A DNA stretch of 64,000 bases, from assembly GCF_014279875.1 (NCBI RefSeq), contig NZ_CP047952.1, positions 1,984,001 to 2,048,000 on the forward strand. The letters run 5' to 3'. The notes under the pieces are model-generated. The model did no database searches. It was not told the origin of the DNA and worked only from the letters and a program-made list of their open reading frames with translations. Source of the stretch: Synechococcus sp. MEDNS5. GTDB lineage: Bacteria > Cyanobacteriota > Cyanobacteriia > PCC-6307 > Cyanobiaceae. The position numbers were made by a program, and so were the translations under genes. Below, piece after piece: positions 1-64,000 of the stretch (its first letter is position 1; every line of letters begins with the position of its first letter).

Positions 1-190
1 CATGTACGAGACGGGAGGCACTTCATGTCTTGCATCCAAAACCAGCGGAGGCTTTCTATTCCGGTTTGAGGGGGGCCCTCCAGGATGGGAACAGCAGACC
101 CCACCCCGTCCCTCGCTTGAAACCAGTGTTCTGGTGTCCAAGGATGGAGATCGGATCTTGGAAGTTCCTTACAACGGCCCCTTGCGCTGA
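1..190 (+). CDS. Small exported-type hypothetical protein, 3' end only
   Basis: The frame is open from the window edge to a TGA, so only the last 62 or so residues are visible and the true start lies upstream. The visible part aligns by eye with the C-terminal half of the next gene: both share a Cys/Gly-rich stretch, an F-x-G-G-x-P-G-W motif and a closing Y-N-G-x-x-R. This is therefore a tandem paralogue of an unrecognised small cyanobacterial family. No function can be assigned. Confidence 0.6.
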   Translation, partial: MYETGGTSCLASKTSGGFLFRFEGGPPGWEQQTPPRPSLETSVLVSKDGDRILEVPYNGPLR

Positions 191-264
191 CGGACAAGTC
201 TCAGCGCAATGTTGTTGACACTCCACCGCTCAGTGAGTGCCATAGGAGAGGTTTTCAAAAGACC

Positions 265-633
265 ATGAACCTTTCCACTGTTTCTGCTCTGGCCCTGATC
301 CTGGGCACAGGCACCCTTGCAGGCGCACCCGCGCTTGCTCAGGCCCCTGTTCCCGCGTCACAGATCCGAGCCTTGAATCTGGCCCGTAACACCGCCGTCA
401 CAGAAAATGGTGGACTCAGCGTCTATCGCCCCCAGCCCTGCATGTTCAACACCAGTGGAGGCGGTGGAGAGTGCCTGGTGAAGGACGATGCCAGCGGCTA
501 CACCTTCAAGTTTCTTGGGGGAGTACCGGGCTGGCCTGAAAACGGAAGCGACCCCACAACGGAAACCGAACTTCAGGTTGCGCCTGACGGCCGCAGCGTG
601 ACCAACATCCTCTACAACGGATCACCCCGCTGA
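265..633 (+). CDS. Small secreted hypothetical protein (paralogue of the preceding gene)
   Basis: 122 residues. A clear Sec signal peptide occupies about residues 1-25, with a hydrophobic core and an A-x-A cleavage site ending in PALAQA. The mature protein is about 95 residues with two cysteines (around residues 53 and 70) that could form one disulfide, plus the F-x-G-G-x-P-G-W motif shared with the upstream gene. The likely location is periplasmic or extracellular. Only 2 bp separate its stop from the stop of the convergent aspartoacylase-like gene. The family is not recognised. Confidence 0.75.
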   Translation: MNLSTVSALALILGTGTLAGAPALAQAPVPASQIRALNLARNTAVTENGGLSVYRPQPCMFNTSGGGGECLVKDDASGYTFKFLGGVPGWPENGSDPTTETELQVAPDGRSVTNILYNGSPR

Positions 634-635
634 GA

Positions 636-1559
636 TCAGCCGAGGAGGTTGGCCAAGGCCTCTTTCCAGTCCTTGGAAAGAGGCCAGGCCTCTCGCTTGG
701 TGAAACTCAGGGCGATGGCCTTCTCGGCATAAGCCGCTTCATTAATAAAGACAGGAATCAATCCATCCTCACCCTCAAAAACAGCAGGTTTTGATTCGGC
801 ATTGATGAACAGGGGATCCCCACCTTTCAAGGGTTGCCAATCGCGCCCCTGAAGATTGGGATGCACCACGGCATCGGGCTCACCCGAGCTGCGTCTCGGC
901 AAATCCAAACTGCCCAGGTGGCGGTGAATCACAACCTGGTCGGGATAGCGAGCAGTCCCGTCACGAACCGCAGCGATCCCCGCAATCAGAGCTTCGAGAG
1001 CCAAGCGGGACTGCAGCACGATGTCCGAGCGGCGTACGTTTTGCGGAACGGGTCCAACTTCAATCACCAGACCACAAGGCCAACGCTCCGCAAGAAACCC
1101 CTGTTGCGCAGAGTCCGCTTCGTGCAAATAAATGGGGAGGCCCAGTCGGTGCTGAACCAACGCCGCTAGAGCCAAATCAACAGGCCGGCGTCCATACACA
1201 ACCAGGCAATTGCCCATCGCTGAGGTGGTGCTGTGCAGGTCCACCACCAGGTCGCAGGGCGTCTCCCCCTCCGGGCCGAATTGCTCGAGCAATGCCAGTG
1301 CCTGCAGCATTTCCCGATCCGCTTCAGCAGGCATCGTGGAGGCCTTCTCAAGAAGGTCAGGGCGGAAGGAACGGTTGAGATCGCGGTCGAGGTATCGCCG
1401 GCCTTGCGCGCAAGCCGCAGGATTGCCGATCGCCAGCTGCACGTCGAGACCCTTGGAATCAATCAAAGCCGGCTGTTGGCGCCACTGGTCGAGCAACCAG
1501 GGGCCATTGATCTCATTGCCGTGGGTGCCGGCCACCACCAAAACCCGAGGCCTCACCAT
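636..1559 (-). CDS. Aspartoacylase / AstE-AspA family zinc hydrolase
   Basis: 307 residues from the ATG that begins [16 protein letters not shown]. An upstream extension of the frame is possible but would run into the divergent GST gene. The zinc-ligand pair of the family is visible in G-T-H-G-N-E near residue 12, followed by a NP-A-A-x-x-x-x-R-R-Y-L-D-x-D-L-N-R-S-F block and D-L-H-S-T-T-S supplying the third ligand. Family members deacylate N-acetyl-aspartate or similar N-acyl amino acids. Cyanobacterial members are usually annotated as aspartoacylase, and the real substrate is unknown. Confidence in the family is high and in the substrate low. Confidence 0.85.
657..685. repeat. 12-bp perfect inverted repeat inside the 3' end of a coding region
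   Basis: GGCCTCTTTCCA (657-668) and its exact complement (674-685) flank a 5-base loop. The hairpin lies in the last codons of the aspartoacylase-like gene, just past the stop of the convergent small gene. No T-tract follows on either strand, so it is not a canonical intrinsic terminator. It could still protect 3' ends or slow polymerase where there is only a 2-bp intergenic space. Confidence 0.5.
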
Positions 1560-1609
1560 CCAGCACCTGGCAACACATCCAGACTGACACCACTTGTCAC
1601 TGCTCGCCC

Positions 1610-2599
1610 ATGGCTTTACCTCCTCTGGTTGTTGCCACCGCCAGAGAGGGCTGGAGGTGGCAGTGGCGCCAGCTGATGCAGGGGCTTGGACCGGCCGATG
1701 CCGAAGGGCGTTACCAGCGCCCTGCGAGCGACCGAATGGACGTGCTAATTCCGGACAGGTCGGGGCTGAAACTCCGTACCGACGCGGAGCGTCCACGGTT
1801 GGTGATCGGCAGAAGCTGCCCTTGGGCCCATCGCACCTGGCTGATGCATCGGCTGCGTCGGCTGGAGGGAACCCTCACCCTGCTGATGGCCACAGCAGAC
1901 CACCGCGCAGGACGCTGGTCTCTCGTTCCAGCCTGGTTGGGCTGCGAGTCCCTGCTCGCGCTGTATCAGCACTGCGGCACTCCGCCCCATCACAGGGCCA
2001 CCGTTCCAGCCCTGATCGATCCAGGGATGGGGGCTGAGCCCACTCCCCAACTCCTGGGGAATGACAGCGCAGCACTCACCGAAACGCTCAATCAATGGCC
2101 AGGGGGGGACGGAGCCATGGACTTGGCTCCCGCCGCTCTGGAGCCAGGCATTCAACGCTGGCTGCAGCTCTTGCAACCTGCCGTCAACGATGGCGTCTAC
2201 CGCTGCGGCTTTGCACGCACGCAGAAGGCTTACGACGAGGCCAGCACAGCCTTGTTCTCAGCTCTCGAGGAGGTGGAGGCGGCACTGCAGCACCAGGGCC
2301 CCTGGCTCTGTGGCGCGCAACCCACCATCGCGGATGTGTGCCTGTTCCCCACGTTGATCCGCTGGGAGCTGGTCTACGCCCCGCTCTTTGGATGCAACGC
2401 CCAGCCGTTGTGGATGTTCCCGGCGCTGTGGCGCTGGCGTCAATCCTTCTACGCCCTGCAAGGGGTTGCCGAAACCTGCGATGGCGAGGCCTGGCGCGCC
2501 GACTACTTTGGCGCCCTGTTCCCGTTGAATCCCGGCGGCATCATTCCAGCGGGGCCGGATCTCTGCACACTGATAGGACGTTCCCCGGCATTGCCATGA
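1610..2599 (+). CDS. Glutathione S-transferase of the glutathionyl-hydroquinone reductase (Xi/YqjG) type
   Basis: 329 residues, close to the roughly 320-330 of YqjG/ECM4-type enzymes. The catalytic motif C-P-W-A-H-R lies near residue 69 in the thioredoxin-like N-terminal domain. The C-terminal helical GST domain contains the A[12 protein letters not shown] motif. These enzymes reduce glutathionyl-quinones using an active-site cysteine. It diverges from the aspartoacylase-like gene with a 50-bp gap, and its TGA overlaps the ATG of the following membrane protein, so the two are probably co-transcribed and translationally coupled. Confidence 0.85.
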
Positions 2600-3234
2600 C
2601 CGAAGCCGATCCCCAGTTCGAAGGTGTCTATGGCTCCTATGCGATCACCGAACGGGATCGGCGGGAGGTGCATCGGTATCGAATCGCGCTGCTCGTGAGC
2701 GGCCTTGCACTCAGTGCCGGGCTGCTGCAGTGGTGGCAGCTCGGCAGCGAACTGGCCTGGCTCTGGGTCTTGCCACTCGCCTCTGCCCTCGGATTGGCGC
2801 TGCGCTGGATTCACATCTACCTGCGGCCGTTGCACCAGGCTTTGCAGCTGTTCTGGTTGCTGGGATGCCTGGGATGGTGCGCCTTGCTGGCTCTGAACGG
2901 CCCGGCCGCTGCCCTGCCAACCCTGCAACGTCAGCCCTTGTGGATTCTGGCGATCGGTCCCCTATTCGCGGCAATGGCGGGCATCGGTTTCAAGGAGTTC
3001 TTCTGTTTCCGCAGACCCGAGGCCATCGGCCTCACCCTGTTGCTGCCCATGGCCCTCCTGGGGAGACTGAGCAACCTGCTCCCAGCAGACGTTTGCCTTG
3101 CCTTGCTCACGATGGCTGCTCTGCTCCTGGTGATCTTGGCGGTCCGCAAGTTCGGAATGGACCCAGCCGCCGATATCGGCGATAAGAGCGTGTTTGCTTA
3201 CCTGGAAGCGCAGCGCAACGTCGTCACCCCGTGA
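2596..3234 (+). CDS. DUF2301 family integral membrane protein
   Basis: 212 residues, starting at the ATG that overlaps the upstream stop (ATGA). About six hydrophobic segments follow a soluble N-terminus containing Y-x-I-T-E-R-D-R-x-E-V, a feature of this cyanobacterial and plastid family of unknown role. A cytoplasmic-looking tail ends the protein. It is the middle gene of a tightly overlapping trio (GST, DUF2301, ABC-F). Confidence 0.8.
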   Translation: MTEADPQFEGVYGSYAITERDRREVHRYRIALLVSGLALSAGLLQWWQLGSELAWLWVLPLASALGLALRWIHIYLRPLHQALQLFWLLGCLGWCALLALNGPAAALPTLQRQPLWILAIGPLFAAMAGIGFKEFFCFRRPEAIGLTLLLPMALLGRLSNLLPADVCLALLTMAALLLVILAVRKFGMDPAADIGDKSVFAYLEAQRNVVTP

Positions 3235-5141
3235 GTCTGATCAGCCTTGTTGATGCCTCCAAGGACTTCGGGATCCGCACACTGTTTGAAGGCCTCACCC
3301 TGCATGTGCGGGAGGGCGATCGCCTCGGCCTGATCGGCCCCAACGGAGCCGGGAAATCAACCCTGTTGAGAGTGCTCGCAGGGCTGGAACCCCTCGGCAG
3401 CGGAGAGCGTCGCTGCTCATCCCGACTGCGAGTGGAACTGGTAGGGCAGGACAGCCGCGTGAATCCGGGGCTGACGGTGCTGGAGCAGGTTCTTGCTGGA
3501 TGCGGCGAGAAACGGGATCTGCTGCTGCGCTTCAGCGAGGTCTCGGAAGCCGTTGCGCAAACTCCGGATGACATGGCCCTGATGGGTGAGTTGGGAGCGC
3601 TCAGCGAGCGCATGGATGAAGAGGAGGCCTGGGCGCTGGAGCAGCAGTGCCAGGAGGTGCTGCAACGCCTGGGAATCTCCGACTTGCATCGGCCCGTGGA
3701 AGATCTCTCCGGCGGATACCGCAAACGGGTGGGGTTGGCCTCCGCCCTGGTGGCCTGCCCCGATGTTCTTTTGCTGGACGAACCCACGAACCATCTCGAT
3801 GCCGCGGCGGTGGAGTGGCTGCAGAGCTGGCTGGATCGCTATCCAGGCGCCGTGGTTCTCGTGACCCACGATCGTTATGTGCTGGACCAGGTGACCCGTC
3901 GGATCGTGGAGGTCGAACGGGGGGTCGCGAGCAGCATCGACGGAAATTACAGCGCCTATCTGCAGCGCAAGGCCGACCAGGAAGTGGCCGATGCCGCAGA
4001 GGCTGCGCGGTTCAAGAGCGTGATGCGTCGCGAACTGGCCTGGCTGCGCCAGGGGCCAAAGGCGAGAAGCACCAAACAACGAGCCAGGATCGAAAGGATC
4101 GAGGCCCTCAAGGCGTCACCGGTCAAGCAAGCCAAACAAGAGCTATCAATGAGCAGCGTCAGCCGGCGCATCGGCAAGGTCGTGATCGAGGCCGAGGAGC
4201 TCTCGGTGACAGCGGATGGCCAGCCGGGAGGTCCTTCGCTGCTTCGGGATTTCACCTACAGCTTCAGCCCCGAGGATCGGGTCGGGATCATCGGCCCCAA
4301 CGGCAGCGGCAAATCCACCCTTCTCGATCTCATCGCTGGCCGCCGCCAGGTCACCAGCGGCTCCCTGCGGCTGGGTGACACGGTTCACCTCGGCTACCTC
4401 GATCAGCACACGGATGCGCTCAGCGAGGGCCGCGGTCTCGAGCGAAAGGTGATCGAATTCGTGGAGGAAGCAGCCTCCACGATCGACCTCGGTGGCGAAC
4501 AGTTGAGTGCCTCCCAGCTTCTGGAGCGGTTCCTGTTTCCCCCAGCCCAACAGCACAGCCCTCTCAACAAGCTCTCGGGTGGCGAACGCAGGCGTCTGAG
4601 CCTGTGCAGGATGTTGATCCAGGCTCCCAATGTGCTGTTACTGGACGAACCCACCAACGATCTAGACGTCCAGACCCTGAGCGTCCTTGAGGATCTGCTC
4701 GAGGATTTCCGTGGTTGTGTCGTTGTGGTGTCACACGATCGCTACTTTCTCGACCGAACGATTGATCGGTTGTTCTGTTTCGAAGACGGTCGCCTGAAGC
4801 GGTTCGAGGGCAACTACAGCGCTTTCCTTGAGCACAAACGTGCTCTGGAGAAGAGCAGCTCTGAGCCATCGTCTCTTTCGAAAGAGTCCGCCAGCACCAA
4901 AAAGAAGCCGGCGAAATCCACCGATGCAGGCCCACGCCGCCGCAGTTTCAAGGAATCCAGAGAGCTGGAGACTCTGGAGCGGACACTGCCAGACCTTGAA
5001 AAGCGCAAGGCCGATCTGGAGGAGGCGATCGGGTCAGGCCAGGGAGACCTCACCGATCTCAGTCACGATCTGGCGGCACTGCTTGAGCAACTTCAAGAGA
5101 GCGAAGAACGCTGGTTGGAACTCAGTGAACTGGCTCCTTGA
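3231..5141 (+). CDS. ABC-F family ATPase (Uup-like)
   Basis: 636 residues with a GTG start overlapping the upstream TGA by four bases. Two ABC cassettes in one chain have Walker A motifs GPNGAGKST (about residue 36) and GPNGSGKST (about 354), two LSGG signatures (about 159 and 447), Walker B LLLDEPTNHLD/NDLD, and the linker between cassettes typical of ABC-F. A charged C-terminal tail of about 100 residues is predicted coiled coil, as in Uup. There are no membrane segments, so this is a soluble translation- or DNA-associated ATPase, not a transporter. Uup is the most likely relative because of the C-terminal extension. Confidence 0.9.
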   Translation: MSLISLVDASKDFGIRTLFEGLTLHVREGDRLGLIGPNGAGKSTLLRVLAGLEPLGSGERRCSSRLRVELVGQDSRVNPGLTVLEQVLAGCGEKRDLLLRFSEVSEAVAQTPDDMALMGELGALSERMDEEEAWALEQQCQEVLQRLGISDLHRPVEDLSGGYRKRVGLASALVACPDVLLLDEPTNHLDAAAVEWLQSWLDRYPGAVVLVTHDRYVLDQVTRRIVEVERGVASSIDGNYSAYLQRKADQEVADAAEAARFKSVMRRELAWLRQGPKARSTKQRARIERIEALKASPVKQAKQELSMSSVSRRIGKVVIEAEELSVTADGQPGGPSLLRDFTYSFSPEDRVGIIGPNGSGKSTLLDLIAGRRQVTSGSLRLGDTVHLGYLDQHTDALSEGRGLERKVIEFVEEAASTIDLGGEQLSASQLLERFLFPPAQQHSPLNKLSGGERRRLSLCRMLIQAPNVLLLDEPTNDLDVQTLSVLEDLLEDFRGCVVVVSHDRYFLDRTIDRLFCFEDGRLKRFEGNYSAFLEHKRALEKSSSEPSSLSKESASTKKKPAKSTDAGPRRRSFKESRELETLERTLPDLEKRKADLEEAIGSGQGDLTDLSHDLAALLEQLQESEERWLELSELAP

Positions 5142-5161
5142 GCAGGGGCAACTCAGTCCAG

Positions 5162-5378
5162 CTACGGACGCTTCAGCCAGCGATGCATGGCCTTCTGGAC
5201 CGTTGATCCAGAACACTCTTCCCTCTTCGTCCATGCAGTAGCGACCTTGTCGCTGCTGGATCCGCACCATGGGATCGATCCACACGCCGACCATCTGGTA
5301 ACCATTAATACAAGTGCGTGGCAAGCGTGTTGTTACGGAAACCTCGTCTCCGCTCCTATCGCTGGCACGTCCGCCCAT
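5162..5378 (-). pseudogene. Short conserved-looking protein, possibly frameshifted
   Basis: A minus-strand frame starting at 5378 (or at the internal ATG, 5294) reads ...GVWIDPMVRIQQ...DEEGRVFWINGPE and looks like real protein. As written, the frame continues to 5034 through 108 bases antisense to the ABC-F gene, where it loses protein-like character. If one G of the GGCC near 5191-5194 is skipped, the reading becomes GPE-AMHRWLKRP-stop, ending cleanly at 5162. I infer a single-base frameshift in a gene of about 70 codons. The uninterrupted reading (5034-5378) remains possible. Function unknown. Confidence 0.35.
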
Positions 5379-5428
5379 CAGCCGTATGGTGTGATTGTCG
5401 CCATTGGCCTGGACGCGCCAACGATTCC

Positions 5429-5647
5429 ATGAAATCCATCGACGAACACATCAAAAAGGACCAGTCCGAACTCGAGACGGCCAAGGCTGAAGGGAACGAT
5501 GCCAAGGTGCGTCACATCAGTGAAGAGCTGGAGTCTTTGCAGGACTACAAGAAAGAGCACCCCGAAGATTCCCACGATCCAACGCCTCTGGAGCTCTACT
5601 GCGAAGCCAATCCCGAAGCCGACGAATGCAGGGTCTACGACGACTGA
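5429..5647 (+). CDS. CP12 domain protein, C-terminal cysteine pair only
   Basis: 72 residues. The C-terminal module P-L-E-L-Y-C-E-A-N-P-E-A-D-E-C-R-V-Y-D-D is the hallmark of CP12, the small disordered protein that ties GAPDH and phosphoribulokinase into an inactive complex in the dark. The first half is a charged helix (KKDQSELETAKAEG...). It lacks the N-terminal cysteine pair, and the core AWD-x-VEEL motif is reduced to a loose S-E-E-L-E-S-L. The protein can therefore form only the C-terminal disulfide that contacts GAPDH. A strong terminator follows. Confidence 0.85.
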   Translation: MKSIDEHIKKDQSELETAKAEGNDAKVRHISEELESLQDYKKEHPEDSHDPTPLELYCEANPEADECRVYDD

Positions 5648-5680
5648 CGCTTGACCGTTCACCAGTGAGTGCCATTCAAA

Positions 5681-5706
5681 AGCGGGGCGATTGCCCCGCT
5701 TTTTTG
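5681..5706 (+). terminator. Rho-independent terminator of the CP12 gene
   Basis: An 8-bp GC-rich stem (AGCGGGGC / GCCCCGCT) with loop GATT is followed by six T residues. It lies 34 bases after the CP12 stop and ahead of a convergent gene. Confidence 0.85.
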
Positions 5707-5739
5707 TTTGCAGAGCCCCTGGCCATGCCGGTCAAAGAC

Positions 5740-5922
5740 TCACTGCTCCTCATTGAAGTCCGCAGGGCTACCGGTGAGGCTGCAGACCACCGACTCCTCT
5801 GGCTTCATCTCGCGGATCTCCGCGATCGGACGCCCGCGACGGCGAAGGGCTTCGATCTCTTCCCGGGTCTGGCAGCGGGCGATCAGTTCACCCTGATCGT
5901 CAAAGCAACTGAAAAAGGTCAT
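5740..5922 (-). CDS. Small conserved hypothetical protein
   Basis: 60 residues from the ATG at 5922 (MTFFSCFDDQGELIARC...). Acidic and soluble, with no signal or membrane segment. It contains an RCQTREEIEALRRRGRPIAEIREM helix-turn-helix-like stretch, but I do not recognise a family. It lies about 95 bases downstream of obg on the same strand and could share its transcript. Confidence 0.55.
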   Translation of the reverse strand: MTFFSCFDDQGELIARCQTREEIEALRRRGRPIAEIREMKPEESVVCSLTGSPADFNEEQ

Positions 5923-6016
5923 GAGTTTGCGTTGATCCTTATGTCCTTTATCGCCAGGACACCGGCATCGGACAAGGGCGGATGTGCCCCCGCACACCGG
6001 GACAAACCTGACGCTG

Positions 6017-7006
6017 TCACACGCCGAGCTGCTGCCAGACCTGATCAAGCAAGGTATCGAGCCCCTTGCCCATCACAGCGGAAATCAGCAGAGGTCGTCG
6101 CCCACTCGAGGCCTCCAGCCTCTCCAGCAGGTCCTCTCTCCCCTGCTCATCAAGAAGTTCGAGTTTGTTCACCACCAGCAGGCGTGGACGGCCCACCAGC
6201 CCGTGGCCGTAAGCCTCGAGCTCTTTTTCCACCACCCGCAGATCTCCCAGGGGATCCTCAGCTCCCCCATCCACCAGGTGAATCAGCAAGCGGGTGCGCT
6301 CGATGTGGCGCAGGAAGTCATGGCCCAGGCCAGCGCCTTGAGCGGCTCCAGCAATCAACCCTGGAATGTCTGCAAACACTGTGCCGTCCCCCGAGGGCCT
6401 GCGCACCACTCCAAGATTCGGCACCAATGTGGTGAAGGGATAGTCGGCAATTTTTGGACGGGCTGCGGAGAGAACACTGATGAGGGTGCTTTTGCCCGCA
6501 TTGGGAAGCCCGATGATTCCAACCTCTGCCAGCAGCTTGAGCTCGAGTTGCAGCGGCCACTCCTCGCCCTCCCTGCCTTCGGTGCACTTCTCGGGAGCTC
6601 GATTGCGATTGCTGAGGTAGTGCGCATTCCCGAGACCGCCTCGACCGCCGAAGGCCACCGTGAGCCTTTCGCCAGGGTTTGTGAGATCACCCAACAGGAT
6701 CCCCGTCGTGAGATGGCGCACCTCGGTGCCGCACGGCACCCGGATCACAAGAGGTTGCCCGGAGGCGCCGGTGCATCGGTTGGGACCACCCCGACGTCCG
6801 TCAATGGCCGCAAACAATCGTTTGTATTTGAAATCGAGAAGAGTTTGGAGGTTGGCATCGGCTTCCAGCACTACATCGGCGCCATGCCCACCATCTCCGC
6901 CCGAAGGCCCCCCGGCAGGGACGTACTTCTCCCTTCGGAAGGCCACGATGCCGTCGCCGCCGCGCCCTCCCCGCACGGTGATGCGTGCCTGATCGATGAA
7001 CTGCAC
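6017..7006 (-). CDS. obg: GTPase Obg/CgtA
   Basis: 329 residues using the GTG at 7006, which gives the canonical Obg beginning M-Q-F-I-D-Q-A. An in-frame ATG at 7027 would add seven residues. The Gly-rich OBG fold ([15 protein letters not shown]..., GG-x-GG) occupies about 1-157. The G domain follows with G1 [10 protein letters not shown]3 DIPGLIAGA and G4 NKLE. Obg is an essential 50S-ribosome-assembly and stress GTPase. The C-terminus ends shortly after the G domain, without a long TGS-like extension, as in other cyanobacteria. It is divergent from the ABC ATPase gene, so the two start regions nearly touch. Confidence 0.93.
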
Positions 7007-7017
7007 GAAACCCCTCG

Positions 7018-8298
7018 ATGGGTTCAACCACCAACCCTAGGATCGTGCAGTGCCGGAGATTGGGCTTGGCAGGCGTTTGCTTCGAAGCGCTCAGCAAGAG
7101 CTATCCACCCCGTGGAGGGTCCGACCCGGTCGAGGTGATCCGTGAGCTCTCTCTGACGATTGAAGACGGGGAATTTCTGGTGCTGGTCGGCCCCTCAGGC
7201 TGCGGGAAAAGCACACTCCTGCGGCTGATGGCGGGCCTGGAAACCCCGAGTTCCGGAGAAATCTTTGTCGGCGACCATCCCGTCAGTCGCCTGCGTCCGG
7301 CCCAACGCAATGTGGCCATGGTGTTTCAGAGCTATGCGCTCTATCCCCACCTCAGCGTGCGCGACAACCTGGGGTTCGGATTGAGGCGCAGTCGCAGGCG
7401 CACCTTTTTGCAGCAGATCGAGGACCAGCTGCATCGCACCACACGATGCTTTCCTCCGCCTCTTTCATTGCGTTCTCCCCGGGAAGCGCGTCTGGAAATC
7501 CGGGTCAATGAGGTCGCCGAGGCCCTCGAACTGGATCAGCTGCTCGATCGGCTCCCAAAAGAGCTCTCTGGGGGCCAAAAACAACGGGTGGCGCTTGGAC
7601 GGGCCATGGCACGGCAACCGGACGTCTTCCTAATGGATGAGCCTCTGAGCAATCTCGATGCCAAGTTGCGCGGAAGCACCCGCACGCGCATCGTTGATCT
7701 GCAGCGACAGCTGGGCACCACCACGCTGTACGTGACCCATGATCAGGTGGAGGCGATGACCATGGGGCACCGGATCGCGGTGCTCAATCAGGGCCGGCTG
7801 CAGCAGCTGGGCACACCGATGGAGCTCTACCGCTGGCCCTCGAATCTCTTTGTGGCCCAGTTCATCGGAAGCCCGCCGATGAATGTGCTTCCCGTGACAG
7901 TGGCCTCAGCAGGAACCCTGCTGCTCGGTGAGCGTCGCCTGCCGGTCGAAGGCGCCCTGGCCGAGGCCCTGCCTGCTCTGGAAGGCCAGCATCTGAACGG
8001 CGGAATCCGCCCGGAACAGCTTCGGATTGCCCCAGCGACCAACCGCAATCTTCCAGCGGATGTCAGTCACAGCGAAGTTTTAGGCAACGAACAGCTGATC
8101 ACCTGCCGGCTACTCGATGGCGACCACTTGATTCAGGTTCGGGCCGATCCTGACCTGGAAGCCCGACCGGGATCCCGCGTGCACCTGGAAGCCGAGCCCA
8201 GCGCATGGCGATTCTTCGATCGTCTTGGAGAGGCCATCGCTCGGCCCCAGCCATCCCGGTCGAGCGAAAACGAACCACTTCTGCCCAACCTGGGCTGA
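7018..8298 (+). CDS. ABC transporter ATP-binding subunit, MalK/UgpC-type (orphan)
   Basis: Up to 426 residues. The start is uncertain: ATG 7018 lies only 11 bp from the obg start, and TTG 7066 would begin just before the nucleotide-binding domain. Walker [10 protein letters not shown] (about residue 60), Q-loop [10 protein letters not shown], signature LSGGQKQR, Walker [13 protein letters not shown] and the H-loop VTHD are present. A C-terminal TOBE regulatory domain follows, as in importers of sugars or glycerol-type solutes. An unusual Arg- and Pro-rich insertion of roughly 35 residues separates the Q-loop region from the signature. No permease or binding protein is adjacent, so the ATPase must serve membrane parts encoded elsewhere. 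GgtA-like use (glucosylglycerol or sugar uptake) is possible but not shown. Confidence 0.85.
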
Positions 8299-8322
8299 TG
8301 CAGACACTCGGGGAGGCCCTCC

Positions 8323-10707
8323 TCAACGCACCCACACGACGCTGCAGCCTGCCCCCCCGTCTCCCTGTTCAGCATCCACAACCCGTTCCACATACGGCAG
8401 GGACGCAAACCAGTCCCTGAGGCCACGCTTGAGACGTCCGGTGCCGATGCCGTGAATCACCCACACAGGACCGCTCGCACCGCGCAGCAACTCTTCCACA
8501 GCCGACTCGGCTTCATGAACGCGCATTCCGCGCACATCCACGGTGTTCCTTGATGTGCGCACCTCGGCACTGCCGCTCCCCCGCCGAGCCTTCACCTGCA
8601 CCTGAACCACCGGAGCGGCTGGGGGGTCGGGCTTGCGTCCGTCCAGGCTCTCGACTGCAGACAGCTCCACGGTGCTGCGCATCACTCCGCAGCGCACCTG
8701 AAGCTGCAGACCATCATCGGACACCTTCAGGACCTCAGCGGCTTTGCCCAGAGCCAGCAGGCGGATGCGATCTCCCACTTGCGGTCGCCAGCTTTGATGC
8801 CGGCGACGTTCCGGCTCAGGACGGTGACGATCCTCGAGTTTGCGCAGTCGCTGCCCAGCTTGTCTGGCGGTTTCGCCATCAGCACGGTCATCGCGAAGCC
8901 GCCGGATCAGCTGACGCACTTCTTTCTGCCCGTCACGGATTGAGGTCTCCAGGCGTTGTCGTCCCTGTTCCTGCCGTTCAGCGGAATGCTGTTTCTGCTT
9001 CTCCCAGCGCTGCAGGAGTTCCTCATGCAGCAGTTCGGTCCTTGCGAGGAGCGCAGCGGCATCTTCCGCCGCAGCCTGTTGGCGCATGCGCTGTTCCTCC
9101 AAGCCACGAATCACGGTGTTCACCTCACCATCGCCTGCGGGAGAGAGCAGGGCGCGTGCCTCATCGATCACACTTCCTTCCAGTCCCAGACGGGTGGCGA
9201 TCGCCAGCGCATTGCTCCGACCTGGAATCCCCCAGAGCAGGTGATAGGTGGGCGACAGCGTGTCGCTGTCAAAGGCGACCGAGGCATTTTCAAAGCGCGC
9301 ATCGCTGTACTTGAGAGCCTTGAGCTCGCCGAAATGGGTGGTCGCCACGGTGAGCCGTGCACGATCGGCCAGGGTGCGCAACAGTGCTGTCGCCAGAGCC
9401 GTGCCCTCACTGGGGTCGGTACCGGCACCGACCTCATCCAGCAGCACCAGAGCAGGAGACGGCCCGGAACGAATCGCCTCGAGGATCCGACCGATCCGTT
9501 TCACATGACCGCTGAAGGTGGACAAGCTCTGCTGCAGCGATTGCTCATCGCCGATGTCAGCAAGCACCTGGGCGCACCAGGGCAGGGTTGGGCTGCCACT
9601 GCATGGCACCCATAGCCCTGCCCGCGCCATTAAGGCGGCCAAACCGATGCTCTTGAGGGTGACGGTTTTACCGCCGGTGTTCGGGCCAGTGATCGCCACC
9701 ACGCGCAGCGATGACGACACCTCCACACTGACGGGCACCACGGTTGGCCCCTGCTCTTTGCGCTCCTGCCAGACGAGCAGCGGATGGCGCAGCGTTTTCA
9801 GCTCGAACGGTGCATCAACGGCAGACTCCAAACGGGGAGGGACTGCACCGAGCCACTGCCCGTAGCGGCCACGGGCCAGGGCCAGATCCAGCTTGAGCAG
9901 CACCTGCATCAGATGCTGGAGCCCCTCAACCTGCTCAGCGACGGCAGCACTGAGCTCGGCGAGGACGCGCTGCTCCTCCTCACGGATCCGGCCATCCACA
10001 ACAGCAAGCCTGTTCCCCAAATCGATGACCGCTTTGGGTTCCACGAACACCGTGCTGCCGGATGCGGAGCTGTCGTGCACCATGCCCGGGCACTGACCAC
10101 CGGCACCGGCTTTCACCGCCAGTACGGGCCGGCCGTGGCGCTCGGCAATCACGGTGTCTTGGAGATGGGCGGCCCAACGCCTGATCACGTCCTGCAACTT
10201 GTCCCGGCGCCTAACCCGCAGCTCCTGCCATTGCCGCCGCAGACCATCGAGACCAGGGCTGGCGCGATCAGCAACCCGTCCCCCCTCTTCGATGGCGAAT
10301 TTCAGGCGCTGCTCGAGATCGGGAAAGGTCGCCACATCCCTGAGCAAGGTCGTGCAAACGGGACGCAGCTCCGGTTCATCGATCTGGCGACGCAGACGAC
10401 GGGCTGCGGCCAGGGTGTCAGCCACCTCTAAAAGCTCCTCCCCCGAGGCGACTCCCCCTTTGCTGCAGCGCAACAAGGTTGGAGCGAGATCACGCACACC
10501 CTGAAAACTCAGCCCACCGTCGAGAACACCGTCCAAAGACCCCATCTCCAGGGTCTGCTCCTGCAGAGCGAGGCTGTCTGAGAGCGAGGCTGGCAGGGAA
10601 TCGATTTTGCAGTGACGGCGCCCCTGCACGGTGCTGGCGAAACTGGCGAGGTGTTCACAGAGCCGCGGCCATTCCAGCAGCTCCAGGGTTTCCTGAAGAG
10701 CAGACAT
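8323..10707 (-). CDS. mutS2: Endonuclease MutS2
   Basis: 794 residues from the ATG at 10707 (a TTG codon lies just before it). The N-terminal MutS core is followed by the ATPase domain with Walker A TGPNTGGKT (about residue 340) and the VLLDEVGAGTDPSEG block, a long coiled coil, and a C-terminal Smr nuclease domain containing VDVRGMRVHEAE and HGIGTGRLK. MutS2 acts on collided ribosomes or branched DNA and is not a mismatch-repair MutS. Its ATG overlaps the stop of the upstream VOC gene (ATGA), so the two are translationally coupled. Confidence 0.93.
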   Translation of the reverse strand: MSALQETLELLEWPRLCEHLASFASTVQGRRHCKIDSLPASLSDSLALQEQTLEMGSLDGVLDGGLSFQGVRDLAPTLLRCSKGGVASGEELLEVADTLAAARRLRRQIDEPELRPVCTTLLRDVATFPDLEQRLKFAIEEGGRVADRASPGLDGLRRQWQELRVRRRDKLQDVIRRWAAHLQDTVIAERHGRPVLAVKAGAGGQCPGMVHDSSASGSTVFVEPKAVIDLGNRLAVVDGRIREEEQRVLAELSAAVAEQVEGLQHLMQVLLKLDLALARGRYGQWLGAVPPRLESAVDAPFELKTLRHPLLVWQERKEQGPTVVPVSVEVSSSLRVVAITGPNTGGKTVTLKSIGLAALMARAGLWVPCSGSPTLPWCAQVLADIGDEQSLQQSLSTFSGHVKRIGRILEAIRSGPSPALVLLDEVGAGTDPSEGTALATALLRTLADRARLTVATTHFGELKALKYSDARFENASVAFDSDTLSPTYHLLWGIPGRSNALAIATRLGLEGSVIDEARALLSPAGDGEVNTVIRGLEEQRMRQQAAAEDAAALLARTELLHEELLQRWEKQKQHSAERQEQGRQRLETSIRDGQKEVRQLIRRLRDDRADGETARQAGQRLRKLEDRHRPEPERRRHQSWRPQVGDRIRLLALGKAAEVLKVSDDGLQLQVRCGVMRSTVELSAVESLDGRKPDPPAAPVVQVQVKARRGSGSAEVRTSRNTVDVRGMRVHEAESAVEELLRGASGPVWVIHGIGTGRLKRGLRDWFASLPYVERVVDAEQGDGGAGCSVVWVR

Positions 10708-11105
10708 CAATCAGCTGCGGCCACTCCTGGTTGATTGGAGGGAATGCCACCAGGAGGCTCGTAGAGCATTTCAAGCCAGTTGCCCTCCGGGTCACGAAGG
10801 TAAAAGGAGGCAGTGCCGTCGCGATGATCATGAACGGCACCCACGGCCACACCCGAGGCCTTCAATTGATCGTGAATCACATCCACTTCGGCACGGTCAC
10901 GGAAGTGAAACGCGAAGTGTGGTCCTGCGGCTTTGTAGTTCGGTCCGAGAAGCGCGAGTCCGTCACGGGACTTGGCGGCTTCCATGTAGCACCAGTCGTC
11001 TGCTTCCCAGACCATCTCCATTCCCAGTTGGGAATAGAAGGCCACAGCCCTGTCCATATCCTCAACGCGGATGGCGACGTGGCCTAGGCGCTCCACCACT
11101 GGCAT
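10707..11105 (-). CDS. Glyoxalase/VOC superfamily protein
   Basis: 132 residues forming one complete VOC unit of two beta-alpha-beta-beta-beta repeats. LGHVAIRVEDMDRAVAFYS opens the first repeat, and F-Y-L-R-D-P-E-G-N-W-L-E closes the second. Metal-binding candidates are His9 and the final Glu. It resembles lactoylglutathione-lyase-like and bleomycin-resistance-like proteins, and the substrate cannot be told from sequence. It is coupled to mutS2 by a four-base overlap. Confidence 0.8.
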   Translation of the reverse strand: MPVVERLGHVAIRVEDMDRAVAFYSQLGMEMVWEADDWCYMEAAKSRDGLALLGPNYKAAGPHFAFHFRDRAEVDVIHDQLKASGVAVGAVHDHRDGTASFYLRDPEGNWLEMLYEPPGGIPSNQPGVAAAD

Positions 11106-11126
11106 GGGCTGTTCATCGAATGGAGA

Positions 11127-11405
11127 TCAGTCTGAACGGTGCCCGACATCCGCCGAGAGGGAATCGAGAAGCGGCCCGACGCTCGAGGGGTCGGTGTGAG
11201 GAGCCTTCGCGAAGGAAATACCCCAGGACGTTCGGCAGACGCATCCGATCGAGAAGCAGATCAATCCACTGCCGAGCAGAACCAAGCCCTCCGATCGGTC
11301 CTGACGGTCTCCGCTGGTGAGCAGGTGGCCGGCAAGAACGAAGGCCACGGTCGCGCAGACAAAAGGAAGAGGACTCCAGAAACGCAGTGGACGGCCAGAT
11401 GTCAT
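11127..11405 (-). CDS. Small membrane hypothetical protein
   Basis: 92 residues from the ATG at 11405. Two hydrophobic helices (about 8-28 and 42-62) are separated by a short charged loop (SGDRQDRSEG), and the tail is soluble. An upstream start at 11462 would overlap the 3' end of hemB. No family recognised. It lies between hemB and the VOC gene on the same strand. Confidence 0.5.
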   Translation of the reverse strand: MTSGRPLRFWSPLPFVCATVAFVLAGHLLTSGDRQDRSEGLVLLGSGLICFSIGCVCRTSWGISFAKAPHTDPSSVGPLLDSLSADVGHRSD

Positions 11406-11443
11406 CAGCAGGCAGCACTTGCCCCCTGAATAGCTCGCGTTCG

Positions 11444-12445
11444 TTATCCCTGCCGCAACCACGCAGCGGCATCACAGGCGTGATACGTGAGAATCAGATC
11501 CGCACCAGCACGCTTGAAGCTGAGCAGGGTCTCCAGCACCACAGCCCGCTCATCGATCCAGCCACGCTCAGCGGCTGCTTTCACCATCGAGTACTCGCCG
11601 CTCACGTTGTAAGCCGCGATGGGCAACTCCGACTCTTCCCGCAGGCGGTGAATGATGTCGAGATAGGCCAGACCGGGTTTCACCATCATGATGTCAGCCC
11701 CTTCCTGTTCATCGAGCTGGGCCTCGGTGATGGCCTCCCGAGCATTGGCAGGATCCATTTGGTATGTATCCTTGTTGCCGGGAATCGGCTTGCTCCCGGC
11801 GGCCCGGGGCGCGGAATCGAGCGCTTCGCGGAAGGGTCCGTAATACGCCGAGGAATATTTGGCTGTGTAACTGATGATCCCCACATGCTCGAAGCCTTCG
11901 TCATCGAGGGCTTCACGGATCGCCCCGACCCGGCCGTCCATCATGTCGCTGGGTCCGATCAGATCAGCACCGGCTCTGGCCTGGGCAACGGCCTGCTTGC
12001 AAAGCAACTCAATCGTTTCATCATTCAGAACCACCCCCTGGTCGCTAACGATGCCGTCATGGCCATCGCAGGAGTAAGGATCGAGGGCCACGTCCGTCAT
12101 GATCGCCATCTCGGGGAGCTCCTGTTTGAGCTGTCGGATGGCCCGTGGAATCAACCCGTTCTCGTTGAAGCATTCGGCGCCATCTTCGGTTTTGAGTCCC
12201 TCCGACACCTTCGGGAACAACACCACACAGCGGATTCCAAGCTCCCAGGCGCGCCGCACCTCACCGGTGAGCGCTGCCAGGCTCCAGCGACTGGCTCCTG
12301 GCATGGCCCCGATCGGCTCGACTTCCGCACCTTCATGCACGAACAGCGGATAGATGAAATCGGCAGCTGAAAGACTGGTCTCACGCACCATGGCCCGCAG
12401 TGAAGCGGTGCGGCGCAGACGACGTGGGCGGTAAGTGAGGTCCAT
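11444..12445 (-). CDS. hemB: Delta-aminolevulinic acid dehydratase (porphobilinogen synthase)
   Basis: 333 residues, the normal length. The enzyme condenses two 5-aminolevulinate molecules to porphobilinogen, the first common pyrrole for heme, chlorophyll and phycobilins. Visible signatures are the metal-site region DVALDPYSCDGHDG (Asp-rich rather than triple-Cys, as in Mg-dependent forms), the first active lysine in SYTAKYSSAYYGPFREA, and the Schiff-base lysine in MMVKPGLAYLD. An upstream promoter is expected in the short gap to the DnaJ gene. Confidence 0.95.
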   Translation of the reverse strand: MDLTYRPRRLRRTASLRAMVRETSLSAADFIYPLFVHEGAEVEPIGAMPGASRWSLAALTGEVRRAWELGIRCVVLFPKVSEGLKTEDGAECFNENGLIPRAIRQLKQELPEMAIMTDVALDPYSCDGHDGIVSDQGVVLNDETIELLCKQAVAQARAGADLIGPSDMMDGRVGAIREALDDEGFEHVGIISYTAKYSSAYYGPFREALDSAPRAAGSKPIPGNKDTYQMDPANAREAITEAQLDEQEGADIMMVKPGLAYLDIIHRLREESELPIAAYNVSGEYSMVKAAAERGWIDERAVVLETLLSFKRAGADLILTYHACDAAAWLRQG

Positions 12446-12484
12446 CAGCGGGCCATATCGAGGACGTGATCGTAGGCGCCAAGC

Positions 12485-12500
12485 CTGAAAAGCTTTTCAG
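12485..12500. repeat. 16-bp perfect palindrome between hemB and the DnaJ gene
   Basis: CTGAAAAGCTTTTCAG is a perfect palindrome without a loop. It overlaps the last codon of the DnaJ-type gene and lies 40 bp upstream of the hemB start. Either an operator for hemB or a chance symmetry is possible. Confidence 0.4.
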
Positions 12501-13468
12501 AGCCGAGCGGTTTGAAGCCAGTCGCGGCGGGGGTCATCGCCGCGTTCCTCACGCAACCGCTCCAGCAGGGAACGCTGCGTCTCAGACCATTGAGGCGGCC
12601 ACTGCAGGGTGAGCGTGAGCAGGAGGTCTCCGCGACCGGTTTTCAGCGGCCAGCCCTTGCCTTTGAGGCGAAGGCTCCGACCTGGGCTGGTGCCCGCGGG
12701 GATCGACACTTCGGCTTCACCGTCTGGTGTCATCACGGTGACGGTGCCGCCGAGAGCTAATTCATCAAGGGCCACAGGACAATCAGCCCGCAGCTGGTCA
12801 CCGTCGAAGCGCCAAACCGGGTGGGGCTGAACCTCCAGATTCAGATAAAGGTCGCCGCGACGCCCGGTTCCGGGCTGAAGGTTGCCCTTCCCTTTAAGGC
12901 GCAGGCGGGAGCCATTCTTCACACCAGCGGGGATGCGCACCTGCACCCGTTCTTCATTCACCGAAAGCGTGCGTTCACCCCCGCGGAACGCCTCAGCAAA
13001 ACTCACTTTCACCGTGGCCTCTGCATCGAGATTCACCGGAGGGCGCGACGCCCCTCGGGGAAAGCCGCCGCCGGCAAAGCCACCGGGAAAGCCACCACCC
13101 GCGAAACCACCTGGCGCTCCACCGAAACCACCAGCTCCCGCACCTCCGAAACGCCCGAGAAGGTCATTGATGAAATCGTCGAAGTTGCCGTACCGCCCGA
13201 AATCCACATCCACGCCGCCGCTACCGCCGCCGGCCTGGTTCCAGTACTGCCCGAACTGTTCGTAGCGCTTGCGCTTCTCAGGGTCCGAGAGAACCTCGTA
13301 AGCCTCACTGACTTCCTTGAACTTGGCCTCTGCGTCTTTGTTCCCAGGATTCACATCCGGGTGGTACTGGCGCGCCAGTTTGCGAAACGCCCTCTTGATC
13401 GCGTCAGCATCGGCCCCACGATCAACACCGAGCACCTTGAAGTAATCGCGGTACCCACTACCAGCCAT
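12497..13468 (-). CDS. DnaJ-class co-chaperone, CbpA/type II
   Basis: 323 residues. The J domain (about 1-70) holds the catalytic HPD in QYHPDVNP. A long Gly/Phe-rich segment (about 95-150) follows, then the C-terminal substrate-binding domains ([16 protein letters not shown]..., [12 protein letters not shown]). There is no CxxCxGxG zinc finger, so it is of the CbpA/DnaJB type rather than a full DnaJ. It stimulates a DnaK ATPase. Confidence 0.9.
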
Positions 13469-13584
13469 GGTGATCGTTCAGCCCGAAGACTCCACTGCCT
13501 CCGAGTCTCCCAGTTCCATCTGGGGTTCGGCACCTTTACGGCAGGCCGGATGCCCGTACGCCTGCGTCCACGTACATTTTTGGA

Positions 13585-13953
13585 ATGATCCGACTTTTTC
13601 TCCTCGGGACGCTCTCTAGCGCTGGACTTGGTCTTTTCGCTGCGGGTATGGCCCACGCAGCCCCCGACCCGGCCGCTCTGGCTGACCATCTCAGCGAAAC
13701 CAAGATTCTCTACTACGGCTCATGGCGATGCCCCGCCTGCCAGGCTCAGGGTCGCCTGTTTGGCGAGGCGGTCACCAAGCTTCCCTACGTGGAATGCGCC
13801 AAACCCAAGGAGCTGCCCATTCAGGCCGCTGCCTGCAAAACGGCCAAAATCCGCGCCTATCCGACTTGGATCCTGCCGACCGGTGAGCGCCGCGAGGGTG
13901 TCCAATCGCTGGAGGAACTTCAGGTTTGGTCTGGGATGAGCACAACACCCTGA
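13585..13953 (+). CDS. Exported thioredoxin-like protein
   Basis: 122 residues with a signal peptide or anchor at about 1-25 ending in AHA. The motif W-R-C-P-A-C at about residue 48 is a redox CxxC. Further cysteines in V-E-C-A and A-A-A-C-K match the pattern of thioredoxin domains fused to or partnered with VKOR-type disulfide-forming enzymes (as in plant LTO1). YPTWILPTGERREG supplies the cis-Pro loop. Its likely role is thiol-disulfide exchange in the lumen or periplasm. It ends 4 bp before the SulP ATG. Confidence 0.75.
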   Translation: MIRLFLLGTLSSAGLGLFAAGMAHAAPDPAALADHLSETKILYYGSWRCPACQAQGRLFGEAVTKLPYVECAKPKELPIQAAACKTAKIRAYPTWILPTGERREGVQSLEELQVWSGMSTTP

Positions 13954-13957
13954 GGTG

Positions 13958-15598
13958 ATGGACCAACGCAGGAACTCTTTCATCCACGGCTTCAGCTGGA
14001 ACCATTGGCGTGGCGATCTTTCGGGTGGTCTGACCGCGGCAGTTGTGGCACTGCCCCTGGCATTGGCCTTCGGCAATGCCGCCCTTGGTCCGGGAGGGGC
14101 GATCTATGGGCTGTACGGAGCGATCGTGACGGGGTTCCTCGCGGCTCTGCTGGGGGGAACGCCTGCACAGGTGAGTGGGCCGACGGGCCCGATGAGCGTC
14201 ACCGTGGCCGGTGTTGTGGGCAGCCTTGCGGCTGTCGGCGTCAGCCGTGAACTCAGCAGCGGGGAGCTGCTGCCGCTGGTGATGGCCGCCGTGGTGATCG
14301 GAGGACTGTTTCAGATCCTGATGGGAGTGCTGAGGCTCGGTCGCTACATCACGCTTGTGCCTTACTCGGTGGTCTCCGGCTTCATGACCGGAATCGGGGT
14401 GATCATCCTCTGCCTGCAAATCGGCCCACTGCTGGGGATTGACAGCCGCGGCGGCGTGCTCCAGTCGCTCCAGTCGGTCCTTACAAATTTCAGCCCCCAG
14501 CCGGCGGCGCTATTGGTAAGTGCCGCCACCCTTCTTGTGGTGTTCGGCTGTCCAAGGCGGCTCAGCCAGGTGATTCCATCACCTCTGCTGGCGCTTGTTG
14601 TGATCACGCCGCTGTCGCTTTGGCTGTTCCCTGAAGAGCTCCCGCGCATCGGCACCATCCCGGAAGGCGGACTCACACTCACTGTGCCGAATTGGCAGGA
14701 GCACTTGCCTGTGCTGCTGCGAGCCGGGTTGGTGTTGGCCGTTCTCGGAGCAATCGATTCACTGCTCACCTCTCTGGTCGCCGACAACATCAGTTACACG
14801 CGGCATCGATCCGATCGCGAACTGGTCGGCCAGGGCATCGCCAACAGCGTGGCAGGTCTCTTCACCGGTCTGCCTGGTGCGGGGGCCACGATGCGCACAG
14901 TGATCAACATCCAGTCCGGAGGGCGCACCCCCCTCTCGGGGATGACCCACTCGATCGTGCTGCTGGTGCTGCTTCTGGGCGCCGCACCTCTGGCCGAAGG
15001 GATCCCCACGGCGCTGCTGGCGGGGATCCTGATCAAGGTAGGCGTCGACATCATCGACTGGGGGTTCCTGCGCCGTGCCCACCGTCTTTCCTTCAAGACG
15101 GCTTTGGTGATGTGGGGTGTTCTGCTGATGACGGTGTTCTGGGACCTGATCGGTGCGGTGCTGGTGGGCATGTTCGTGGCCAACCTGCTCACGATCGAGT
15201 CCCTCACTGCCCACCAGCTCGGAACCATGAACCAGCACCAGGAACCTTTGAACGCTGAGGAGCGAACCCTGCTGCAACGCTGCGGCGATGAACTGATGCT
15301 GTTCAGGCTGCAAGGGCCTCTCAGTTTCGGTGCAGCCAAAGGCATCAGTGAGCGAATGATGTTGGTGCGGCAATACCGGATCCTTCTGCTGGACATCACT
15401 GATGTCCCCCATCTCGGTGTCACGGCCAGCCTGGCGATCGAGCGCATGGTGCAGGAGGCGGCGCAACACGATCGACAGGTGCTCGTGGCCGGTGCAGCCG
15501 GCAAGGTGAAACGCCGCCTTGAGCTGTTCGGCATTCCATCGCTTGTCGGCACACGCCTGGACGCTCTGCGTGAAGCCGATCAACGCCTCAACGGTTGA
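13958..15598 (+). CDS. bicA: SulP family anion transporter, BicA-like
   Basis: 546 residues from the ATG at 13958 (a GTG directly precedes it). About 10-12 transmembrane helices carry the SulP signatures GDLSGGLTAAVVALPLALAFG and P-T-G-P-M-S. A cytosolic STAS domain (about 435-546) contains DITDVPHLGVTASLAIE. By eye it is much closer to cyanobacterial BicA, the low-affinity Na+/HCO3- symporter, than to sulfate permeases: VGVDIIDWGFLRRAH and VVNIQSGGRT-like blocks are shared. Several SulP paralogues occur in these cyanobacteria, so the exact name is provisional. Confidence 0.75.
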   Translation: MDQRRNSFIHGFSWNHWRGDLSGGLTAAVVALPLALAFGNAALGPGGAIYGLYGAIVTGFLAALLGGTPAQVSGPTGPMSVTVAGVVGSLAAVGVSRELSSGELLPLVMAAVVIGGLFQILMGVLRLGRYITLVPYSVVSGFMTGIGVIILCLQIGPLLGIDSRGGVLQSLQSVLTNFSPQPAALLVSAATLLVVFGCPRRLSQVIPSPLLALVVITPLSLWLFPEELPRIGTIPEGGLTLTVPNWQEHLPVLLRAGLVLAVLGAIDSLLTSLVADNISYTRHRSDRELVGQGIANSVAGLFTGLPGAGATMRTVINIQSGGRTPLSGMTHSIVLLVLLLGAAPLAEGIPTALLAGILIKVGVDIIDWGFLRRAHRLSFKTALVMWGVLLMTVFWDLIGAVLVGMFVANLLTIESLTAHQLGTMNQHQEPLNAEERTLLQRCGDELMLFRLQGPLSFGAAKGISERMMLVRQYRILLLDITDVPHLGVTASLAIERMVQEAAQHDRQVLVAGAAGKVKRRLELFGIPSLVGTRLDALREADQRLNG

Positions 15599-15610
15599 AT
15601 CACATCTGCT

Positions 15611-16312
15611 TCAGCTTTTTTCGGTGATGGCAGCGATCCCCATGCGCTGCTCGAGCATCTGCGCAGTCTCCCGCCGCTCACTGAAGCGATCCACCAACTG
15701 ACGCTGATTGGGACGGATCAGAACAGTGAAGCGAATCAATTCCTCGCACACATCAATCAGACGCTCGCGATAAGAGGAGTCTTTCATTGTGCAGTCTTCG
15801 TTGAATTCAGCAGTGGAACGAGGAACACTGCTCTGGTTCGGGATGCAGATCATGCGCATCCAGCGACCCAAAATTCGAAGGCTATTCACGGTATTAAACG
15901 ACTGAGACCCGCCCGACACCTGCGCAAGGGCAAGGGTTTTCCCTTGCGTCGGCCTTGAGGCGCCACTTTCAAGCGGGATCCAGTCGATCTGGTTTTTAAA
16001 AACACCACTGAGATTTCCGTGCAGTTCTGGTGAACACCAGAACTGACCCTCCGACCAGGCCACCAACTTCCGGAGCTCCTTCACCTTCGGATGATCCGAC
16101 AACTCGGAATCAAAAGGGGGAAGATCATGGGGATCAAACACTTTGACCTCAGCCCCCATCGCCTCGAGGATGCGCTGGGCCTCCAGGGTGAGACAGCGCG
16201 AGCAGGAGTTGGCACGCAACGAGCCATACAGGGCAAGGATTCTTGGTCGGTGACTGATCGCCTGGACGGGCTGGAACTCCTCGAAGGAGGGGGCAGGAGG
16301 GTAAAAAGCCAT
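15611..16312 (-). CDS. arsH: ArsH-like NADPH-dependent FMN reductase
   Basis: 233 residues from the ATG at 16312, matching the usual ArsH length. The flavodoxin-like fold is opened by [16 protein letters not shown], the FMN phosphate-binding loop, and [20 protein letters not shown] forms the second cofactor-contact block. ArsH proteins oxidise trivalent organoarsenicals or act as quinone and peroxide-linked flavoreductases. No other ars gene is adjacent, so a direct arsenic role is inference. It is convergent with the SulP gene. Confidence 0.85.
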
Positions 16313-16507
16313 CAATTCATCAACCAAACTTGATGAATTCAGCGTTGCTGGTCTTGGCTGGTTTGACCAGGAGGGTGACCGAACCTCAAGGGCGTGGAAC
16401 CGCACTCGAGCTCAGAAACCGCAGCCGTTAGACAACAGGAACCAGCACAACAACCTGAAGCACCACCACCTGCTTCAGAGCTAAACCACAAGAACGCGCG
16501 TTAACCC

Positions 16508-16705
16508 ATGATCAATTCGCTTTTAATAGCCCAACTCTTTCTCGCAAGCGATTACCAAGGCTGGGTCGACAGCCAGACCCCGGCAGAACTCTGCCAGGAG
16601 TACCAAGATGGGATGATCCAGCAACAGTATCTACCGGGAGGGCGATCGCAAACGCCCTGCGGGGAGGGAACCTTTGACGACCCTCTTGATTACATCCCTC
16701 AATAA
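16508..16705 (+). CDS. Small hypothetical protein with hydrophobic N-terminus
   Basis: 65 residues. A short hydrophobic N-terminus (MINSLLIAQLFLA) is followed by an acidic segment with two cysteines (about 29 and 51). It may be exported after signal cleavage. No family recognised. It opens a run of short lineage-specific genes. Confidence 0.5.
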   Translation: MINSLLIAQLFLASDYQGWVDSQTPAELCQEYQDGMIQQQYLPGGRSQTPCGEGTFDDPLDYIPQ

Positions 16706-16737
16706 AGGATTAACGGCAAAGGCAACTAAACCGCTGA

Positions 16738-17010
16738 TCAGGCATCAAGATAAGAATTGATCACGGTGCTTTCAATCACGTGGCCAGCGCCGCGGATCAT
16801 CTCCTTGTTGTCCTCAAAGATCTTGTGCGCTACTCCCACAGGACCCTGTTGAACCGCGCACACTTTGCTGGGATCATCTTTGCTAACCCCGCGAAAAAGA
16901 GATTTCAAGCCCACGGCAGCGTGCATCTTGACAACGTCATCGCTGTCGTAGATCGCAGCCCATTCAGCGAAAGGGACACTGAGGCTGAAGGTCCAAACCG
17001 TGGTTTCCAT
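16738..17010 (-). CDS. DUF3764 family protein
   Basis: 90 residues, starting METTVWTFSLSVPFAEWAAIYDS. The pattern of an N-terminal beta strand, an E/D-rich stretch, L-F-R-G-V-S-K-D-D-P and a C-terminal I-E-S-T-V-I-N-S-Y matches the DUF3764 family common in marine picocyanobacteria. The fold is probably a small ferredoxin-like (dimeric alpha-beta barrel) domain. Function unknown. Confidence 0.75.
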   Translation of the reverse strand: METTVWTFSLSVPFAEWAAIYDSDDVVKMHAAVGLKSLFRGVSKDDPSKVCAVQQGPVGVAHKIFEDNKEMIRGAGHVIESTVINSYLDA

Positions 17011-17164
17011 TGAACTTTGAAAGATGATCTATTGAAGCACTGGTTCCGCGATTGATCCGTAGTTGCCACAACACCAAGCGTATGGATCAGCCATCAGAGG
17101 GCCGTTCAGGCTAATCAAGACTCAGGACCCCTTACGCTTGGCAAAGGACTCGCTCGACGGCGCC

Positions 17165-17419
17165 ATGGAGTTTTCAATCGTCATTCTCAATCAGTTTGTT
17201 GACCAATACCCAACAATCGAGTGGAGCGAGTGGAAAGACGGCAACAGCAAGCAAATGAAAAGCGAAGGCGATCACTGGGCCAAGGCGACCCTCTCCGGAA
17301 CAGATGTCTGGAATTGCCTGGACATCCATCAGATCGATCCGAACCACCTCGTGCAATGGCGACCTCTCAACGACACCTTGCACAAGGTGAGTCTTCCAAG
17401 CAAAACCACTTCAAAGTAA
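17165..17419 (+). CDS. Small hypothetical protein
   Basis: 84 residues from the ATG at 17165. The frame is open upstream to 17063, but that part looks less protein-like. Soluble, Trp-rich and compact (WSEWKDGNSKQMK, VQWRPLNDTLHKV), suggesting a single small beta-rich domain. No family recognised and no partner evident. Confidence 0.4.
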   Translation: MEFSIVILNQFVDQYPTIEWSEWKDGNSKQMKSEGDHWAKATLSGTDVWNCLDIHQIDPNHLVQWRPLNDTLHKVSLPSKTTSK

Positions 17420-17465
17420 GCAGCAGCGGCTACTGAGCTTCCAAATATGCGCTCAAAGCGTCGAA

Positions 17466-17906
17466 TCAGCTGGGTGCCCAAATCGGGGAATCAGGATCCA
17501 ATACAGGCTTGGAGTAGGTCCCTTTCAGTTGTCTTTGAGGCTGATCAATCCCCAGTCGCAAATGGCATTGCCTTGCAAATGCGATGGAGTCCTGATGGAA
17601 GCTTTTCCATGGAACCAATGTCTTTCCATTCCAGATAGGTGGCAAACCAGTCACTTCAACAATCCGATCGAACTCTTCAAAGTGATTTTGCAGTTGATCT
17701 GCTGATAAGAGATTCTCTGGTCGCGCCACGTTGAAAGATTTTTTAAATGGAGCACTCTCCATGCATTGTTCAAAACTTCTGGTCAGCTCAACTTGATGGC
17801 CCCACACTTTCACCCCGATAACTCCAACAACAAAAAAGCCGATAACCAATAAACCGATTCCAACGATTGCGGCAAGATGACCCCTCGACTCTCTGGTTTC
17901 GTCCAT
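17466..17906 (-). CDS. Single-pass membrane hypothetical protein
   Basis: 146 residues. A charged N-terminus is followed by one strong transmembrane helix (about 12-32, AIVGIGLLVIGFFVVGVIGV) and a soluble C-terminal domain of about 110 residues with two cysteines. No recognised family. The C-terminal domain probably faces the periplasm or lumen. Confidence 0.6.
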   Translation of the reverse strand: MDETRESRGHLAAIVGIGLLVIGFFVVGVIGVKVWGHQVELTRSFEQCMESAPFKKSFNVARPENLLSADQLQNHFEEFDRIVEVTGLPPIWNGKTLVPWKSFHQDSIAFARQCHLRLGIDQPQRQLKGTYSKPVLDPDSPIWAPS

Positions 17907-18007
17907 CAGAAGGTGATTTCATAAGAATTTTAAGGAGGTCTCTCGTCATCTGCGCCCCAGCTGAGTGATCTTCCATGCAGACTTGAACCTCCTCAACTCT
18001 TCCACAG

Positions 18008-18202
18008 ATGCGATTGCTTACGACTACTCTGCTCTCACTCGTTGCTTTCGTGGTCGTGCTGGCGAGTGGGCTGAGCAGTGCCGAGAGCTTCACGACCCAC
18101 ATCGGCTCAAGGATTCCGCCTGCCGAAGCCGGATGCTTTCAGTCAGGGGATATTCGAACTGATGAAGGCAAGCTTCTCAAGGTTTTCAAATGCCCCGCTT
18201 AA
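18008..18202 (+). CDS. Small secreted hypothetical protein
   Basis: 64 residues. The signal peptide at 1-25 (MRLLTTTLLSLVAFVVVLASG...SA-E) leaves a mature peptide of about 39 residues with two cysteines that could pair. Not recognised. Confidence 0.55.
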   Translation: MRLLTTTLLSLVAFVVVLASGLSSAESFTTHIGSRIPPAEAGCFQSGDIRTDEGKLLKVFKCPA

Positions 18203-18299
18203 TTTGCACAAGAGACTCATGAATTAATGAACTGAGTACCCTTATATCGAAAATAATTTAACCAAAATCACCAACAAAAGTATTATGCATCTTCATCAA

Positions 18300-18322
18300 A
18301 AACTAAAATAGCCCTTTCGGGC
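18300..18322 (-). terminator. Probable terminator downstream of the DUF3303 gene
   Basis: On the minus strand GCCCGAAAGGGC forms a short stem with a GAAA-type loop and is followed by a T-rich run. It sits about 100 bp past the DUF3303 stop. The rest of 18203-18421 is AT-rich with no gene seen. Confidence 0.45.
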
Positions 18323-18421
18323 AATACCAAAGGCTATCTGCGTGCCTACTAAAAACCCGCCATTGCTGACGGGGCTGATAGAGACAATATTTACTAACTG
18401 CAATGGCAGAGCACTGGGCAA

Positions 18422-18736
18422 TCAGTTGCCCATCGACTCAAAAAGCTCCTTGTGGCACTCACAAACCTCCTCATCGGAGAAGGCTGGCTGAATGTCAAAC
18501 TCCACGCCAAACATCGCTCTCCATGGGGCAAAATGCTTGAAAATTGCCTTAGTGCCTGATGCCTTGCAAATCACAATACCGCTACCCGTTTGAGGGGTAT
18601 GCGTGCGGCTGATCAACTCAAAGCCTTCAAAATTGTCCGCTTCAGCGCCACTCGCCATGTACTCGATTAATTTGGCATAACCGGCCTTTTGCCCCTCGAT
18701 TTCAGGGAACTGCCATGTTACGTTGTAGAGCTGCAT
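18422..18736 (-). CDS. DUF3303 family protein
   Basis: 104 residues, starting MQLYNVTWQFPEIEGQ. The small soluble fold with central S-G-x-x-I-x-K-A-x-x...W-R-x-x-F-G-V-E-F-D-I-x-P corresponds to the DUF3303 family (dimeric alpha-beta barrel-like) seen in marine cyanobacteria. No function is known. Confidence 0.7.
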   Translation of the reverse strand: MQLYNVTWQFPEIEGQKAGYAKLIEYMASGAEADNFEGFELISRTHTPQTGSGIVICKASGTKAIFKHFAPWRAMFGVEFDIQPAFSDEEVCECHKELFESMGN

Positions 18737-19105
18737 TTTGGAAAATCAATGTAAATGACCATAACACCTTAATCGCCTACGCATGTATTCGTTACCACAC
18801 AAATTTGTCAACTGGAGACCCGCACTGTTCTGGTGCAGCGGCTGGAAGCATGTCTCTCTGATGACCGGTCTGGCGGACCTGAGATTCCCACTGAGAGCTG
18901 AGCCACGACAAGACGAATCCATGAGTTCGCCGGGCGGAAATGGTTAAAGGGCCCTTGTAGGCCCCATGAGTCATTTTGGTGATACGGGAAGCTTCTGCCA
19001 GCTATGACGCCAAACCCCTAGCAATTAACAATACAAGTGTTCACCTATACTCATAGCAAGGCTCCCTAATGCCAAGGTTTGGTCAACAGACGTTAGAAAT
19101 GATCC
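18737..19105. other. Island left junction, no convincing gene
   Basis: 369 bases between the DUF3303 start and the integrase remnant. Apart from the 41-bp repeat listed separately I see no gene. A 60-codon minus-strand frame (18792-18974) begins inside the repeat and is not supported. Confidence 0.5.
18944..18984. repeat. Left attachment-site-like repeat (copy of the tmRNA 3' end)
   Basis: This 41-bp segment matches 24384-24424 in the same orientation at 36 of 41 positions, including the 18-base identical core AGGCCCCATGAGTCATTT. The right copy is the 3' end of the tmRNA coding piece, so this is a displaced duplicate, as left by site-specific integration. Paired GGCC segments of the hairpin are kept despite loop differences. 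Confidence 0.8.
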
Positions 19106-19790
19106 ATGCCTACAACAGCTGCTTGTGCACTCTGGCGAAAAGGTCTCGACTCCGCCATTCGCACCGCCCCAGGCCTGGCTGGATTCACCGTGAGCAACGC
19201 CAAAAACCGCGGACGCATCGCTTGCGCTGGCGACCAACAGACTGGCGCAAACAAAAATCAGCCGTGCTGGACCTGGCCTGGTCACAGAGAACACAGCTAA
19301 GACCTTGTTGCTGCTGAACCTTACTACCAAGGCAATCGCCGAAGGCAAGACCGACAGCCTCAAAGCAGCACTGGCCACGGCCTAAGACGGCAGCACCACC
19401 ATGCGCCGTGAACTGTTGTGGACGGAGGAAGCCGACAGCCTGCGGGATGTCCTTATGAATCACCGCAATGAAATCCGGGCTATCCCCTGGCGGGACAACT
19501 ACCAGCCCTATGTAACCGAAGCCCTGCGGTTGATTAATGCCGGTCAGGCCTCTGATGGTCACACCCTCTTGAAGAGAACACTGACCAAATGGACGGGGAT
19601 GGCCCCATCACGTTCCGCCTATTGCATCGCGCTGTGCAACCTGACTGATCACGCCATCGCCCGGCTTGGTGCCGCCAAGACATGGCAAATCAACACTGTG
19701 GACATAAAGGAATTGCGAGGCAAGGCAGACAAGAAACGCCGCAAGTTCACCCTGTCCGACACCGAGCTGCAATTCCTGATCAATGGCGTA
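19106..19790 (+). pseudogene. Decayed tyrosine-recombinase (integrase)-like gene
   Basis: Coding-like sequence continues through three frames. It starts at ATG 19106 (MPTTAACALWRKGLDSAIR...GFTVSNAKNRGR), shifts to the next frame (RPTDWRKQKSAVLDLAWSQRT), then shifts again (KTLLLLNLTTKAIAEGKTDSLKAALATA). After an in-frame TAA at 19383 it runs on as RRELLWTEE...YQPYVTEALRLINAG...DGHTLLKRTLTKW...LTDHAIARLGAAKTW...KKRRKFTLSDTELQFLI. The last part resembles the core-binding domain and the start of the catalytic domain of cyanobacterial tyrosine integrases. The catalytic Arg/His/Tyr region is missing. Its place about 120 bp inside the left repeat fits an integrase fossil. The longest intact frame is 19401-19934. 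Family assignment is by recollected pattern only. Confidence 0.6.
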
Positions 19791-20140
19791 GCAGCCGCAA
19801 TCGTGGCTGCTACGCCAGAGAGTGGCATGCCTAAGAAGCCAATAAAGGTGATGAACTTGGCTGCCGCGGCGGTTCCGATGATGAAGCCCGTAAATGAGCC
19901 AAACACCCCTTGGATGAGGTTCATCGCCAACTGACCGATTTGGCAGTAGCCAATATTCTTGAAGAGTGCCGTAAAGAAGTCGAAGATCGCTGCATTGAGC
20001 CCCGAAGCCAGTGCTGCGCATTCAAGGCTTATCATGAAGTTGATCGCTTTAGCGGTGAACTCACCAACCATCGTTCCGATGCTTCCGCCCAGTTCTCCAG
20101 GCACATCTCCGAGGTTGAGGTCACCGAATATCAGACTCAA
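19649..20140 (-). CDS. Hydrophobic Gly/Ala-rich small protein
   Basis: 163 codons from the ATG at 20140. The first 115 or so residues look genuine: an amphipathic start (MSLIFGDLNLGDVPGELGG), then three or four hydrophobic, glycine-rich segments including IGYCQIGQLAMNLIQGVFG and FIIGTAAAAKFITFIGFLG. The last 45 or so residues are antisense to the integrase remnant and look like readthrough into it, so the native 3' end was probably lost. It resembles pore-forming or bacteriocin-like peptides in composition only. No family recognised. Confidence 0.4.
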   Translation of the reverse strand: MSLIFGDLNLGDVPGELGGSIGTMVGEFTAKAINFMISLECAALASGLNAAIFDFFTALFKNIGYCQIGQLAMNLIQGVFGSFTGFIIGTAAAAKFITFIGFLGMPLSGVAATIAAATPLIRNCSSVSDRVNLRRFLSALPRNSFMSTVLICHVLAAPSRAMA

Positions 20141-20233
20141 GGTCTCTATTCAGGCTGTAGAAGATATAGCCGACTTCATAGAGGAATTGGTTGAGGCTGA
20201 TGAGTAGGGGCAGCTTCTTTAATTTAAATAACA

Positions 20234-20473
20234 ATGCTGCAAAGCCTATTTTCAGTCACCCTTGCAGTTTTCATGTGTGTTCAAGCTCGCCAATGGCAAG
20301 CGGATTAGTCGCAATGCTCCCCGGATGTTCCAGACGCCGACTGCAATTGGTACGTTGTCGCTCCAGACAACACCCTCGGCGAAGGCTTCAGCTGGGAAAA
20401 TGCTCCATGGTTCAGCGCTGAAGGGCTGCTTGATGTTGCCGAATTGAACAACACCATAACTTCAATACAATAG
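20234..20473 (+). pseudogene. Small secreted Cys-containing protein interrupted by in-frame TAG
   Basis: ATG 20234 opens a signal-peptide-like start (MLQSLFSVTLAVFMCVQA) and reads 24 codons to TAG at 20306-20308. The same frame then continues for 54 codons (SQCSPDVPDADCNWYVVAPDN..., GEGFSWENAPWF...) to a second TAG at 20471. The downstream part has a clear protein-like composition and two cysteines, so a single stop mutation in an 80-codon gene is the simplest reading. Not recognised. Confidence 0.45.
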
Positions 20474-20516
20474 CCAAACCCTGAATTAGATCCAGCCTAG
20501 GCCACTGTAATGCAAT

Positions 20517-23456
20517 CTAAGCAGTAGCCCTAATATTTTTATGTACTGTATTTTGGTAAAGATCAATATAATTTTGATTTGTTTCATCATAGTCAATTAT
20601 AAATCCCGTGGGATTGGTATCATGCTTAACATCGGGAATGGTTGACTCGGCGCCAATTGTTACAATAAGATCGTTGTAATCACGATCGGATTCACTATTG
20701 CTGACCAAAATATCTTCAAAAGCATAACTAATAGCACCAGCTTGGGATGCAGTGCTTATCATTTGAATCGCGTTGCCTGGATTTGCACTAGAAAATGATG
20801 AATGCAATATATTTTTTTGACCATCAACACTCAAGAATAAACCGTAGCCGGCATTGGGCTTAAAATCGGTGATATCAGAAATAGTGACTTCTGATTTATA
20901 GCCAGGCATATCTTTGCCTGTGAAAAAAAGATTTGAAGATTTTGACAAGTCCATTGCTTGCTGCATATACCCATCTTCGCCGGGCTTGATGCTGTCTTCT
21001 GCAATTAATATCTCCCCAGTGACAGGATCGCACTCATAGAAGCCCAACGAAGTGATTAATCTACCTAAGCGCTTGATATTCAAATAAATTTTTTCAGATT
21101 GAGGCGTATCATTAAGCCAACTGCCTGTTGAAGAAGTAAAAAACCTGACTTGAATATTTTTTTCAAAATGCACATCTACGGAGTTACCATTATCATGCAG
21201 AGTTTCGATTGCAAGTTTTTGATCTTCATGAATAGCATATGGCTTATATGTTCCGTCATCCAAATGAGCAGAAGATAAAGGACCAACTTGTAAACCCTCT
21301 GTTGACAGCCAGTTTTCAGACTGCTGATCAGAGTTAATATTTTCAGCAGTAAGGGCCGCAATATGCTTTGATTGACTTTTTGCTGATGACAGTAACGTAT
21401 TGGATATCGAATCTTTTTCAAGACCGATAGTTACCAAGCCGGCATTCTGATCAATTCTAGTTGCATGGATTTTAAGGCTTTTATTTAATTTCAATGCGTT
21501 GTCGGGCATTGAACCAAGACCTGTATCCCACTTGGTCATGGTATTCCATTTCTGTCCTGAATAGAAGACATGATTTGAAGAGTCATTAGTGCCGAAGGCA
21601 TACATTAATTGTCTCTCCTTATTATCATAGAATATATCGTCGGTAATTGAATAGGAGAAATGGTTGTTTCCTAGTGCGTAGCTTTTATTTGATGTCAACA
21701 GACCTTCTGAAAAATTGCTCAATGCATCGAATTTGTTGTTCCGATTCAGCGCAGATAAAATTCCAATATCTCTAATTGCATTAATATTTCCATTGCTAGT
21801 GCCATCTTTGTTCCACGAATCAACATAGATCCCTGTTCCCGCACTCTTATCTGATTTTCTTCCAATTGAGTTTCCATCAATTCCATAATTCTTGGAACCT
21901 TGCAGTGGTTTTCCATAAATACTTTTATTAGATATAACTCCGTTAATATAATCAAAAGGATTATACTGGGCTATTCTAGGAATAGAAATGTTTGTCAGTT
22001 TATTACCACTTACATTTCCATTCGTAAATCCATAAGATCCCATAGAAACAGCTGAGCCAGTATTACCTTGGATTAATGTCATATCCTTCCATCGTGAATT
22101 ACCAGTCAAAACTTTGATGTTATCATCAGTGACCATCTGAAAATTTCTTTCAAATAGACTATATGGCGCTAGTGTTTCGGGACCATCAGATCCATCAGAC
22201 CATGTAGATATCTGGTTGTCATACATATAGATAGGAGAAGACGCCTTGCCTCCCTGATTAAAAAATTGTGTTGTAGAATTTCCCGAAACATAATTATCAA
22301 TAGCCTTCTTGATTCTCCGCCAATAAGTTTGCTCTTGCTGGTTGGCTTTAGTTTCGACCCACCAATCATACGAGCCATCAGAATCATTATAACCGTTTAG
22401 CTGAATTGCTGAGCGATTAACTTTTGCATTGTCTTTGAATGTAATACCAGCAACTGAGATTGCTCTATTACGTGGTGTATTGGAAGTAGGTGTTTTACCT
22501 TTGAAAGAGCTTTGCAGCTCAAGAGCAGTATTATAAAATTTTTTCTCAACATTAGGTTTATATTTTTTATATTGATCAAATTTAGTTCTACTGTCAATAA
22601 TACTATTCTTTGAGCCTGTAACAAACCAAGGAATATCGTTTTCGAGTAAAATCCTTACTGGTGAACCAAACTTTTTTTTATACTTTGGATTATTTCCATT
22701 ATAAGTTACCAGAATAGATTGGGCAAGAAGTTTCTTGCTCGTGTCGACTAGATCATCAACAATTAAATGATATTGGCTTACATCGTCCGGAAGACCGCCA
22801 GCTTTCTTATAACCTTTGTTTAGCAGTAGATCGGCTATACCACCAATCGTTACTGTAAAACCAGGCAAAACGTTAGAATTTTTTTTATCTTTTAAATCCT
22901 TTAAAGTCTTGATTTGAGAAGTATTTTTTACTCCTGTTTTGAGGCTTGGGACAATATCATCATAAGAGTTTGGCCCTGTCGTAATACTAACAACTCTTTT
23001 GCCAAAATATTGAATATTTCCCTCCTTGGAAGATTTTTCTGTATAAGGAATAAATGTAAATTGTCTGACGCCCTGAGTCGCTTTCGCCGCTGAATTACCT
23101 CCAATCAAACCGTCTTTTAGACCACTTAGATTAAATTCAATTTTTTTCCGGTTTGTACCACTTACAAATTTTCCTTTCATTGCATGGTCGCCTACTGCAA
23201 GCCATGACTCTTTCTCAGGTAAACCTTCAGTTTGATTAAACTCAATCCCGAGAGTGTATTTACTAAGATCTGTGTCCTTCGGAAAAGCTTGACGAAAATG
23301 TTCTAAAAGATAAATGCTATCACCATTACCATTAAAAATCCAATTACCTTCAGTAGGTTCGATATTTTGGGAACGGTAAGTCCGTTTAGACCCAGTTTTA
23401 GTTATTGTTTTTCCATCCTTTTTCCAATAAAGTGAAAAATCAAAATCGAAGGACAT
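20517..23456 (-). CDS. Large AT-rich island protein with C-terminal DUF4114-like region
   Basis: 979 residues with no N-terminal signal and only one cysteine. Rich in Asn, Ser, Asp, Lys and Gly. The body is a long series of beta-like segments without an obvious enzyme motif. Near the C-terminus, V-T-I-S-D-I-T-D-F-K-P-N-A-G-Y-G-L-F followed by A-I-S-Y-A-F-E-D and S-D-R-D-Y-N-D-L-I-V-T (about 922-933) matches the DUF4114 pattern of secreted, often calcium-binding cyanobacterial proteins. Export by a type I system or autotransport is plausible but not shown. The gene is far more AT-rich than its surroundings, a sign of transfer. It fills most of the island. Confidence 0.75.
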   Translation of the reverse strand: MSFDFDFSLYWKKDGKTITKTGSKRTYRSQNIEPTEGNWIFNGNGDSIYLLEHFRQAFPKDTDLSKYTLGIEFNQTEGLPEKESWLAVGDHAMKGKFVSGTNRKKIEFNLSGLKDGLIGGNSAAKATQGVRQFTFIPYTEKSSKEGNIQYFGKRVVSITTGPNSYDDIVPSLKTGVKNTSQIKTLKDLKDKKNSNVLPGFTVTIGGIADLLLNKGYKKAGGLPDDVSQYHLIVDDLVDTSKKLLAQSILVTYNGNNPKYKKKFGSPVRILLENDIPWFVTGSKNSIIDSRTKFDQYKKYKPNVEKKFYNTALELQSSFKGKTPTSNTPRNRAISVAGITFKDNAKVNRSAIQLNGYNDSDGSYDWWVETKANQQEQTYWRRIKKAIDNYVSGNSTTQFFNQGGKASSPIYMYDNQISTWSDGSDGPETLAPYSLFERNFQMVTDDNIKVLTGNSRWKDMTLIQGNTGSAVSMGSYGFTNGNVSGNKLTNISIPRIAQYNPFDYINGVISNKSIYGKPLQGSKNYGIDGNSIGRKSDKSAGTGIYVDSWNKDGTSNGNINAIRDIGILSALNRNNKFDALSNFSEGLLTSNKSYALGNNHFSYSITDDIFYDNKERQLMYAFGTNDSSNHVFYSGQKWNTMTKWDTGLGSMPDNALKLNKSLKIHATRIDQNAGLVTIGLEKDSISNTLLSSAKSQSKHIAALTAENINSDQQSENWLSTEGLQVGPLSSAHLDDGTYKPYAIHEDQKLAIETLHDNGNSVDVHFEKNIQVRFFTSSTGSWLNDTPQSEKIYLNIKRLGRLITSLGFYECDPVTGEILIAEDSIKPGEDGYMQQAMDLSKSSNLFFTGKDMPGYKSEVTISDITDFKPNAGYGLFLSVDGQKNILHSSFSSANPGNAIQMISTASQAGAISYAFEDILVSNSESDRDYNDLIVTIGAESTIPDVKHDTNPTGFIIDYDETNQNYIDLYQNTVHKNIRATA

Positions 23457-23829
23457 TTTTTTGAAATCATAAATAGACTAATTTTAAGATCAAGGCCGAT
23501 GTCTTGGCCAGATTTAACAATCAAGATAGAATTTATATTTTCTTCGGGTAACATGATAAAGCCCTTGCAGGACTATCCAAGGCAAAAATCATGATCACAA
23601 GGCTAATAAGAACTCGTCTTACGGGGCAGAAAAGTCAATTACTACCCACACTACTTGCAGATAAAAATCACATCCCCCATCCGAGTGGTCTTCGCTGCTG
23701 ACCTATCCCCCAAACGGATAAAAATCTTTAATACCGCTCCCTCTAGTGAGCTAGTGATCTCAGTAATGTTCTAAGAAGATGACCATTAAACTTGCATTAG
23801 GTCAGCCATAGTCAGTTGTAATGGCATAG
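23457..23829. other. AT-rich intergenic region upstream of the large island gene
   Basis: 373 bases. It presumably contains the promoter of the 979-residue gene. I see no RNA gene, clear inverted repeat or supported reading frame. Confidence 0.4.
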
Positions 23830-24075
23830 ATGTTTCCAACGTTGTTGCGCTGCCACGCAGCAAAGAAACGGAAGCCTTCTCAAGGGTTAGTGAAAGCTTC
23901 AAAATTCATGATCAGCAAGGCAGTAGCCACCCGAGTGGCAAAGAATGCCTCCGCAATGAGCGTGACCGTAGCGCAGTACAACCAGCTGAGCTATCAGCGC
24001 AGGTCATGGCTGAGGATGCTGGAGAGTCCTCTTCAATTAGCCATTGAAAAAAGTTGGTTGCCCTCGCCAGAGTGA
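23830..24075 (+). CDS. Doubtful small basic hypothetical protein
   Basis: 81 residues, very basic, no known motif (AAKKRKPSQGLVKASKFM...). Inside the island, with base composition between that of the AT-rich gene and the host. It could be a remnant of a larger gene. Confidence 0.25.
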   Translation: MFPTLLRCHAAKKRKPSQGLVKASKFMISKAVATRVAKNASAMSVTVAQYNQLSYQRRSWLRMLESPLQLAIEKSWLPSPE

Positions 24076-24188
24076 TAGCTTGCAATCGACCATTACCAAA
24101 ACCTCCGGTTCAGATTCCGTGCGTTGAAATGACGTGTCTTCAGGGGTTGGGAGATTTGGAGCCGTTAGGGGGTTGATGGCTGGATTGC

Positions 24189-24422
24189 ATGGCAGCCAGT
24201 AAGCCAGAAAATGTTGCCACTGTGATGCGCCTGATGCTGGCTCACATGGCAGTTCTCAATAAGAGGGTTATGAGCGCGATGGTGCTTGACCGCCTGGACG
24301 CGGAACTGGACGCTGCCCGCAGGATGCCCACGAACCTCTTGGCAATAAACAGCGGACCCTTGAGATGCGCTGTCTTGGAATATTTAAGAGGCCCTTCCAG
24401 GCCCCATGAGTCATTTGGGTGA
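24189..24422 (+). CDS. Doubtful small helical hypothetical protein at the island's right edge
   Basis: 77 codons. The first 50 residues form Met/Ala/Leu-rich helices (NVATVMRLMLAHMAVLNKR...LDRLDAELDAARR). The last 12 are antisense to the tmRNA 3' end. If the gene is real, its original 3' end was replaced by the attachment site. Confidence 0.28.
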   Translation: MAASKPENVATVMRLMLAHMAVLNKRVMSAMVLDRLDAELDAARRMPTNLLAINSGPLRCAVLEYLRGPSRPHESFG

Positions 24423-24424
24423 TA
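24384..24424. repeat. Right attachment-site-like repeat (tmRNA 3' end)
   Basis: This is the partner of 18944-18984. It overlaps the 3' end of the tmRNA coding piece, keeping the RNA intact after integration. The two copies define an insert of about 5.44 kb. Confidence 0.8.
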
Positions 24425-24668
24425 AGGCTGACTTCACCCCATCTCCCCTAAGGGTCAGGCAGCAACAGGGGCTGCTTGACGGGAGAAACGAACGATGTTG
24501 TTCGCAGTTACGGGTTTGCTCTCACCGAGCAGGCTTCAGTCACCCTCCTCATGCCCCGTCGAAACCATTGCAGCCCCGGGAAGGGGGAATGGAGCTGAGC
24601 GGAATCGAACCGCTGTCCGGAACACTGGTGTGGATCACCTAGTCCGGAAAATCCGGACACTGCCATTC
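24388..24668 (-). ncRNA. ssrA: Transfer-messenger RNA, permuted two-piece gene
   Basis: Read on the minus strand, the acceptor piece comes first: about 24668-24591, ending GGTTCGATTCC-GCT-CAGCTCC (T-arm and acceptor strand). A 13-base spacer (24590-24578) follows. The coding piece then starts at 24577 with GGGGCTGCAATGG and TTTCGACGGGGC. GGGGCTG pairs with CAGCTCC over 7 bp with a G-U third pair, the alanine-identity feature. The tag frame GCG AAC AAC ... GCC TGA (24505-24455) encodes ANNIVRFSRQAAPVAA, a cyanobacterial trans-translation tag ending in the hydrophobic degron. The permuted order is known in these cyanobacteria. The outer 5' and 3' ends are approximate. Confidence 0.93.
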
Positions 24669-24684
24669 TGACAGCAGTGGTGAC

Positions 24685-25857
24685 GTGGAGCACAGCAGCG
24701 TGGGGAGGGAACACCGCCATCCACCCAAACGAATCCCCTGCATCGCCGTGCTGCCCCAGGGCCTGGAGGCCATCGGTGCTGCCGAACTGAGCGCTCTTGG
24801 TGCCAAAGAGGTGAAGCCTCTCCGCCGTGCGGCTTCGTTTGACGCCGACATGGCCTGTCTTTACAGGCTGCATCTCCAGGCGCGATTGCCGTTTCGGCTG
24901 CTCCGCGAGATGAGCCACTTCCCCTGTAGAGAGCGCAATGATCTCTACGACGGCATCCAACAGGCTCTCGACTGGGAGCGCTGGTTGCATCCCTCCATGA
25001 GCTTCCGTGTGGATGTCACAGGCACAGCCCCAGGCCTGAACCACAGCCATTTCACGGCCCTTCAGGTGAAAAATGCGGTGATCGACCGGCAACGGGACCT
25101 CTGGGGAGAACGCTCGTCCATCGACCTTGAAGAGCCCGATCTGAACCTGCACCTGCATCTGCACCGCGGTGAAGCCACACTCAGCCTCGATGGCTCCGGC
25201 GGCAGCCTGCACCGGCGCGGTTACCGCGCGGCAATGGGTGCAGCACCCTTAAAGGAAAATCTGGCCGCAGGACTGATCCAGCTTTCAGGATGGGACGGCA
25301 GCAGCCCACTGGTGGATCCTCTCTGCGGTTCCGGCACCCTTCTGATCGAGGCGGCAGCCATGGCTCTGCAGCTTCCACCAGGACTCGATCGTGTCTTCGC
25401 TCTTGAAAGCTGGGCTGATTTCAACCTGGATCAATGGGACGCCGAAAGAAAGCGCGCTCAGGACCGGGCCTGCAGAGAGCGGAACCTTCCCCTGATCCAG
25501 GGGTTTGAGGCCGATCCCAGCATCGCCGATCAAGCCCGAGCCAATGTTCAGGCCGCAGGCCTGCAGCACATCGTTGAGATCCAAACGGGATCGTTCCACA
25601 ACTTCGCCCTGCCGCAGGAGCCTGGGACGCTGGTGTGCAATCCGCCTTACGGCGAACGCATTGGCGCGGAAAGCGATCTGGAGAGTCTTTATTGCGATCT
25701 GGGTCGCTACGCCAAAGAGCACGCATCGGGATGGGCGCTGTGGGTGCTCAGCGGCAACCCCAAGCTCACCGGAGCCCTGCGCATGAAGGCCACCCGCAGG
25801 ATTCCCATCAGCAATGGCGGCATCGACTGCCGCTGGTTGCACTACGACGTGCGCTGA
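24685..25857 (+). CDS. RlmL-like rRNA (guanine-N2) methyltransferase
   Basis: 390 residues if started at GTG 24685. A later GTG near the LPQGLE motif is also possible. An N-terminal THUMP/ferredoxin-like region (LPQGLEAIGAAEL..., GLNHSHFTALQVKNAVID) precedes a Rossmann methyltransferase with VDPLCGSGTLLIEAA (SAM binding, about 214) and the catalytic V-C-N-P-P-Y-G-E-R. It corresponds to the first half of E. coli RlmL/YcbY, without the fused RlmK domain. It is divergent from tmRNA with almost no gap. Confidence 0.85.
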   Translation: MEHSSVGREHRHPPKRIPCIAVLPQGLEAIGAAELSALGAKEVKPLRRAASFDADMACLYRLHLQARLPFRLLREMSHFPCRERNDLYDGIQQALDWERWLHPSMSFRVDVTGTAPGLNHSHFTALQVKNAVIDRQRDLWGERSSIDLEEPDLNLHLHLHRGEATLSLDGSGGSLHRRGYRAAMGAAPLKENLAAGLIQLSGWDGSSPLVDPLCGSGTLLIEAAAMALQLPPGLDRVFALESWADFNLDQWDAERKRAQDRACRERNLPLIQGFEADPSIADQARANVQAAGLQHIVEIQTGSFHNFALPQEPGTLVCNPPYGERIGAESDLESLYCDLGRYAKEHASGWALWVLSGNPKLTGALRMKATRRIPISNGGIDCRWLHYDVR

Positions 25858-25860
25858 AGC

Positions 25861-26259
25861 TCAGCGCCCCAGCACAGCGCGCGTGGTGCGCGACAGTCCC
25901 TCGAGGGTCTGGGGAAGGTAGGGCCCCTTGGCCAGCATCCCGCCCACGCGCAGGCTGATCCCAGCCACCACCAGGTTGAGTACTGCCAAACCGAGCAACG
26001 CCTGGAGCAGTGACCAGTCCCAGGCCTCGAGCACCCAAACCAACAGTGCGGCTTCTCCGGCCACCAGGGCCAGAAGCATCAAGGTGCCGCCCATGGCCAG
26101 AAACACGCCACCACTGATCAAGCGGCGCTTTTCGCGGTCCACCTCCTGGAGTGCAATGCGCACATGCAGATCCATCACGGAACCCGCCAGTGCAGTCACC
26201 CTGGCGGCTGCGCCAAGCCCGCGCGGACGGGGCTCTTGAGAACGAGGCAGTTCGCTCAT
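25861..26259 (-). CDS. Phage-holin-3_6/DUF1469-type membrane protein
   Basis: 132 residues. A soluble N-terminal amphipathic region (RVTALAGSVMDLHVRIALQEVDREKRR) is followed by two adjacent transmembrane helices (about 48-72 and 80-104) and a short tail. This layout matches the so-called holin superfamily III / YqjE group. In bacteria these are stress-related membrane proteins usually paired with a YqjD/ElaB-like protein, as here: the next gene overlaps by four bases. Confidence 0.7.
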   Translation of the reverse strand: MSELPRSQEPRPRGLGAAARVTALAGSVMDLHVRIALQEVDREKRRLISGGVFLAMGGTLMLLALVAGEAALLVWVLEAWDWSLLQALLGLAVLNLVVAGISLRVGGMLAKGPYLPQTLEGLSRTTRAVLGR

Positions 26260-26696
26260 GAGGACCGCCGACCACCGCTCAGCAAGGCACCCACCAACAC
26301 CCCAACCCCGGCGGCCACAGCCACAGAAAGGAGGGGCCGCTCCCGCAGGGGCTTCTCGATTTTCGGCCGCAGGGTGCGGTTTAGATCATCCAGCAACTGT
26401 TCCAGCTGCTCTTCCAGAGGCTGAAGACTGTCTGCCAGATGGCGGGACCTGTCTCCGGCCTGATGGATCAGCTCCTCAAGCTGATGGCGCACCGTCGTAG
26501 AGGCGCGGTCAGAATGTGTTGCAATCAGATGCACCACATCATCAAGACTTCCGCGGGTCGCCTCCAGGGCCTGATGCGTCACTTCCGGCCAGCGCTTCTG
26601 AATTTCCGGGAGGAGCGTTTCAAAGCGATCTCGGAATCGATGTGCCAGATCCTGGGATTCTGCAGTCGACTCGGCAGGGGATGGAGCTGAATCCAT
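26256..26696 (-). CDS. YqjD/ElaB-like (DUF883-type) membrane-anchored protein
   Basis: 146 residues from the ATG at 26696. A long helical, coiled-coil-like body (about 20-110) ends in a single C-terminal hydrophobic helix with glycine spacing (VAVAAGVGVLVGALLSGG), the topology of inner-membrane ribosome-binding YqjD/ElaB proteins. It is translationally coupled to the holin-like gene. Function in cyanobacteria unknown. Confidence 0.6.
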   Translation of the reverse strand: MDSAPSPAESTAESQDLAHRFRDRFETLLPEIQKRWPEVTHQALEATRGSLDDVVHLIATHSDRASTTVRHQLEELIHQAGDRSRHLADSLQPLEEQLEQLLDDLNRTLRPKIEKPLRERPLLSVAVAAGVGVLVGALLSGGRRSS

Positions 26697-26741
26697 GGCG
26701 ATCCTGATGGCCATTCACAGGATAGGTAGGGCGTCCTGCGG

Positions 26742-27164
26742 ATGAAACTCATGCCCGTCGATCCACACCGATACGTACTGCTTGAGCATTTCGGAGCCCC
26801 GGATGATCCCCGGGGTTGCCATCTCGATCTCCTCCTGGAAGACGGTGACAGTTGCCGCAGCTGGCGGCTTGATGCGATCCCGCTCCTCAACGGCCCTGGC
26901 CAGAACGCCACGCCGCTCCCCCCCCACCGGCTGGTGTGGCTCGACCGAGAGGCCGCAGCGGTGTCCGGAGGTCGGGGTTGGGCGCGACGGGTGGTGGGGG
27001 GGCGCTACCGCGGCAATCTTCCAGCCAGCGCTGATCAGCCCTTAACCCTGGAGCTTGAGGGGATGGCTGCGATCGGGATGCCAGATCCCGTCTGTCTCTC
27101 TCTGATCGGAGAACTGTGCTGCCTCAGCCAGCCTCGAGATCAACAAACTGAACGCAACGCTTGA
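26742..27164 (+). CDS. Conserved hypothetical protein, possibly LigD 3'-phosphoesterase-like
   Basis: 140 residues. RYVLLEH near the start, C-H-L-D-L-L-L-E-D-G and W-R-L-D-A-I-P resemble the core of the DNA-ligase-D N-terminal phosphoesterase fold (F-V-x-x-x-H...H-x-D-x-x-L-E...W-x-x-P), where His and Asp bind metal. The similarity is by eye and weak. A ligase domain is absent. Upstream of smc on the same strand, about 50 bp apart. Confidence 0.5.
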   Translation: MKLMPVDPHRYVLLEHFGAPDDPRGCHLDLLLEDGDSCRSWRLDAIPLLNGPGQNATPLPPHRLVWLDREAAAVSGGRGWARRVVGGRYRGNLPASADQPLTLELEGMAAIGMPDPVCLSLIGELCCLSQPRDQQTERNA

Positions 27165-27214
27165 GCTTTTCAGGGGCTTCGCTAATTTCAGAGCGCTGAC
27201 AGCCGTGGCCCCTG

Positions 27215-30200
27215 TTGGTTCATATCAATCAAGTTGGGCTCACGCACTTCAAGTCCTTCGGCGGGGCGATGAGCATCCCCCTGGAGCAGGGCTTCACGGT
27301 GGTGACTGGGCCGAACGGATCCGGCAAAAGCAACATTCTTGATGGTGTGCTGTTCTGCCTCGGGCTCGCGAACAGCCGCGGCATGCGGGCCGATCGCTTG
27401 CCCGATCTTGTGAACAGTGGGGTTCTCAAGGCTGGCAAATCAGCCGAGACCACGGTGAGCGTGCGCTTCGACCTCTCGGACTGGCAACCCGATGCCGCAG
27501 AGGAGGGCATCGAGGCTCCAGAGGAAGGCCCCTGGATCCGGCCGGATCAAACCGAGTGGACGGTGACCCGCAAATTACGGGTCATGCCGGGCGGCTCCTA
27601 CAGCAGCAGCTACAGCGCCGACGGGGTCCCTTGCAACCTGCAGCAGCTCCAGACCCAGCTGCGACGGCTTCGCATCGATCCGGAGGGAAGCAACGTGGTG
27701 ATGCAGGGCGACGTGACCCGCATCGTGTCGATGAGCAACCGGGACCGCCGCGGCCTCATTGATGAGTTGGCCGGAGTGGCCCTGTTCGACACCCGCATCG
27801 AACAGACCCGCAGAAAACTGGACGATGTGCAGGAACGGCAGGAGCGCTGCCGGATCGTGGAACAGGAACTTCTGGCGGCGCGCCAGCGGCTTGAGAAGGA
27901 TTGCGCCAAGGCCCGGGCCTATCAGGAGCTGCGCGAGCAGCTCCAGCTGGGTCGCCGGCAGGAACTGGTTCTGGCTTACGAAGCAGCGCAGGCCGAACGC
28001 CGCCGCCTGCAGCAGCGGCATCAAGACCTGGGAAATCAGGATGCCCGCGACTCCCGAGCCCTTGAGGAGCGGGAAACGACATTGCAGGAAGCGGCCAGCA
28101 AGCTGAAAACACTCCAGGACAACGTCAAGGCTCTGGGAGAAGACCAGTTGCTGGGCGTGCAGGCTGAGCTGGCAGGCCTCGATCCTCAAAGCCGAGAACT
28201 GGAGCGGCAGGCCGCCCAGCACCAGCAGGAGGGTGAACGGCTTCAGGCCGTGCGCCATGACCTCCAGGGACGCAGAGGACAGATCCAATCCGAATCGGAG
28301 TCGCTTCGGCTCAGCACCGATCCGGACGCACTCGCGCGAGCCGAACAGGATTGCCGGGATGCGGAAGCCGCCGTGGAACGCTCCCGCCGCCAGCTGGGCG
28401 AAGTGGCCGGCCGCTCAGGCACCTGGATTGAGGAGCAACGCCAGCGCAGCTCCCGCCGCCAGCAGCTGCAGGCCTCCCTGGCCCCTCTGCAGGAAGAGCG
28501 TCAGCAATTGAAAGAGCGGCTGCGCCAGGCGGAAGAGCGCAGGCTCGACCTGGAGCAGGAGCGGGATCAAGACGGTGCGGAAGACCACAAGGTGCAGACG
28601 CTGCTGGAGCAACTGGAACAGGAGTGGCAGACCCTGCTCAACGCGATCCGTACGGGACAGGAGCAACTGCAGCAGCTGGCGGAGTCCTTGGCGATTCAGC
28701 AGCGCACCCGCGCCCGCCTGGAGCAGGAGCAGACTCGACTGGAACGGGACATCGCACGACAGGACAGTCGCCGTGAAGCCCTTCAGGAGAGCCGCGGCAC
28801 CGGAGCCCTGCGCCTTCTGCTCGAATCCGGACTGGAGGGAATCCATGGACCGGTCGCTCAGCTTGGGGAGGTGGAGGAGCGCCATCGCATGGCTCTCGAG
28901 GTGGCTGCCGGTGCGCGTATGGGACAGGTGGTGGTGGACGACGACCGCATCGCTGCACGGGCCATCGATCTACTGAAAAGCCGCAGAGCCGGACGTCTTA
29001 CCTTTCTGCCACTGAACAAGATTCGGGCCCCCGGCAGTGGTGGCGGCGCCGCCATGGCCCGTGGACGCAGACCGGACGGTGGCAACGCCGATGGCCTGAT
29101 CGGAAGAGCCGTCGACCTGATCCGGTACGAGCCGATTTACGGCGAGGTGTTCGCCTATGTGTTCGGGGACACCCAGGTCTTCACAGACCTGGGCAGTGCT
29201 CGACGCGTCCTGGGCCGCTCCCGTGCCGTCACCCTCGAGGGCGAGCTGCTGGAAAAGAGCGGAGCCATGACCGGGGGAAGCCTGAGCCAGCGCAGCGGCA
29301 GCCTGAGCTTCGGCGTAAGCAATGAGGGTGACGAAGCGGCTCCCCTGCGCCAACGCCTCCTGGAGCTGGGAGAAACCCTGGCTGCCTGCTGTCGGGAAGA
29401 GCAACGCCTGACGGCACAGATTGAGGAGCAACGCCCGGGATTACGCCAGCTTGAGCAACGCCAGGCAGCCCTGGAGGCGGAACGCCAGGCAGCGCGCCGC
29501 TCCCACGGCCCCCTGCTGGAACGCCTGCAGCAACGTCAGCGAAGGCTTCAGGAACTGCAGGAGACAGGCAGCCAGGAGAACCGTCGCCTCCAGGACATCG
29601 AGACAGCGCTGACGCCTCTGCAGACCGAGCTCCAGCAACTGGATCAGGAGGACGCCAAGGTGGAAACCAACGGTGACGCCGAACGCTGGCAAGCCCTCCA
29701 ACACACCCTGGAACAGGCAGATGGAGCACTGGAGACGGCCCGCCGTCAGCGCGACACCTTGCTGCAGCAAGACCGAGAGCGCCAGATGTCGGTCCAGCGC
29801 TTGGCAGATCAGCTGAAGGCTCTCGAGCGCGAGGAACAATCCCTCCAAGAAGCGGTGAAAACCCTTGCCGAAACCCATGGCCGTTGGCGGCAGCAGCAGC
29901 AGGATCTGAAAACCCGGCGCGATGCCCTCAACGTCCAGCAACAGGAGCTGCAGACACGTTTCGGGGAGGAACGTCGCGCCCGCGATGAATCCGAGGCCAT
30001 CGTGGCGGAACAACGCCAGGGGCTGCAGCAGGCGCGCTGGGAATTAGAACGGTTGCGCGAGGAACGGGTGGGCCTTGAGGAGCAGTTGCGCAGCGGCAGC
30101 ATTCGCCTGGAGGAGCTGAAATCATCTCTGCCAGACCCACTGCCGGAGATCAGCGATGGCGTTCGCGAGGGTGGTCTCGAGGCTCTGCAGGAGCAACTCC

Positions 30201-30820
30201 AGCAGCTTCAACGGCGAATGGAGGCCCTCGAGCCCGTGAACATGCTGGCGCTGGAAGAGCTGCAAGAGCTCGAACAACGCCTCGGTGATCTCGGTGAACG
30301 CCTTGCAGTGCTTAGTCAAGAACGGGAGGAACTGCTGCTACGAATCGGAACTGTGGCCACCCTCCGCCAGGAGGCCTTCATGGAGGCCTTCGAAGCGGTG
30401 GACAGTCATTTCCGCGAAATCTTCGCAAGCCTGTCCGATGGCGACGGCAAATTGCAGCTGGACAACGCCGATGACCCCCTTGAGGGAGGCCTGACCCTGG
30501 TCGCCCATCCCAAGGGCAAAGCTGTCCGTCGTCTGGCGGCCATGTCGGGCGGGGAGAAATCCCTCACCGCGCTGAGCTTCCTTTTTGCGCTGCAGCGCTT
30601 CAGGCCATCGCCCTTTTATGCCCTCGATGAGGTGGACAGTTTTCTTGACGGGGTGAATGTGGAGCGCCTGGCGGCGCTGATCGCCCGGCAGGCCGAACAG
30701 GCCCAGTTCCTTGTGGTGAGCCACCGCAGGCCCATGATCGGCGCCTCGACCAGAACCATCGGCGTGACCCAGGCTCGGGGCGCCCACACCCAAGTGGTGG
30801 GCCTTCCGGATGCAGCCTGA
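27215..30820 (+). CDS. smc: Chromosome segregation protein SMC
   Basis: 1201 residues, typical SMC length. TTG start (MVHINQVGLTHFKSFGG). Walker A GPNGSGKSN at about 33-41, a first coiled coil, hinge at about 540-690, a second coiled coil, then the signature LAAMSGGEKSLTALSF and Walker B FYALDEVDSFLD near 1100-1145. The hinge carries a Gly/Ala/Arg-rich insertion (about 603-626). SMC with ScpA/ScpB condenses and segregates chromosomes. Neither Scp gene is nearby. Confidence 0.95.
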   Translation: MVHINQVGLTHFKSFGGAMSIPLEQGFTVVTGPNGSGKSNILDGVLFCLGLANSRGMRADRLPDLVNSGVLKAGKSAETTVSVRFDLSDWQPDAAEEGIEAPEEGPWIRPDQTEWTVTRKLRVMPGGSYSSSYSADGVPCNLQQLQTQLRRLRIDPEGSNVVMQGDVTRIVSMSNRDRRGLIDELAGVALFDTRIEQTRRKLDDVQERQERCRIVEQELLAARQRLEKDCAKARAYQELREQLQLGRRQELVLAYEAAQAERRRLQQRHQDLGNQDARDSRALEERETTLQEAASKLKTLQDNVKALGEDQLLGVQAELAGLDPQSRELERQAAQHQQEGERLQAVRHDLQGRRGQIQSESESLRLSTDPDALARAEQDCRDAEAAVERSRRQLGEVAGRSGTWIEEQRQRSSRRQQLQASLAPLQEERQQLKERLRQAEERRLDLEQERDQDGAEDHKVQTLLEQLEQEWQTLLNAIRTGQEQLQQLAESLAIQQRTRARLEQEQTRLERDIARQDSRREALQESRGTGALRLLLESGLEGIHGPVAQLGEVEERHRMALEVAAGARMGQVVVDDDRIAARAIDLLKSRRAGRLTFLPLNKIRAPGSGGGAAMARGRRPDGGNADGLIGRAVDLIRYEPIYGEVFAYVFGDTQVFTDLGSARRVLGRSRAVTLEGELLEKSGAMTGGSLSQRSGSLSFGVSNEGDEAAPLRQRLLELGETLAACCREEQRLTAQIEEQRPGLRQLEQRQAALEAERQAARRSHGPLLERLQQRQRRLQELQETGSQENRRLQDIETALTPLQTELQQLDQEDAKVETNGDAERWQALQHTLEQADGALETARRQRDTLLQQDRERQMSVQRLADQLKALEREEQSLQEAVKTLAETHGRWRQQQQDLKTRRDALNVQQQELQTRFGEERRARDESEAIVAEQRQGLQQARWELERLREERVGLEEQLRSGSIRLEELKSSLPDPLPEISDGVREGGLEALQEQLQQLQRRMEALEPVNMLALEELQELEQRLGDLGERLAVLSQEREELLLRIGTVATLRQEAFMEAFEAVDSHFREIFASLSDGDGKLQLDNADDPLEGGLTLVAHPKGKAVRRLAAMSGGEKSLTALSFLFALQRFRPSPFYALDEVDSFLDGVNVERLAALIARQAEQAQFLVVSHRRPMIGASTRTIGVTQARGAHTQVVGLPDAA

Positions 30821-30880
30821 CGAGCCGGTGTCGGCTCCTTGCGTCAAAATGGCGCAAATCCCTCCGGCTGAGGCCTGCGG

Positions 30881-31954
30881 TTGAGTTTGTCGTCGTCTTC
30901 CAATGATCCTCTGGCCAACGTGCCCAGTGATCGCCTCTGGCTGAGGTCAGAGCTGATGGGTACCCAGGTGATCACCCGCGATACCGGGCGCCGCCTTGGT
31001 GTGGTGGGAGAGGTGATCGTGGACATTGACGGCCGCGAGGTCGTCGCCCTTGGCTTGCGTGATAACCCCCTCACCCGATTCCTGCCTGGGCTTCCGCGCT
31101 GGATGCCCCTCGATCGCATCCGTCAGGTCGGCGATGTGATCCTCGTGGATTCCGCCGATTCTCTGAGTGAAGCTTTTTCACCCGAGCGCTACAGCCGCGT
31201 GATCAATTGCCAGGTGATCACCGAATCAGGCCAGCAGCTTGGCAGGGTGCTCGGCTTCTCTTTCGATATCGAAACCGGAGAACTCACCACACTCGTGATG
31301 GGGGCCGTGGGCGTGCCCCTTCTGGGTGAAGGGGTTCTCAGCACCTGGGAGATCCCCGTCGACGAGATCGTGAGCAGCGGTGCAGACCGGATCATTGTTT
31401 ACGAGGGTGCCGAGGAGAAACTCAAGCAGCTCAACAGTGGTTTTCTCGAAAAGCTTGGCGTTGGTGGCCCCAGCTGGGAAGAGCAGGAACGCGAGCGCTA
31501 CAGGGTGAACGTGGTGCCTGTGGAGAATCAGTTGAGCTCTGGCCAGAGCACGGAAGACACTCCCCGGCAGCTGGAAGCCTCCTCCTCACAGAGATTTGAC
31601 GTGGATCAGGCCGAGCTGGAGTACGTGGAACTGGAGCAGCCCCGCCAGGACGAAGCCCGCCGCAGGCGCTACCTCGATGAACTTCCATTCGAGGAAGACC
31701 CTGAGCGCTATCAGCCTCGGGAGAGCTATCCATCCCGTGATTCTTATCAGTCCCGTGAGGTTGATCAGGATCGGGACTTCGACCTGCAGCCACCTCGCTA
31801 TGAGGAGGCCCCACCCCAACCCCGCAGCGATCAACGGCCGCGGCCGGCATCGCGGCGGCCGATCGAGCGACCAGGCGAACCCTTGGATGTGGAGCCCCTC
31901 GATCAGGAATCCCAGCCCAGATCTCCCAGGGAACCGATGGATGATCCTTGGTAG
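30881..31954 (+). CDS. PRC-barrel domain protein with disordered charged tail
   Basis: 357 residues from TTG 30881, with GTG 30920 as an alternative. Two PRC-barrel modules are seen at about 24-100 (LMGTQVITRDTGRRLGVVGEVIVDIDGREV) and 105-185 (CQVITESGQQLGRVLGFSFDIETGEL). The rest is a low-complexity tail rich in Arg, Glu, Pro and Ser. PRC barrels are found in photosynthetic reaction-centre H subunits, RimM and cyanobacterial proteins of unknown role. It may act as a thylakoid- or ribosome-linked adaptor, which is inference. Confidence 0.8.
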   Translation: MSLSSSSNDPLANVPSDRLWLRSELMGTQVITRDTGRRLGVVGEVIVDIDGREVVALGLRDNPLTRFLPGLPRWMPLDRIRQVGDVILVDSADSLSEAFSPERYSRVINCQVITESGQQLGRVLGFSFDIETGELTTLVMGAVGVPLLGEGVLSTWEIPVDEIVSSGADRIIVYEGAEEKLKQLNSGFLEKLGVGGPSWEEQERERYRVNVVPVENQLSSGQSTEDTPRQLEASSSQRFDVDQAELEYVELEQPRQDEARRRRYLDELPFEEDPERYQPRESYPSRDSYQSREVDQDRDFDLQPPRYEEAPPQPRSDQRPRPASRRPIERPGEPLDVEPLDQESQPRSPREPMDDPW

Positions 31955-31984
31955 ATCCCGTGAAAGAGGGCCTCAGCTGATGTC

Positions 31985-32401
31985 CTATCCCTTGAACTGG
32001 AGAGACGCGCTGTTGACGCAGTAACGCTGCCCTGTGGGCGTCGGACCATCCGGAAACACATGTCCCAGATGGGCATCGCAGCGGGCACAGAGGATTTCAG
32101 TACGCACCATGCCATGGGTGCGGTCCTCTTTGGTGCGGATCGCCCCTGAGCTCACCCCATCCCAGAAACTCGGCCAGCCGGTCCCGGACTCGAACTTGGT
32201 GCTCGAGCTGAACAGTGGCGCATCGCAGCAGATGCAGTGATAAACGCCGTCGTCCTTGTGATTCCAATAAGCCCCGGTGAAGGCGCGTTCAGTCCCCCCC
32301 TGCCTGGCAACCTGAAACTGCTCAGGGGTGAGCTGCTCTCTCCATTCGTCAGGAGAACGCTGCATGCGGTCGCCTTCGGTGGGGTGAGAGCTGGACATCA
32401 T
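31985..32401 (-). CDS. msrB: Peptide-methionine (R)-S-oxide reductase MsrB
   Basis: 138 residues. Zinc ligands in two CxxC pairs (C-I-C-C and C-A-R-C), the G-T-G-W-P-S-F core and the catalytic cysteine in R-Y-C-V-N-S are all present. It repairs methionine-R-sulfoxide. It lies 22 bp downstream of the LpxB-related gene on the same strand and is convergent with the PRC-barrel gene. Confidence 0.95.
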
Positions 32402-32423
32402 CTTGAGGCAATTGGCGCGGACC

Positions 32424-33710
32424 CTAATCGGAAAGCGCTCTCGGGAGCAGCTCCCTCACTTCCTCGGCCAGAGCCGACACGGCACCGGGCTGTCCGCGCA
32501 ATCGGCGCAAATCCTCGCGCTGACCATCCAGACGGTGCGGGGCCTGAAGCCACTCCAGGGCCTCTCCGGCGATCTCCTCCGGTGTGATCGGCCCGACACG
32601 CTCAGGAACCACCATCCGTCCGGCAGCGATATTCGGCCAGGCCAGCAGGCCATGGTTTCGCATGCGCCAGGCGCTGAGAAGCAGTCCGATCAGCCTTCGC
32701 AGACCTGGAAGTCTGGCGAGCAGACCCAGCCAGCCATCCCAGGCCTGCATCACCACCAGATGTTGCGTCGGCACCAGCACGATCATCGGAACCCCAAGAG
32801 CCCCGAGCTCAGCGGTATTCGCTCCCACAGTGGTGAGAGCGAGCGCACACTGGCTGAGTGCAGCATGAGCAGGCGGATCTTCCTGCAGGTGGATCACCGT
32901 GCCGGCATGGGTCAGCAGACGTCGCCATGGCCAGTGTTCATCGGCGGGCAACAGGGAGTGAATGCCACCGCGATAGCTGGAGGAAATCGCGTTGGTGACA
33001 CCGGAAAAGCGTATTAGCTCTTCTGGATTGGTGGTGGGTGCCACAGGCAACAGGAAGTGGCAGTCGGGCTGCTGGGCTGCCAGACGATCGGCAGTCTCTA
33101 CAAGGAACGGCATGCCCACCCGCAACTTGGCAGGCTTTGACCCGGGCATCAGCGCCACCCAGAGCCCTTCAGGCAATGGGTCTCTGCCCTTGGCGTCATC
33201 GGAAAGATCCGCCATCAAATCCCCGACAACACGGCAACGCGGACGGAAACGCCTAGGCAGCTGTTCCAGCACCGCTGGAGCCATAGCGGCGATCCGATCG
33301 TTCCAGCGGGGCCAACGTGCCACCCATTCGGCATAGGTGATGTGGCGATACCCAAGCCGGGCGGACAACAACACAGTCCAGAACTGATCACCACCCAGAA
33401 ACACCACCACACCGCGGGATGGCCAGGGGCCGTAGCGACTGGGATTCAGCAACAGACTCCAGAAACGCCGCGCCGGAACAATGCGATCAAATTGCCCCCA
33501 ACGCGCTGCGGCTTCAGCCTCCGTGCCCGTGGCATTCGGGCAGGGAACCAACACCAGATGAAGACTGATCTGTGAACCAGGAGCCCTGGGCCGCATCAAG
33601 AGGCGGCGATGCAGCTGTTCTGCCAAGGGACGGACCCAGGTGGCGAGCTCCCCGGGCCCGTTGGAGACAAAAATGACGGAGAGCGTCTGATCTGTGAGTC
33701 TCGTCGTCAC
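32424..33710 (-). CDS. Lipid-A-disaccharide synthase-related (LpxB-like) protein
   Basis: 428 residues, GTG start. GT-B fold features: an N-terminal [18 protein letters not shown] motif in place of LpxB's GE-x-SGD, a central [10 protein letters not shown] switch, and a C-terminal nucleotide-sugar pocket with [24 protein letters not shown]. Marine cyanobacteria lack classical lipid A, so the acceptor is probably another glycolipid or outer-membrane polysaccharide precursor. Confidence 0.75.
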
Positions 33711-33736
33711 GCGCGACAGATCAGAGAAGAGTGAAG

Positions 33737-33818
33737 TGCGGATGGCGAGACTTGAACTCGCAAGGCCGAAGCCACACGCCCCTCAAACGTGCGTGTCTAC
33801 CAATTCCACCACATCCGC
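33737..33818 (-). tRNA. tRNA-Leu(GAG)
   Basis: 82 nt. The minus strand forms a 7-bp acceptor stem GCGGATG/CATCCGC with discriminator A, a D-arm TGGTGGAATTGGTAGACA, anticodon stem CACGT/GCGTG with loop TTGAGGG (anticodon GAG), a long variable arm (CTTCGG hairpin) and T-arm GAGTTCAAGTCTC. The long variable arm and anticodon define a class II leucine tRNA reading CUC/CUU. CCA is not encoded. Confidence 0.95.
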
Positions 33819-33965
33819 GTGGTCGACGCAGCCGCTCGGGCCTTGTCAAGGATCGATCATACCGGCTCACGGTGCAACCCTTTCCTGAAGCACCTGTCAG
33901 GCAGGATGAAAAAGGACGCGCAGAACGGACGCTGATACGATCCGCCCTGGCCTGGAAACTGCGGG

Positions 33966-35309
33966 ATGTCCATCGGCAAGGTGCTGATCGCCAACCGCGG
34001 CGAAATCGCTCTGAGGATCCTGAGGAGCTGCCGTGAGATGGGAATCGCCACGGTCGCTGTTTACAGCACCGTGGATCGCAATGCCCTGCACGTGCAACTG
34101 GCAGACGAAGCGGTGTGCGTTGGTGAGGGCCCCAGCAACCGCAGCTACCTGGATATCCCCAACATCCTGGCTGCGGCCACCTCACGCGGGGCTGATGCCA
34201 TCCATCCCGGCTACGGCTTTCTGGCGGAGAACGACCGTTTTGCGGAGATCTGCAGAGATCACGGAATCACATTTGTAGGCCCATCCCCTCACGCGATCCG
34301 CTCCATGGGGGATAAGTCCACGGCAAAAACCACCATGCAGGCCGTGGGGGTTCCCACCGTGCCGGGCAGCGAAGGCCTTCTGTCTGGGCCAGACGAAGCG
34401 GCCGACCTTGCCATGGCCATGAGATATCCCGTGATGATCAAGGCCACAGCTGGCGGCGGTGGCCGGGGCATGCGTCTCGTTCAGTCAGCGGATCAACTGG
34501 AGAATTTGTTCAAGGCCGCCCAGGGGGAGGCGGAGGCGGCGTTCGGCAACCCGGGGCTGTACATGGAGAAATTCATCGACAGGCCCCGACACGTTGAAGT
34601 TCAGGTGCTCGCTGACCGCCACGGCCATGTGGTGCACCTCGGTGAGCGCGACTGCTCGATTCAGCGACGGCACCAGAAACTTCTGGAGGAAGCACCCAGC
34701 CCTGCTCTGGACGAGGACCTGCGCTTGCGCATGGGCGAAGCCGCCGTTGCTGCAGCACGCAGCATCAACTACGAGGGTGCGGGCACCGTTGAATTCCTGC
34801 TCGATCGCAGCGGCGGCTTCTACTTCATGGAGATGAACACCCGCATTCAGGTGGAGCATCCCGTCACAGAAATGGTGACAGGCATCGACCTGATCGCGGA
34901 GCAGCTGCGCATCGCTGGGGGTGAGCCCATCAGCGTGTCTCAGGACCAGATCGAACTGCGAGGGCATGCCATCGAGTGTCGGATCAACGCCGAGGATGCA
35001 ACCCACAACTTCCGGCCAGCTCCCGGGCGAATCACCGGATGGCTCCCTCCAGGAGGCCCAGGTGTGCGCGTCGACAGCCACGTGTATACCGGCTACGACA
35101 TACCACCCTTCTACGACTCACTGATCGGAAAGTTGATTGTTTGGGGACCTGATCGGGAGGCTGCCATCAGCCGCATGCGCAGAGCCTTGAACGAATGCGC
35201 CATCACCGGGATTCCCACCACAGTGGATTTTCACTTGCGCATGCTGGAGCGGCCAGAGTTTCTGCAGGGTGACGTGCACACAAAATTCGTGGAACAGGAG
35301 ATGCTCTGA
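33966..35309 (+). CDS. accC: Acetyl-CoA carboxylase, biotin carboxylase subunit
   Basis: 447 residues, full length. The N-terminal [18 protein letters not shown]-grasp loop [11 protein letters not shown], and the catalytic block [16 protein letters not shown] are all present. It carboxylates biotin on AccB with bicarbonate and ATP, the first step of fatty acid synthesis. AccB is not adjacent. Confidence 0.96.
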
Positions 35310-35331
35310 ACACAATGCGCAGCAAGCAGTC

Positions 35332-35652
35332 TCAAGCGATCGTCTGAGCGCGCTGCAACACCATCGTGAACAGCCCCTGCTGGCCGACAAGCAATTCTCG
35401 GATCAAACTGACGATCCCCACCCAGATCACGGGGGTCACATCCACCCCTCCGATGGGGGACACCACGCGACGAGTGAGCGCAAGCACCGGTTCAGTGGGC
35501 AAGGCGATCACCGCCCAGGGTGCGTTCTTCAAATCCACCTGGGGATACCAGGTGAGCACAATGCGCAGAAGGAACATCAGACTCCAGGCTGCCAGCAGCA
35601 ATCCCAAAAGCGGATTCAGAACAGACAGCACCTGGAGCAAGGTCGGCGTCAC
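35332..35652 (-). CDS. YggT/Ycf19 family membrane protein
   Basis: 106 residues if started at GTG 35652. TTG 35697 would add 15 residues. Two hydrophobic regions flank the family motif R-I-V-L-T-W-Y-P-x-V-D, and E-P-V-L-A-L-T-R-R-V-V-S-P-I-G-G-V-D-V-T-P follows. Family members affect membrane and cell-division or nucleoid distribution in cyanobacteria and plastids. Convergent with accC. Confidence 0.85.
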   Translation of the reverse strand: MTPTLLQVLSVLNPLLGLLLAAWSLMFLLRIVLTWYPQVDLKNAPWAVIALPTEPVLALTRRVVSPIGGVDVTPVIWVGIVSLIRELLVGQQGLFTMVLQRAQTIA

Positions 35653-35748
35653 AAACCTCAAAGCAATCGATGAGACATCGTAGAAACATGCCAGCAATCC
35701 CTAGGATCGTGGCGTTTCTGTCAGATCGTCAGCTCCGGCGCGCTCGCT

Positions 35749-35871
35749 ATGACCCCCTCACTCTCCAATTTCCTCAGCAGCCTGGTCTGGGGTGCCGTCA
35801 TCGTGGTTGTCCCGGCCTCCATTGGACTCTTTTTCTTGAGCCAGACCGACCGCCTCGATCGCAAGCTCTGA
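35749..35871 (+). CDS. psbX: Photosystem II protein PsbX
   Basis: 40 residues ([20 protein letters not shown]...). One transmembrane helix is followed by the conserved S-Q-T-D-R-L-D-R tail typical of PsbX, a low-molecular-weight PSII subunit near cytochrome b559 affecting quinone turnover. It is about 80 bp upstream of ycf66 on the same strand and divergent from the YggT gene. Confidence 0.92.
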
Positions 35872-35952
35872 TCGCTCTGGCGCGCTTCGTAGAATTAATC
35901 AATCAGAACTCGTTTCATCGAGAGCTGATAACCGTTTCCCGGGGGCCTCAAC

Positions 35953-36900
35953 GTGGTTAACGCCAGTCTTAATTGGGCCAGCATTGTTGGAATCGTGCTG
36001 GCCGTTGGTGGCGCAATGCTGTATTTCATGCGCAGCTTCAAGCCAGCGCTGGCCCGTGATTACGACGTTTTTTTTGCGGCCATTGGTCTTCTCTGCGGAG
36101 GAATTCTGTTTTTCCAGGGGTGGCGTCTGGACCCAATTCTCCAGTTCGGTCAGTTCCTCCTCGCTGGTACCACGGTCTTTTTCGCCTACGAGAGTGTGCG
36201 TCTTCGTGGTATCTCTGCAGAACAGGCCAAACGTTCGGCTTACTTCGACGATGAGCCCCCGAGCCGAGCTCCCGCCGGTGGCCTGCGTGGTGGATATGAC
36301 GAGTCCTATGAGCGCTTTGACGAACCTCAACCCCTGAGGCGCCGGTTCGCCGGCAGAGAGTTCGACGATGCTGAGCCGGAAGACCAGGACTTCTACAGAC
36401 CGCGCCGGAATCCTCGCGCTGCCATCCCTGAAGAGGCTGCAAGCCGCAGGCGAGGACGCAGCGAGGCCTCCAGCGATTGGAACGGTGATTCAGAGCAAGA
36501 TCGACGCATGGCGAGGTTCGGTAATCGTGAGGATGAAACGCGTCGCACTGGCCCCAGCTTTGGCGACCGACGCAGCCAAAGAGAGGATCAGCGCCGTGGC
36601 AGCCGACCCAATCCTGCAGCAAGTCGTTCAGCCAGTCCGACCCAAACAGTTGAACGGAGCATTGCTCCAATCCAACAGCCCCAGGGCAGCAGGCCTGTGA
36701 GCCGTTCCCAAGCCGGCGTCCCCCAAGGCACACCTCTGCGCCAAAAGGCGGAGGACGCTGCCTTCGCCCCGAGCGAACGCTCCACGCCCTCAACACCGCG
36801 TAAGCCTGCAGGACCCACTGCGGCAAGAACTGACGGTGCTGATCGCACGCCTCCACGCAGTTCCCGCCCACGGGACAACAGTTCCCGATTCGACGACTGA
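35953..36900 (+). CDS. ycf66: Ycf66 family protein
   Basis: 315 residues, GTG start. Three hydrophobic helices in the first 95 residues (SIVGIVLAVGGAMLYFMRSF, YDVFFAAIGLLCGGILFFQGWRLDPILQFGQ, FLLAGTTVFFAYESVRLRG) match Ycf66, a plastid and cyanobacterial membrane protein of uncertain role. A long disordered Arg/Pro/Ser-rich tail of about 220 residues follows, longer than the membrane part. Confidence 0.88.
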   Translation: MVNASLNWASIVGIVLAVGGAMLYFMRSFKPALARDYDVFFAAIGLLCGGILFFQGWRLDPILQFGQFLLAGTTVFFAYESVRLRGISAEQAKRSAYFDDEPPSRAPAGGLRGGYDESYERFDEPQPLRRRFAGREFDDAEPEDQDFYRPRRNPRAAIPEEAASRRRGRSEASSDWNGDSEQDRRMARFGNREDETRRTGPSFGDRRSQREDQRRGSRPNPAASRSASPTQTVERSIAPIQQPQGSRPVSRSQAGVPQGTPLRQKAEDAAFAPSERSTPSTPRKPAGPTAARTDGADRTPPRSSRPRDNSSRFDD

Positions 36901-36914
36901 AGCGCCTGATCCTG

Positions 36915-37424
36915 GTGCTTCTGCTGGCTGGTCTCACCCAAGCTGGCTGCAGCGGCCGAAGCCGTCGCGCTCCGAGTGGTCTTGTGCCAAACCAACAGCA
37001 GCAACCCAGCCTGAGTGGCGATGGCAGCAAACTGGCTGTGATCGCTGACCAACGCGGGCGCCCAACCGTGCAACTGAGGGATCTCAAGAGTGGGCAGCTT
37101 CTGCAACTCCGCCACTTTTCTCGCCACCAGCCTCACAGCTCACCGTCGCTGAGTTGGAACGGTCGCTACCTCGCCGCTGTAATTCAGCGGGGCAACCGCC
37201 GACTTGTGCTGATCGAGGACCGTCTCACAGGCCAGGCCCATCCCCTGCGTCTTCCGGCAGGACGTGATCCTGTGAACCTCAGCCTGGCACCTGATGGACG
37301 CGAACTGGCGGTTCAAACAGCCGAGCAGGGGCGCTGGCAGGTTGAGATGTTCAACCTCCGTGAACTGCTTGAACCCGATCGTCCTGGAGGGCGTTTGGAA
37401 ACCACAACCCCGCAGGAACCTTGA
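36915..37424 (+). CDS. TolB-like beta-propeller lipoprotein, first of a tandem pair
   Basis: 169 residues from GTG 36915. Upstream in-frame codons could extend the signal sequence. Hydrophobic start followed by ...LTQAGC, a near-lipobox. WD40/TolB-type repeats are visible (LSGDGSKLAVIADQRGRPTVQLRDL; LSWNGRYLAAVIQRGNRRLVLIEDR; LAPDGRELAVQTAEQGRWQVEMFNL), giving three blades, too few for a closed propeller, so oligomers or pairing with the next protein seem likely. Its stop overlaps the next start. Confidence 0.7.
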   Translation: MLLLAGLTQAGCSGRSRRAPSGLVPNQQQQPSLSGDGSKLAVIADQRGRPTVQLRDLKSGQLLQLRHFSRHQPHSSPSLSWNGRYLAAVIQRGNRRLVLIEDRLTGQAHPLRLPAGRDPVNLSLAPDGRELAVQTAEQGRWQVEMFNLRELLEPDRPGGRLETTTPQEP

Positions 37425-37912
37425 AGGGATGGTTGAGACCAGTGATCCTGGCTTCAGTGCTGGGCATCAGCATCTCGGGGTGCTCCGGCTCTGGCATGCG
37501 TCCGCAACCGGGCTTGAATTCCGCCCTGCGTCGCAGTGCAGACAGTCGCAGACAGCCAGCTCTGGGGCAGCAGTGGCTGGTGTCGGTTGCCAGCCGAAAC
37601 GGGCGGGAACGCATTGAGCTGGTGGATCTGCGCACCCGCCAACCGGTGCCTTTGCCTGGACTCAATCAAGCAGGAAGCCAGCCGGTGAGTGCGAGTGTGA
37701 GCGCCAATGGCAAGCGCATTGCTCTCGTTCGCACCCGTGAGGGACGCACAGAGCTGATGCTCTACCGACGAAGCGCTGGAGCTCTTCAGCGACTGCCCAT
37801 CGAACCGTCAGGTGTGCCGAGGGAGGTGAGCCTTGATGGCGAAGGCAAGCGTCTGGCCGTGCAGGTGAGTCGCCAAGGTCGCTGGGATGTGGATGTGATC
37901 CGACTCCCCTAA
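37421..37912 (+). CDS. TolB-like beta-propeller lipoprotein, second of a tandem pair
   Basis: 163 residues, TTG start overlapping the upstream TGA. Clear lipoprotein signal with lipobox ISGC at about 18-21. Three blade-like repeats (WLVSVASRNGRERIELVDL; VSANGKRIALVRTREGRTELMLY; LDGEGKRLAVQVSRQGRWDVDVI) parallel those of the preceding gene, so the two arose by duplication. Together they could supply six blades. Confidence 0.72.
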   Translation: MKGWLRPVILASVLGISISGCSGSGMRPQPGLNSALRRSADSRRQPALGQQWLVSVASRNGRERIELVDLRTRQPVPLPGLNQAGSQPVSASVSANGKRIALVRTREGRTELMLYRRSAGALQRLPIEPSGVPREVSLDGEGKRLAVQVSRQGRWDVDVIRLP

Positions 37913-38128
37913 TCAGCGCAGGAAACCAGCCCAATGCAGAAAGGTGTCGTGACTGATGGCTTCGACCGCCAGCACAGCGACAAAACCGATCATTGCGAAG
38001 CGTCCATTGATCCTTTCGGCGTATGCACTCCAACCAAAGGCCGGAATATCACTAGTCGTCGCACTGGGAGCAGGAGTCGACTCGGACTCAGGCCCATTAA
38101 CACTCGCGTCGGCACTACTGGTGGTCAT
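37913..38128 (-). CDS. hli: High light-inducible protein (Hli/SCP)
   Basis: 71 residues. A Ser/Pro-rich N-terminal half precedes the single chlorophyll-binding helix A-E-R-I-N-G-R-F-A-M-I-G-F-V-A-V-L-A-V-E-A, which carries the E-x-x-N-G-R-x-A-M motif of the CAB/ELIP/HLIP family. These one-helix proteins protect PSII and chlorophyll synthase under high light. It ends 1 bp after the TolB-like gene (convergent). Confidence 0.9.
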   Translation of the reverse strand: MTTSSADASVNGPESESTPAPSATTSDIPAFGWSAYAERINGRFAMIGFVAVLAVEAISHDTFLHWAGFLR

Positions 38129-38137
38129 GCGTAGGGA

Positions 38138-40123
38138 TCAGGAATGTCCAAAGTCATAGCTGGCGGCGGGGAGGAGCTGCCATCCACCCTGACCATCCAG
38201 AGCCAAAACAGTGTCGTGAAACGACTTAAGCGTAGGCCTATGACCAATGCTGATCACGGATAGATCGCGCTGGCGCAGGAGCTTGTAAAGACGATCTTCC
38301 GTGGCAACATCGAGGGCACTTGTGGCTTCGTCCAGCACCACGAAACGCGGTGCATTGAGAAGCAAGCGACCGAAGGCGAGGCGCTGCTGCTCACCCAGCG
38401 ACAAAATTCTCGGCCAATCTTGCTTCACATCCAGATCGGGATAGCGGCTGACCAAACCCCCGAGATTGACTTCCTCGAGCACATGGCGCAGCTGGTCATC
38501 GCTGTAGCGACTTTCATCGGTGGGATAACAAAGTTGCTCGCGCAACGATCCCAGCAGCATGTAGGGCTTCTGAGGGATAAAAAGGAGATCTCCCATGGCG
38601 GGACGCTCCACCTCCCCGTGGCTTGGCGCCCAAAGACCGCTGATCATGCGTAGGAGCGATGTCTTGCCGCAACCGGAGGGTCCGACAACCAGCAAACGGT
38701 CAGCCTCTCCAACACTGAGGCTGAGATCACGCAAGATCGGCAAGTCACTCCCTGGAGGCGTGAGATCGGCATGACGAACCACGATGGCGTTGGACGCCTG
38801 CTGGACGATCGACGTATCAATGGAGTCGCGACTGACTTGTTCAACCTGACTCTGGAATCCTTCAAGACGTGTCACACCCGCTGTGAACTTGGCGAGCTCA
38901 TCAATGCGGTTGACAACAAACAACAGCGAGCCTTCAACCATGTTGAAAGCAAAGCCAGCCTGCACAAAACGCCCATAATCTATCTCTCCGGCGAAATACG
39001 GTCCGGCCATGATCAGATACGGGAAAAAGACACCGGCATATCCCACGGATCGCTGCATGGCGCTGATAATCACCTGCCATACAATCAAAAGATTGAAGTT
39101 GCTAACGACTGTGCCCAGTCTTCGTGTGGTTTCCTGTTTCTCCGGCTCTTCTCCTGAATAAAAAGCAATGGATTCAGCATTATTGCGGATATGAACCAGT
39201 CCGTAGCGGAAATTTGCTTCATAACGAAGCTGGTCAAAGTTGATCCGAACCAGACGTCGACCTGCATAAACAAGCAATGCGGTCGTGAAGAGAGCATAGG
39301 CAAAAAGTGAAAAAGTCAACCTCTGACTGATACTCCAAAGAATAATAATATTCAAAGAAAATGTCAGAACAGCATCAAAGATTCCAAGCGTAAACAGAAG
39401 GCTTTGCTCCGTAAAAGCCTTGACATCGTCAGTGATTCGCTGGTCGGGATTATCAAGACCGGTTGCCTGCTCATCATTGGGATTCAAGATGTAATAGGCC
39501 CTGTTACTCAAGTATTCATCGATCAATCCACTCGACAACCACTCGCGCCAAATCAGTCCCAACTTGGCCGTAAAGTAAATCTGAGCCGTGCGGATCGGCA
39601 ACGCGACAACAAAACAAGTTGCGTAAATAGCAAGAATCCGATTAAAACCAGCTTCCTGCTTGGCCACCAAGGCATTGGTGATATCACGCGCAATAAATCC
39701 AATACCAGCATTAATTCCATTCACCGTGAGCAGCATCAAAACAATGGCGCCAAGCAGAAGCCAGTGCAGCCAACGCCTGTTGCGCAGCTGCTGACGCATC
39801 AACAGGAATGAGCCTGCCCCAAGCAGGAACAATGCTGAAAAAACAATGCCCCACCAACCGCTCCATATGCCATCAATCGTGGTGCTGATGCCACCGAAAT
39901 ATTTCGCTGTTAGCGCTGGGAGCAGCTGCTCAGAAAGATTGATCAGGCCGGTCAGAGCGACCAGCACAAGCCCACCAACGCAGAAGAGAAGTGACAGCAG
40001 CAGCCCAGAGAACTGCCAGCCCGTGGCCTGATCGAGGGGGAGGAAAAATGGCTGCGCGAGGTTACGGAGCCTTCTCAGCTGGCCTGACAAGCCAGACACA
40101 GGAGCCATGGAGGGAGTGATCAT
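38138..40123 (-). CDS. ABC transporter with fused membrane and ATPase domains (SbmA/BacA or ABCD type)
   Basis: 661 residues. The N-terminal membrane domain has about six helices (first 380 residues) with the family motif around E-W-L-S-S-G-L-I-D-E-Y-L-S-N-R-A-Y-Y, typical of the SbmA/BacA/YddA and ABCD fatty-acyl groups. The ATPase domain has Walker A GPSGCGKTS (about 490), signature LSLGEQQRLAFGR and Walker B FVVLDEATSALD. It works as a homodimer. The substrate in cyanobacteria is unknown. Its middle section is somewhat AT-richer than flanking genes. Confidence 0.85.
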   Translation of the reverse strand: MITPSMAPVSGLSGQLRRLRNLAQPFFLPLDQATGWQFSGLLLSLLFCVGGLVLVALTGLINLSEQLLPALTAKYFGGISTTIDGIWSGWWGIVFSALFLLGAGSFLLMRQQLRNRRWLHWLLLGAIVLMLLTVNGINAGIGFIARDITNALVAKQEAGFNRILAIYATCFVVALPIRTAQIYFTAKLGLIWREWLSSGLIDEYLSNRAYYILNPNDEQATGLDNPDQRITDDVKAFTEQSLLFTLGIFDAVLTFSLNIIILWSISQRLTFSLFAYALFTTALLVYAGRRLVRINFDQLRYEANFRYGLVHIRNNAESIAFYSGEEPEKQETTRRLGTVVSNFNLLIVWQVIISAMQRSVGYAGVFFPYLIMAGPYFAGEIDYGRFVQAGFAFNMVEGSLLFVVNRIDELAKFTAGVTRLEGFQSQVEQVSRDSIDTSIVQQASNAIVVRHADLTPPGSDLPILRDLSLSVGEADRLLVVGPSGCGKTSLLRMISGLWAPSHGEVERPAMGDLLFIPQKPYMLLGSLREQLCYPTDESRYSDDQLRHVLEEVNLGGLVSRYPDLDVKQDWPRILSLGEQQRLAFGRLLLNAPRFVVLDEATSALDVATEDRLYKLLRQRDLSVISIGHRPTLKSFHDTVLALDGQGGWQLLPAASYDFGHS

Positions 40124-40147
40124 GACGGCATTCTGACCAGCTCAGCC

Positions 40148-40489
40148 CTAGCCGGGCGGCCATGCGAGCTCACGACCACCGATCACATGCACATGCAGGT
40201 GAAACACGGTCTGGCCAGCGCCCGCTCCGGTATTGATCACGGTGCGCCAGTCCTCCAGTCCCTCCTGCTGGGCAACCTGCGCAGCCACCAGCATGAGGTG
40301 ACCGAGCAAGGAGGCGTGCTGGTCCTGCGCCTCACGCAGACTTGGAATCGGATCACGGGGAATCACCAACACGTGAACCGGTGCCTGGGGGGAGACATCC
40401 CGGAAGGCAAGGCAGCGATCGTCGCTGTAGACCTCATCACAGGGAATCTCACCCCGCAGGATGCGGGCAAAAATCGTGTCCTCGGCCAT
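40148..40489 (-). CDS. HIT family nucleotide hydrolase (HINT-like)
   Basis: 113 residues. The histidine triad H-L-H-V-H-V-I-G-G near the C-terminus and an N-terminal D-T-I-F-A-R-I-L-R-G-E-I-P motif identify a HINT-type phosphoramidase that hydrolyses AMP-lysine and aminoacyl-adenylates. Divergent from the ComM-like gene, with a 70-bp gap for promoters. Confidence 0.93.
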   Translation of the reverse strand: MAEDTIFARILRGEIPCDEVYSDDRCLAFRDVSPQAPVHVLVIPRDPIPSLREAQDQHASLLGHLMLVAAQVAQQEGLEDWRTVINTGAGAGQTVFHLHVHVIGGRELAWPPG

Positions 40490-40559
40490 GGCACTGGGCT
40501 CGTTGGAGAAAGGAATGCGACGGCCTGGGCATTGGATCCCTGAACCGTTTCAACCATGA

Positions 40560-42140
40560 ATGCTTGCACGTTGCCTCAGCGCTTCGCTCCTTGGAATCGA
40601 CGCCAGACCGGTCACCGTGGAGGTGGACCTTGCCCCTGGCCTACCAGGACTGCAATTGGTGGGACTGGCTGATACGGCCATCCAGGAATCCAAAGAACGG
40701 GTGCGCGCGGCCCTGCGCAATAGCGGCTTCCGTGGCCCCCTGGTGAAGGTGGTGGTCAATCTGGCGCCGGCTGATCTGCGCAAGGAAGGTCCTTGCTTTG
40801 ATCTGCCGATTGCCCTTGGCCTGCTGATCGCGAGCGGGCAACTGGATTCACCCTGCCTGAAGGGCCTCTGGAGCGCAGGAGAACTGGGCCTGGACGGCCG
40901 CCTGCGGCCATGCCGAGGAATCCTTGCCATTGCCTGCCTGGCGAAATCCATGGGAGCCCGCGGCCTGCTGGTCGCTGCCGAAGATGCGTCAGAGGCCGCA
41001 CTGGTGAAGGGCCTCAGGGTGACCGCTGCGGCATCGCTGAAGGAACTGGTGAACCTCCTCCGCGCCAGCGACCTGGTGCAGACCGCGGCACGGGCCCAAC
41101 AGCAAACCCCGAGAGATCAGTGCGCTGCTGCGGAGCCAACGACGGCACCACATCTCCTGAATCTGCCGGCTCAACATCTGGCCCGCCAAGGACTGGCCCT
41201 CTCGGCTATTGGTGGCCATCACCTGTTGATGGTGGGTCCTCCGGGGTGCGGCAAGACCCTGCTCGCGCAGCAATTGCCAGCTCTGCTGCCTCCTCTCAAC
41301 GATGACGAAGCTCTCGAAATCACCAGGCTGCACTCGATCGCAGGGCTGCCTCGCAGCGAGGAGCAGCTGATCCGCCAACGGCCGTTCCGGGCTCCGCACC
41401 ACAACGCCTCAGCCGCTGCATTGCTGGGTGGAGGCGCGAATCCCAGACCTGGAGAACTGAGCCTCGCCCATGGAGGTGTGCTGTTTCTCGATGAGCTGGG
41501 AGAGTTCCCACGTGCAGTGCTTGATCAGTTGCGGCAACCGCTCGAAGAGGGCGTACTGATGCTGAGCCGCGCCCGGGTGCGTTGTGCCTTCCCCTGCAGA
41601 GTCACCCTGGTGGCAGCTACCAATCCATGCCCCTGTGGCTGGCATGGAGATCCTCGCTGCCGCTGCAGCGAATCCCAAGTGAAACGCTATTGGCACAGGA
41701 TGTCGGGTGCCTTGCTCGATCGGCTGGATCTGCAGCTGCAACTGGAACCCCCGGCAGCGGACTCCCTGCGTCACGTGATCGAAGAGCGCCACGGATCCAT
41801 CGACAGTGACCATCTGCCCGCGACGATCGAAGCAGCACGCCGGCAGATGCATCAACGCAACCCGAACAAATGCAGCAATCGTGACCTCACCACCGCTGAC
41901 CTCAAACGGCACGGAGCGTTCAAGTCAGAGACCCTCACATCCTGGGAGCAGGTGCTGAAGGCGCGTCGGCTCAGCCTGCGCAGCGGCTTGAAGCTTCTGA
42001 AAGTGTCACGCACCATTGCGGACTTAGCGGGTCAAGGAGACGTAACCGTGGATCACCTTGCAACAGCGCTGTGTTTTCGCAGCTTCGACGATCAGACCCA
42101 GGACGGGTCAGCACACCACCACCCTCACGGAGCTCACTGA
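40560..42140 (+). CDS. comM: YifB/ComM family Mg-chelatase-like AAA+ ATPase
   Basis: 526 residues. The N-terminal ChlI-like extension (LPGLQLVGLADTAIQESKERVRAAL) is followed by AAA+ Walker A GPPGCGKT (about 222), Walker B VLFLDELGEF and the C-terminal Mg-chelatase subdomain with a zinc-like C-P-C-G-x...C-R-C-S cluster. ComM is the hexameric branch-migration helicase of natural transformation in proteobacteria. Cyanobacterial orthologues are likely to act the same way. Confidence 0.9.
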   Translation: MLARCLSASLLGIDARPVTVEVDLAPGLPGLQLVGLADTAIQESKERVRAALRNSGFRGPLVKVVVNLAPADLRKEGPCFDLPIALGLLIASGQLDSPCLKGLWSAGELGLDGRLRPCRGILAIACLAKSMGARGLLVAAEDASEAALVKGLRVTAAASLKELVNLLRASDLVQTAARAQQQTPRDQCAAAEPTTAPHLLNLPAQHLARQGLALSAIGGHHLLMVGPPGCGKTLLAQQLPALLPPLNDDEALEITRLHSIAGLPRSEEQLIRQRPFRAPHHNASAAALLGGGANPRPGELSLAHGGVLFLDELGEFPRAVLDQLRQPLEEGVLMLSRARVRCAFPCRVTLVAATNPCPCGWHGDPRCRCSESQVKRYWHRMSGALLDRLDLQLQLEPPAADSLRHVIEERHGSIDSDHLPATIEAARRQMHQRNPNKCSNRDLTTADLKRHGAFKSETLTSWEQVLKARRLSLRSGLKLLKVSRTIADLAGQGDVTVDHLATALCFRSFDDQTQDGSAHHHPHGAH

Positions 42141-42355
42141 GGACGATCTTTGTAGGGCTGCGGTCCAATGGTTGGCGGCTGATTCAGCCTCTCTTCACGT
42201 GGATTGCCCATGGCGTGGGAGAGGGTTTCAGCAACCCAGTGGCGGAATTCCTTCAGCGTCTGACCCATTGTTCACACCTCACGTTCTCCCTTCAGTCTCA
42301 AGCCAACGTGAGGTTGTGCCAACAAGTTGAAGTACCGGTTTCCCGGACAGCAAAC

Positions 42356-42526
42356 TCAACGACGGCGGCGGCGCTGCTGGGCCTTGCGCTTGTACTTCTC
42401 GATGGGCGTTTCGTGGTGACGCAGACGCTTGAGATCAGCGAAGATGCCGGCCTTGGAGACCTGGCGCTTGAAGCGACGCAGGGCTGATTCAATGCCTTCG
42501 TTTTCTCCGACCGTGACCTGAGTCAT
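42356..42526 (-). CDS. rpsU: 30S ribosomal protein S21
   Basis: 56 residues ([20 protein letters not shown]...). S21 hallmarks are the E-x-x-x-x-A-L-R-R-F-K-R motif, a central L-K-R-L-R-H-H-E and a closing Q-Q-R-R-R-R-R tail. The 215-bp gap to the ComM-like gene (42141-42355) shows no gene. A convergent arrangement. Confidence 0.95.
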
Positions 42527-42570
42527 GCAACCTGCAGGGATATCCAGCTCAACAACTTAGCAAGCCGAGG

Positions 42571-43137
42571 TCAGGGCGCTTCTGCTGCAGGGGCGGCATC
42601 CCTGTACACATACAGATGGCCCAAGGTGCGTTTGCCGTACTGGCGACGCATCAGACGCCAGCCGGGCTCCAGTACCAACTGAATGAAGCCATTGCCGGCC
42701 CCACCTGCCTTGGCGATCAGATAGGTGGATTGAGCAGGATCCCGGGTTGGCACGGCCATGAGCTGCACATCGTTCGCCGACTTGATCACCGACAGCCGGT
42801 AACGGGTACCCAGGTCATCGCCCCCAATCCGCAGCGAATAACCGTTGCCATCGATGTACCGATTGCAAATTCCGGTGAAATCAAAGGTGGCAAGCATCGG
42901 ATTCACCACAGCCGGAGCACTTCCCGACATCTCAAAACAAGGTCTGGCGTTGGTGCGCTGCTCATAGATATTCAGCTGAGCACTGGATCCACTGCCGATC
43001 GGTGCCGCCACCATCACAAATTTCGTCTGATCCACTTCAGACGTGGTGAACAGGGAACCCTGAGCCCTGGCCGGAGAAGTCAGGCCGGAAGCCACCGCGG
43101 CGGTGAGAACGGCAGCAACGATCCGGAAACGGGCCAT
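42571..43137 (-). CDS. DUF3747 family exported protein
   Basis: 188 residues from ATG 43137 (a TTG three codons earlier is possible). Sec signal at about 1-26 (ending PARAQG), then a single beta-rich domain with C-F-E and I-C-N-R-Y-I-D-G-N-G-Y-S-L-R-I-G-G-D-D-L-G-x-R-Y, the pattern of DUF3747, an exported cyanobacterial family of unknown role. Two cysteines may pair. It ends 45 bp from the rpsU start on the same strand. Confidence 0.78.
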   Translation of the reverse strand: MARFRIVAAVLTAAVASGLTSPARAQGSLFTTSEVDQTKFVMVAAPIGSGSSAQLNIYEQRTNARPCFEMSGSAPAVVNPMLATFDFTGICNRYIDGNGYSLRIGGDDLGTRYRLSVIKSANDVQLMAVPTRDPAQSTYLIAKAGGAGNGFIQLVLEPGWRLMRRQYGKRTLGHLYVYRDAAPAAEAP

Positions 43138-43195
43138 TCGGAACAAGGTGATGTCCCTGGATGGTAAAAGTCCTGAGCGGGTTCAGCTGCCCTGA

Positions 43196-43387
43196 TCAGG
43201 CCGGTTTGTTGAGCCGAATCGCAACCAGAAGTGACCCGATGGTGGCCGGAAGGCTGAGCCCGAGAATCAAACGCGTGAGGCGGACACCGAGGTCTGGATC
43301 GCCGTAGGCCAGCTCGAACACACAACCGGTGGCAGCGATTCCAAGAACGCAGGCCAGGGCCAGGAACAGGCCTGATAGGGGTTTCAT
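43196..43387 (-). CDS. Small two-helix membrane protein
   Basis: 63 residues from ATG 43387 (ATG 43393 two codons earlier is equally possible). Helices at about 5-27 and 37-57 are separated by Y-G-D-P-D-L-G-V-R-L-T-R. A picocyanobacterial type of small membrane protein with no assigned function. It starts 10 bp after the deformylase stop and is probably in the same transcript. Confidence 0.6.
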   Translation of the reverse strand: MKPLSGLFLALACVLGIAATGCVFELAYGDPDLGVRLTRLILGLSLPATIGSLLVAIRLNKPA

Positions 43388-43397
43388 CGGCATGGCG

Positions 43398-44003
43398 TCA
43401 GGCCAGAGAGCGAACGTCATTGGTCCGGAAGCCATGGTCCTTGAGTTCCTTGCTCAGACCTCCGGCATCGGTCACCCGGTCAACGAACAAAACACCGGTG
43501 AGATGGTCCATTTCGTGCTGAATGCATCGGGCCATCAAGCCATCGGCTTTCATGGTTCTCGGCCGCCCCATCTCATCGCGAAAACTCACCTGAACGGCGC
43601 TGGGGCGCACCACATCCAGATACACCCCTGGAATACTCAGGCAACCTTCCTCGTAGGTGTCGAGGCTTGCACTGGCAGAGATGATCTCCGGATTGATGAG
43701 CACCAGCGGTGGCGAGCTGGCTGTTTCCGGATCCAGATCAATCACAAGCAGCTGCTGGTGAACGCCAACCTGGGGAGCCGCCAAGCCGATGCCTCGGGCC
43801 GTGTACATGCTGCGCAGCATGTCGCGCGCCAGATCACGCACGGTTTCATCCACCTTGCCGATGCGCCGGGCATCCAGCCGCAGCACGTCGTCTCCGAGGG
43901 TATGGATCTGCAGAGGCGCAGTCTCCAGAGGCTCTTTCGGAACGGCCACCGGAGAACCCGCCTTCTCGGCCGATCGTGCCAATTGGGCAAAGCTCCTGGC
44001 CAA
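43398..44003 (-). CDS. def: Peptide deformylase
   Basis: 201 residues, TTG start. All three metal motifs are present: G-I-G-L-A-A-P-Q-V-G (about 71-80), E-G-C-L-S-I-P-G and Q-H-E-M-D-H-L. It removes formyl groups from nascent proteins. The N-terminal extension of about 35 residues is typical of type 1B cyanobacterial and plastid enzymes. Divergent from the S9 peptidase gene. Confidence 0.94.
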   Translation of the reverse strand: MARSFAQLARSAEKAGSPVAVPKEPLETAPLQIHTLGDDVLRLDARRIGKVDETVRDLARDMLRSMYTARGIGLAAPQVGVHQQLLVIDLDPETASSPPLVLINPEIISASASLDTYEEGCLSIPGVYLDVVRPSAVQVSFRDEMGRPRTMKADGLMARCIQHEMDHLTGVLFVDRVTDAGGLSKELKDHGFRTNDVRSLA

Positions 44004-44066
44004 GACCTTTCCTTCAATCTGCTGTGTTGATCTTAAGCAGTCCCTTCAACAGTCGGATCGCGCGCC

Positions 44067-45995
44067 ATGGCCACCCGCCATCCCCTCTCCGCCCGTCAAG
44101 CACTCGGGAGGCAACCCTCCCTGAAAGCACCCAGGATTCTCGGCGACTGGCTGCTGTGGCTCGAGCAGCGCCCGCAGGAGAAAGGCCGCACGACGGCCCT
44201 GCTGCGGCGATGGGGACAGCCTGATCACCCGCCACTGGAGTTAACGCCGGCCCCCTGCAACCTGCGTTGCCGGATCCACGAATACGGCGGCGGCGCCAGT
44301 GCAGCGGCCCTCCTCGATCATGGTCTCCTCTTCACCTGGATCGATGGCAGCGATGGCTGTCTGTGGGCCCGGTCCTGGAGCGGACTGTCTGGCGGAGACC
44401 CTCGATCGGTGGTGGCGAAAGGACCTGCCAAGCGACTGACGGCCCCGGGAGATGGCCTGCTGGGCGGTGGGGTGATCGATCCGAAGCGGCACCGCTGGAT
44501 CGGCGTGATGGAGCAGGGCGGGCGGGACGACCTGGTGCATGTGGCCCTTGACCACCTGGATCAGACGCCATTGGTGCTGCACCCCGCGGCGGATTTCGCG
44601 GGTTACCCCGCTATCAGCCCTGATGGAGACCAGCTGGCTTGGGTGGAGTGGGAACAACCCGCCATGCCCTGGGATGCCGCCGCACTGCGCTGGGCATCCA
44701 TCAACGCCAACGGTGATCTCGGCACCGTTGGCACGTTGGCCGGGAGCACGCCAGGAGCTGCGCATCCAACCTCGATTTTCCAGCCGCTTTGGCTTCCTGA
44801 CGGTCAACTGGTCGTGGCGGAGGACGGCAGTGGCTGGTGGAATCTGATGCGGCACCAGAATCCCTGCGACCCCTCGCAGAGCTGGGAACGGCTCTGGCCC
44901 ATGCAGGCGGAGACTGCGATGCCGCAATGGGTGTTCGGCATGAGCACCACAGCCTGGGATGGTGAGCAGCTGCTCGCCGCAGTGTGCGCTGACGGCCGTT
45001 GGCAGTTGAAGCGGCTCAGCGCCGATGGCGCAGTCAGCCTGGTGGACCAACCTTTCGATGACCTTGCGGAGCTGGATGCCGACGCAGGCCGTGCCGTGGC
45101 GATCGCCAGCAACAGCACCACCGGGCAGGGGCTGTTGGAACTGCACATGGCCAGTGGACGCTGGAGCCATACGCCGGCTTCAGACGCGGTGTTGGAGCCC
45201 GAGCACGTCAGCATCGCCGAACCCTTCTGGTTCGAGGGAGCGGCCGGCCGGCGCACCCACGCCTGGTACTACCCGCCCAGCGGCGGCGCCTCGACTGACA
45301 CGCCCCTGCTGGTGAAGAGCCACGGCGGTCCAACCGCCATGGCTCGCCGCGGCCTCAGCCTCGGCATTCAGTTTTGGACCACCCGAGGCTGGGGCGTGGT
45401 GGATGTGAATTACGGGGGCTCCACTGGGTTCGGGCGGGCTTACCGCGAACGACTCAACGGTGAATGGGGCATGGTGGATGTGCAGGACTGCGCCGCAGCG
45501 GCGCAAGCGGTGATCACCAGCGGACGCGCCCACCCGCAGCGGGTGGCCATCGAAGGGGGCAGCGCCGGAGGCTTCACAACCCTGGCCTGCCTCTGCTTCA
45601 CGGATGTCTTCCAGGTGGGGGCCTGCCGTTATGCGGTCAGCGACCTGATGGCGCTGGCCTCTGAAACCCACCGCTTCGAGGCCCGCTATCTCGACGGTCT
45701 GGTGGGGGCATGGCCCCAGGAACGCAATCGTTATCAGGAGCGTTCACCCCTGCACCATGCCGACCGCATCCGCTGTCCGGTGATCTTTTTTCAGGGTCTG
45801 CAGGACAAGGTGGTGGTGCCAGAGCAAACGGAACGGATGGCAGCGGCCCTGCGCAGCAATGGCGTCCCGGTTGAGGTGCGCACCTATGCCGAGGAAGGGC
45901 ATGGCTTCAGGGACAGTGCCGTGCAGGTGGATGTGCTCGAAGCAACGGAAGCCTTCTTCCGCCATCACCTCGGTCTCGAACCCCACACTCACTGA
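44067..45995 (+). CDS. S9 family serine peptidase (prolyl oligopeptidase / acylaminoacyl-peptidase type)
   Basis: 642 residues. N-terminal beta-propeller (about 1-370, repeats such as YPAISPDGDQLAWVEW) and C-terminal alpha/beta hydrolase domain. The nucleophile lies in G-G-S-A-G-G-F (about 500), the acid in Q-G-L-Q-D-K-V-V and the histidine in E-E-G-H-G-F. No signal peptide, so it is a cytosolic oligopeptidase. Its 3' end overlaps the convergent aldolase gene by 7 bp. Confidence 0.9.
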   Translation: MATRHPLSARQALGRQPSLKAPRILGDWLLWLEQRPQEKGRTTALLRRWGQPDHPPLELTPAPCNLRCRIHEYGGGASAAALLDHGLLFTWIDGSDGCLWARSWSGLSGGDPRSVVAKGPAKRLTAPGDGLLGGGVIDPKRHRWIGVMEQGGRDDLVHVALDHLDQTPLVLHPAADFAGYPAISPDGDQLAWVEWEQPAMPWDAAALRWASINANGDLGTVGTLAGSTPGAAHPTSIFQPLWLPDGQLVVAEDGSGWWNLMRHQNPCDPSQSWERLWPMQAETAMPQWVFGMSTTAWDGEQLLAAVCADGRWQLKRLSADGAVSLVDQPFDDLAELDADAGRAVAIASNSTTGQGLLELHMASGRWSHTPASDAVLEPEHVSIAEPFWFEGAAGRRTHAWYYPPSGGASTDTPLLVKSHGGPTAMARRGLSLGIQFWTTRGWGVVDVNYGGSTGFGRAYRERLNGEWGMVDVQDCAAAAQAVITSGRAHPQRVAIEGGSAGGFTTLACLCFTDVFQVGACRYAVSDLMALASETHRFEARYLDGLVGAWPQERNRYQERSPLHHADRIRCPVIFFQGLQDKVVVPEQTERMAAALRSNGVPVEVRTYAEEGHGFRDSAVQVDVLEATEAFFRHHLGLEPHTH

Positions 45996-46660
45996 TCCTT
46001 CTGGCCGTAGTGCAGGCCTTTGAACTGGGCATGCACAGCCTCCATCTGCTCCGCACTGAGCAGGGGAGGCTCACCCAGCTGCAGGGCCTGCAGATACATC
46101 CTCGCCAGCGTTTCCACCTCCACGGCGACGCGCAGGGCAGCCTCAAGATCGGAGCCCAGCGTCACCAGCCCATGCCGGGCCATCAGGCACGCCTGCCGCT
46201 CAGCGAGCGCCCTCACCACATGCGCCGACAAGGCTGCGGTCCCGAATGTGGCGTAGGGGGCGCAGCGGATGTCATCCCCTCCGGCCACCGCCACCATGTA
46301 ATGGAAAGCGGGGATCGGCCGGTCATGACATGCCAGGGCAGTGGCATGCACCGGATGGCAGTGGAGCACCGCTCGGGCTTCAGGACGGGAGGCGAGCACA
46401 TCCGCATGCAGCCGCCACTCCGACGAGGGACGGCGCTGCCCCGCCTGCAGCGGCTGCCCGCTCAGATCCAACGCCACAAGATCCCCGGCAGTCATCTGCT
46501 CGTAAGGGAGTGAGCTGGGAGTCACCAGCAGTCCGCCGTCGATGCGGATGGAGAGGTTGCCGGATGTGCCTTGGTTGAGACCAGACCCATTCAGGCGACG
46601 GGCCACCGCAACGAGTTGCTGCCGCAGAACGTCGTTACCGAAGAACTCAGCTGTGGCCAT
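45989..46660 (-). CDS. Class II aldolase/adducin family enzyme (FucA/Ald2- or MtnB-like)
   Basis: 223 residues. N-Q-G-T-S-G-N-L-S-I-R opens the domain. The catalytic Glu lies in R-R-P-S-S-E-W-R-L-H, zinc histidines in V-L-H-C-H-P-V-H and L-M-A-R-H-G-L-V-T-L-G. The sequence is closer by eye to fuculose-1-phosphate aldolase than to MtnB dehydratase. Its start overlaps the end of mtnA by 14 bp, so the natural substrate is probably 5-deoxy- or 5-methylthio-ribulose 1-phosphate, split to DHAP plus an aldehyde, or dehydrated if it is MtnB. Confidence 0.8.
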   Translation of the reverse strand: MATAEFFGNDVLRQQLVAVARRLNGSGLNQGTSGNLSIRIDGGLLVTPSSLPYEQMTAGDLVALDLSGQPLQAGQRRPSSEWRLHADVLASRPEARAVLHCHPVHATALACHDRPIPAFHYMVAVAGGDDIRCAPYATFGTAALSAHVVRALAERQACLMARHGLVTLGSDLEAALRVAVEVETLARMYLQALQLGEPPLLSAEQMEAVHAQFKGLHYGQKDQ

Positions 46661-47747
46661 AAAGCCCCCGCAAGCCGTCCTCGCTGGCCTGGGCCACGCC
46701 CCGATCGGTAATCAGAGCCGTCACTAGCCGGGCTGGGGTGACGTCGAAGGCAGGATTAAATCCCTCGCTGCCATCGGGAGTGAGTTGAACACGGGTGATC
46801 ACTCCATCCGTGCCGCGCCCCTGGATGTGGGTCACCTCCTCGGCCAACCGGGCTTCAATCGGGATCTCGGCCACACCGTCATCCAAGCTCCAGTCGATCG
46901 TGGAAGCAGGCAGTGCCACGTAAAACGGCACGCCGTTGTCGTGGGCAGCCAGGGCCTTGAGGTAGGTGCCGATCTTGTTGCAAACATCGCCGCGGCGCGT
47001 GGTGCGGTCGGTGCCGACGATCACCGCATCCACCTCACCGTGCTGCATCAAATGGCCGCCGGCGTTGTCGACGATCACCGTATGCGGCACCCCCTCCCGC
47101 CCCAGTTCATAGGCGGTGAGTGAAGCCCCTTGGTTCCGTGGACGGGTCTCATCAACCCACACGTGAATGTTGAGCCCGGCGCGATGGGCCTTATAAATGG
47201 GAGCCAGAGCAGTGCCCCAGTCCACGGTGGCCAGCCAGCCAGCGTTGCAGTGGGTCAGCACCTGGAAGGGCATCCCCTGGCGTTCCCGGGGGCGAGCGGC
47301 CGCCAGCCGCTGGACAATCTCAAGGCCGTGATCGCCGATGGCCGCACACATCGCCACGTCCTCCTCAGCAATCAGACCCGCCTCCTGCCTGGCGGCGCCA
47401 GCCCGTTGCTCCGGCGGCAGGGGACGCACCCGATCGCGCACGCGCTCCAGGGCCCAGCGCAGATTCACCGCTGTGGGCCTGGTGGCATTGAGCTGGTCAA
47501 AAGCCGCTGTCAGCGCCGCATCACCGGGATCCTCCTGCAGTGCCAGCATCAGCCCGTAGGCACCGGTCACGCCGATGAGCGGAGCGCCGCGCACCACCAT
47601 CGTGCGGATGGCCTCAGCCGCCTGAGCACAGGTGCTGAGGGTGAGGGTTCGGAACTGATGGGGGAGCTGGGTTTGGTCGATCACCCACACCGAGCGACCA
47701 CCTGGTTCAAGCCCGATGGTGCGCCAAGCCTGGCCATCAATATTCAT
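46647..47747 (-). CDS. mtnA: S-methyl-5-thioribose-1-phosphate isomerase
   Basis: 366 residues from ATG 47747 (MNIDGQAWRTIGLE). The longer open frame runs into the divergent gltS start and is not needed. Signatures: V-V-R-G-A-P-L-I-G, T-H-C-N-A-G-W-L-A (catalytic Cys), V-G-T-D-R-T-T-R-R-G-D-V-C-N-K-I-G-T-Y (catalytic Asp). It isomerises 5-methylthioribose-1-phosphate, and in some bacteria 5-deoxyribose-1-phosphate, to the ribulose form used by the overlapping aldolase gene. Confidence 0.92.
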   Translation of the reverse strand: MNIDGQAWRTIGLEPGGRSVWVIDQTQLPHQFRTLTLSTCAQAAEAIRTMVVRGAPLIGVTGAYGLMLALQEDPGDAALTAAFDQLNATRPTAVNLRWALERVRDRVRPLPPEQRAGAARQEAGLIAEEDVAMCAAIGDHGLEIVQRLAAARPRERQGMPFQVLTHCNAGWLATVDWGTALAPIYKAHRAGLNIHVWVDETRPRNQGASLTAYELGREGVPHTVIVDNAGGHLMQHGEVDAVIVGTDRTTRRGDVCNKIGTYLKALAAHDNGVPFYVALPASTIDWSLDDGVAEIPIEARLAEEVTHIQGRGTDGVITRVQLTPDGSEGFNPAFDVTPARLVTALITDRGVAQASEDGLRGLYGHS

Positions 47748-47847
47748 TTGATGCGCTGCGGGTGACCCAGCCAATCTGCCTGGCCGGTCACCCCCGCAAA
47801 CCAGGGCGCAAACGAGGTGGCAACCTGCCAGCACTGACGCAACCTTC

Positions 47848-49266
47848 ATGGGGTTCAAGCTGTTCGACGTGCTGGTGGCCTTCGCCGGCCTGAGCCTGCT
47901 GCTGCTGACAGGGATGGCCCTTCGCCAAAGGCTGCGCTGGCTGCGGGCACTCGGCATTCCCGAAGCACTGGTCGCTGGCCTGCTGGGTTTGCTGGTGGGT
48001 CCTTTCGGGCCTTGGTCGGTGTTCCCTGATGCGGTGTACAGGGTTTGGAGTCAGACCCCCGGCGTGCTGATCTCCCTGGTGTTCGCCACGTTGTTCCTGG
48101 GACAGGAACTGCCCAGCCCGAGGGTGATCTGGAACCGGGCTGCAGGGCAGACTGCGTTCGGCATGGTGCTGGGGTTCGGCCAGTACCTGGTGGGAGCAGT
48201 GCTGGTGCTGGCGGTGCTCGAGCCCTTGTTTGGCACTGACCCGCTGATGGCCGCTTTGATTGAAGTGGGCTTCGAGGGAGGCCACGGCACCGCAGCTGGC
48301 ATGGGCCCCACCTTCACAGAGCTGGGGCTGCCCTCCGGGGAAACCCTGGGCCTCGCCATGGCCACGGTGGGGGTTCTGACCGCCGTGCTGCTCGGCAGCA
48401 CCCTGGTGGTGATCGGTCGCAGTCGCCGCTGGCTGTCACGGGGGGTGAGCGAAACCGGCAGCAGCGCCTCTGCCACCCCGCTGATGCGGACGAGCGACGG
48501 TGATCCCATGTCGGCGGATGAGCGACTGGCCATGGAAACGGCTGCCGGAACCGTGGAGTCCGGCCTATCGGAGTCGATGACCATCGATGCGCTCACAGTG
48601 AACGTGGCGCTCGCCGGAGGCGCTGTCGGCCTGGGAATCCTGCTCAAAGCAGGAGTCACCCAGCTAGGTGGGCTCGCTGGAGGTGAGGGCACAGCCAAAC
48701 TGCTGGCTGCAATTCCCGTCTTCCCCCTGGCGATGGTGGGGGGAGTGATCGTTCAGGTTCTGCTGCAGCGAAGTCGGCAGACCCGTCTGGTGTCTCCCGT
48801 AGCCCAGGCCAGCATTGGCTCCATGGCGATGGATCTGCTGATCACAGCCGCCATGGCCAGCCTCAACCTGCCGCTTCTCGAAGAGAACTGGCTTCCGTTC
48901 GCACTGCTCGCGACGGCAGGTCTCACCTGGAACGTCTGCGCGTTCCTCTGGTTGGCGCCTCGCATCTTCAGCGACCACTGGTTCGAGCGGGGCATTGCCG
49001 ACTTCGGTCAGGGCACGGGTGTCACGGCCACTGGGCTGCTGTTGCTGCGCATGGCCGACCCCTTTGGACGCAGTCGCGCCATGGAGGCGTTCTCCTTCAA
49101 ACAATTGCTGTTTGAGCCTTTCCTCGGTGGCGGTCTGGTGACGGCCTTGTCCCCCCTGCTGATTGCGAGCTGGGGCCTACCCCGCTTCAGCGTGGTCGCC
49201 CTGATTCTCACCCTGGCCATGCTGCTGCTGGGTCTGCGCCTCGGGCGGCAGCCCCAACGCAGCTAA
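47848..49266 (+). CDS. gltS: Sodium/glutamate symporter GltS-like
   Basis: 472 residues with about 10-12 transmembrane helices in two inverted halves, characteristic of GltS. The substrate-site motif G-F-E-G-G-H-G-T-A-A-G-M-G (about 140) and the matching C-terminal I-A-D-F-G-Q-G-T-G-V-T-A-T-G are the paired signatures. A hydrophilic loop of about 60 residues separates the halves. It likely imports glutamate with Na+, which suits a marine organism. Confidence 0.88.
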   Translation: MGFKLFDVLVAFAGLSLLLLTGMALRQRLRWLRALGIPEALVAGLLGLLVGPFGPWSVFPDAVYRVWSQTPGVLISLVFATLFLGQELPSPRVIWNRAAGQTAFGMVLGFGQYLVGAVLVLAVLEPLFGTDPLMAALIEVGFEGGHGTAAGMGPTFTELGLPSGETLGLAMATVGVLTAVLLGSTLVVIGRSRRWLSRGVSETGSSASATPLMRTSDGDPMSADERLAMETAAGTVESGLSESMTIDALTVNVALAGGAVGLGILLKAGVTQLGGLAGGEGTAKLLAAIPVFPLAMVGGVIVQVLLQRSRQTRLVSPVAQASIGSMAMDLLITAAMASLNLPLLEENWLPFALLATAGLTWNVCAFLWLAPRIFSDHWFERGIADFGQGTGVTATGLLLLRMADPFGRSRAMEAFSFKQLLFEPFLGGGLVTALSPLLIASWGLPRFSVVALILTLAMLLLGLRLGRQPQRS

Positions 49267-49334
49267 CGGTCGGGATCCCCTACCCCTGTCCCTGAACGCC
49301 GCTGTCAGCCTGAAGCAAACGGGAGACAGGGAAA

Positions 49335-50081
49335 GTGAGCCTATTTGAACAGCAATGGCAGACCTATCGCACCGTGCTGGAGCACGACGCCATTGAGCAC
49401 CGGGCGGCGGCTGCCGCCACAGGCGAGGAACTGCAGACATGGCTGGCGCAACGCCCTGCTCACCGGCCTCCACCAACTCTCGTGGACCTTGGCTGCGGCG
49501 ACCTAGCCCGCATGGCCGACCTCTTCAGAACCTTGCCCCTGGGTGCCTACACAGGCCTGGACCTGGCAGCGTCAGTGCTGCCTCTGGCCGCTAGCGCCAT
49601 GGGGCAGGCTCCGTTCCCCTGCCGATGGCAGCAGGGCGATCTCTTGCACTGGGCGGAGCGACCCAACCCATCGGCCGATGGCAGCGCGCCGGAACGTGTG
49701 GATGTGATCCATTCCGCATTCGCCATTCACCACCTCAGCGACAGCCAGAAAATTCAGTTTCTGCGGGGAGCCCGGCAACGGATCGAGGCCGACGGTCTGC
49801 TGCTGTGGGTGGATGTGTTTCAGGACGAAGACGACACCAGGGAGACCTACCTCGATCGTTACATCGATCGGGTGCGCCACTGGCACGCGCTCGACACCCT
49901 GCAGATCAAGACCATTGTTGAGCACATACACGTCTGCGACTGGCCCGCCCAACGCGGCACGATCGAAACGATCGCAGCCCAAGAAGGATGGCGCTGGCGC
50001 TGGGCCTGGCGCGGCTCCCAGGGGAGCGAGGCTCTCGCCGTGCTTCAGCCGTGCTCCCTGAAGAACGCAAGCACGCCCTGA
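49335..50081 (+). CDS. Class I SAM-dependent methyltransferase
   Basis: 248 residues, GTG start. The Rossmann core has the SAM loop L-V-D-L-G-C-G-D-L (about 53), acidic Y-T-G-L-D-L-A and the post-I motif V-D-V-I-H-S-A-F-A-I-H-H-L. Substrate unknown (small molecule more likely than nucleic acid). The 3' end overlaps convergent sufS by 37 bp. Confidence 0.82.
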   Translation: MSLFEQQWQTYRTVLEHDAIEHRAAAAATGEELQTWLAQRPAHRPPPTLVDLGCGDLARMADLFRTLPLGAYTGLDLAASVLPLAASAMGQAPFPCRWQQGDLLHWAERPNPSADGSAPERVDVIHSAFAIHHLSDSQKIQFLRGARQRIEADGLLLWVDVFQDEDDTRETYLDRYIDRVRHWHALDTLQIKTIVEHIHVCDWPAQRGTIETIAAQEGWRWRWAWRGSQGSEALAVLQPCSLKNASTP

Positions 50082-51313
50082 AGCTCAGCCGCAAAACGAT
50101 CGATCTCCTCAAACGTCGTGGTGAAGCTGAGGCTGGCCCTGGCGGAGCCCGTCACGTTGAAATGCCGATGCAGGGGCTGGCAGCAGTGATGGCCGCTGCG
50201 GATGCAGATGCCAGCCAGATCCAGCATGGAGGCAATGTCGTTGGCGTGGACGCCATCAACGAGAAAGGTGGCGAGGGCTCCACGTCCTGGCTGCTGCTCA
50301 GGGGTGGGACCAAGGATGCGCAATCCCTCGATGCTCTCGAGCCGATGAAAGAGATGACGGGTGAGTTGCGCTTCCCAGGCAGCGATCTGCTCCAAGCCGA
50401 GAGACTCGAGGTAGGCGATCGCCGCACCCATGCCCACAGCTTCACCGATGGCGGGCGTGCCAGCCTCGAATTTGTGGGGCAGAGCAGCCCAGGTGCTGTG
50501 ATCAAGGAACACATCTTGGATCATCTCGCCTCCCCCCAGGAACGGAGGCATGGCTTCAAGCAGGTCTTTCCGTGCCCAGAGAAAGCCCATGCCGGTGGGT
50601 CCGCACAGCTTGTGGGAGGACCCCACAAGAAAATCAGCTCCCAGCCGCTGCACATCGGTGGATTGGTGGGCCAGGCTCTGGCAGGCATCCACAAGCATCA
50701 GCGCCCCAACCCCATGGGCCAGGGCGGCGATCTCCTCAACGGGATTGCGGCAGCCCAGGGTGTTGCTGATGTGCACAAGGCTCACCAAACGGGTGCGCTT
50801 GTTGAGCTGCCGGCGAAGGTCATCGAGGTCGAGCTCTCCGCTCTCGGTGATCCCCACGTGACGCAGCACGCAACCCGTGCGCTGGGCGAGCTGCTGCCAG
50901 GGCACGAGATTGCTGTGGTGCTCCATCACGCTGAGCAGCACCTCATCACCGGCCTGAAGGTTGGCATCTCCCCAGGTGCGTGCAACCAGATTGATGGCCT
51001 CGGTGGCATTACGGGTAAACACCACTTCATCGGGCCCTGCAGCCCCCACAAATCGGGCCACAGCAGCTCGGGCTCCCTCGAAGGCATCGGTGGCACGGGC
51101 GCTGAGTTGATGCGCTCCCCGGTGCACATTGGCGTTGTCGCAGCTGTAGTAGCCGAGCAAGGCATCGAGCACCACCTGGGGCTTCTGGCTGGTGGCCGCA
51201 TGGTCGAGATAGATCAAGGGGTCGCCTTGAGCACCCAACTGATCCAGGATCGGAAAATCGGAACGAGTCCGTTCCGCAAGCGTTACGCCAACGTCGCGAG
51301 AAAGTGTGGTCAT
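50045..51313 (-). CDS. sufS: Cysteine desulfurase SufS
   Basis: 422 residues. Class V PLP aminotransferase fold: PLP lysine in G-S-S-H-K-L-C-G-P-T-G (about 234), active-site cysteine in I-R-S-G-H-H-C-C-Q-P (about 370). It delivers persulfide sulfur from cysteine to the SufBCD scaffold. Last gene of the ftrC-sufBCDS run. Its start overlaps the sufD stop by four bases. Confidence 0.95.
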   Translation of the reverse strand: MTTLSRDVGVTLAERTRSDFPILDQLGAQGDPLIYLDHAATSQKPQVVLDALLGYYSCDNANVHRGAHQLSARATDAFEGARAAVARFVGAAGPDEVVFTRNATEAINLVARTWGDANLQAGDEVLLSVMEHHSNLVPWQQLAQRTGCVLRHVGITESGELDLDDLRRQLNKRTRLVSLVHISNTLGCRNPVEEIAALAHGVGALMLVDACQSLAHQSTDVQRLGADFLVGSSHKLCGPTGMGFLWARKDLLEAMPPFLGGGEMIQDVFLDHSTWAALPHKFEAGTPAIGEAVGMGAAIAYLESLGLEQIAAWEAQLTRHLFHRLESIEGLRILGPTPEQQPGRGALATFLVDGVHANDIASMLDLAGICIRSGHHCCQPLHRHFNVTGSARASLSFTTTFEEIDRFAAELQGVLAFFREHG

Positions 51314-52506
51314 AGGGGGCGGGCGGGATCGTTGATGGCAGCTGATGCCAGCCAGGAGGGCGCCACTGAAGGGAGACGATCCACCACATCGCAGCAGTAG
51401 CCCTTCAGCAGCAGCGCTGCAGCTTCATCGGCAGCCACGCCCCGGCTGCGCAAGTAAAAAAGCTGATCCTGCTGCAATTGGCTGACCGTGGCTCCGTGAG
51501 CACAACGCACATCGTCGGCCACGATCTCTAGCTCCGGCTTGGCATCCACACGGGCTCGGCTGGACAACAGCAGATTGCGGCTGAGCTGAGAGGCATCGGT
51601 GCGCTGCGCAGCGCGGGGCACCTGAATCGCGCCGTTGAAAATACTGTGAGACCGATCAGCCGCCACGGATTTCTGAAGCTGATCGAGTGATCCATCCGGT
51701 CCTTGGAAGCAAACGGCCGTATGGGTGGCAAATTGTTCATCCCCACCGGTCATCGTCAGACCGTTCAGGCGGGTGATGGCCTGACCATCCACCTGCAGCA
51801 CCCGGGGCTCGAGCCTCCCGAAGCGCCAACCTCGACACACGCTCACGAAGTCGTAGCTGCTGCGAGGCTCCTGCTCCACCGCCAGATGGGCGAGCAAGGA
51901 GGTATCGCCACTTGCACTGGCCAGGAAGCCATGGCGCAGGCGCGCCTCCTGTCCCAGATGCACCTCCATCACATGGCTGTGAGCCAAAGGCACAGCTGTG
52001 TTGTCACGCTCGGCTGGAATCACCTGAAGCAGGTCCAGCTCAGCTTTTTCCTCCAGAAGCAGCAGCACCCGCGTGGCGATCAGACCATCGCCTGAGGCCA
52101 GCACAATCTCGAGGGGAGCCACCGAGCCACGCACCCGCAGCGCCAGGACGCGCCGGCTGCGGGCATGGTTGAGTTCCACAGGCCAGACCTCAGCACAACC
52201 GCAGCGATCCAGGGTGTGTCCAAGAGCCTGCTCAAGCTCGGCCTCGCTCAGAGGCGACAGTCCTTCTGGAAGCTGAATCCCCTCCAAGGGATCGGCGTCT
52301 GTTCCGATAACAAGGCGGGTGACACCCTGATCAACCACAGGCCAGGACCGCTGATCAGCCCCATCAACAGGTGGCAGGGAGGCCATGGCCTCCAGCCGCT
52401 TGAGATCCGTGAGCCGCCAGGCTTCCTGACGTCTGGTCGGCAAACCGAGCTTCTCAAGATTGGCCTGCCCCCGCTTCTGAACCGGTGCCAACACGGTGCT
52501 CACCAT
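51310..52506 (-). CDS. sufD: Fe-S assembly scaffold subunit SufD
   Basis: 398 residues. Beta-helix SufB/D core with the C-terminal block A-D-D-V-R-C-A-H-G-A-T-V-S-Q-L-Q-Q-D-Q-L-F-Y-L-R-S-R-G typical of SufD. It forms SufBC2D with the neighbouring subunits. Starts 2 bp after sufC ends. Confidence 0.94.
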   Translation of the reverse strand: MVSTVLAPVQKRGQANLEKLGLPTRRQEAWRLTDLKRLEAMASLPPVDGADQRSWPVVDQGVTRLVIGTDADPLEGIQLPEGLSPLSEAELEQALGHTLDRCGCAEVWPVELNHARSRRVLALRVRGSVAPLEIVLASGDGLIATRVLLLLEEKAELDLLQVIPAERDNTAVPLAHSHVMEVHLGQEARLRHGFLASASGDTSLLAHLAVEQEPRSSYDFVSVCRGWRFGRLEPRVLQVDGQAITRLNGLTMTGGDEQFATHTAVCFQGPDGSLDQLQKSVAADRSHSIFNGAIQVPRAAQRTDASQLSRNLLLSSRARVDAKPELEIVADDVRCAHGATVSQLQQDQLFYLRSRGVAADEAAALLLKGYCCDVVDRLPSVAPSWLASAAINDPARPL

Positions 52507-52508
52507 GA

Positions 52509-53297
52509 TCAGGCCACTCCCTCGGCAGCCAGCTGCGCATCCACCCAGTCGTAACCGATCTGCTCAAGCTCCAACGCCAGTTCCCTGCCTCCTGTCCGCA
52601 GGATCCGGCCTGCAGCCATCACGTGGACGTAATCCGGAGTGATCTCTTCCAGCAAACGCTGGTAATGGGTGATCAGGATTGAGGCGGTGTCTGGGCTTGA
52701 GAGCTGATTCACACCACCGGCAACGATGCGCAGGGCATCGATATCGAGTCCGGAATCGGTTTCATCAAGAATGGAGATCACTGGCTCAAGCAGAGCCATC
52801 TGCAGGATTTCGTTGCGCTTTTTCTCTCCACCCGAGAATCCCTGATTCACGCTTCGATCAAGGAAGGCAGGATCCATCTGCACCACCTTCAGCTTCTCGC
52901 GCACATGGTCTTCGAAGTCGAAGGTGTCGAGCTCTTCCTGGCCCTGTGTGTCCCGGCGGGCATTGGTGGCCACCCTGAGAAACTCCAGGTTGCTGACGCC
53001 AGGGATCTCGACCGGGTATTGAAAGCCAAGGAACACGCCGAGGCGTGCCCGTTCCTCCGGTTCCAGCGCGAAGAGGTCGTCACCGCGATAACGCACGGAC
53101 CCTGCGGTGACGCGATACGCGGGGTGACCAGCGAGGATCTTGGAAAGGGTGCTTTTGCCGCTGCCGTTCCGCCCCATCACGGCATGAATTTCACCGGCGC
53201 GAACCTGCAGATTCACACCTTTAAGGATGGGTTGATCCTCGACGGACGCATGCAGGTCGGAGATATCGAGAAGCAGCTCAGCGTCGGGGCGGATCAC
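52509..53297 (-). CDS. sufC: Fe-S assembly ATPase SufC
   Basis: 262 residues. ABC ATPase with Walker A G-R-N-G-S-G-K-S-T (about 41), signature F-S-G-G-E-K-K-R-N-E and Walker B I-S-I-L-D-E-T-D-S-G-L-D, the SufC variant of the ABC motifs. Powers SufB/SufD rearrangement. No membrane partner; cytosolic. Confidence 0.95.
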   Translation of the reverse strand: MIRPDAELLLDISDLHASVEDQPILKGVNLQVRAGEIHAVMGRNGSGKSTLSKILAGHPAYRVTAGSVRYRGDDLFALEPEERARLGVFLGFQYPVEIPGVSNLEFLRVATNARRDTQGQEELDTFDFEDHVREKLKVVQMDPAFLDRSVNQGFSGGEKKRNEILQMALLEPVISILDETDSGLDIDALRIVAGGVNQLSSPDTASILITHYQRLLEEITPDYVHVMAAGRILRTGGRELALELEQIGYDWVDAQLAAEGVA

Positions 53298-53353
53298 GGT
53301 GGAAGAAAGAGCGGAATGAAAAAAATGAAACTCGTTCTGGAGCGATGCAGGCG

Positions 53354-54793
53354 TCAGCCCACGGAGCCCTCGAGCTTGAGAGCAAGAAGCTTGTCAGCTT
53401 CGGCAGCGAATTCCATCGGCAACTGATTGAACACGTCGCGACAGAAGCCACTCACCATCATGGACACTGCTTCTTCGAAACCGATTCCTCGGCTTTGAAG
53501 ATAGAAGAGCTGGTCTTCGGAAATTCTGCAGGTGCTGGCTTCGTGCTCCACAGCTGAATCCGGCTGCTGGGAGCGGATGTAGGGATAGGTGTTGGCACCG
53601 GCCTGATCACCGATCAGCATCGAATCGCACTGGCTGTAATTGCGGGCGCCGGAAGCACCCGGGCCGATCTGCACCAGACCGCGATAGCTGTTGCTGGAGT
53701 GACCCGCACTGATGCCTTTGCTCACGATCGTGGAGCGGGTGCGAGGACCAACGTGAACCATCTTGGTTCCGGTATCGGCCTGCTGGCGGTTGTTGGTGAG
53801 AGCCACGGAATAGAACTCACCAACCGAGTCAGCTCCTTGAAGAACACAGCTCGGATATTTCCAAGTGATCGCCGAGCCTGTTTCCACCTGGGTCCAGCTG
53901 ATGCGGCTCCGCGCGCCACGGCACTGGCCTCGCTTGGTCACGAAGTTGTAAATCCCTCCCACTCCGTTCTCATCGCCGGCATACCAGTTCTGAACGGTGG
54001 AATATTTGATCGAAGCGTCATCCAGCGTCACAAGCTCAACCACCGCAGCATGCAGCTGGTTGGTGTCAAACATCGGCGCAGTACAACCCTCGAGGTAACT
54101 CACCGACGCTCCTTCCTCGGCAACGATCAGCGTGCGCTCAAACTGCCCTGTATCACCCGAATTAATGCGGAAATACGTGGAGAGTTCCATCGGGCACTCA
54201 ACACCTTTGGGGATGAACACGAAGGATCCATCACTGAACACAGCGGAATTGAGCGCTGCGAAGTAGTTGTCGTTGCTGGCCACCACAGTGCCCAGGTAGC
54301 GCTCAATCAGGGCGGGGTGTTCCTTGACCGCCTCACTGAAGGAACAGAACACCACACCGTGTTCTGCAAGCTTCTCTTTGTAGGTCGTGGCGATGGACAC
54401 ACTGTCAAGGACAGCATCCACAGCCACATTGCTGAGGCGCTTTTGCTCGCTCAGAGGAATTCCAAGCTTGTCAAAAGTCTCCAGGAGCTTGGGGTCGACC
54501 TCGTCGAGGCTCGCCTTCTTATCCTGCTGTTTCGGAGCTGCGTAATAAATGATGTCCTGGTAGTCGATCGCCGGATACCCGAGCGCAGCCCAATCGGGTT
54601 CCTCGAGGGTGAGCCAATGACGAAATGCCTTGAGACGGAACTGAAGCAAAAAATCGGGTTCGTCTTTCTTCCCCGAAATCAAACGCACCACGTCCTCACT
54701 GAGACCCTTGGCGATCTTGTCGGTCTCGATCTCGGTAACGAAGCCGTACTTGTACGGCTGGCTCACAAGATCCCTTGTGGACGTGGAGGTCAT
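53354..54793 (-). CDS. sufB: Fe-S assembly scaffold subunit SufB
   Basis: 479 residues, normal SufB length. N-terminal [12 protein letters not shown], a beta-helix with [14 protein letters not shown], and the C-terminal [21 protein letters not shown]. Main Fe-S scaffold. Only 5 bp lie between its start and the ftrC stop. Confidence 0.96.
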
Positions 54794-54798
54794 GGCAA

Positions 54799-55158
54799 TC
54801 AGCCGGCGGTGGCGTGAATGGTTTCGGTGCTGATCGTCTGATCGTCACCCCTGAAAGGGTTGTCCTCCGTGAGGAACAGCATGCAATGGCATTCCTTGCG
54901 CTCACGCATCGGCACACAGGGGCAGTTCCAAAACGCCTGGGAAACCTCTGCTTCCTTGTCCTCGTAATGGCGACAGGGACAGAGAGCCCCACCGAGATCA
55001 TCCTTGTGACGCGCCAGTCCCTTCAGCACGACAGCGGTCACACCTGGATCACTGCAGAAATAAGTTCCTGTGCGCTGGGCGTAGGTCTCAGCAAATTTTC
55101 GGATGACCTCAAGGCTCTCAGCAGTCGGTTCTGAAGTGCCGGCAGGGGCGTCTGTCAT
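54799..55158 (-). CDS. ftrC: Ferredoxin-thioredoxin reductase, catalytic (beta) subunit
   Basis: 119 residues. The cysteine array C-P-C-x16-C-P-C-x8-C-H-C is exactly that of FTR: four cysteines bind the [4Fe-4S] cluster and two form the redox disulfide next to it. The enzyme passes electrons from photosynthetic ferredoxin to thioredoxin. It is the first gene of the suf run, 5 bp ahead of sufB, so an Fe-S protein is co-expressed with its cluster-assembly machine. Confidence 0.95.
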
Positions 55159-55200
55159 GGCGCGGAATGGGGCTTGGGGGAACGGAACCGGGGGAGATAC

Positions 55201-55216
55201 GAAACCGTTTGGTTTC
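55201..55216. promoter_or_regulatory. Inverted repeat upstream of ftrC-suf (candidate operator)
   Basis: GAAACC-GTTT-GGTTTC is a perfect 6-bp inverted repeat 43-58 bp upstream of the ftrC start, in the divergent gap to the aldolase gene (55159-55367). SufR-type operators are usually described as CAAC-N6-GTTG. This one differs, so linking it to SufR is inference only. No other gene lies in the gap. Confidence 0.35.
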
Positions 55217-55367
55217 CTTTTTGAAGCCTAGAGCACGGATCCATCACCCGACGGATCCGCCCATTGTGAATGACGCCAGATCACCATCTCGGTGAGGCGA
55301 TGTCGCCCATGCACTGACGGATCCGTGGGCTGTCATTACCTTCGGCGCAACACCACCTTTTGCCGCC

Positions 55368-56441
55368 ATGGCCATTGCCAACCGTCCGATCAGCGACTGG
55401 CTTGGAGCCGAAGCTGAACTGATCCTGAACACCCAACCACGGGTGAGCAGAGAGCGACTCCACGTACCCAACGCTCACGTGGTGGATCGATTCAGCCTTT
55501 CGGATCGCAATCCACAGGTGTTGCGAAGCATTCAGCAGATGTATGGAAGTGGTCGTTTGGCCAACACCGGATACCTGTCCATCCTCCCGGTCGACCAGGG
55601 CATCGAGCACTCTGCGGCCCATTCCTTCGCCCCCAACCCCGACTATTTCGATAGTGAAGCGATCGTCGAGTTAGCTGTTGAGGCCGGCTGCAATGCCGTG
55701 TGCTCCACTCTCGGCGTTCTTGGATCCGTGGCCCGGAAGTGGGCGCACCGCATCCCATTCATGGTGAAGGTGAACCACAACCAGCTGCTCACGGCACCGA
55801 ACGTGCATGAGCAGATCTTGTTCGCTTCGGTGGACCAGGCCTGGGACATGGGTGCCGTGGCCATCGGTGCCACCATTTACTTCGGGAGCGACGACTGCAA
55901 CAGGGAACTGCAGCAGATTTCGGCCTTGTTCGAACATGCCCACGATCGCGGCCTGGCCACGGTGTTGTGGTGCTATCTACGCAATCCGATTTTCAAACAG
56001 CCCGAAGCTGACTACCACCTCTCCGCGGACCTCACCGGTCAAGCGGTCCACCTCGGGGTCACCATCGGCGCCGACATCATCAAGCAAAAATTGCCAGCCA
56101 ACAACGGTGGCTACCCCGCTGTAGCCAAAGCTCTCGGCCAGTCTTTTGGCATGACGGACGATCGCATCTACAGCGAGCTGTCGAGTGACAATCCGGTGGA
56201 TCTCTGTCGCTACCAGGTTCTCAATTGCTATTCAGGCCGGATCGGCCTGATCAACAGCGGCGGCGCCTCAGGCAGCGACGACATGCATGAAGCGATCCGT
56301 ACAGCCGCCATCAACAAACGGGCCGGGGGCAGCGGTCTGATCATGGGTCGCAAAGCGTTCCAAAAACCACGTCAGGAAGGGGTGGATCTGATTCACGCCG
56401 TTCAGGACGTGTACCTGAGTCCCGAGGTCACCATCGCTTGA
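55368..56441 (+). CDS. Class I fructose-bisphosphate aldolase (DhnA/FbaB type)
   Basis: 357 residues. [11 protein letters not shown] and P-F-M-V-K-V-N-H-N near the barrel N-half, the conserved lysine in A-D-I-I-K-Q-K-L-P (Schiff base), and N-S-G-G-A-S-G-S-D and G-L-I-M-G-R-K phosphate-binding loops define the DhnA-type class I aldolase. Metal-independent, in glycolysis/Calvin cycle. Its position between the suf run and sufR may reflect metal-sparing regulation. Confidence 0.88.
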
Positions 56442-56482
56442 GTCCAGATCCCGTGGCATGGTGAGGACACCATCCTGATGTC

Positions 56483-57148
56483 ATGGGCGCTCCATCCCAG
56501 GCACCCACCCGCGAAGCGACGCTCACCCTGCTATTAAGGCAGGGCGAGATCGACGCGGCCGGACTGGCCAGCCAACTGAGCATCTCCGTGCAGGCCATGC
56601 GGCGGCATCTGCGCACCCTCGAAGATGAAGGGCTGGTGGAATCCACAGCGGTCACCGTGGGGCCAGGGCGCCCCTCCAACCTCTGGCGCCTCACCTCTCG
56701 CGGTCATCAGCACTTTCCCGACGGGAGCGAAACATTCGCCCTCGGCTTGCTGGACTCCTTGGCCCAAAGCCTCCCCCCCGAGATGCTGGGTGCCCTGCTC
56801 AAGCAGCAGGCGCATGAGAAAGCCAGTCAATACAGGCAACATCTCGGCGATGCTCCGCTTGAGCAACGGGTGCGTGCCCTCGTTGATCTGCGCAGTCGCG
56901 AAGGATATGTGAGCGACATGGCGCCTGCGGAGGATGGTCGCGGGTGGTGCATCAGTGAATTTCACTGCTCCGTACAGCGCATTGCCGAGGAATTCCCGGC
57001 CATCTGTGATCAAGAACTTCAGCTGATCAGGCTGACGTTCCCCGACTGCCAGGTGGAACGGGTGCACTGGCGTCTGGAATCGGGCCACTCCTGTGGCTTT
57101 CAGATCAGCCCTCTCGACAGACTCGCTGAGACCGAGACCCTGTCGTAA
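56483..57148 (+). CDS. sufR: Iron-sulfur cluster biosynthesis regulator SufR
   Basis: 221 residues. An N-terminal winged helix-turn-helix (Q-L-S-I-S-V-Q-A-M-R-R-H-L-R-T-L-E-D-E-G-L-V) is followed by a C-terminal part with four cysteines spaced C-x12-C-x13-C-x14-C, the conserved SufR cluster-binding arrangement. With a [4Fe-4S] cluster it represses suf transcription. Unlike the usual layout it is not divergent from sufB; ftrC and the aldolase gene lie between. Confidence 0.93.
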   Translation: MGAPSQAPTREATLTLLLRQGEIDAAGLASQLSISVQAMRRHLRTLEDEGLVESTAVTVGPGRPSNLWRLTSRGHQHFPDGSETFALGLLDSLAQSLPPEMLGALLKQQAHEKASQYRQHLGDAPLEQRVRALVDLRSREGYVSDMAPAEDGRGWCISEFHCSVQRIAEEFPAICDQELQLIRLTFPDCQVERVHWRLESGHSCGFQISPLDRLAETETLS

Positions 57149-57525
57149 TGGAGTCTTCATCACCCACAGGCCCCCTCACCCGCGGGGACGCCGAGCGGAT
57201 CGAAGCCACACTCCTTCCAACCCTGGATCGCCATCATCTGCGCTTGCAGGCGCACTGCCTGGCAACCCTGAAGTCCATTGCAGCGCCGCGTTGCTGTGGA
57301 CCGCTACCCAGCGATGAAGAGATTCAGGCCTGGTGCGGGCAGCAACCTGCGCTTCGCGACGATTCCGATTTCCAGGACGAGCTGCTCAGACAGTTTCAAG
57401 TGATTTCTGACCAACTCAACACCCTGGCGGACGTCTGCGGACGCACCCCCCTCGAGCTCACACTCGACGCACTGATCAACGATGCCGAAGCGGCGAGTCG
57501 CCGACGCCTCGCCCAGGGCGGCTGA
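57148..57525 (+). CDS. Conserved hypothetical protein coupled to sufR
   Basis: 125 residues. The ATG overlaps the sufR TAA by one base (TAATG), so translation is coupled. Helical and soluble, with three cysteines near the middle (A-P-R-C-C-G-P; Q-A-W-C) and one later. No family recognised. A partner or modulator of Fe-S regulation is possible from context only. Confidence 0.65.
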   Translation: MESSSPTGPLTRGDAERIEATLLPTLDRHHLRLQAHCLATLKSIAAPRCCGPLPSDEEIQAWCGQQPALRDDSDFQDELLRQFQVISDQLNTLADVCGRTPLELTLDALINDAEAASRRRLAQGG

Positions 57526-57585
57526 ATCGACAGATCCCGATTGCTGCAGACCCCCTGCAATCATCAGTGAAGCTCTGCTTTCACC

Positions 57586-58176
57586 ATGACTCTGGAGATT
57601 CCCGACGCTCTGAGCTTCTTTCGGCTCAGCTGCGGGCAATGGCGATCCCAGCGAAGCGTCCACCATCTTCTGCACAGGCGCGCTGAAGCTGGAGGGTCAT
57701 TGATTGTTGTTGAAGACCTCGCCCCGAGCGATGACCGCCTGGTGGTGATGGCCCGGCAGCATGGGCAGGATCCAGCAATGATCATTGGCGGAAGCCATGT
57801 GCGCTGGAGCGCCAACATGGCCTGGGACCGCGACGGCGATGCACACGATGGTGAAACCTGCTTCGCCCTGATGGCTGAAGCTGAGGCTGACCGCAGCGGC
57901 ACCTTGCTCAGAGATCAGGGTTATGCCGAGAAAGCTCCTGCGACATCGACCTTCGACATGGACGATCGCGACGGCCTGATTCTGCGCACGAGCTACGAGA
58001 TGATGACGGTGTGGGAGCGATTTAGCTTCTGCGGCCCCGACGTGAGAGTGCGCTCGAGCACCGTGGAAGGCTTGTCGAACAATGCCTCTTTTTGCATCGA
58101 GACACGCCTCTCGGGAGCAGAAGCCCCAGACGTTGCAGCCAGCTCAGAAACGGTGAGCTCACCGTTCGGCTGGTGA
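57586..58176 (+). CDS. cpcS: Phycobiliprotein lyase, CpcS/CpeS family
   Basis: 196 residues. F-F-R-L-S-C-G-Q-W-R-S-Q-R-S-V-H-H-L opens the lipocalin-like barrel, and the central W-x-x-N-M-A-W-D and late L-R-T-S-Y-E-M-M-T-V-W-E-R-F block are family marks. These S-type lyases attach phycocyanobilin or phycoerythrobilin to Cys-84-type sites. CpcS versus CpeS cannot be decided by eye. It precedes cpcG on the same strand by about 90 bp. Confidence 0.85.
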   Translation: MTLEIPDALSFFRLSCGQWRSQRSVHHLLHRRAEAGGSLIVVEDLAPSDDRLVVMARQHGQDPAMIIGGSHVRWSANMAWDRDGDAHDGETCFALMAEAEADRSGTLLRDQGYAEKAPATSTFDMDDRDGLILRTSYEMMTVWERFSFCGPDVRVRSSTVEGLSNNASFCIETRLSGAEAPDVAASSETVSSPFGW

Positions 58177-58268
58177 GATTCACTGTTACGGACTGTGAGG
58201 CGCAGGAGGGCAGTCGAGGGGTGCGTTGACTCACACTTCTACGATCACGCCAGTGGATTCCAAAACGC

Positions 58269-59027
58269 GTGGCACTCCCCCTTCTGCAGTACGCCCCGAC
58301 CACGCAGAACAATCGAGTCGCTGCCATCAGAGTTGCTTCCGACGAGAACCAGCGTTCGCGTCAGATGGATATCTCCATGGATGCGGAGAACCTCACGACG
58401 GTGATCGAGTCGGCCTACCGGCAGATCTTCTTCCACGCGTTCAAAAGCGATCGCGAAACCTTTCTTGAATCCCAGCTGCGCAACGGCCAGATCACCGTCA
58501 GGGATTTCATTCGAGGCCTGTGTCTTTCGGACACGTTCAAGCGCAGCTTCTACAACCTCAACTCCAATTACAAGGTGGTCCGCCACCTGGTCGAGAAAGT
58601 GCTCGGCCGCAAAACCCATGGCAAGTCCGAAGAGATCGCCTGGTCGATCGTGATCGCCACCAAGGGTGTCGAAGGCATGGTGGACGCCCTTCTCGACAGC
58701 GAGGAATACCTCAACGCCTTCGGATACGACACGGTCCCCTATCAGCGCAACCGCGTCCTCCCAGGCCGCGAACTCGGTGAGACCCCCTTCAACATCACCA
58801 CGCCCCGTTACGACGAGTACTACCGAAGCATCCTGGGATTCCCTCAGGTCGTATACACCGGCATCGCCAAGGCCCTGCCTCCAAGAGCCAAGCGCATTCG
58901 TGGTGGCTTCCCCGAGGACTACCTTCCCTGGGTGCGTGGCCTGTCCAGAGCAACGGGAGCCTCACCCAGTGGATCCGCAGACATCGACTATCTCTCCAAG
59001 GTTCCTTATCGCAGCGTTGGACGCTGA
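58269..59027 (+). CDS. cpcG: Phycobilisome rod-core linker CpcG
   Basis: 252 residues. Pfam-type PBS linker domain at about 30-185 (Y-R-Q-I-F-F-H-A-F-K-S-D-R, E-S-Q-L-R-N-G-Q-I-T-V-R-D-F-I-R-G-L, L-D-S-E-E-Y-L-N-A-F-G). The start M-A-L-P-L-L-Q-Y-A-P-T-T-Q-N-N-R-V is typical of CpcG. It joins phycocyanin rods to the allophycocyanin core. Followed by a strong terminator. Confidence 0.94.
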   Translation: MALPLLQYAPTTQNNRVAAIRVASDENQRSRQMDISMDAENLTTVIESAYRQIFFHAFKSDRETFLESQLRNGQITVRDFIRGLCLSDTFKRSFYNLNSNYKVVRHLVEKVLGRKTHGKSEEIAWSIVIATKGVEGMVDALLDSEEYLNAFGYDTVPYQRNRVLPGRELGETPFNITTPRYDEYYRSILGFPQVVYTGIAKALPPRAKRIRGGFPEDYLPWVRGLSRATGASPSGSADIDYLSKVPYRSVGR

Positions 59028-59051
59028 GCCAACGTGCTTACAAGCTGATCT

Positions 59052-59078
59052 ACGGGGCCCTGAGCCCCGTTTTTTTTT
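59052..59078 (+). terminator. Rho-independent terminator of cpcG
   Basis: The 7-bp stem ACGGGGC/GCCCCGT with loop CCTGA is followed by eight T residues, 24 bases after the cpcG stop. Confidence 0.9.
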
Positions 59079-59185
59079 GCATCAATGCATCAGCAGTCAG
59101 AGGATCCTGACTCCAGAGAGGGCGGTTGTTTGAAAAAAGGATTTTTCCTCCAGACTGATCCCAAAGAAACTAGGGAGACGCCCCA

Positions 59186-60259
59186 GTGACGCAAGCCATC
59201 ACGAATCTTGCCCGCCTGACCCTTCGTCAGTTGCGTCAGATGGCTAGTGATCTTGGCGTGACGCTCTACAGCCGCAAGAGCAAGGAGGACCTGGTGTCCG
59301 CCATAGCCGAGAGACAGGAACGCCGTGGTGGCGACCTCAAGGCGATTGAAGCCGAACTCAATCCTCCAACACGCCCTCAAGCCAACACACGGGTTGTTTT
59401 CCTGCCACGTGACCCCCAATGGGCCTACGTGTTTTGGGAAATCTCCGATGCAGATCGTCGGCAAGCCCAGAGCACAGGGGCCTCTCACCTCAGCTTGCGC
59501 CTGGCTGACGTCACTGGGCTTCAAGATGGCTCATCCCACCCGCATACCCTTCAGGAAGTCCCGGTTGATAGCCACAGCACCGAGTGGTATCTACCCGTTC
59601 CAATGTGCGACCGCGATTATCGAGTTGAGCTCGGATTCCGTGCTGGCAGCAACTGGATTTCCCTGGCTTTCTCTTCAGTTGCCAGGGTGCCTGCTCTTCA
59701 TCCAAGCGATCAGATCCTCGATCAGTTCGTTCCTTTCAGTCTCGAGGCCACAGCGCCAGCCCCCCAGCCAATCTCTACGCCGATCGAAACCACTGACAGC
59801 GGACTGCACGAGCGCCTTTACCAAAGCGCCACCACCCACTTCCGCAGCCGCCGGGTGGGCTCAGAAGTTCTGCACCAGCGAGAAGGCTCCCACACCGGCG
59901 ATCAGCGTGGGCTCAGCGATTCCGGTGCCGGCCTCTGGGCCAGCGGACGCAACGAGTCAGGGCTCGGCGGTGTCGCACCGCGTCAGCGCAGCTTCTGGTT
60001 GGTCGCTGATGCTGAGCTGATCGTTTATGGAGCCACCGACCCCTCTGCCCGTCTCACCATCGGAGCTGAGGAAGTGCCCCTCTCCAGCGACGGCACCTTC
60101 CGCATTCAGGTGCCGTTCCGCGACGGCGAACAGGCCTACCCCATCGAAGCGACAGCCGCCGATGGAGAGCAGAAGCGCAACATCACTCTCAACTTCAAGC
60201 GGATGACCCCAGAAGACAACAGCAACCCCGCCAGCGAAGCCAAAGCTGAATGGTTCTGA
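59186..60259 (+). CDS. DUF4912 domain protein with Rho-N-like N-terminus
   Basis: 357 residues, GTG start. The first 45 residues (T-L-R-Q-L-R-Q-M-A-S-D-L-G-V...S-K-E-D-L-V-S-A-I) form a SAP/Rho-N-like helical hairpin often linked to nucleic-acid binding. A DUF4912 region at about 65-165 (P-R-D-P-Q-W-A-Y-V-F-W-E-I-S) follows. A linker leads to a C-terminal Ig-like beta domain (about 270-340). Cytosolic; function unknown. Confidence 0.8.
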   Translation: MTQAITNLARLTLRQLRQMASDLGVTLYSRKSKEDLVSAIAERQERRGGDLKAIEAELNPPTRPQANTRVVFLPRDPQWAYVFWEISDADRRQAQSTGASHLSLRLADVTGLQDGSSHPHTLQEVPVDSHSTEWYLPVPMCDRDYRVELGFRAGSNWISLAFSSVARVPALHPSDQILDQFVPFSLEATAPAPQPISTPIETTDSGLHERLYQSATTHFRSRRVGSEVLHQREGSHTGDQRGLSDSGAGLWASGRNESGLGGVAPRQRSFWLVADAELIVYGATDPSARLTIGAEEVPLSSDGTFRIQVPFRDGEQAYPIEATAADGEQKRNITLNFKRMTPEDNSNPASEAKAEWF

Positions 60260-60269
60260 TTGGGTGAGC

Positions 60270-60452
60270 ATGACCAATCGTCCGCTGCGCTGGTTCGTGG
60301 CCATCACCCCTTTGGCAGGGGCCATGATTTTTCCAGTGGCCGTTCCACTCACCATGGCCAAGGTTGGGATTGGAGCTGGTGTTGGCCTCGCTTTGGTGCT
60401 CAGCAGTCTCTGGTTCGTCACCATGCTGCGCACCTCTGAAATGCCCCACTGA
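60270..60452 (+). CDS. Small two-helix membrane protein
   Basis: 60 residues from ATG 60270 (GTG 60264 also possible). Two hydrophobic helices (about 8-28 and 32-52) carry few charges. It starts 10 bp after the DUF4912 stop, so it is probably co-transcribed. No family recognised. Confidence 0.6.
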   Translation: MTNRPLRWFVAITPLAGAMIFPVAVPLTMAKVGIGAGVGLALVLSSLWFVTMLRTSEMPH

Positions 60453-60491
60453 GCCAGATCGGGGAATCCTGCTGTCATCCGCTCCAGCGCG

Positions 60492-61274
60492 ATGAGCCAC
60501 GGCCCAATCATCCGCACATGCCGCCGCTTCACGCGATCATCCTTCGCGTTGGTGACCTTGACGCTGCTGGGCTGCAGCCAGCCCGGGGTTGTGATCGGCA
60601 GCCCTCCGAGCAAGCTACCGCTCCCAGCCGCAATCGCAGTTCGCTTCAATCATCGCGACAACAGCCGCTACCGCTCACCTCTGCAAGGCCAGTGGCGCAA
60701 TGGCGACGATTTTGAACGGCACCTGATCGAACAGATCGATGCCGCCAGAAAAGTACTGCTGGTGGCTGTTCAGGAGCTCTCGCTTCCGCAAATCGCCTCC
60801 GCGCTGGTGAGAGCCCACCAGCGCGGCGTGATCGTGAGAGTGGTTCTTGAAAACAGCTACAGCGCACCCTGGGCAGACCTACATGAATCAGATCTGCCAG
60901 CCCACGCCCGTCAGAGGTTGCGACGGTTGGAAGCCTTGGCCGACCTGGATGGCGATGGCGTGTTGACATCACCGGAGCGTCGCGCTGGTGATGCCGTGGG
61001 GCTGCTGCATCAGGGCGGAGTGCCCGTCATTGACGACACCGAAGACGGCAGCCGCGGCAGTGGACTGATGCACCACAAGTTCATGGTGATCGACAAGCGT
61101 TTGGTGATCACGGGCAGTGCCAACTTCACAAGCTCTGGCGTTCATGGCGATGGCGGAGCACAGCGGACGCGTGGGAATGTGAATCATCTGCTCAGCATCC
61201 AAAGCACCGAACTGGCTGCTTTGTTCACAGAGGAATTTCAGATCCTGTGGGGGGATGGCCCAGGCGGTTTATAG
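60492..61274 (+). CDS. Phospholipase-D-like protein, N-terminal half (stop-split gene)
   Basis: 260 residues. Lipoprotein-like signal with L-T-L-L-G-C at about 23-28. One PLD domain with HKD motif H-H-K-F-M-V-I-D-K-R...G-S-A-N-F-T-S. A canonical EF-hand-like loop D-L-D-G-D-G-V-L-T-S-P-E lies upstream of the HKD. The frame ends at TAG 61272 but continues without shift into 61323-61922, which carries the second HKD motif. PLD enzymes need two HKD motifs, so this half alone should be inactive unless it dimerises. Confidence 0.75.
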   Translation: MSHGPIIRTCRRFTRSSFALVTLTLLGCSQPGVVIGSPPSKLPLPAAIAVRFNHRDNSRYRSPLQGQWRNGDDFERHLIEQIDAARKVLLVAVQELSLPQIASALVRAHQRGVIVRVVLENSYSAPWADLHESDLPAHARQRLRRLEALADLDGDGVLTSPERRAGDAVGLLHQGGVPVIDDTEDGSRGSGLMHHKFMVIDKRLVITGSANFTSSGVHGDGGAQRTRGNVNHLLSIQSTELAALFTEEFQILWGDGPGGL

Positions 61275-61322
61275 AACAGTCGCTTCGGACGAGGAAAGCC
61301 GAGCCGAGCGGTTCAAAGCGTG

Positions 61323-61922
61323 ATGGTGGATGGAACACGGGTGGATGTGCTGTTCGCCCCCCACAGCAAGCGGTCGGAAGACCATGGCCTCCAACTGATC
61401 GCACAACACCTGAGCGCTGCAGAACACACCATTGATCTGGCCCTGTTCGTGTTCTCAGCCCAGTCGCTCACTGATGTGCTGGCCGAACGCGTTCAATCTG
61501 GAGTGGCGATCCGGCTGCTGGCAGACCCGGGCTTCGCCAGTCGCTCCTTTTCTGAGGTGCTCGACTTACTCGGGGTGGCACTTCCTGATCGTTTCTGCAA
61601 GTTGGAGAAGGGCAACCGCCCCTTGGCCAAGGCTCTAAAGGGAGTCGGCACCCCTCGACTCGCCCGCGGCGACAAACTGCATCACAAGTTCGCGGTGATT
61701 GACAAGCGCACAGTGATCACTGGATCCTTCAACTGGTCACCGTCGGCCGCCCATCAGAACGACGAAACCCTGCTGGTGATTCACTCACCCAAACTGGCAG
61801 CGCATTTCACCCGAGAGATCGATCGGATGTGGCGCGGTGCAGAACTGGGCATCAGCGAACGCATGCGCCGCAAACTCGAACGGCAACGGGCCAAGTGCGG
61901 CAGTGGTGAAGAAAGAGCATGA
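61323..61922 (+). CDS. Phospholipase-D-like protein, C-terminal half (stop-split gene)
   Basis: 199 residues from ATG 61323, in the same frame as the preceding half; 16 codons lie between TAG 61272 and this ATG. Second PLD domain with H-H-K-F-A-V-I-D-K-R-T-V-I-T-G-S-F-N-W-S. No signal of its own, so if translated separately it would stay in the cytosol and miss its partner. The intact ancestor would be about 476 residues, an exported two-HKD phospholipase/nuclease-like protein. Confidence 0.72.
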   Translation: MVDGTRVDVLFAPHSKRSEDHGLQLIAQHLSAAEHTIDLALFVFSAQSLTDVLAERVQSGVAIRLLADPGFASRSFSEVLDLLGVALPDRFCKLEKGNRPLAKALKGVGTPRLARGDKLHHKFAVIDKRTVITGSFNWSPSAAHQNDETLLVIHSPKLAAHFTREIDRMWRGAELGISERMRRKLERQRAKCGSGEERA

Positions 61923-62147
61923 GCGAACGTCCGCACGCCCGTGTTCATCATTCAGGGAGAAGACGACCGCTACGGAGCAAAAAACCTGGTCGCAGGGCTA
62001 ACACTGTCCGAGTCGATCAGCATGGTCTGGATCCCTGGGGCCGAGCATGGCTTCAAACACCACATCCCCGCACTCAAAGAGGCTGTTGCGGGAGCTTGTC
62101 AGACGATCCTCAAAGCATCCGATCCCCTCGCATCAGAGGCAGAATGA
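61923..62147 (+). pseudogene. C-terminal remnant of an alpha/beta hydrolase
   Basis: In the same frame right after the PLD stop the sequence reads A-N-V-R-T-P-V-F-I-I-Q-G-E-D-D-R-Y-G and W-I-P-G-A-E-H-G-F-K-H-H. These are the acid- and histidine-bearing segments of dienelactone-hydrolase/prolyl-peptidase-like enzymes. The nucleophile serine domain is absent, so this is a truncated remnant of about 70 residues. GTG 61941 could start a fragment. Confidence 0.5.
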
Positions 62148-62169
62148 CAACCACGGCCTGCACCCCACC

Positions 62170-62547
62170 TTGCGCTTCCTGACTCTTCTGCTCAGCCTCG
62201 CGGTGTTGAGGGTTCCCGTCGCTCAAGCGAATGTTGACTACGTGCCGTTTCCCACGAAAGACGAGCTGCGCTCGCTTCAACTGCAGGCCTACGCCTGTTC
62301 CCGGGAGAACGATGCTGAACTCTGCGATGCAACCCGGAAGACAGCTGACCCCTTAATGGACCACCCCCGGCTGCCCGCTGCCTGCAAGGACGCTGTGTGG
62401 GAGCTCATTCAGGCATCCACTCCTGCGACGCCCAACTCGTTCCAGCGGCGCGACAGCATCGACAGGCCTGCACGCAGACTCACGGTCGTCTGCGCCAAAC
62501 CGGTCAAGCCCCAGAAACAAGCGACTCCACCCCCTGGAAAGGCCTGA
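62170..62547 (+). CDS. Exported hypothetical protein
   Basis: 125 residues from TTG 62170. The frame is open further upstream, but those codons are antisense-like to the hydrolase remnant. A signal peptide (L-R-F-L-T-L-L-L-S-L-A-V-L...A-Q-A) precedes a mature domain with four cysteines (A-Y-A-C-S, E-L-C-D, A-A-C-K-D, V-V-C-A) suited to two disulfides. Not recognised. Confidence 0.6.
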   Translation: MRFLTLLLSLAVLRVPVAQANVDYVPFPTKDELRSLQLQAYACSRENDAELCDATRKTADPLMDHPRLPAACKDAVWELIQASTPATPNSFQRRDSIDRPARRLTVVCAKPVKPQKQATPPPGKA

Positions 62548-62553
62548 AGATTC

Positions 62554-62793
62554 TTAAGACCAGTCAAAACTGAAACGCTGGCCAGGAAGAAGCCGAGAGA
62601 CTTCTGAACGCGCTTCGTTCAGCAACTGTGCGCTGATCAGGGGATGGCTCTTCAGATCTCGGATCAATTCGTTCATGTCATCGCTGGTCAGGCCATGGCT
62701 GGACACCATGGATTCCAGACGCTTGCGGAATCCATCAAGCACTGCCTTTTGCTCCTCCGATAGAGGTTCTGCATTCGGGTGATCGATCTGCAT
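62554..62793 (-). CDS. Small conserved hypothetical protein
   Basis: 79 residues from ATG 62793 (MQIDHPNAEPLSEEQKAVLDG...). Soluble helical protein, rich in charged residues, no motif recognised. The frame stays open upstream to 63795, but that part is antisense to phosphoglucomutase and is rejected. Confidence 0.6.
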   Translation of the reverse strand: MQIDHPNAEPLSEEQKAVLDGFRKRLESMVSSHGLTSDDMNELIRDLKSHPLISAQLLNEARSEVSRLLPGQRFSFDWS

Positions 62794-62904
62794 ACGACGT
62801 AACTTCCACTTATGAATCAAAGGTAGCTGCAACAACTGGTTGTGCCGAACACCCCTTACGCCTTCAGACGTGTTTAGGTTCCCGGTGAACCGCTGCCTGA
62901 TGGG

Positions 62905-64000
62905 ATGACCGCATCCGCCTCGGCCGAACCGACGCACACCCTTGTTCGTCTGGACGCTCCCTTCACTGATCAGAAACCCGGCACGTCCGGACTGCGCAAA
63001 AGCAGCCGCCAGTTCGAACAACCGCATTATCTGGAAAGCTTTGTTGAGGCAGTGTTTCGCACCCTCCCAGGGGTTCAGGGCGGCACCTTCGTGCTGGGGG
63101 GCGACGGTCGCTATGGAAATACCCGAGCGATCGACGTGATTCTGCGCATGGGCGCAGCTCACGGTCTCAGCAAGGTGATCGTCACCACCGCTGGAATCCT
63201 CTCCACACCTGCGGCATCCAACCTGATCCGCAAGCGTCAGGCGATCGGCGGGATCATCCTCTCGGCCAGTCACAACCCAGGTGGTGCCGATGGGGATTTC
63301 GGCGTGAAGGTGAACGGTGCCAACGGAGGCCCGACGCCTGCCTCCTTTACGGATGCCGTCTTCGAGTGCACCAAGACACTCGAGCGATACACCATCGTTG
63401 AAACCCAAACCCCCAGCCTTGATGCCCCTGGAAAGCATTCCATCGGTGCCATGGACGTGGAGGTGATCAATGGCGTTGATGATTTCGTGGAGCTGATGCA
63501 GCAGCTTTTCGATTTCGATCGGATCAGCGACCTCATCCGCGGCGACTTTCCCCTGGCCTTCGATGCCATGCATGCCGTGACCGGCCCCTATGCGCGTCGC
63601 CTGCTGGAAGGTCTGCTCGGTGCACCGGCTGGAAGCGTGCGCCATGGCACGCCCCTCGAGGACTTCGGCGGTGGACACCCAGACCCCAACCTCACCTACG
63701 CCCATGAACTGGCGGATCTCTTGCTGAACGGCGACGGCTTCCGTTTCGGTGCGGCCTGCGACGGCGACGGTGACCGCAACATGATTCTGGGCCACCGTTG
63801 CTTTGTGAATCCCAGCGACAGCCTGGCTGTGCTCACCGCCAACGCCACGGTGGCACCGGCCTATGCCGGCGGACTCGCCGGAGTGGCTCGCTCCATGCCG
63901 ACAAGTGCCGCGGTGGACGTGGTGGCGAAGGATCTCAACATCGACTGTTACGAAACTCCCACGGGCTGGAAGTTCTTCGGCAATCTTCTCGATGCCGGCA
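62905..64000 (+). CDS. pgm: Phosphoglucomutase (alpha-D-glucose), 5' part
   Basis: Open from ATG 62905 to the window edge (about 365 residues visible; the whole enzyme is normally about 550). K-P-G-T-S-G-L-R-K near the start, the phosphoserine loop S-A-S-H-N-P-G-G (about 113-120) and the Mg loop C-D-G-D-G-D-R-N are all present, followed by P-T-G-W-K-F-F-G-N. Interconverts glucose-1- and glucose-6-phosphate for glycogen and sugar-nucleotide metabolism. Truncated by the window edge. Confidence 0.95.
   Translation, partial: MTASASAEPTHTLVRLDAPFTDQKPGTSGLRKSSRQFEQPHYLESFVEAVFRTLPGVQGGTFVLGGDGRYGNTRAIDVILRMGAAHGLSKVIVTTAGILSTPAASNLIRKRQAIGGIILSASHNPGGADGDFGVKVNGANGGPTPASFTDAVFECTKTLERYTIVETQTPSLDAPGKHSIGAMDVEVINGVDDFVELMQQLFDFDRISDLIRGDFPLAFDAMHAVTGPYARRLLEGLLGAPAGSVRHGTPLEDFGGGHPDPNLTYAHELADLLLNGDGFRFGAACDGDGDRNMILGHRCFVNPSDSLAVLTANATVAPAYAGGLAGVARSMPTSAAVDVVAKDLNIDCYETPTGWKFFGNLLDAG

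Follow-up and report, generated by a model that had tools for sequence, protein, structure and literature searches.

A phospholipase D (PLD)-like gene of Synechococcus sp. MEDNS5, located at positions 60492-61922 (+ strand) of the 64,000-nucleotide stretch analyzed here (the window), is divided by a single in-frame amber codon, which raises the question of whether the gene has recently died, whether its two halves are made separately or whether the TAG is read through. The initial annotation had left all three options open; as detailed below, recent death is best supported, by single-frame orthologues, selection that has not yet relaxed and independent lesions in other genomes, and the other two options are disfavored. 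Translation bears out the earlier description of one continuous 477-codon frame, which comprises 475 sense codons and two stops, namely the TAG at codon 261 (61272-61274, + strand), situated between two complete PLD-like domains, and the terminal TGA at 61920-61922. We also agree that the gene is otherwise undamaged, as no frameshift or second internal stop was found on translation of the MEDNS5 copy. At the composition of the window (59% GC), approximately 15 stops would be expected in 476 codons and the probability of encountering at most one is 2.5e-6, so the continuity of the frame is real.

Each half of the frame carries a nearly full-length PLDc_2 domain (PF13091): Pfam matches cover residues 78-253 of the first half (profile positions 1-132 of 132, E 1.5e-20) and residues 43-186 of the second (2-132 of 132, E 9.5e-24), which places the TAG in a linker of approximately 50 residues, or about a tenth of the gene length. 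The two domains feature the sequences HHKFMVID ... GSAN (61071-61124, + strand) and HHKFAVID ... GSFN (61680-61733, + strand), which we take to be HKD motifs 1 and 2 according to the patterns HxKx4D and GSxN, and whose His, Lys and Asp columns show no variation across 45 aligned orthologues. The first half further contains a lipobox-like LLGC (60564-60575, + strand), presumably matching the lipobox consensus of a putative export signal, and, within domain 1, a loop, DLDGDGVLTSPE (60936-60977, + strand), that we assume to be EF-hand-like and that has a similar consensus in the 45 orthologues. The proposed distribution of an export signal and HKD motif 1 in the first half and HKD motif 2 in the second is thus recovered, the signal being a reading of the sequence. 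In the PLD superfamily, two HKD motifs meet at the domain interface to form one shared active site, and the presence of HxKx4D and GSxN in both PLDc_2 domains assigns the protein to the two-HKD members of this superfamily, with both domains in one polypeptide in 75 other genomes and separated by the TAG in MEDNS5.

The predicted structure of the WH7803 orthologue (pLDDT 90, pTM 0.88, 45 sequences) is consistent with this assignment. Its best solved matches are, in a tie, a bacterial PLD (7e0m; Z 31.6, rmsd 3.3, 333 aligned residues) and PLD3 (8v05; Z 30.7, rmsd 3.1, 327 aligned), which also rank first in Foldseek, followed by vaccinia F13 (Z 29) and E. coli phosphatidylserine synthase (Z 28). 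Like 7e0m and PLD3/PLD4, the modeled orthologue presents two HKD-bearing PLD domains in a single chain; unlike them, it would be a lipoprotein with an EF-hand-like loop. Identity is 13-20% among the structural matches listed, and the fold alone shows no function. The MEDNS5 chain departs from the superfamily as a whole in being cut by the TAG.

To place the amber codon in its evolutionary context, we compared the locus with those of related genomes. A search with the first half matched 77 of 99 relatives, MEDNS5 itself among them; leaving out MEDNS5 and one genome with a weak match through tail fragments (G055), the gene is a single uninterrupted frame, 457-630 codons long, in all 75 remaining genomes, and the orthologues are therefore not always two separate genes, a condition that the initial annotation had named as refuting. 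Within the genus, which MEDNS5 shares with Synechococcus WH7803, a match to the second half is present in 29 of 31 genomes, and the frame is short only in MEDNS5. In the wider family, the gene is without a match in many members with small genomes. The alignment suggested by the initial annotation covers codon 261 in 21 of 30 rows as well as in G008 and G029, and all of these have a sense codon there, with no TAG conserved among them; six other rows are unaligned at this position, yet in one open frame. The four nearest relatives, G025, G009 (WH7803), G008 and G029, have CAG (Gln) in place of the TAG, and the WH7803 record CT971583 agrees with the G009 sequence at the site. The preceding codon differs as well, being TTA in MEDNS5 and CTG or CTC in the same four genomes. 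Against these open frames the TAG qualifies as a disabling lesion, and we consider it likely that the MEDNS5 gene has been broken very recently and is an early pseudogene resulting from ordinary loss of function.

The pattern of substitutions is consistent with a very young lesion. Among the five closest copies, and with the TAG excluded, changes unique to MEDNS5 amount to 1 nonsynonymous and 12 synonymous in the N-terminal half and to 2 nonsynonymous and 10 synonymous in the C-terminal half, and the pairwise dN/dS of the MEDNS5 copy is 0.127-0.176 for the first half and 0.085-0.150 for the second. Silent changes predominate in both halves, which shows that selection acted on the gene until very recently; no relaxation after the lesion is seen in either half, perhaps because the elapsed time is too short. 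Unrelaxed selection, however, is also expected if the protein is still made or if the TAG is an assembly error. The latter is the main rival explanation, in which the organism would have a sense codon at 61272 and an intact gene: all other positions are intact and bear the mark of past selection, one wrong base suffices, and frameshift-like breaks between MEDNS5 and WH7803 in the genome sample described below indicate that errors or real lesions of other kinds do occur. We nevertheless consider a base-call error unlikely, as the genome is a single contig of 2,435,869 bases (99.98% complete), the neighboring codon differs too, and lesions of the gene are present in five other genomes, one of which has two, although that of G408 may itself be an error. 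The TAG moreover lies within a cluster of lineage-specific, mostly silent changes (61259-61313, + strand), where 10 of the 40 base changes unique to MEDNS5, the TAG change included, fall within 57 nt (permutation p 0.0004 for the maximum over any 57-nt window, the width having been picked post hoc). A comparable cluster is present elsewhere in the gene in G029 (p 0.0006), which suggests that mosaic patches of short length may be a common feature; it is possible that the TAG was brought in by a recombined patch, and no closer donor for it was found among the loci compared.

Recent death is further in line with the fate of the gene across the family. At an E value of 1e-60 or better, the second half is matched in 165 of 300 family genomes, seven of which have an open frame shorter than 440 codons (MEDNS5, G298, G271, G490, G456, G408 and G355). 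The short frame of G355 contains a run of N inside the gene and is not counted, which leaves six of the 165 genomes, MEDNS5 included, each with a different lesion; the search used the intact second half as query, and lesions in that half are under-counted in this figure. G298 has a TAG near residue 68, ahead of domain 1; G271 a frameshift at HKD motif 1; G490 both a TAA and a TGA, one of them inside domain 1; G456 a frameshift or deletion plus a TGA; and G408 a frameshift that coincides with seven consecutive C and may reflect a sequencing error. Short frames in G218, G304 and G273 were discarded, as they lie at contig ends, and so were 12 of at least 13 matches with an apparent internal stop, of which ten proved free of stops when aligned and two had stops at the gene end only. 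In G472 and G539, which are outside the lesion count, the matches end early in the second half. An apparent excess of lesions at the linker was likewise dropped, given the run of N in G355 and the homopolymer frameshift in G408. Separately, a second, partial copy of the gene in G169 (locus L255) is interrupted by a TAG located three codons 3' of the MEDNS5 site. The different lesions in five other genomes, together with the many family members without a match, fit repeated loss of a dispensable gene, and their mixture of TAA, TGA, TAG and frameshifts would fit neither amber readthrough nor a conserved split.

Readthrough of the TAG, through recoding or a suppressor tRNA, would explain why the second half stayed under selection until recently, yet we find little else in the genome to sustain it. 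Of 44 tRNA-model matches in MEDNS5, one below the cut-off, 43 are called as tRNAs by ARAGORN, and none of these 43 has the anticodon CTA, though another tRNA could still read TAG; the genome also encodes three RF-1 family genes. To determine whether other genes are interrupted in the same way, we compared a 464-kb sample, or about 19% of the MEDNS5 genome, with WH7803, using 322 non-overlapping WH7803 ORFs of at least 120 residues that match at 55% identity or more, some shadow frames included. Internal stops at least 40 codons from either end were considered and then required to have silent-rich divergence on both sides, a filter that was added because shadow frames and misplaced starts had dominated the initial screen, and that is strict enough for real cases to escape. 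The only one of 60 internal stops to pass is the TAG of the PLD gene, with no further in-frame TAG of this kind among the 322 ORFs; in the reverse direction, a single stop out of 25 passes, namely a TGA that WH7803 has at codon 66 of a MEDNS5 ORF of 522 codons, which perhaps reflects an upstream extension of the start. The same comparison shows frameshift-like breaks in six rows from five ORFs in one direction and in eight rows from seven ORFs in the other, one of them in a 1019-residue WH7803 ORF. Amber recoding was thus set aside on tRNA content, the single case among the sampled ORFs and the stop types and frameshifts seen in other genomes, and we regard readthrough as highly improbable.

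The position of the TAG speaks, at first sight, for a working split, since both halves are complete one-HKD domains joined by a short linker. Separate translation of the two halves, followed by their association, could make use of an in-frame GTG at 61320 and an ATG at 61323, some 45-48 nt past a stop that lies at the domain border. The second half, however, has no export signal as far as can be read from its sequence and would remain cytoplasmic, apart from an exported first half. Nor do we find a clear Shine-Dalgarno-like site (-5.4 kcal/mol) or a sigma-70-like promoter match; the energy is a weak and non-discriminating measure, given that 803 ATGs have quartiles of -6.3, -4.3 and -2.5 and that the start of the PLD gene itself scores -1.4 kcal/mol. 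Neither a clear start site nor an export signal is seen for the second half by these readings of sequence and start-site energy, and with single frames in the 75 other orthologues we give separate synthesis no more credence than readthrough.

A further alternative accepts the stop as real and holds that the exported 260-residue product still works, for example as a one-HKD homodimer, with only the second half dead. Domain 1 is intact through the last position of the PLDc_2 profile, one-HKD enzymes of this type dimerize, and solved one-HKD relatives include the mitochondrial cardiolipin hydrolase and the endonuclease 1byr. Set against this are the C-terminal half, which is as poor in lineage-specific amino acid changes as the N-terminal half, and the lesions of G298 and G490, whose stops precede domain 1 and fall inside it, respectively, so that domain 1 alone is not kept in these genomes. 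A functional truncated lipoprotein is therefore quite improbable in our estimation, if somewhat less so than the two scenarios above.

We therefore return to recent death of the gene and propose the following course of events. The product of the intact gene would have been an exported lipoprotein in which the HKD motifs of two PLD domains jointly formed one active site, as in two-HKD phospholipases and exonucleases of the PLD3/PLD4 type, with lipid or nucleic acid as candidate substrate, and a very recent nonsense change would have placed the TAG in the inter-domain linker. Translation would now end there and yield a 260-residue lipoprotein with HKD motif 1 only, which, because the HKD motifs form one site across the domains, would represent half the active site. 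The second half probably is not made and, lacking an export signal, would not meet the first even if it were. The gene would be dispensable, and the pseudogene not yet decayed. Bacterial genomes that are otherwise intact are known to harbor recent nonsense pseudogenes as a general class, and the MEDNS5 locus resembles these pseudogenes in its single lesion, intact orthologues, lack of decay and different lesions elsewhere, with no difference beyond the gene itself.

The immediate neighborhood lends this reading some support, as the sequence that follows the PLD gene is likewise a truncated gene. It corresponds to the remnant of an alpha/beta hydrolase gene (Abhydrolase_11, PF20408, E 4.5e-9) at 61923-62147 (+ strand), immediately 3' of the PLD gene, which retains the last 74 of about 250 codons and misses approximately 177 on its 5' side. 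The hydrolase gene is whole in WH7803, nearly whole in G025, damaged in G008 and interrupted by a near-end stop in G029. The distance from the PLD gene to a conserved flanking gene, which we take to be phosphoglucomutase, ranges from 0.6 to 11.9 kb in the loci where both are seen.

Comparison of these loci uncovered a second feature of the gene, namely that in many relatives part of its last 100 codons is repeated downstream as what we call a tail copy. We surveyed 37 loci, about half of them chosen for tails or close kinship and with L166, L169 and L174 left out for having tail fragments where the gene is absent, and found an integrase signal in 11, all 11 of which have a tail copy. The copy starts within approximately 250 nt of the 5' side of the integrase in 10 of the 11, and G020 has two overlapping fragments; tails with no integrase occur at a further four loci (G025, WH7803, G010 and G007). 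The three integrases examined are tyrosine recombinases (PF00589, E 2e-17 to 3e-18). In G002, gene and tail copy are near-identical for about 100 nt from the HKD motif 2 codons onward, with weak likeness just before and none further upstream; G021 and G001 show the same pattern by eye, and in G024, G030, G012 and G005 the two are similar, short of near-identical. In six loci (L158, L159, L160, L161, L163 and L167, from G021, G002, G024, G030, G012 and G005, respectively), the 3' tails of the gene adjoin integrases or integrase fragments. The stretch of the MEDNS5 gene that corresponds to the start of the agreement lies at 61665-61697 (+ strand) and is island-free: neither tail copy nor integrase is present in the 20 kb examined, and the MEDNS5 genome has no tail copy at E 1e-3.

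From these alignments, the HKD motif 2 codons look like the integration site of tyrosine recombinase islands in several relatives. In two genomes from other genera the tails are arranged as if islands were stacked at the same site: in G408 (L259), two integrase-tail pairs are lined up with a third tail, and G055 (L258) has integrases with tails where the rest of the PLD gene is absent. Integrases with approximately 52-56% identity have no PLD tail nearby in the DNA examined from G424, G004 and G417, and a tail is found near a fragment in G393. For four small island proteins (L163:11363-11944, L160:8103-8537, L159:6764-7204 and L161:8837-9478), similarity is confined to the opening portion of a phage DNA primase (phrog_47, E 6e-10 to 5e-15) and to phrog_451, a family of unknown function, with no Pfam match above cut-off for any of the four; a satellite or anti-phage function is possible. 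We consider it quite likely that the PLD-like gene, island-free and broken in MEDNS5, serves as the docking gene of a mobile island family in marine Synechococcus and relatives: a recombinase would insert at the HKD motif 2 codons and provide the gene with a replacement 3' end, restoring it upon insertion, while the old 3' end would be pushed downstream as a tail. Stacked tails would then reflect repeated visits, and the primase-part proteins of some islands would be compatible with elements of the phage-satellite or anti-phage type. A link between islands and lesions was considered and is unsupported, as MEDNS5, G490, G456, G298 and G271 have no tail or integrase in 20 kb and only G408 has both.

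Islands that carry a tyrosine recombinase and occupy a conserved stretch within a protein-coding gene are known from dusA, and the loci in the MEDNS5 relatives resemble them in this respect; unlike the dusA islands, which occupy the 5' end of dusA, they involve a stretch in the 3' part of the PLD-like gene and have tail copies downstream (PMC4482086). We found no description of the PLD-like gene as an integration site among the matches listed in the literature searched, which consisted mostly of titles and abstract openings and left subscription papers largely beyond reach. In the excerpts consulted, a survey of interruption elements lists the phospholipase D gene Cal7507_0570 among the interrupted genes of heterocyst-forming cyanobacteria (PMC4874684), and a preprint places picocyanobacterial integrases near tRNA-Phe and tRNA-Cys (PMC10187409); a term search of the accessible text of a marine Synechococcus island survey returned no mention of phospholipase (PMC2441476).

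Together, these results suggest that the putative exported PLD-like enzyme is dispensable and has been repeatedly lost across marine picocyanobacteria, and the MEDNS5 locus should be annotated as one interrupted gene rather than as two PLD proteins. In the island-bearing relatives, the use of catalytic codons as an apparent integration site is indicative of a source of gene flux in a phototroph that abounds in the ocean.
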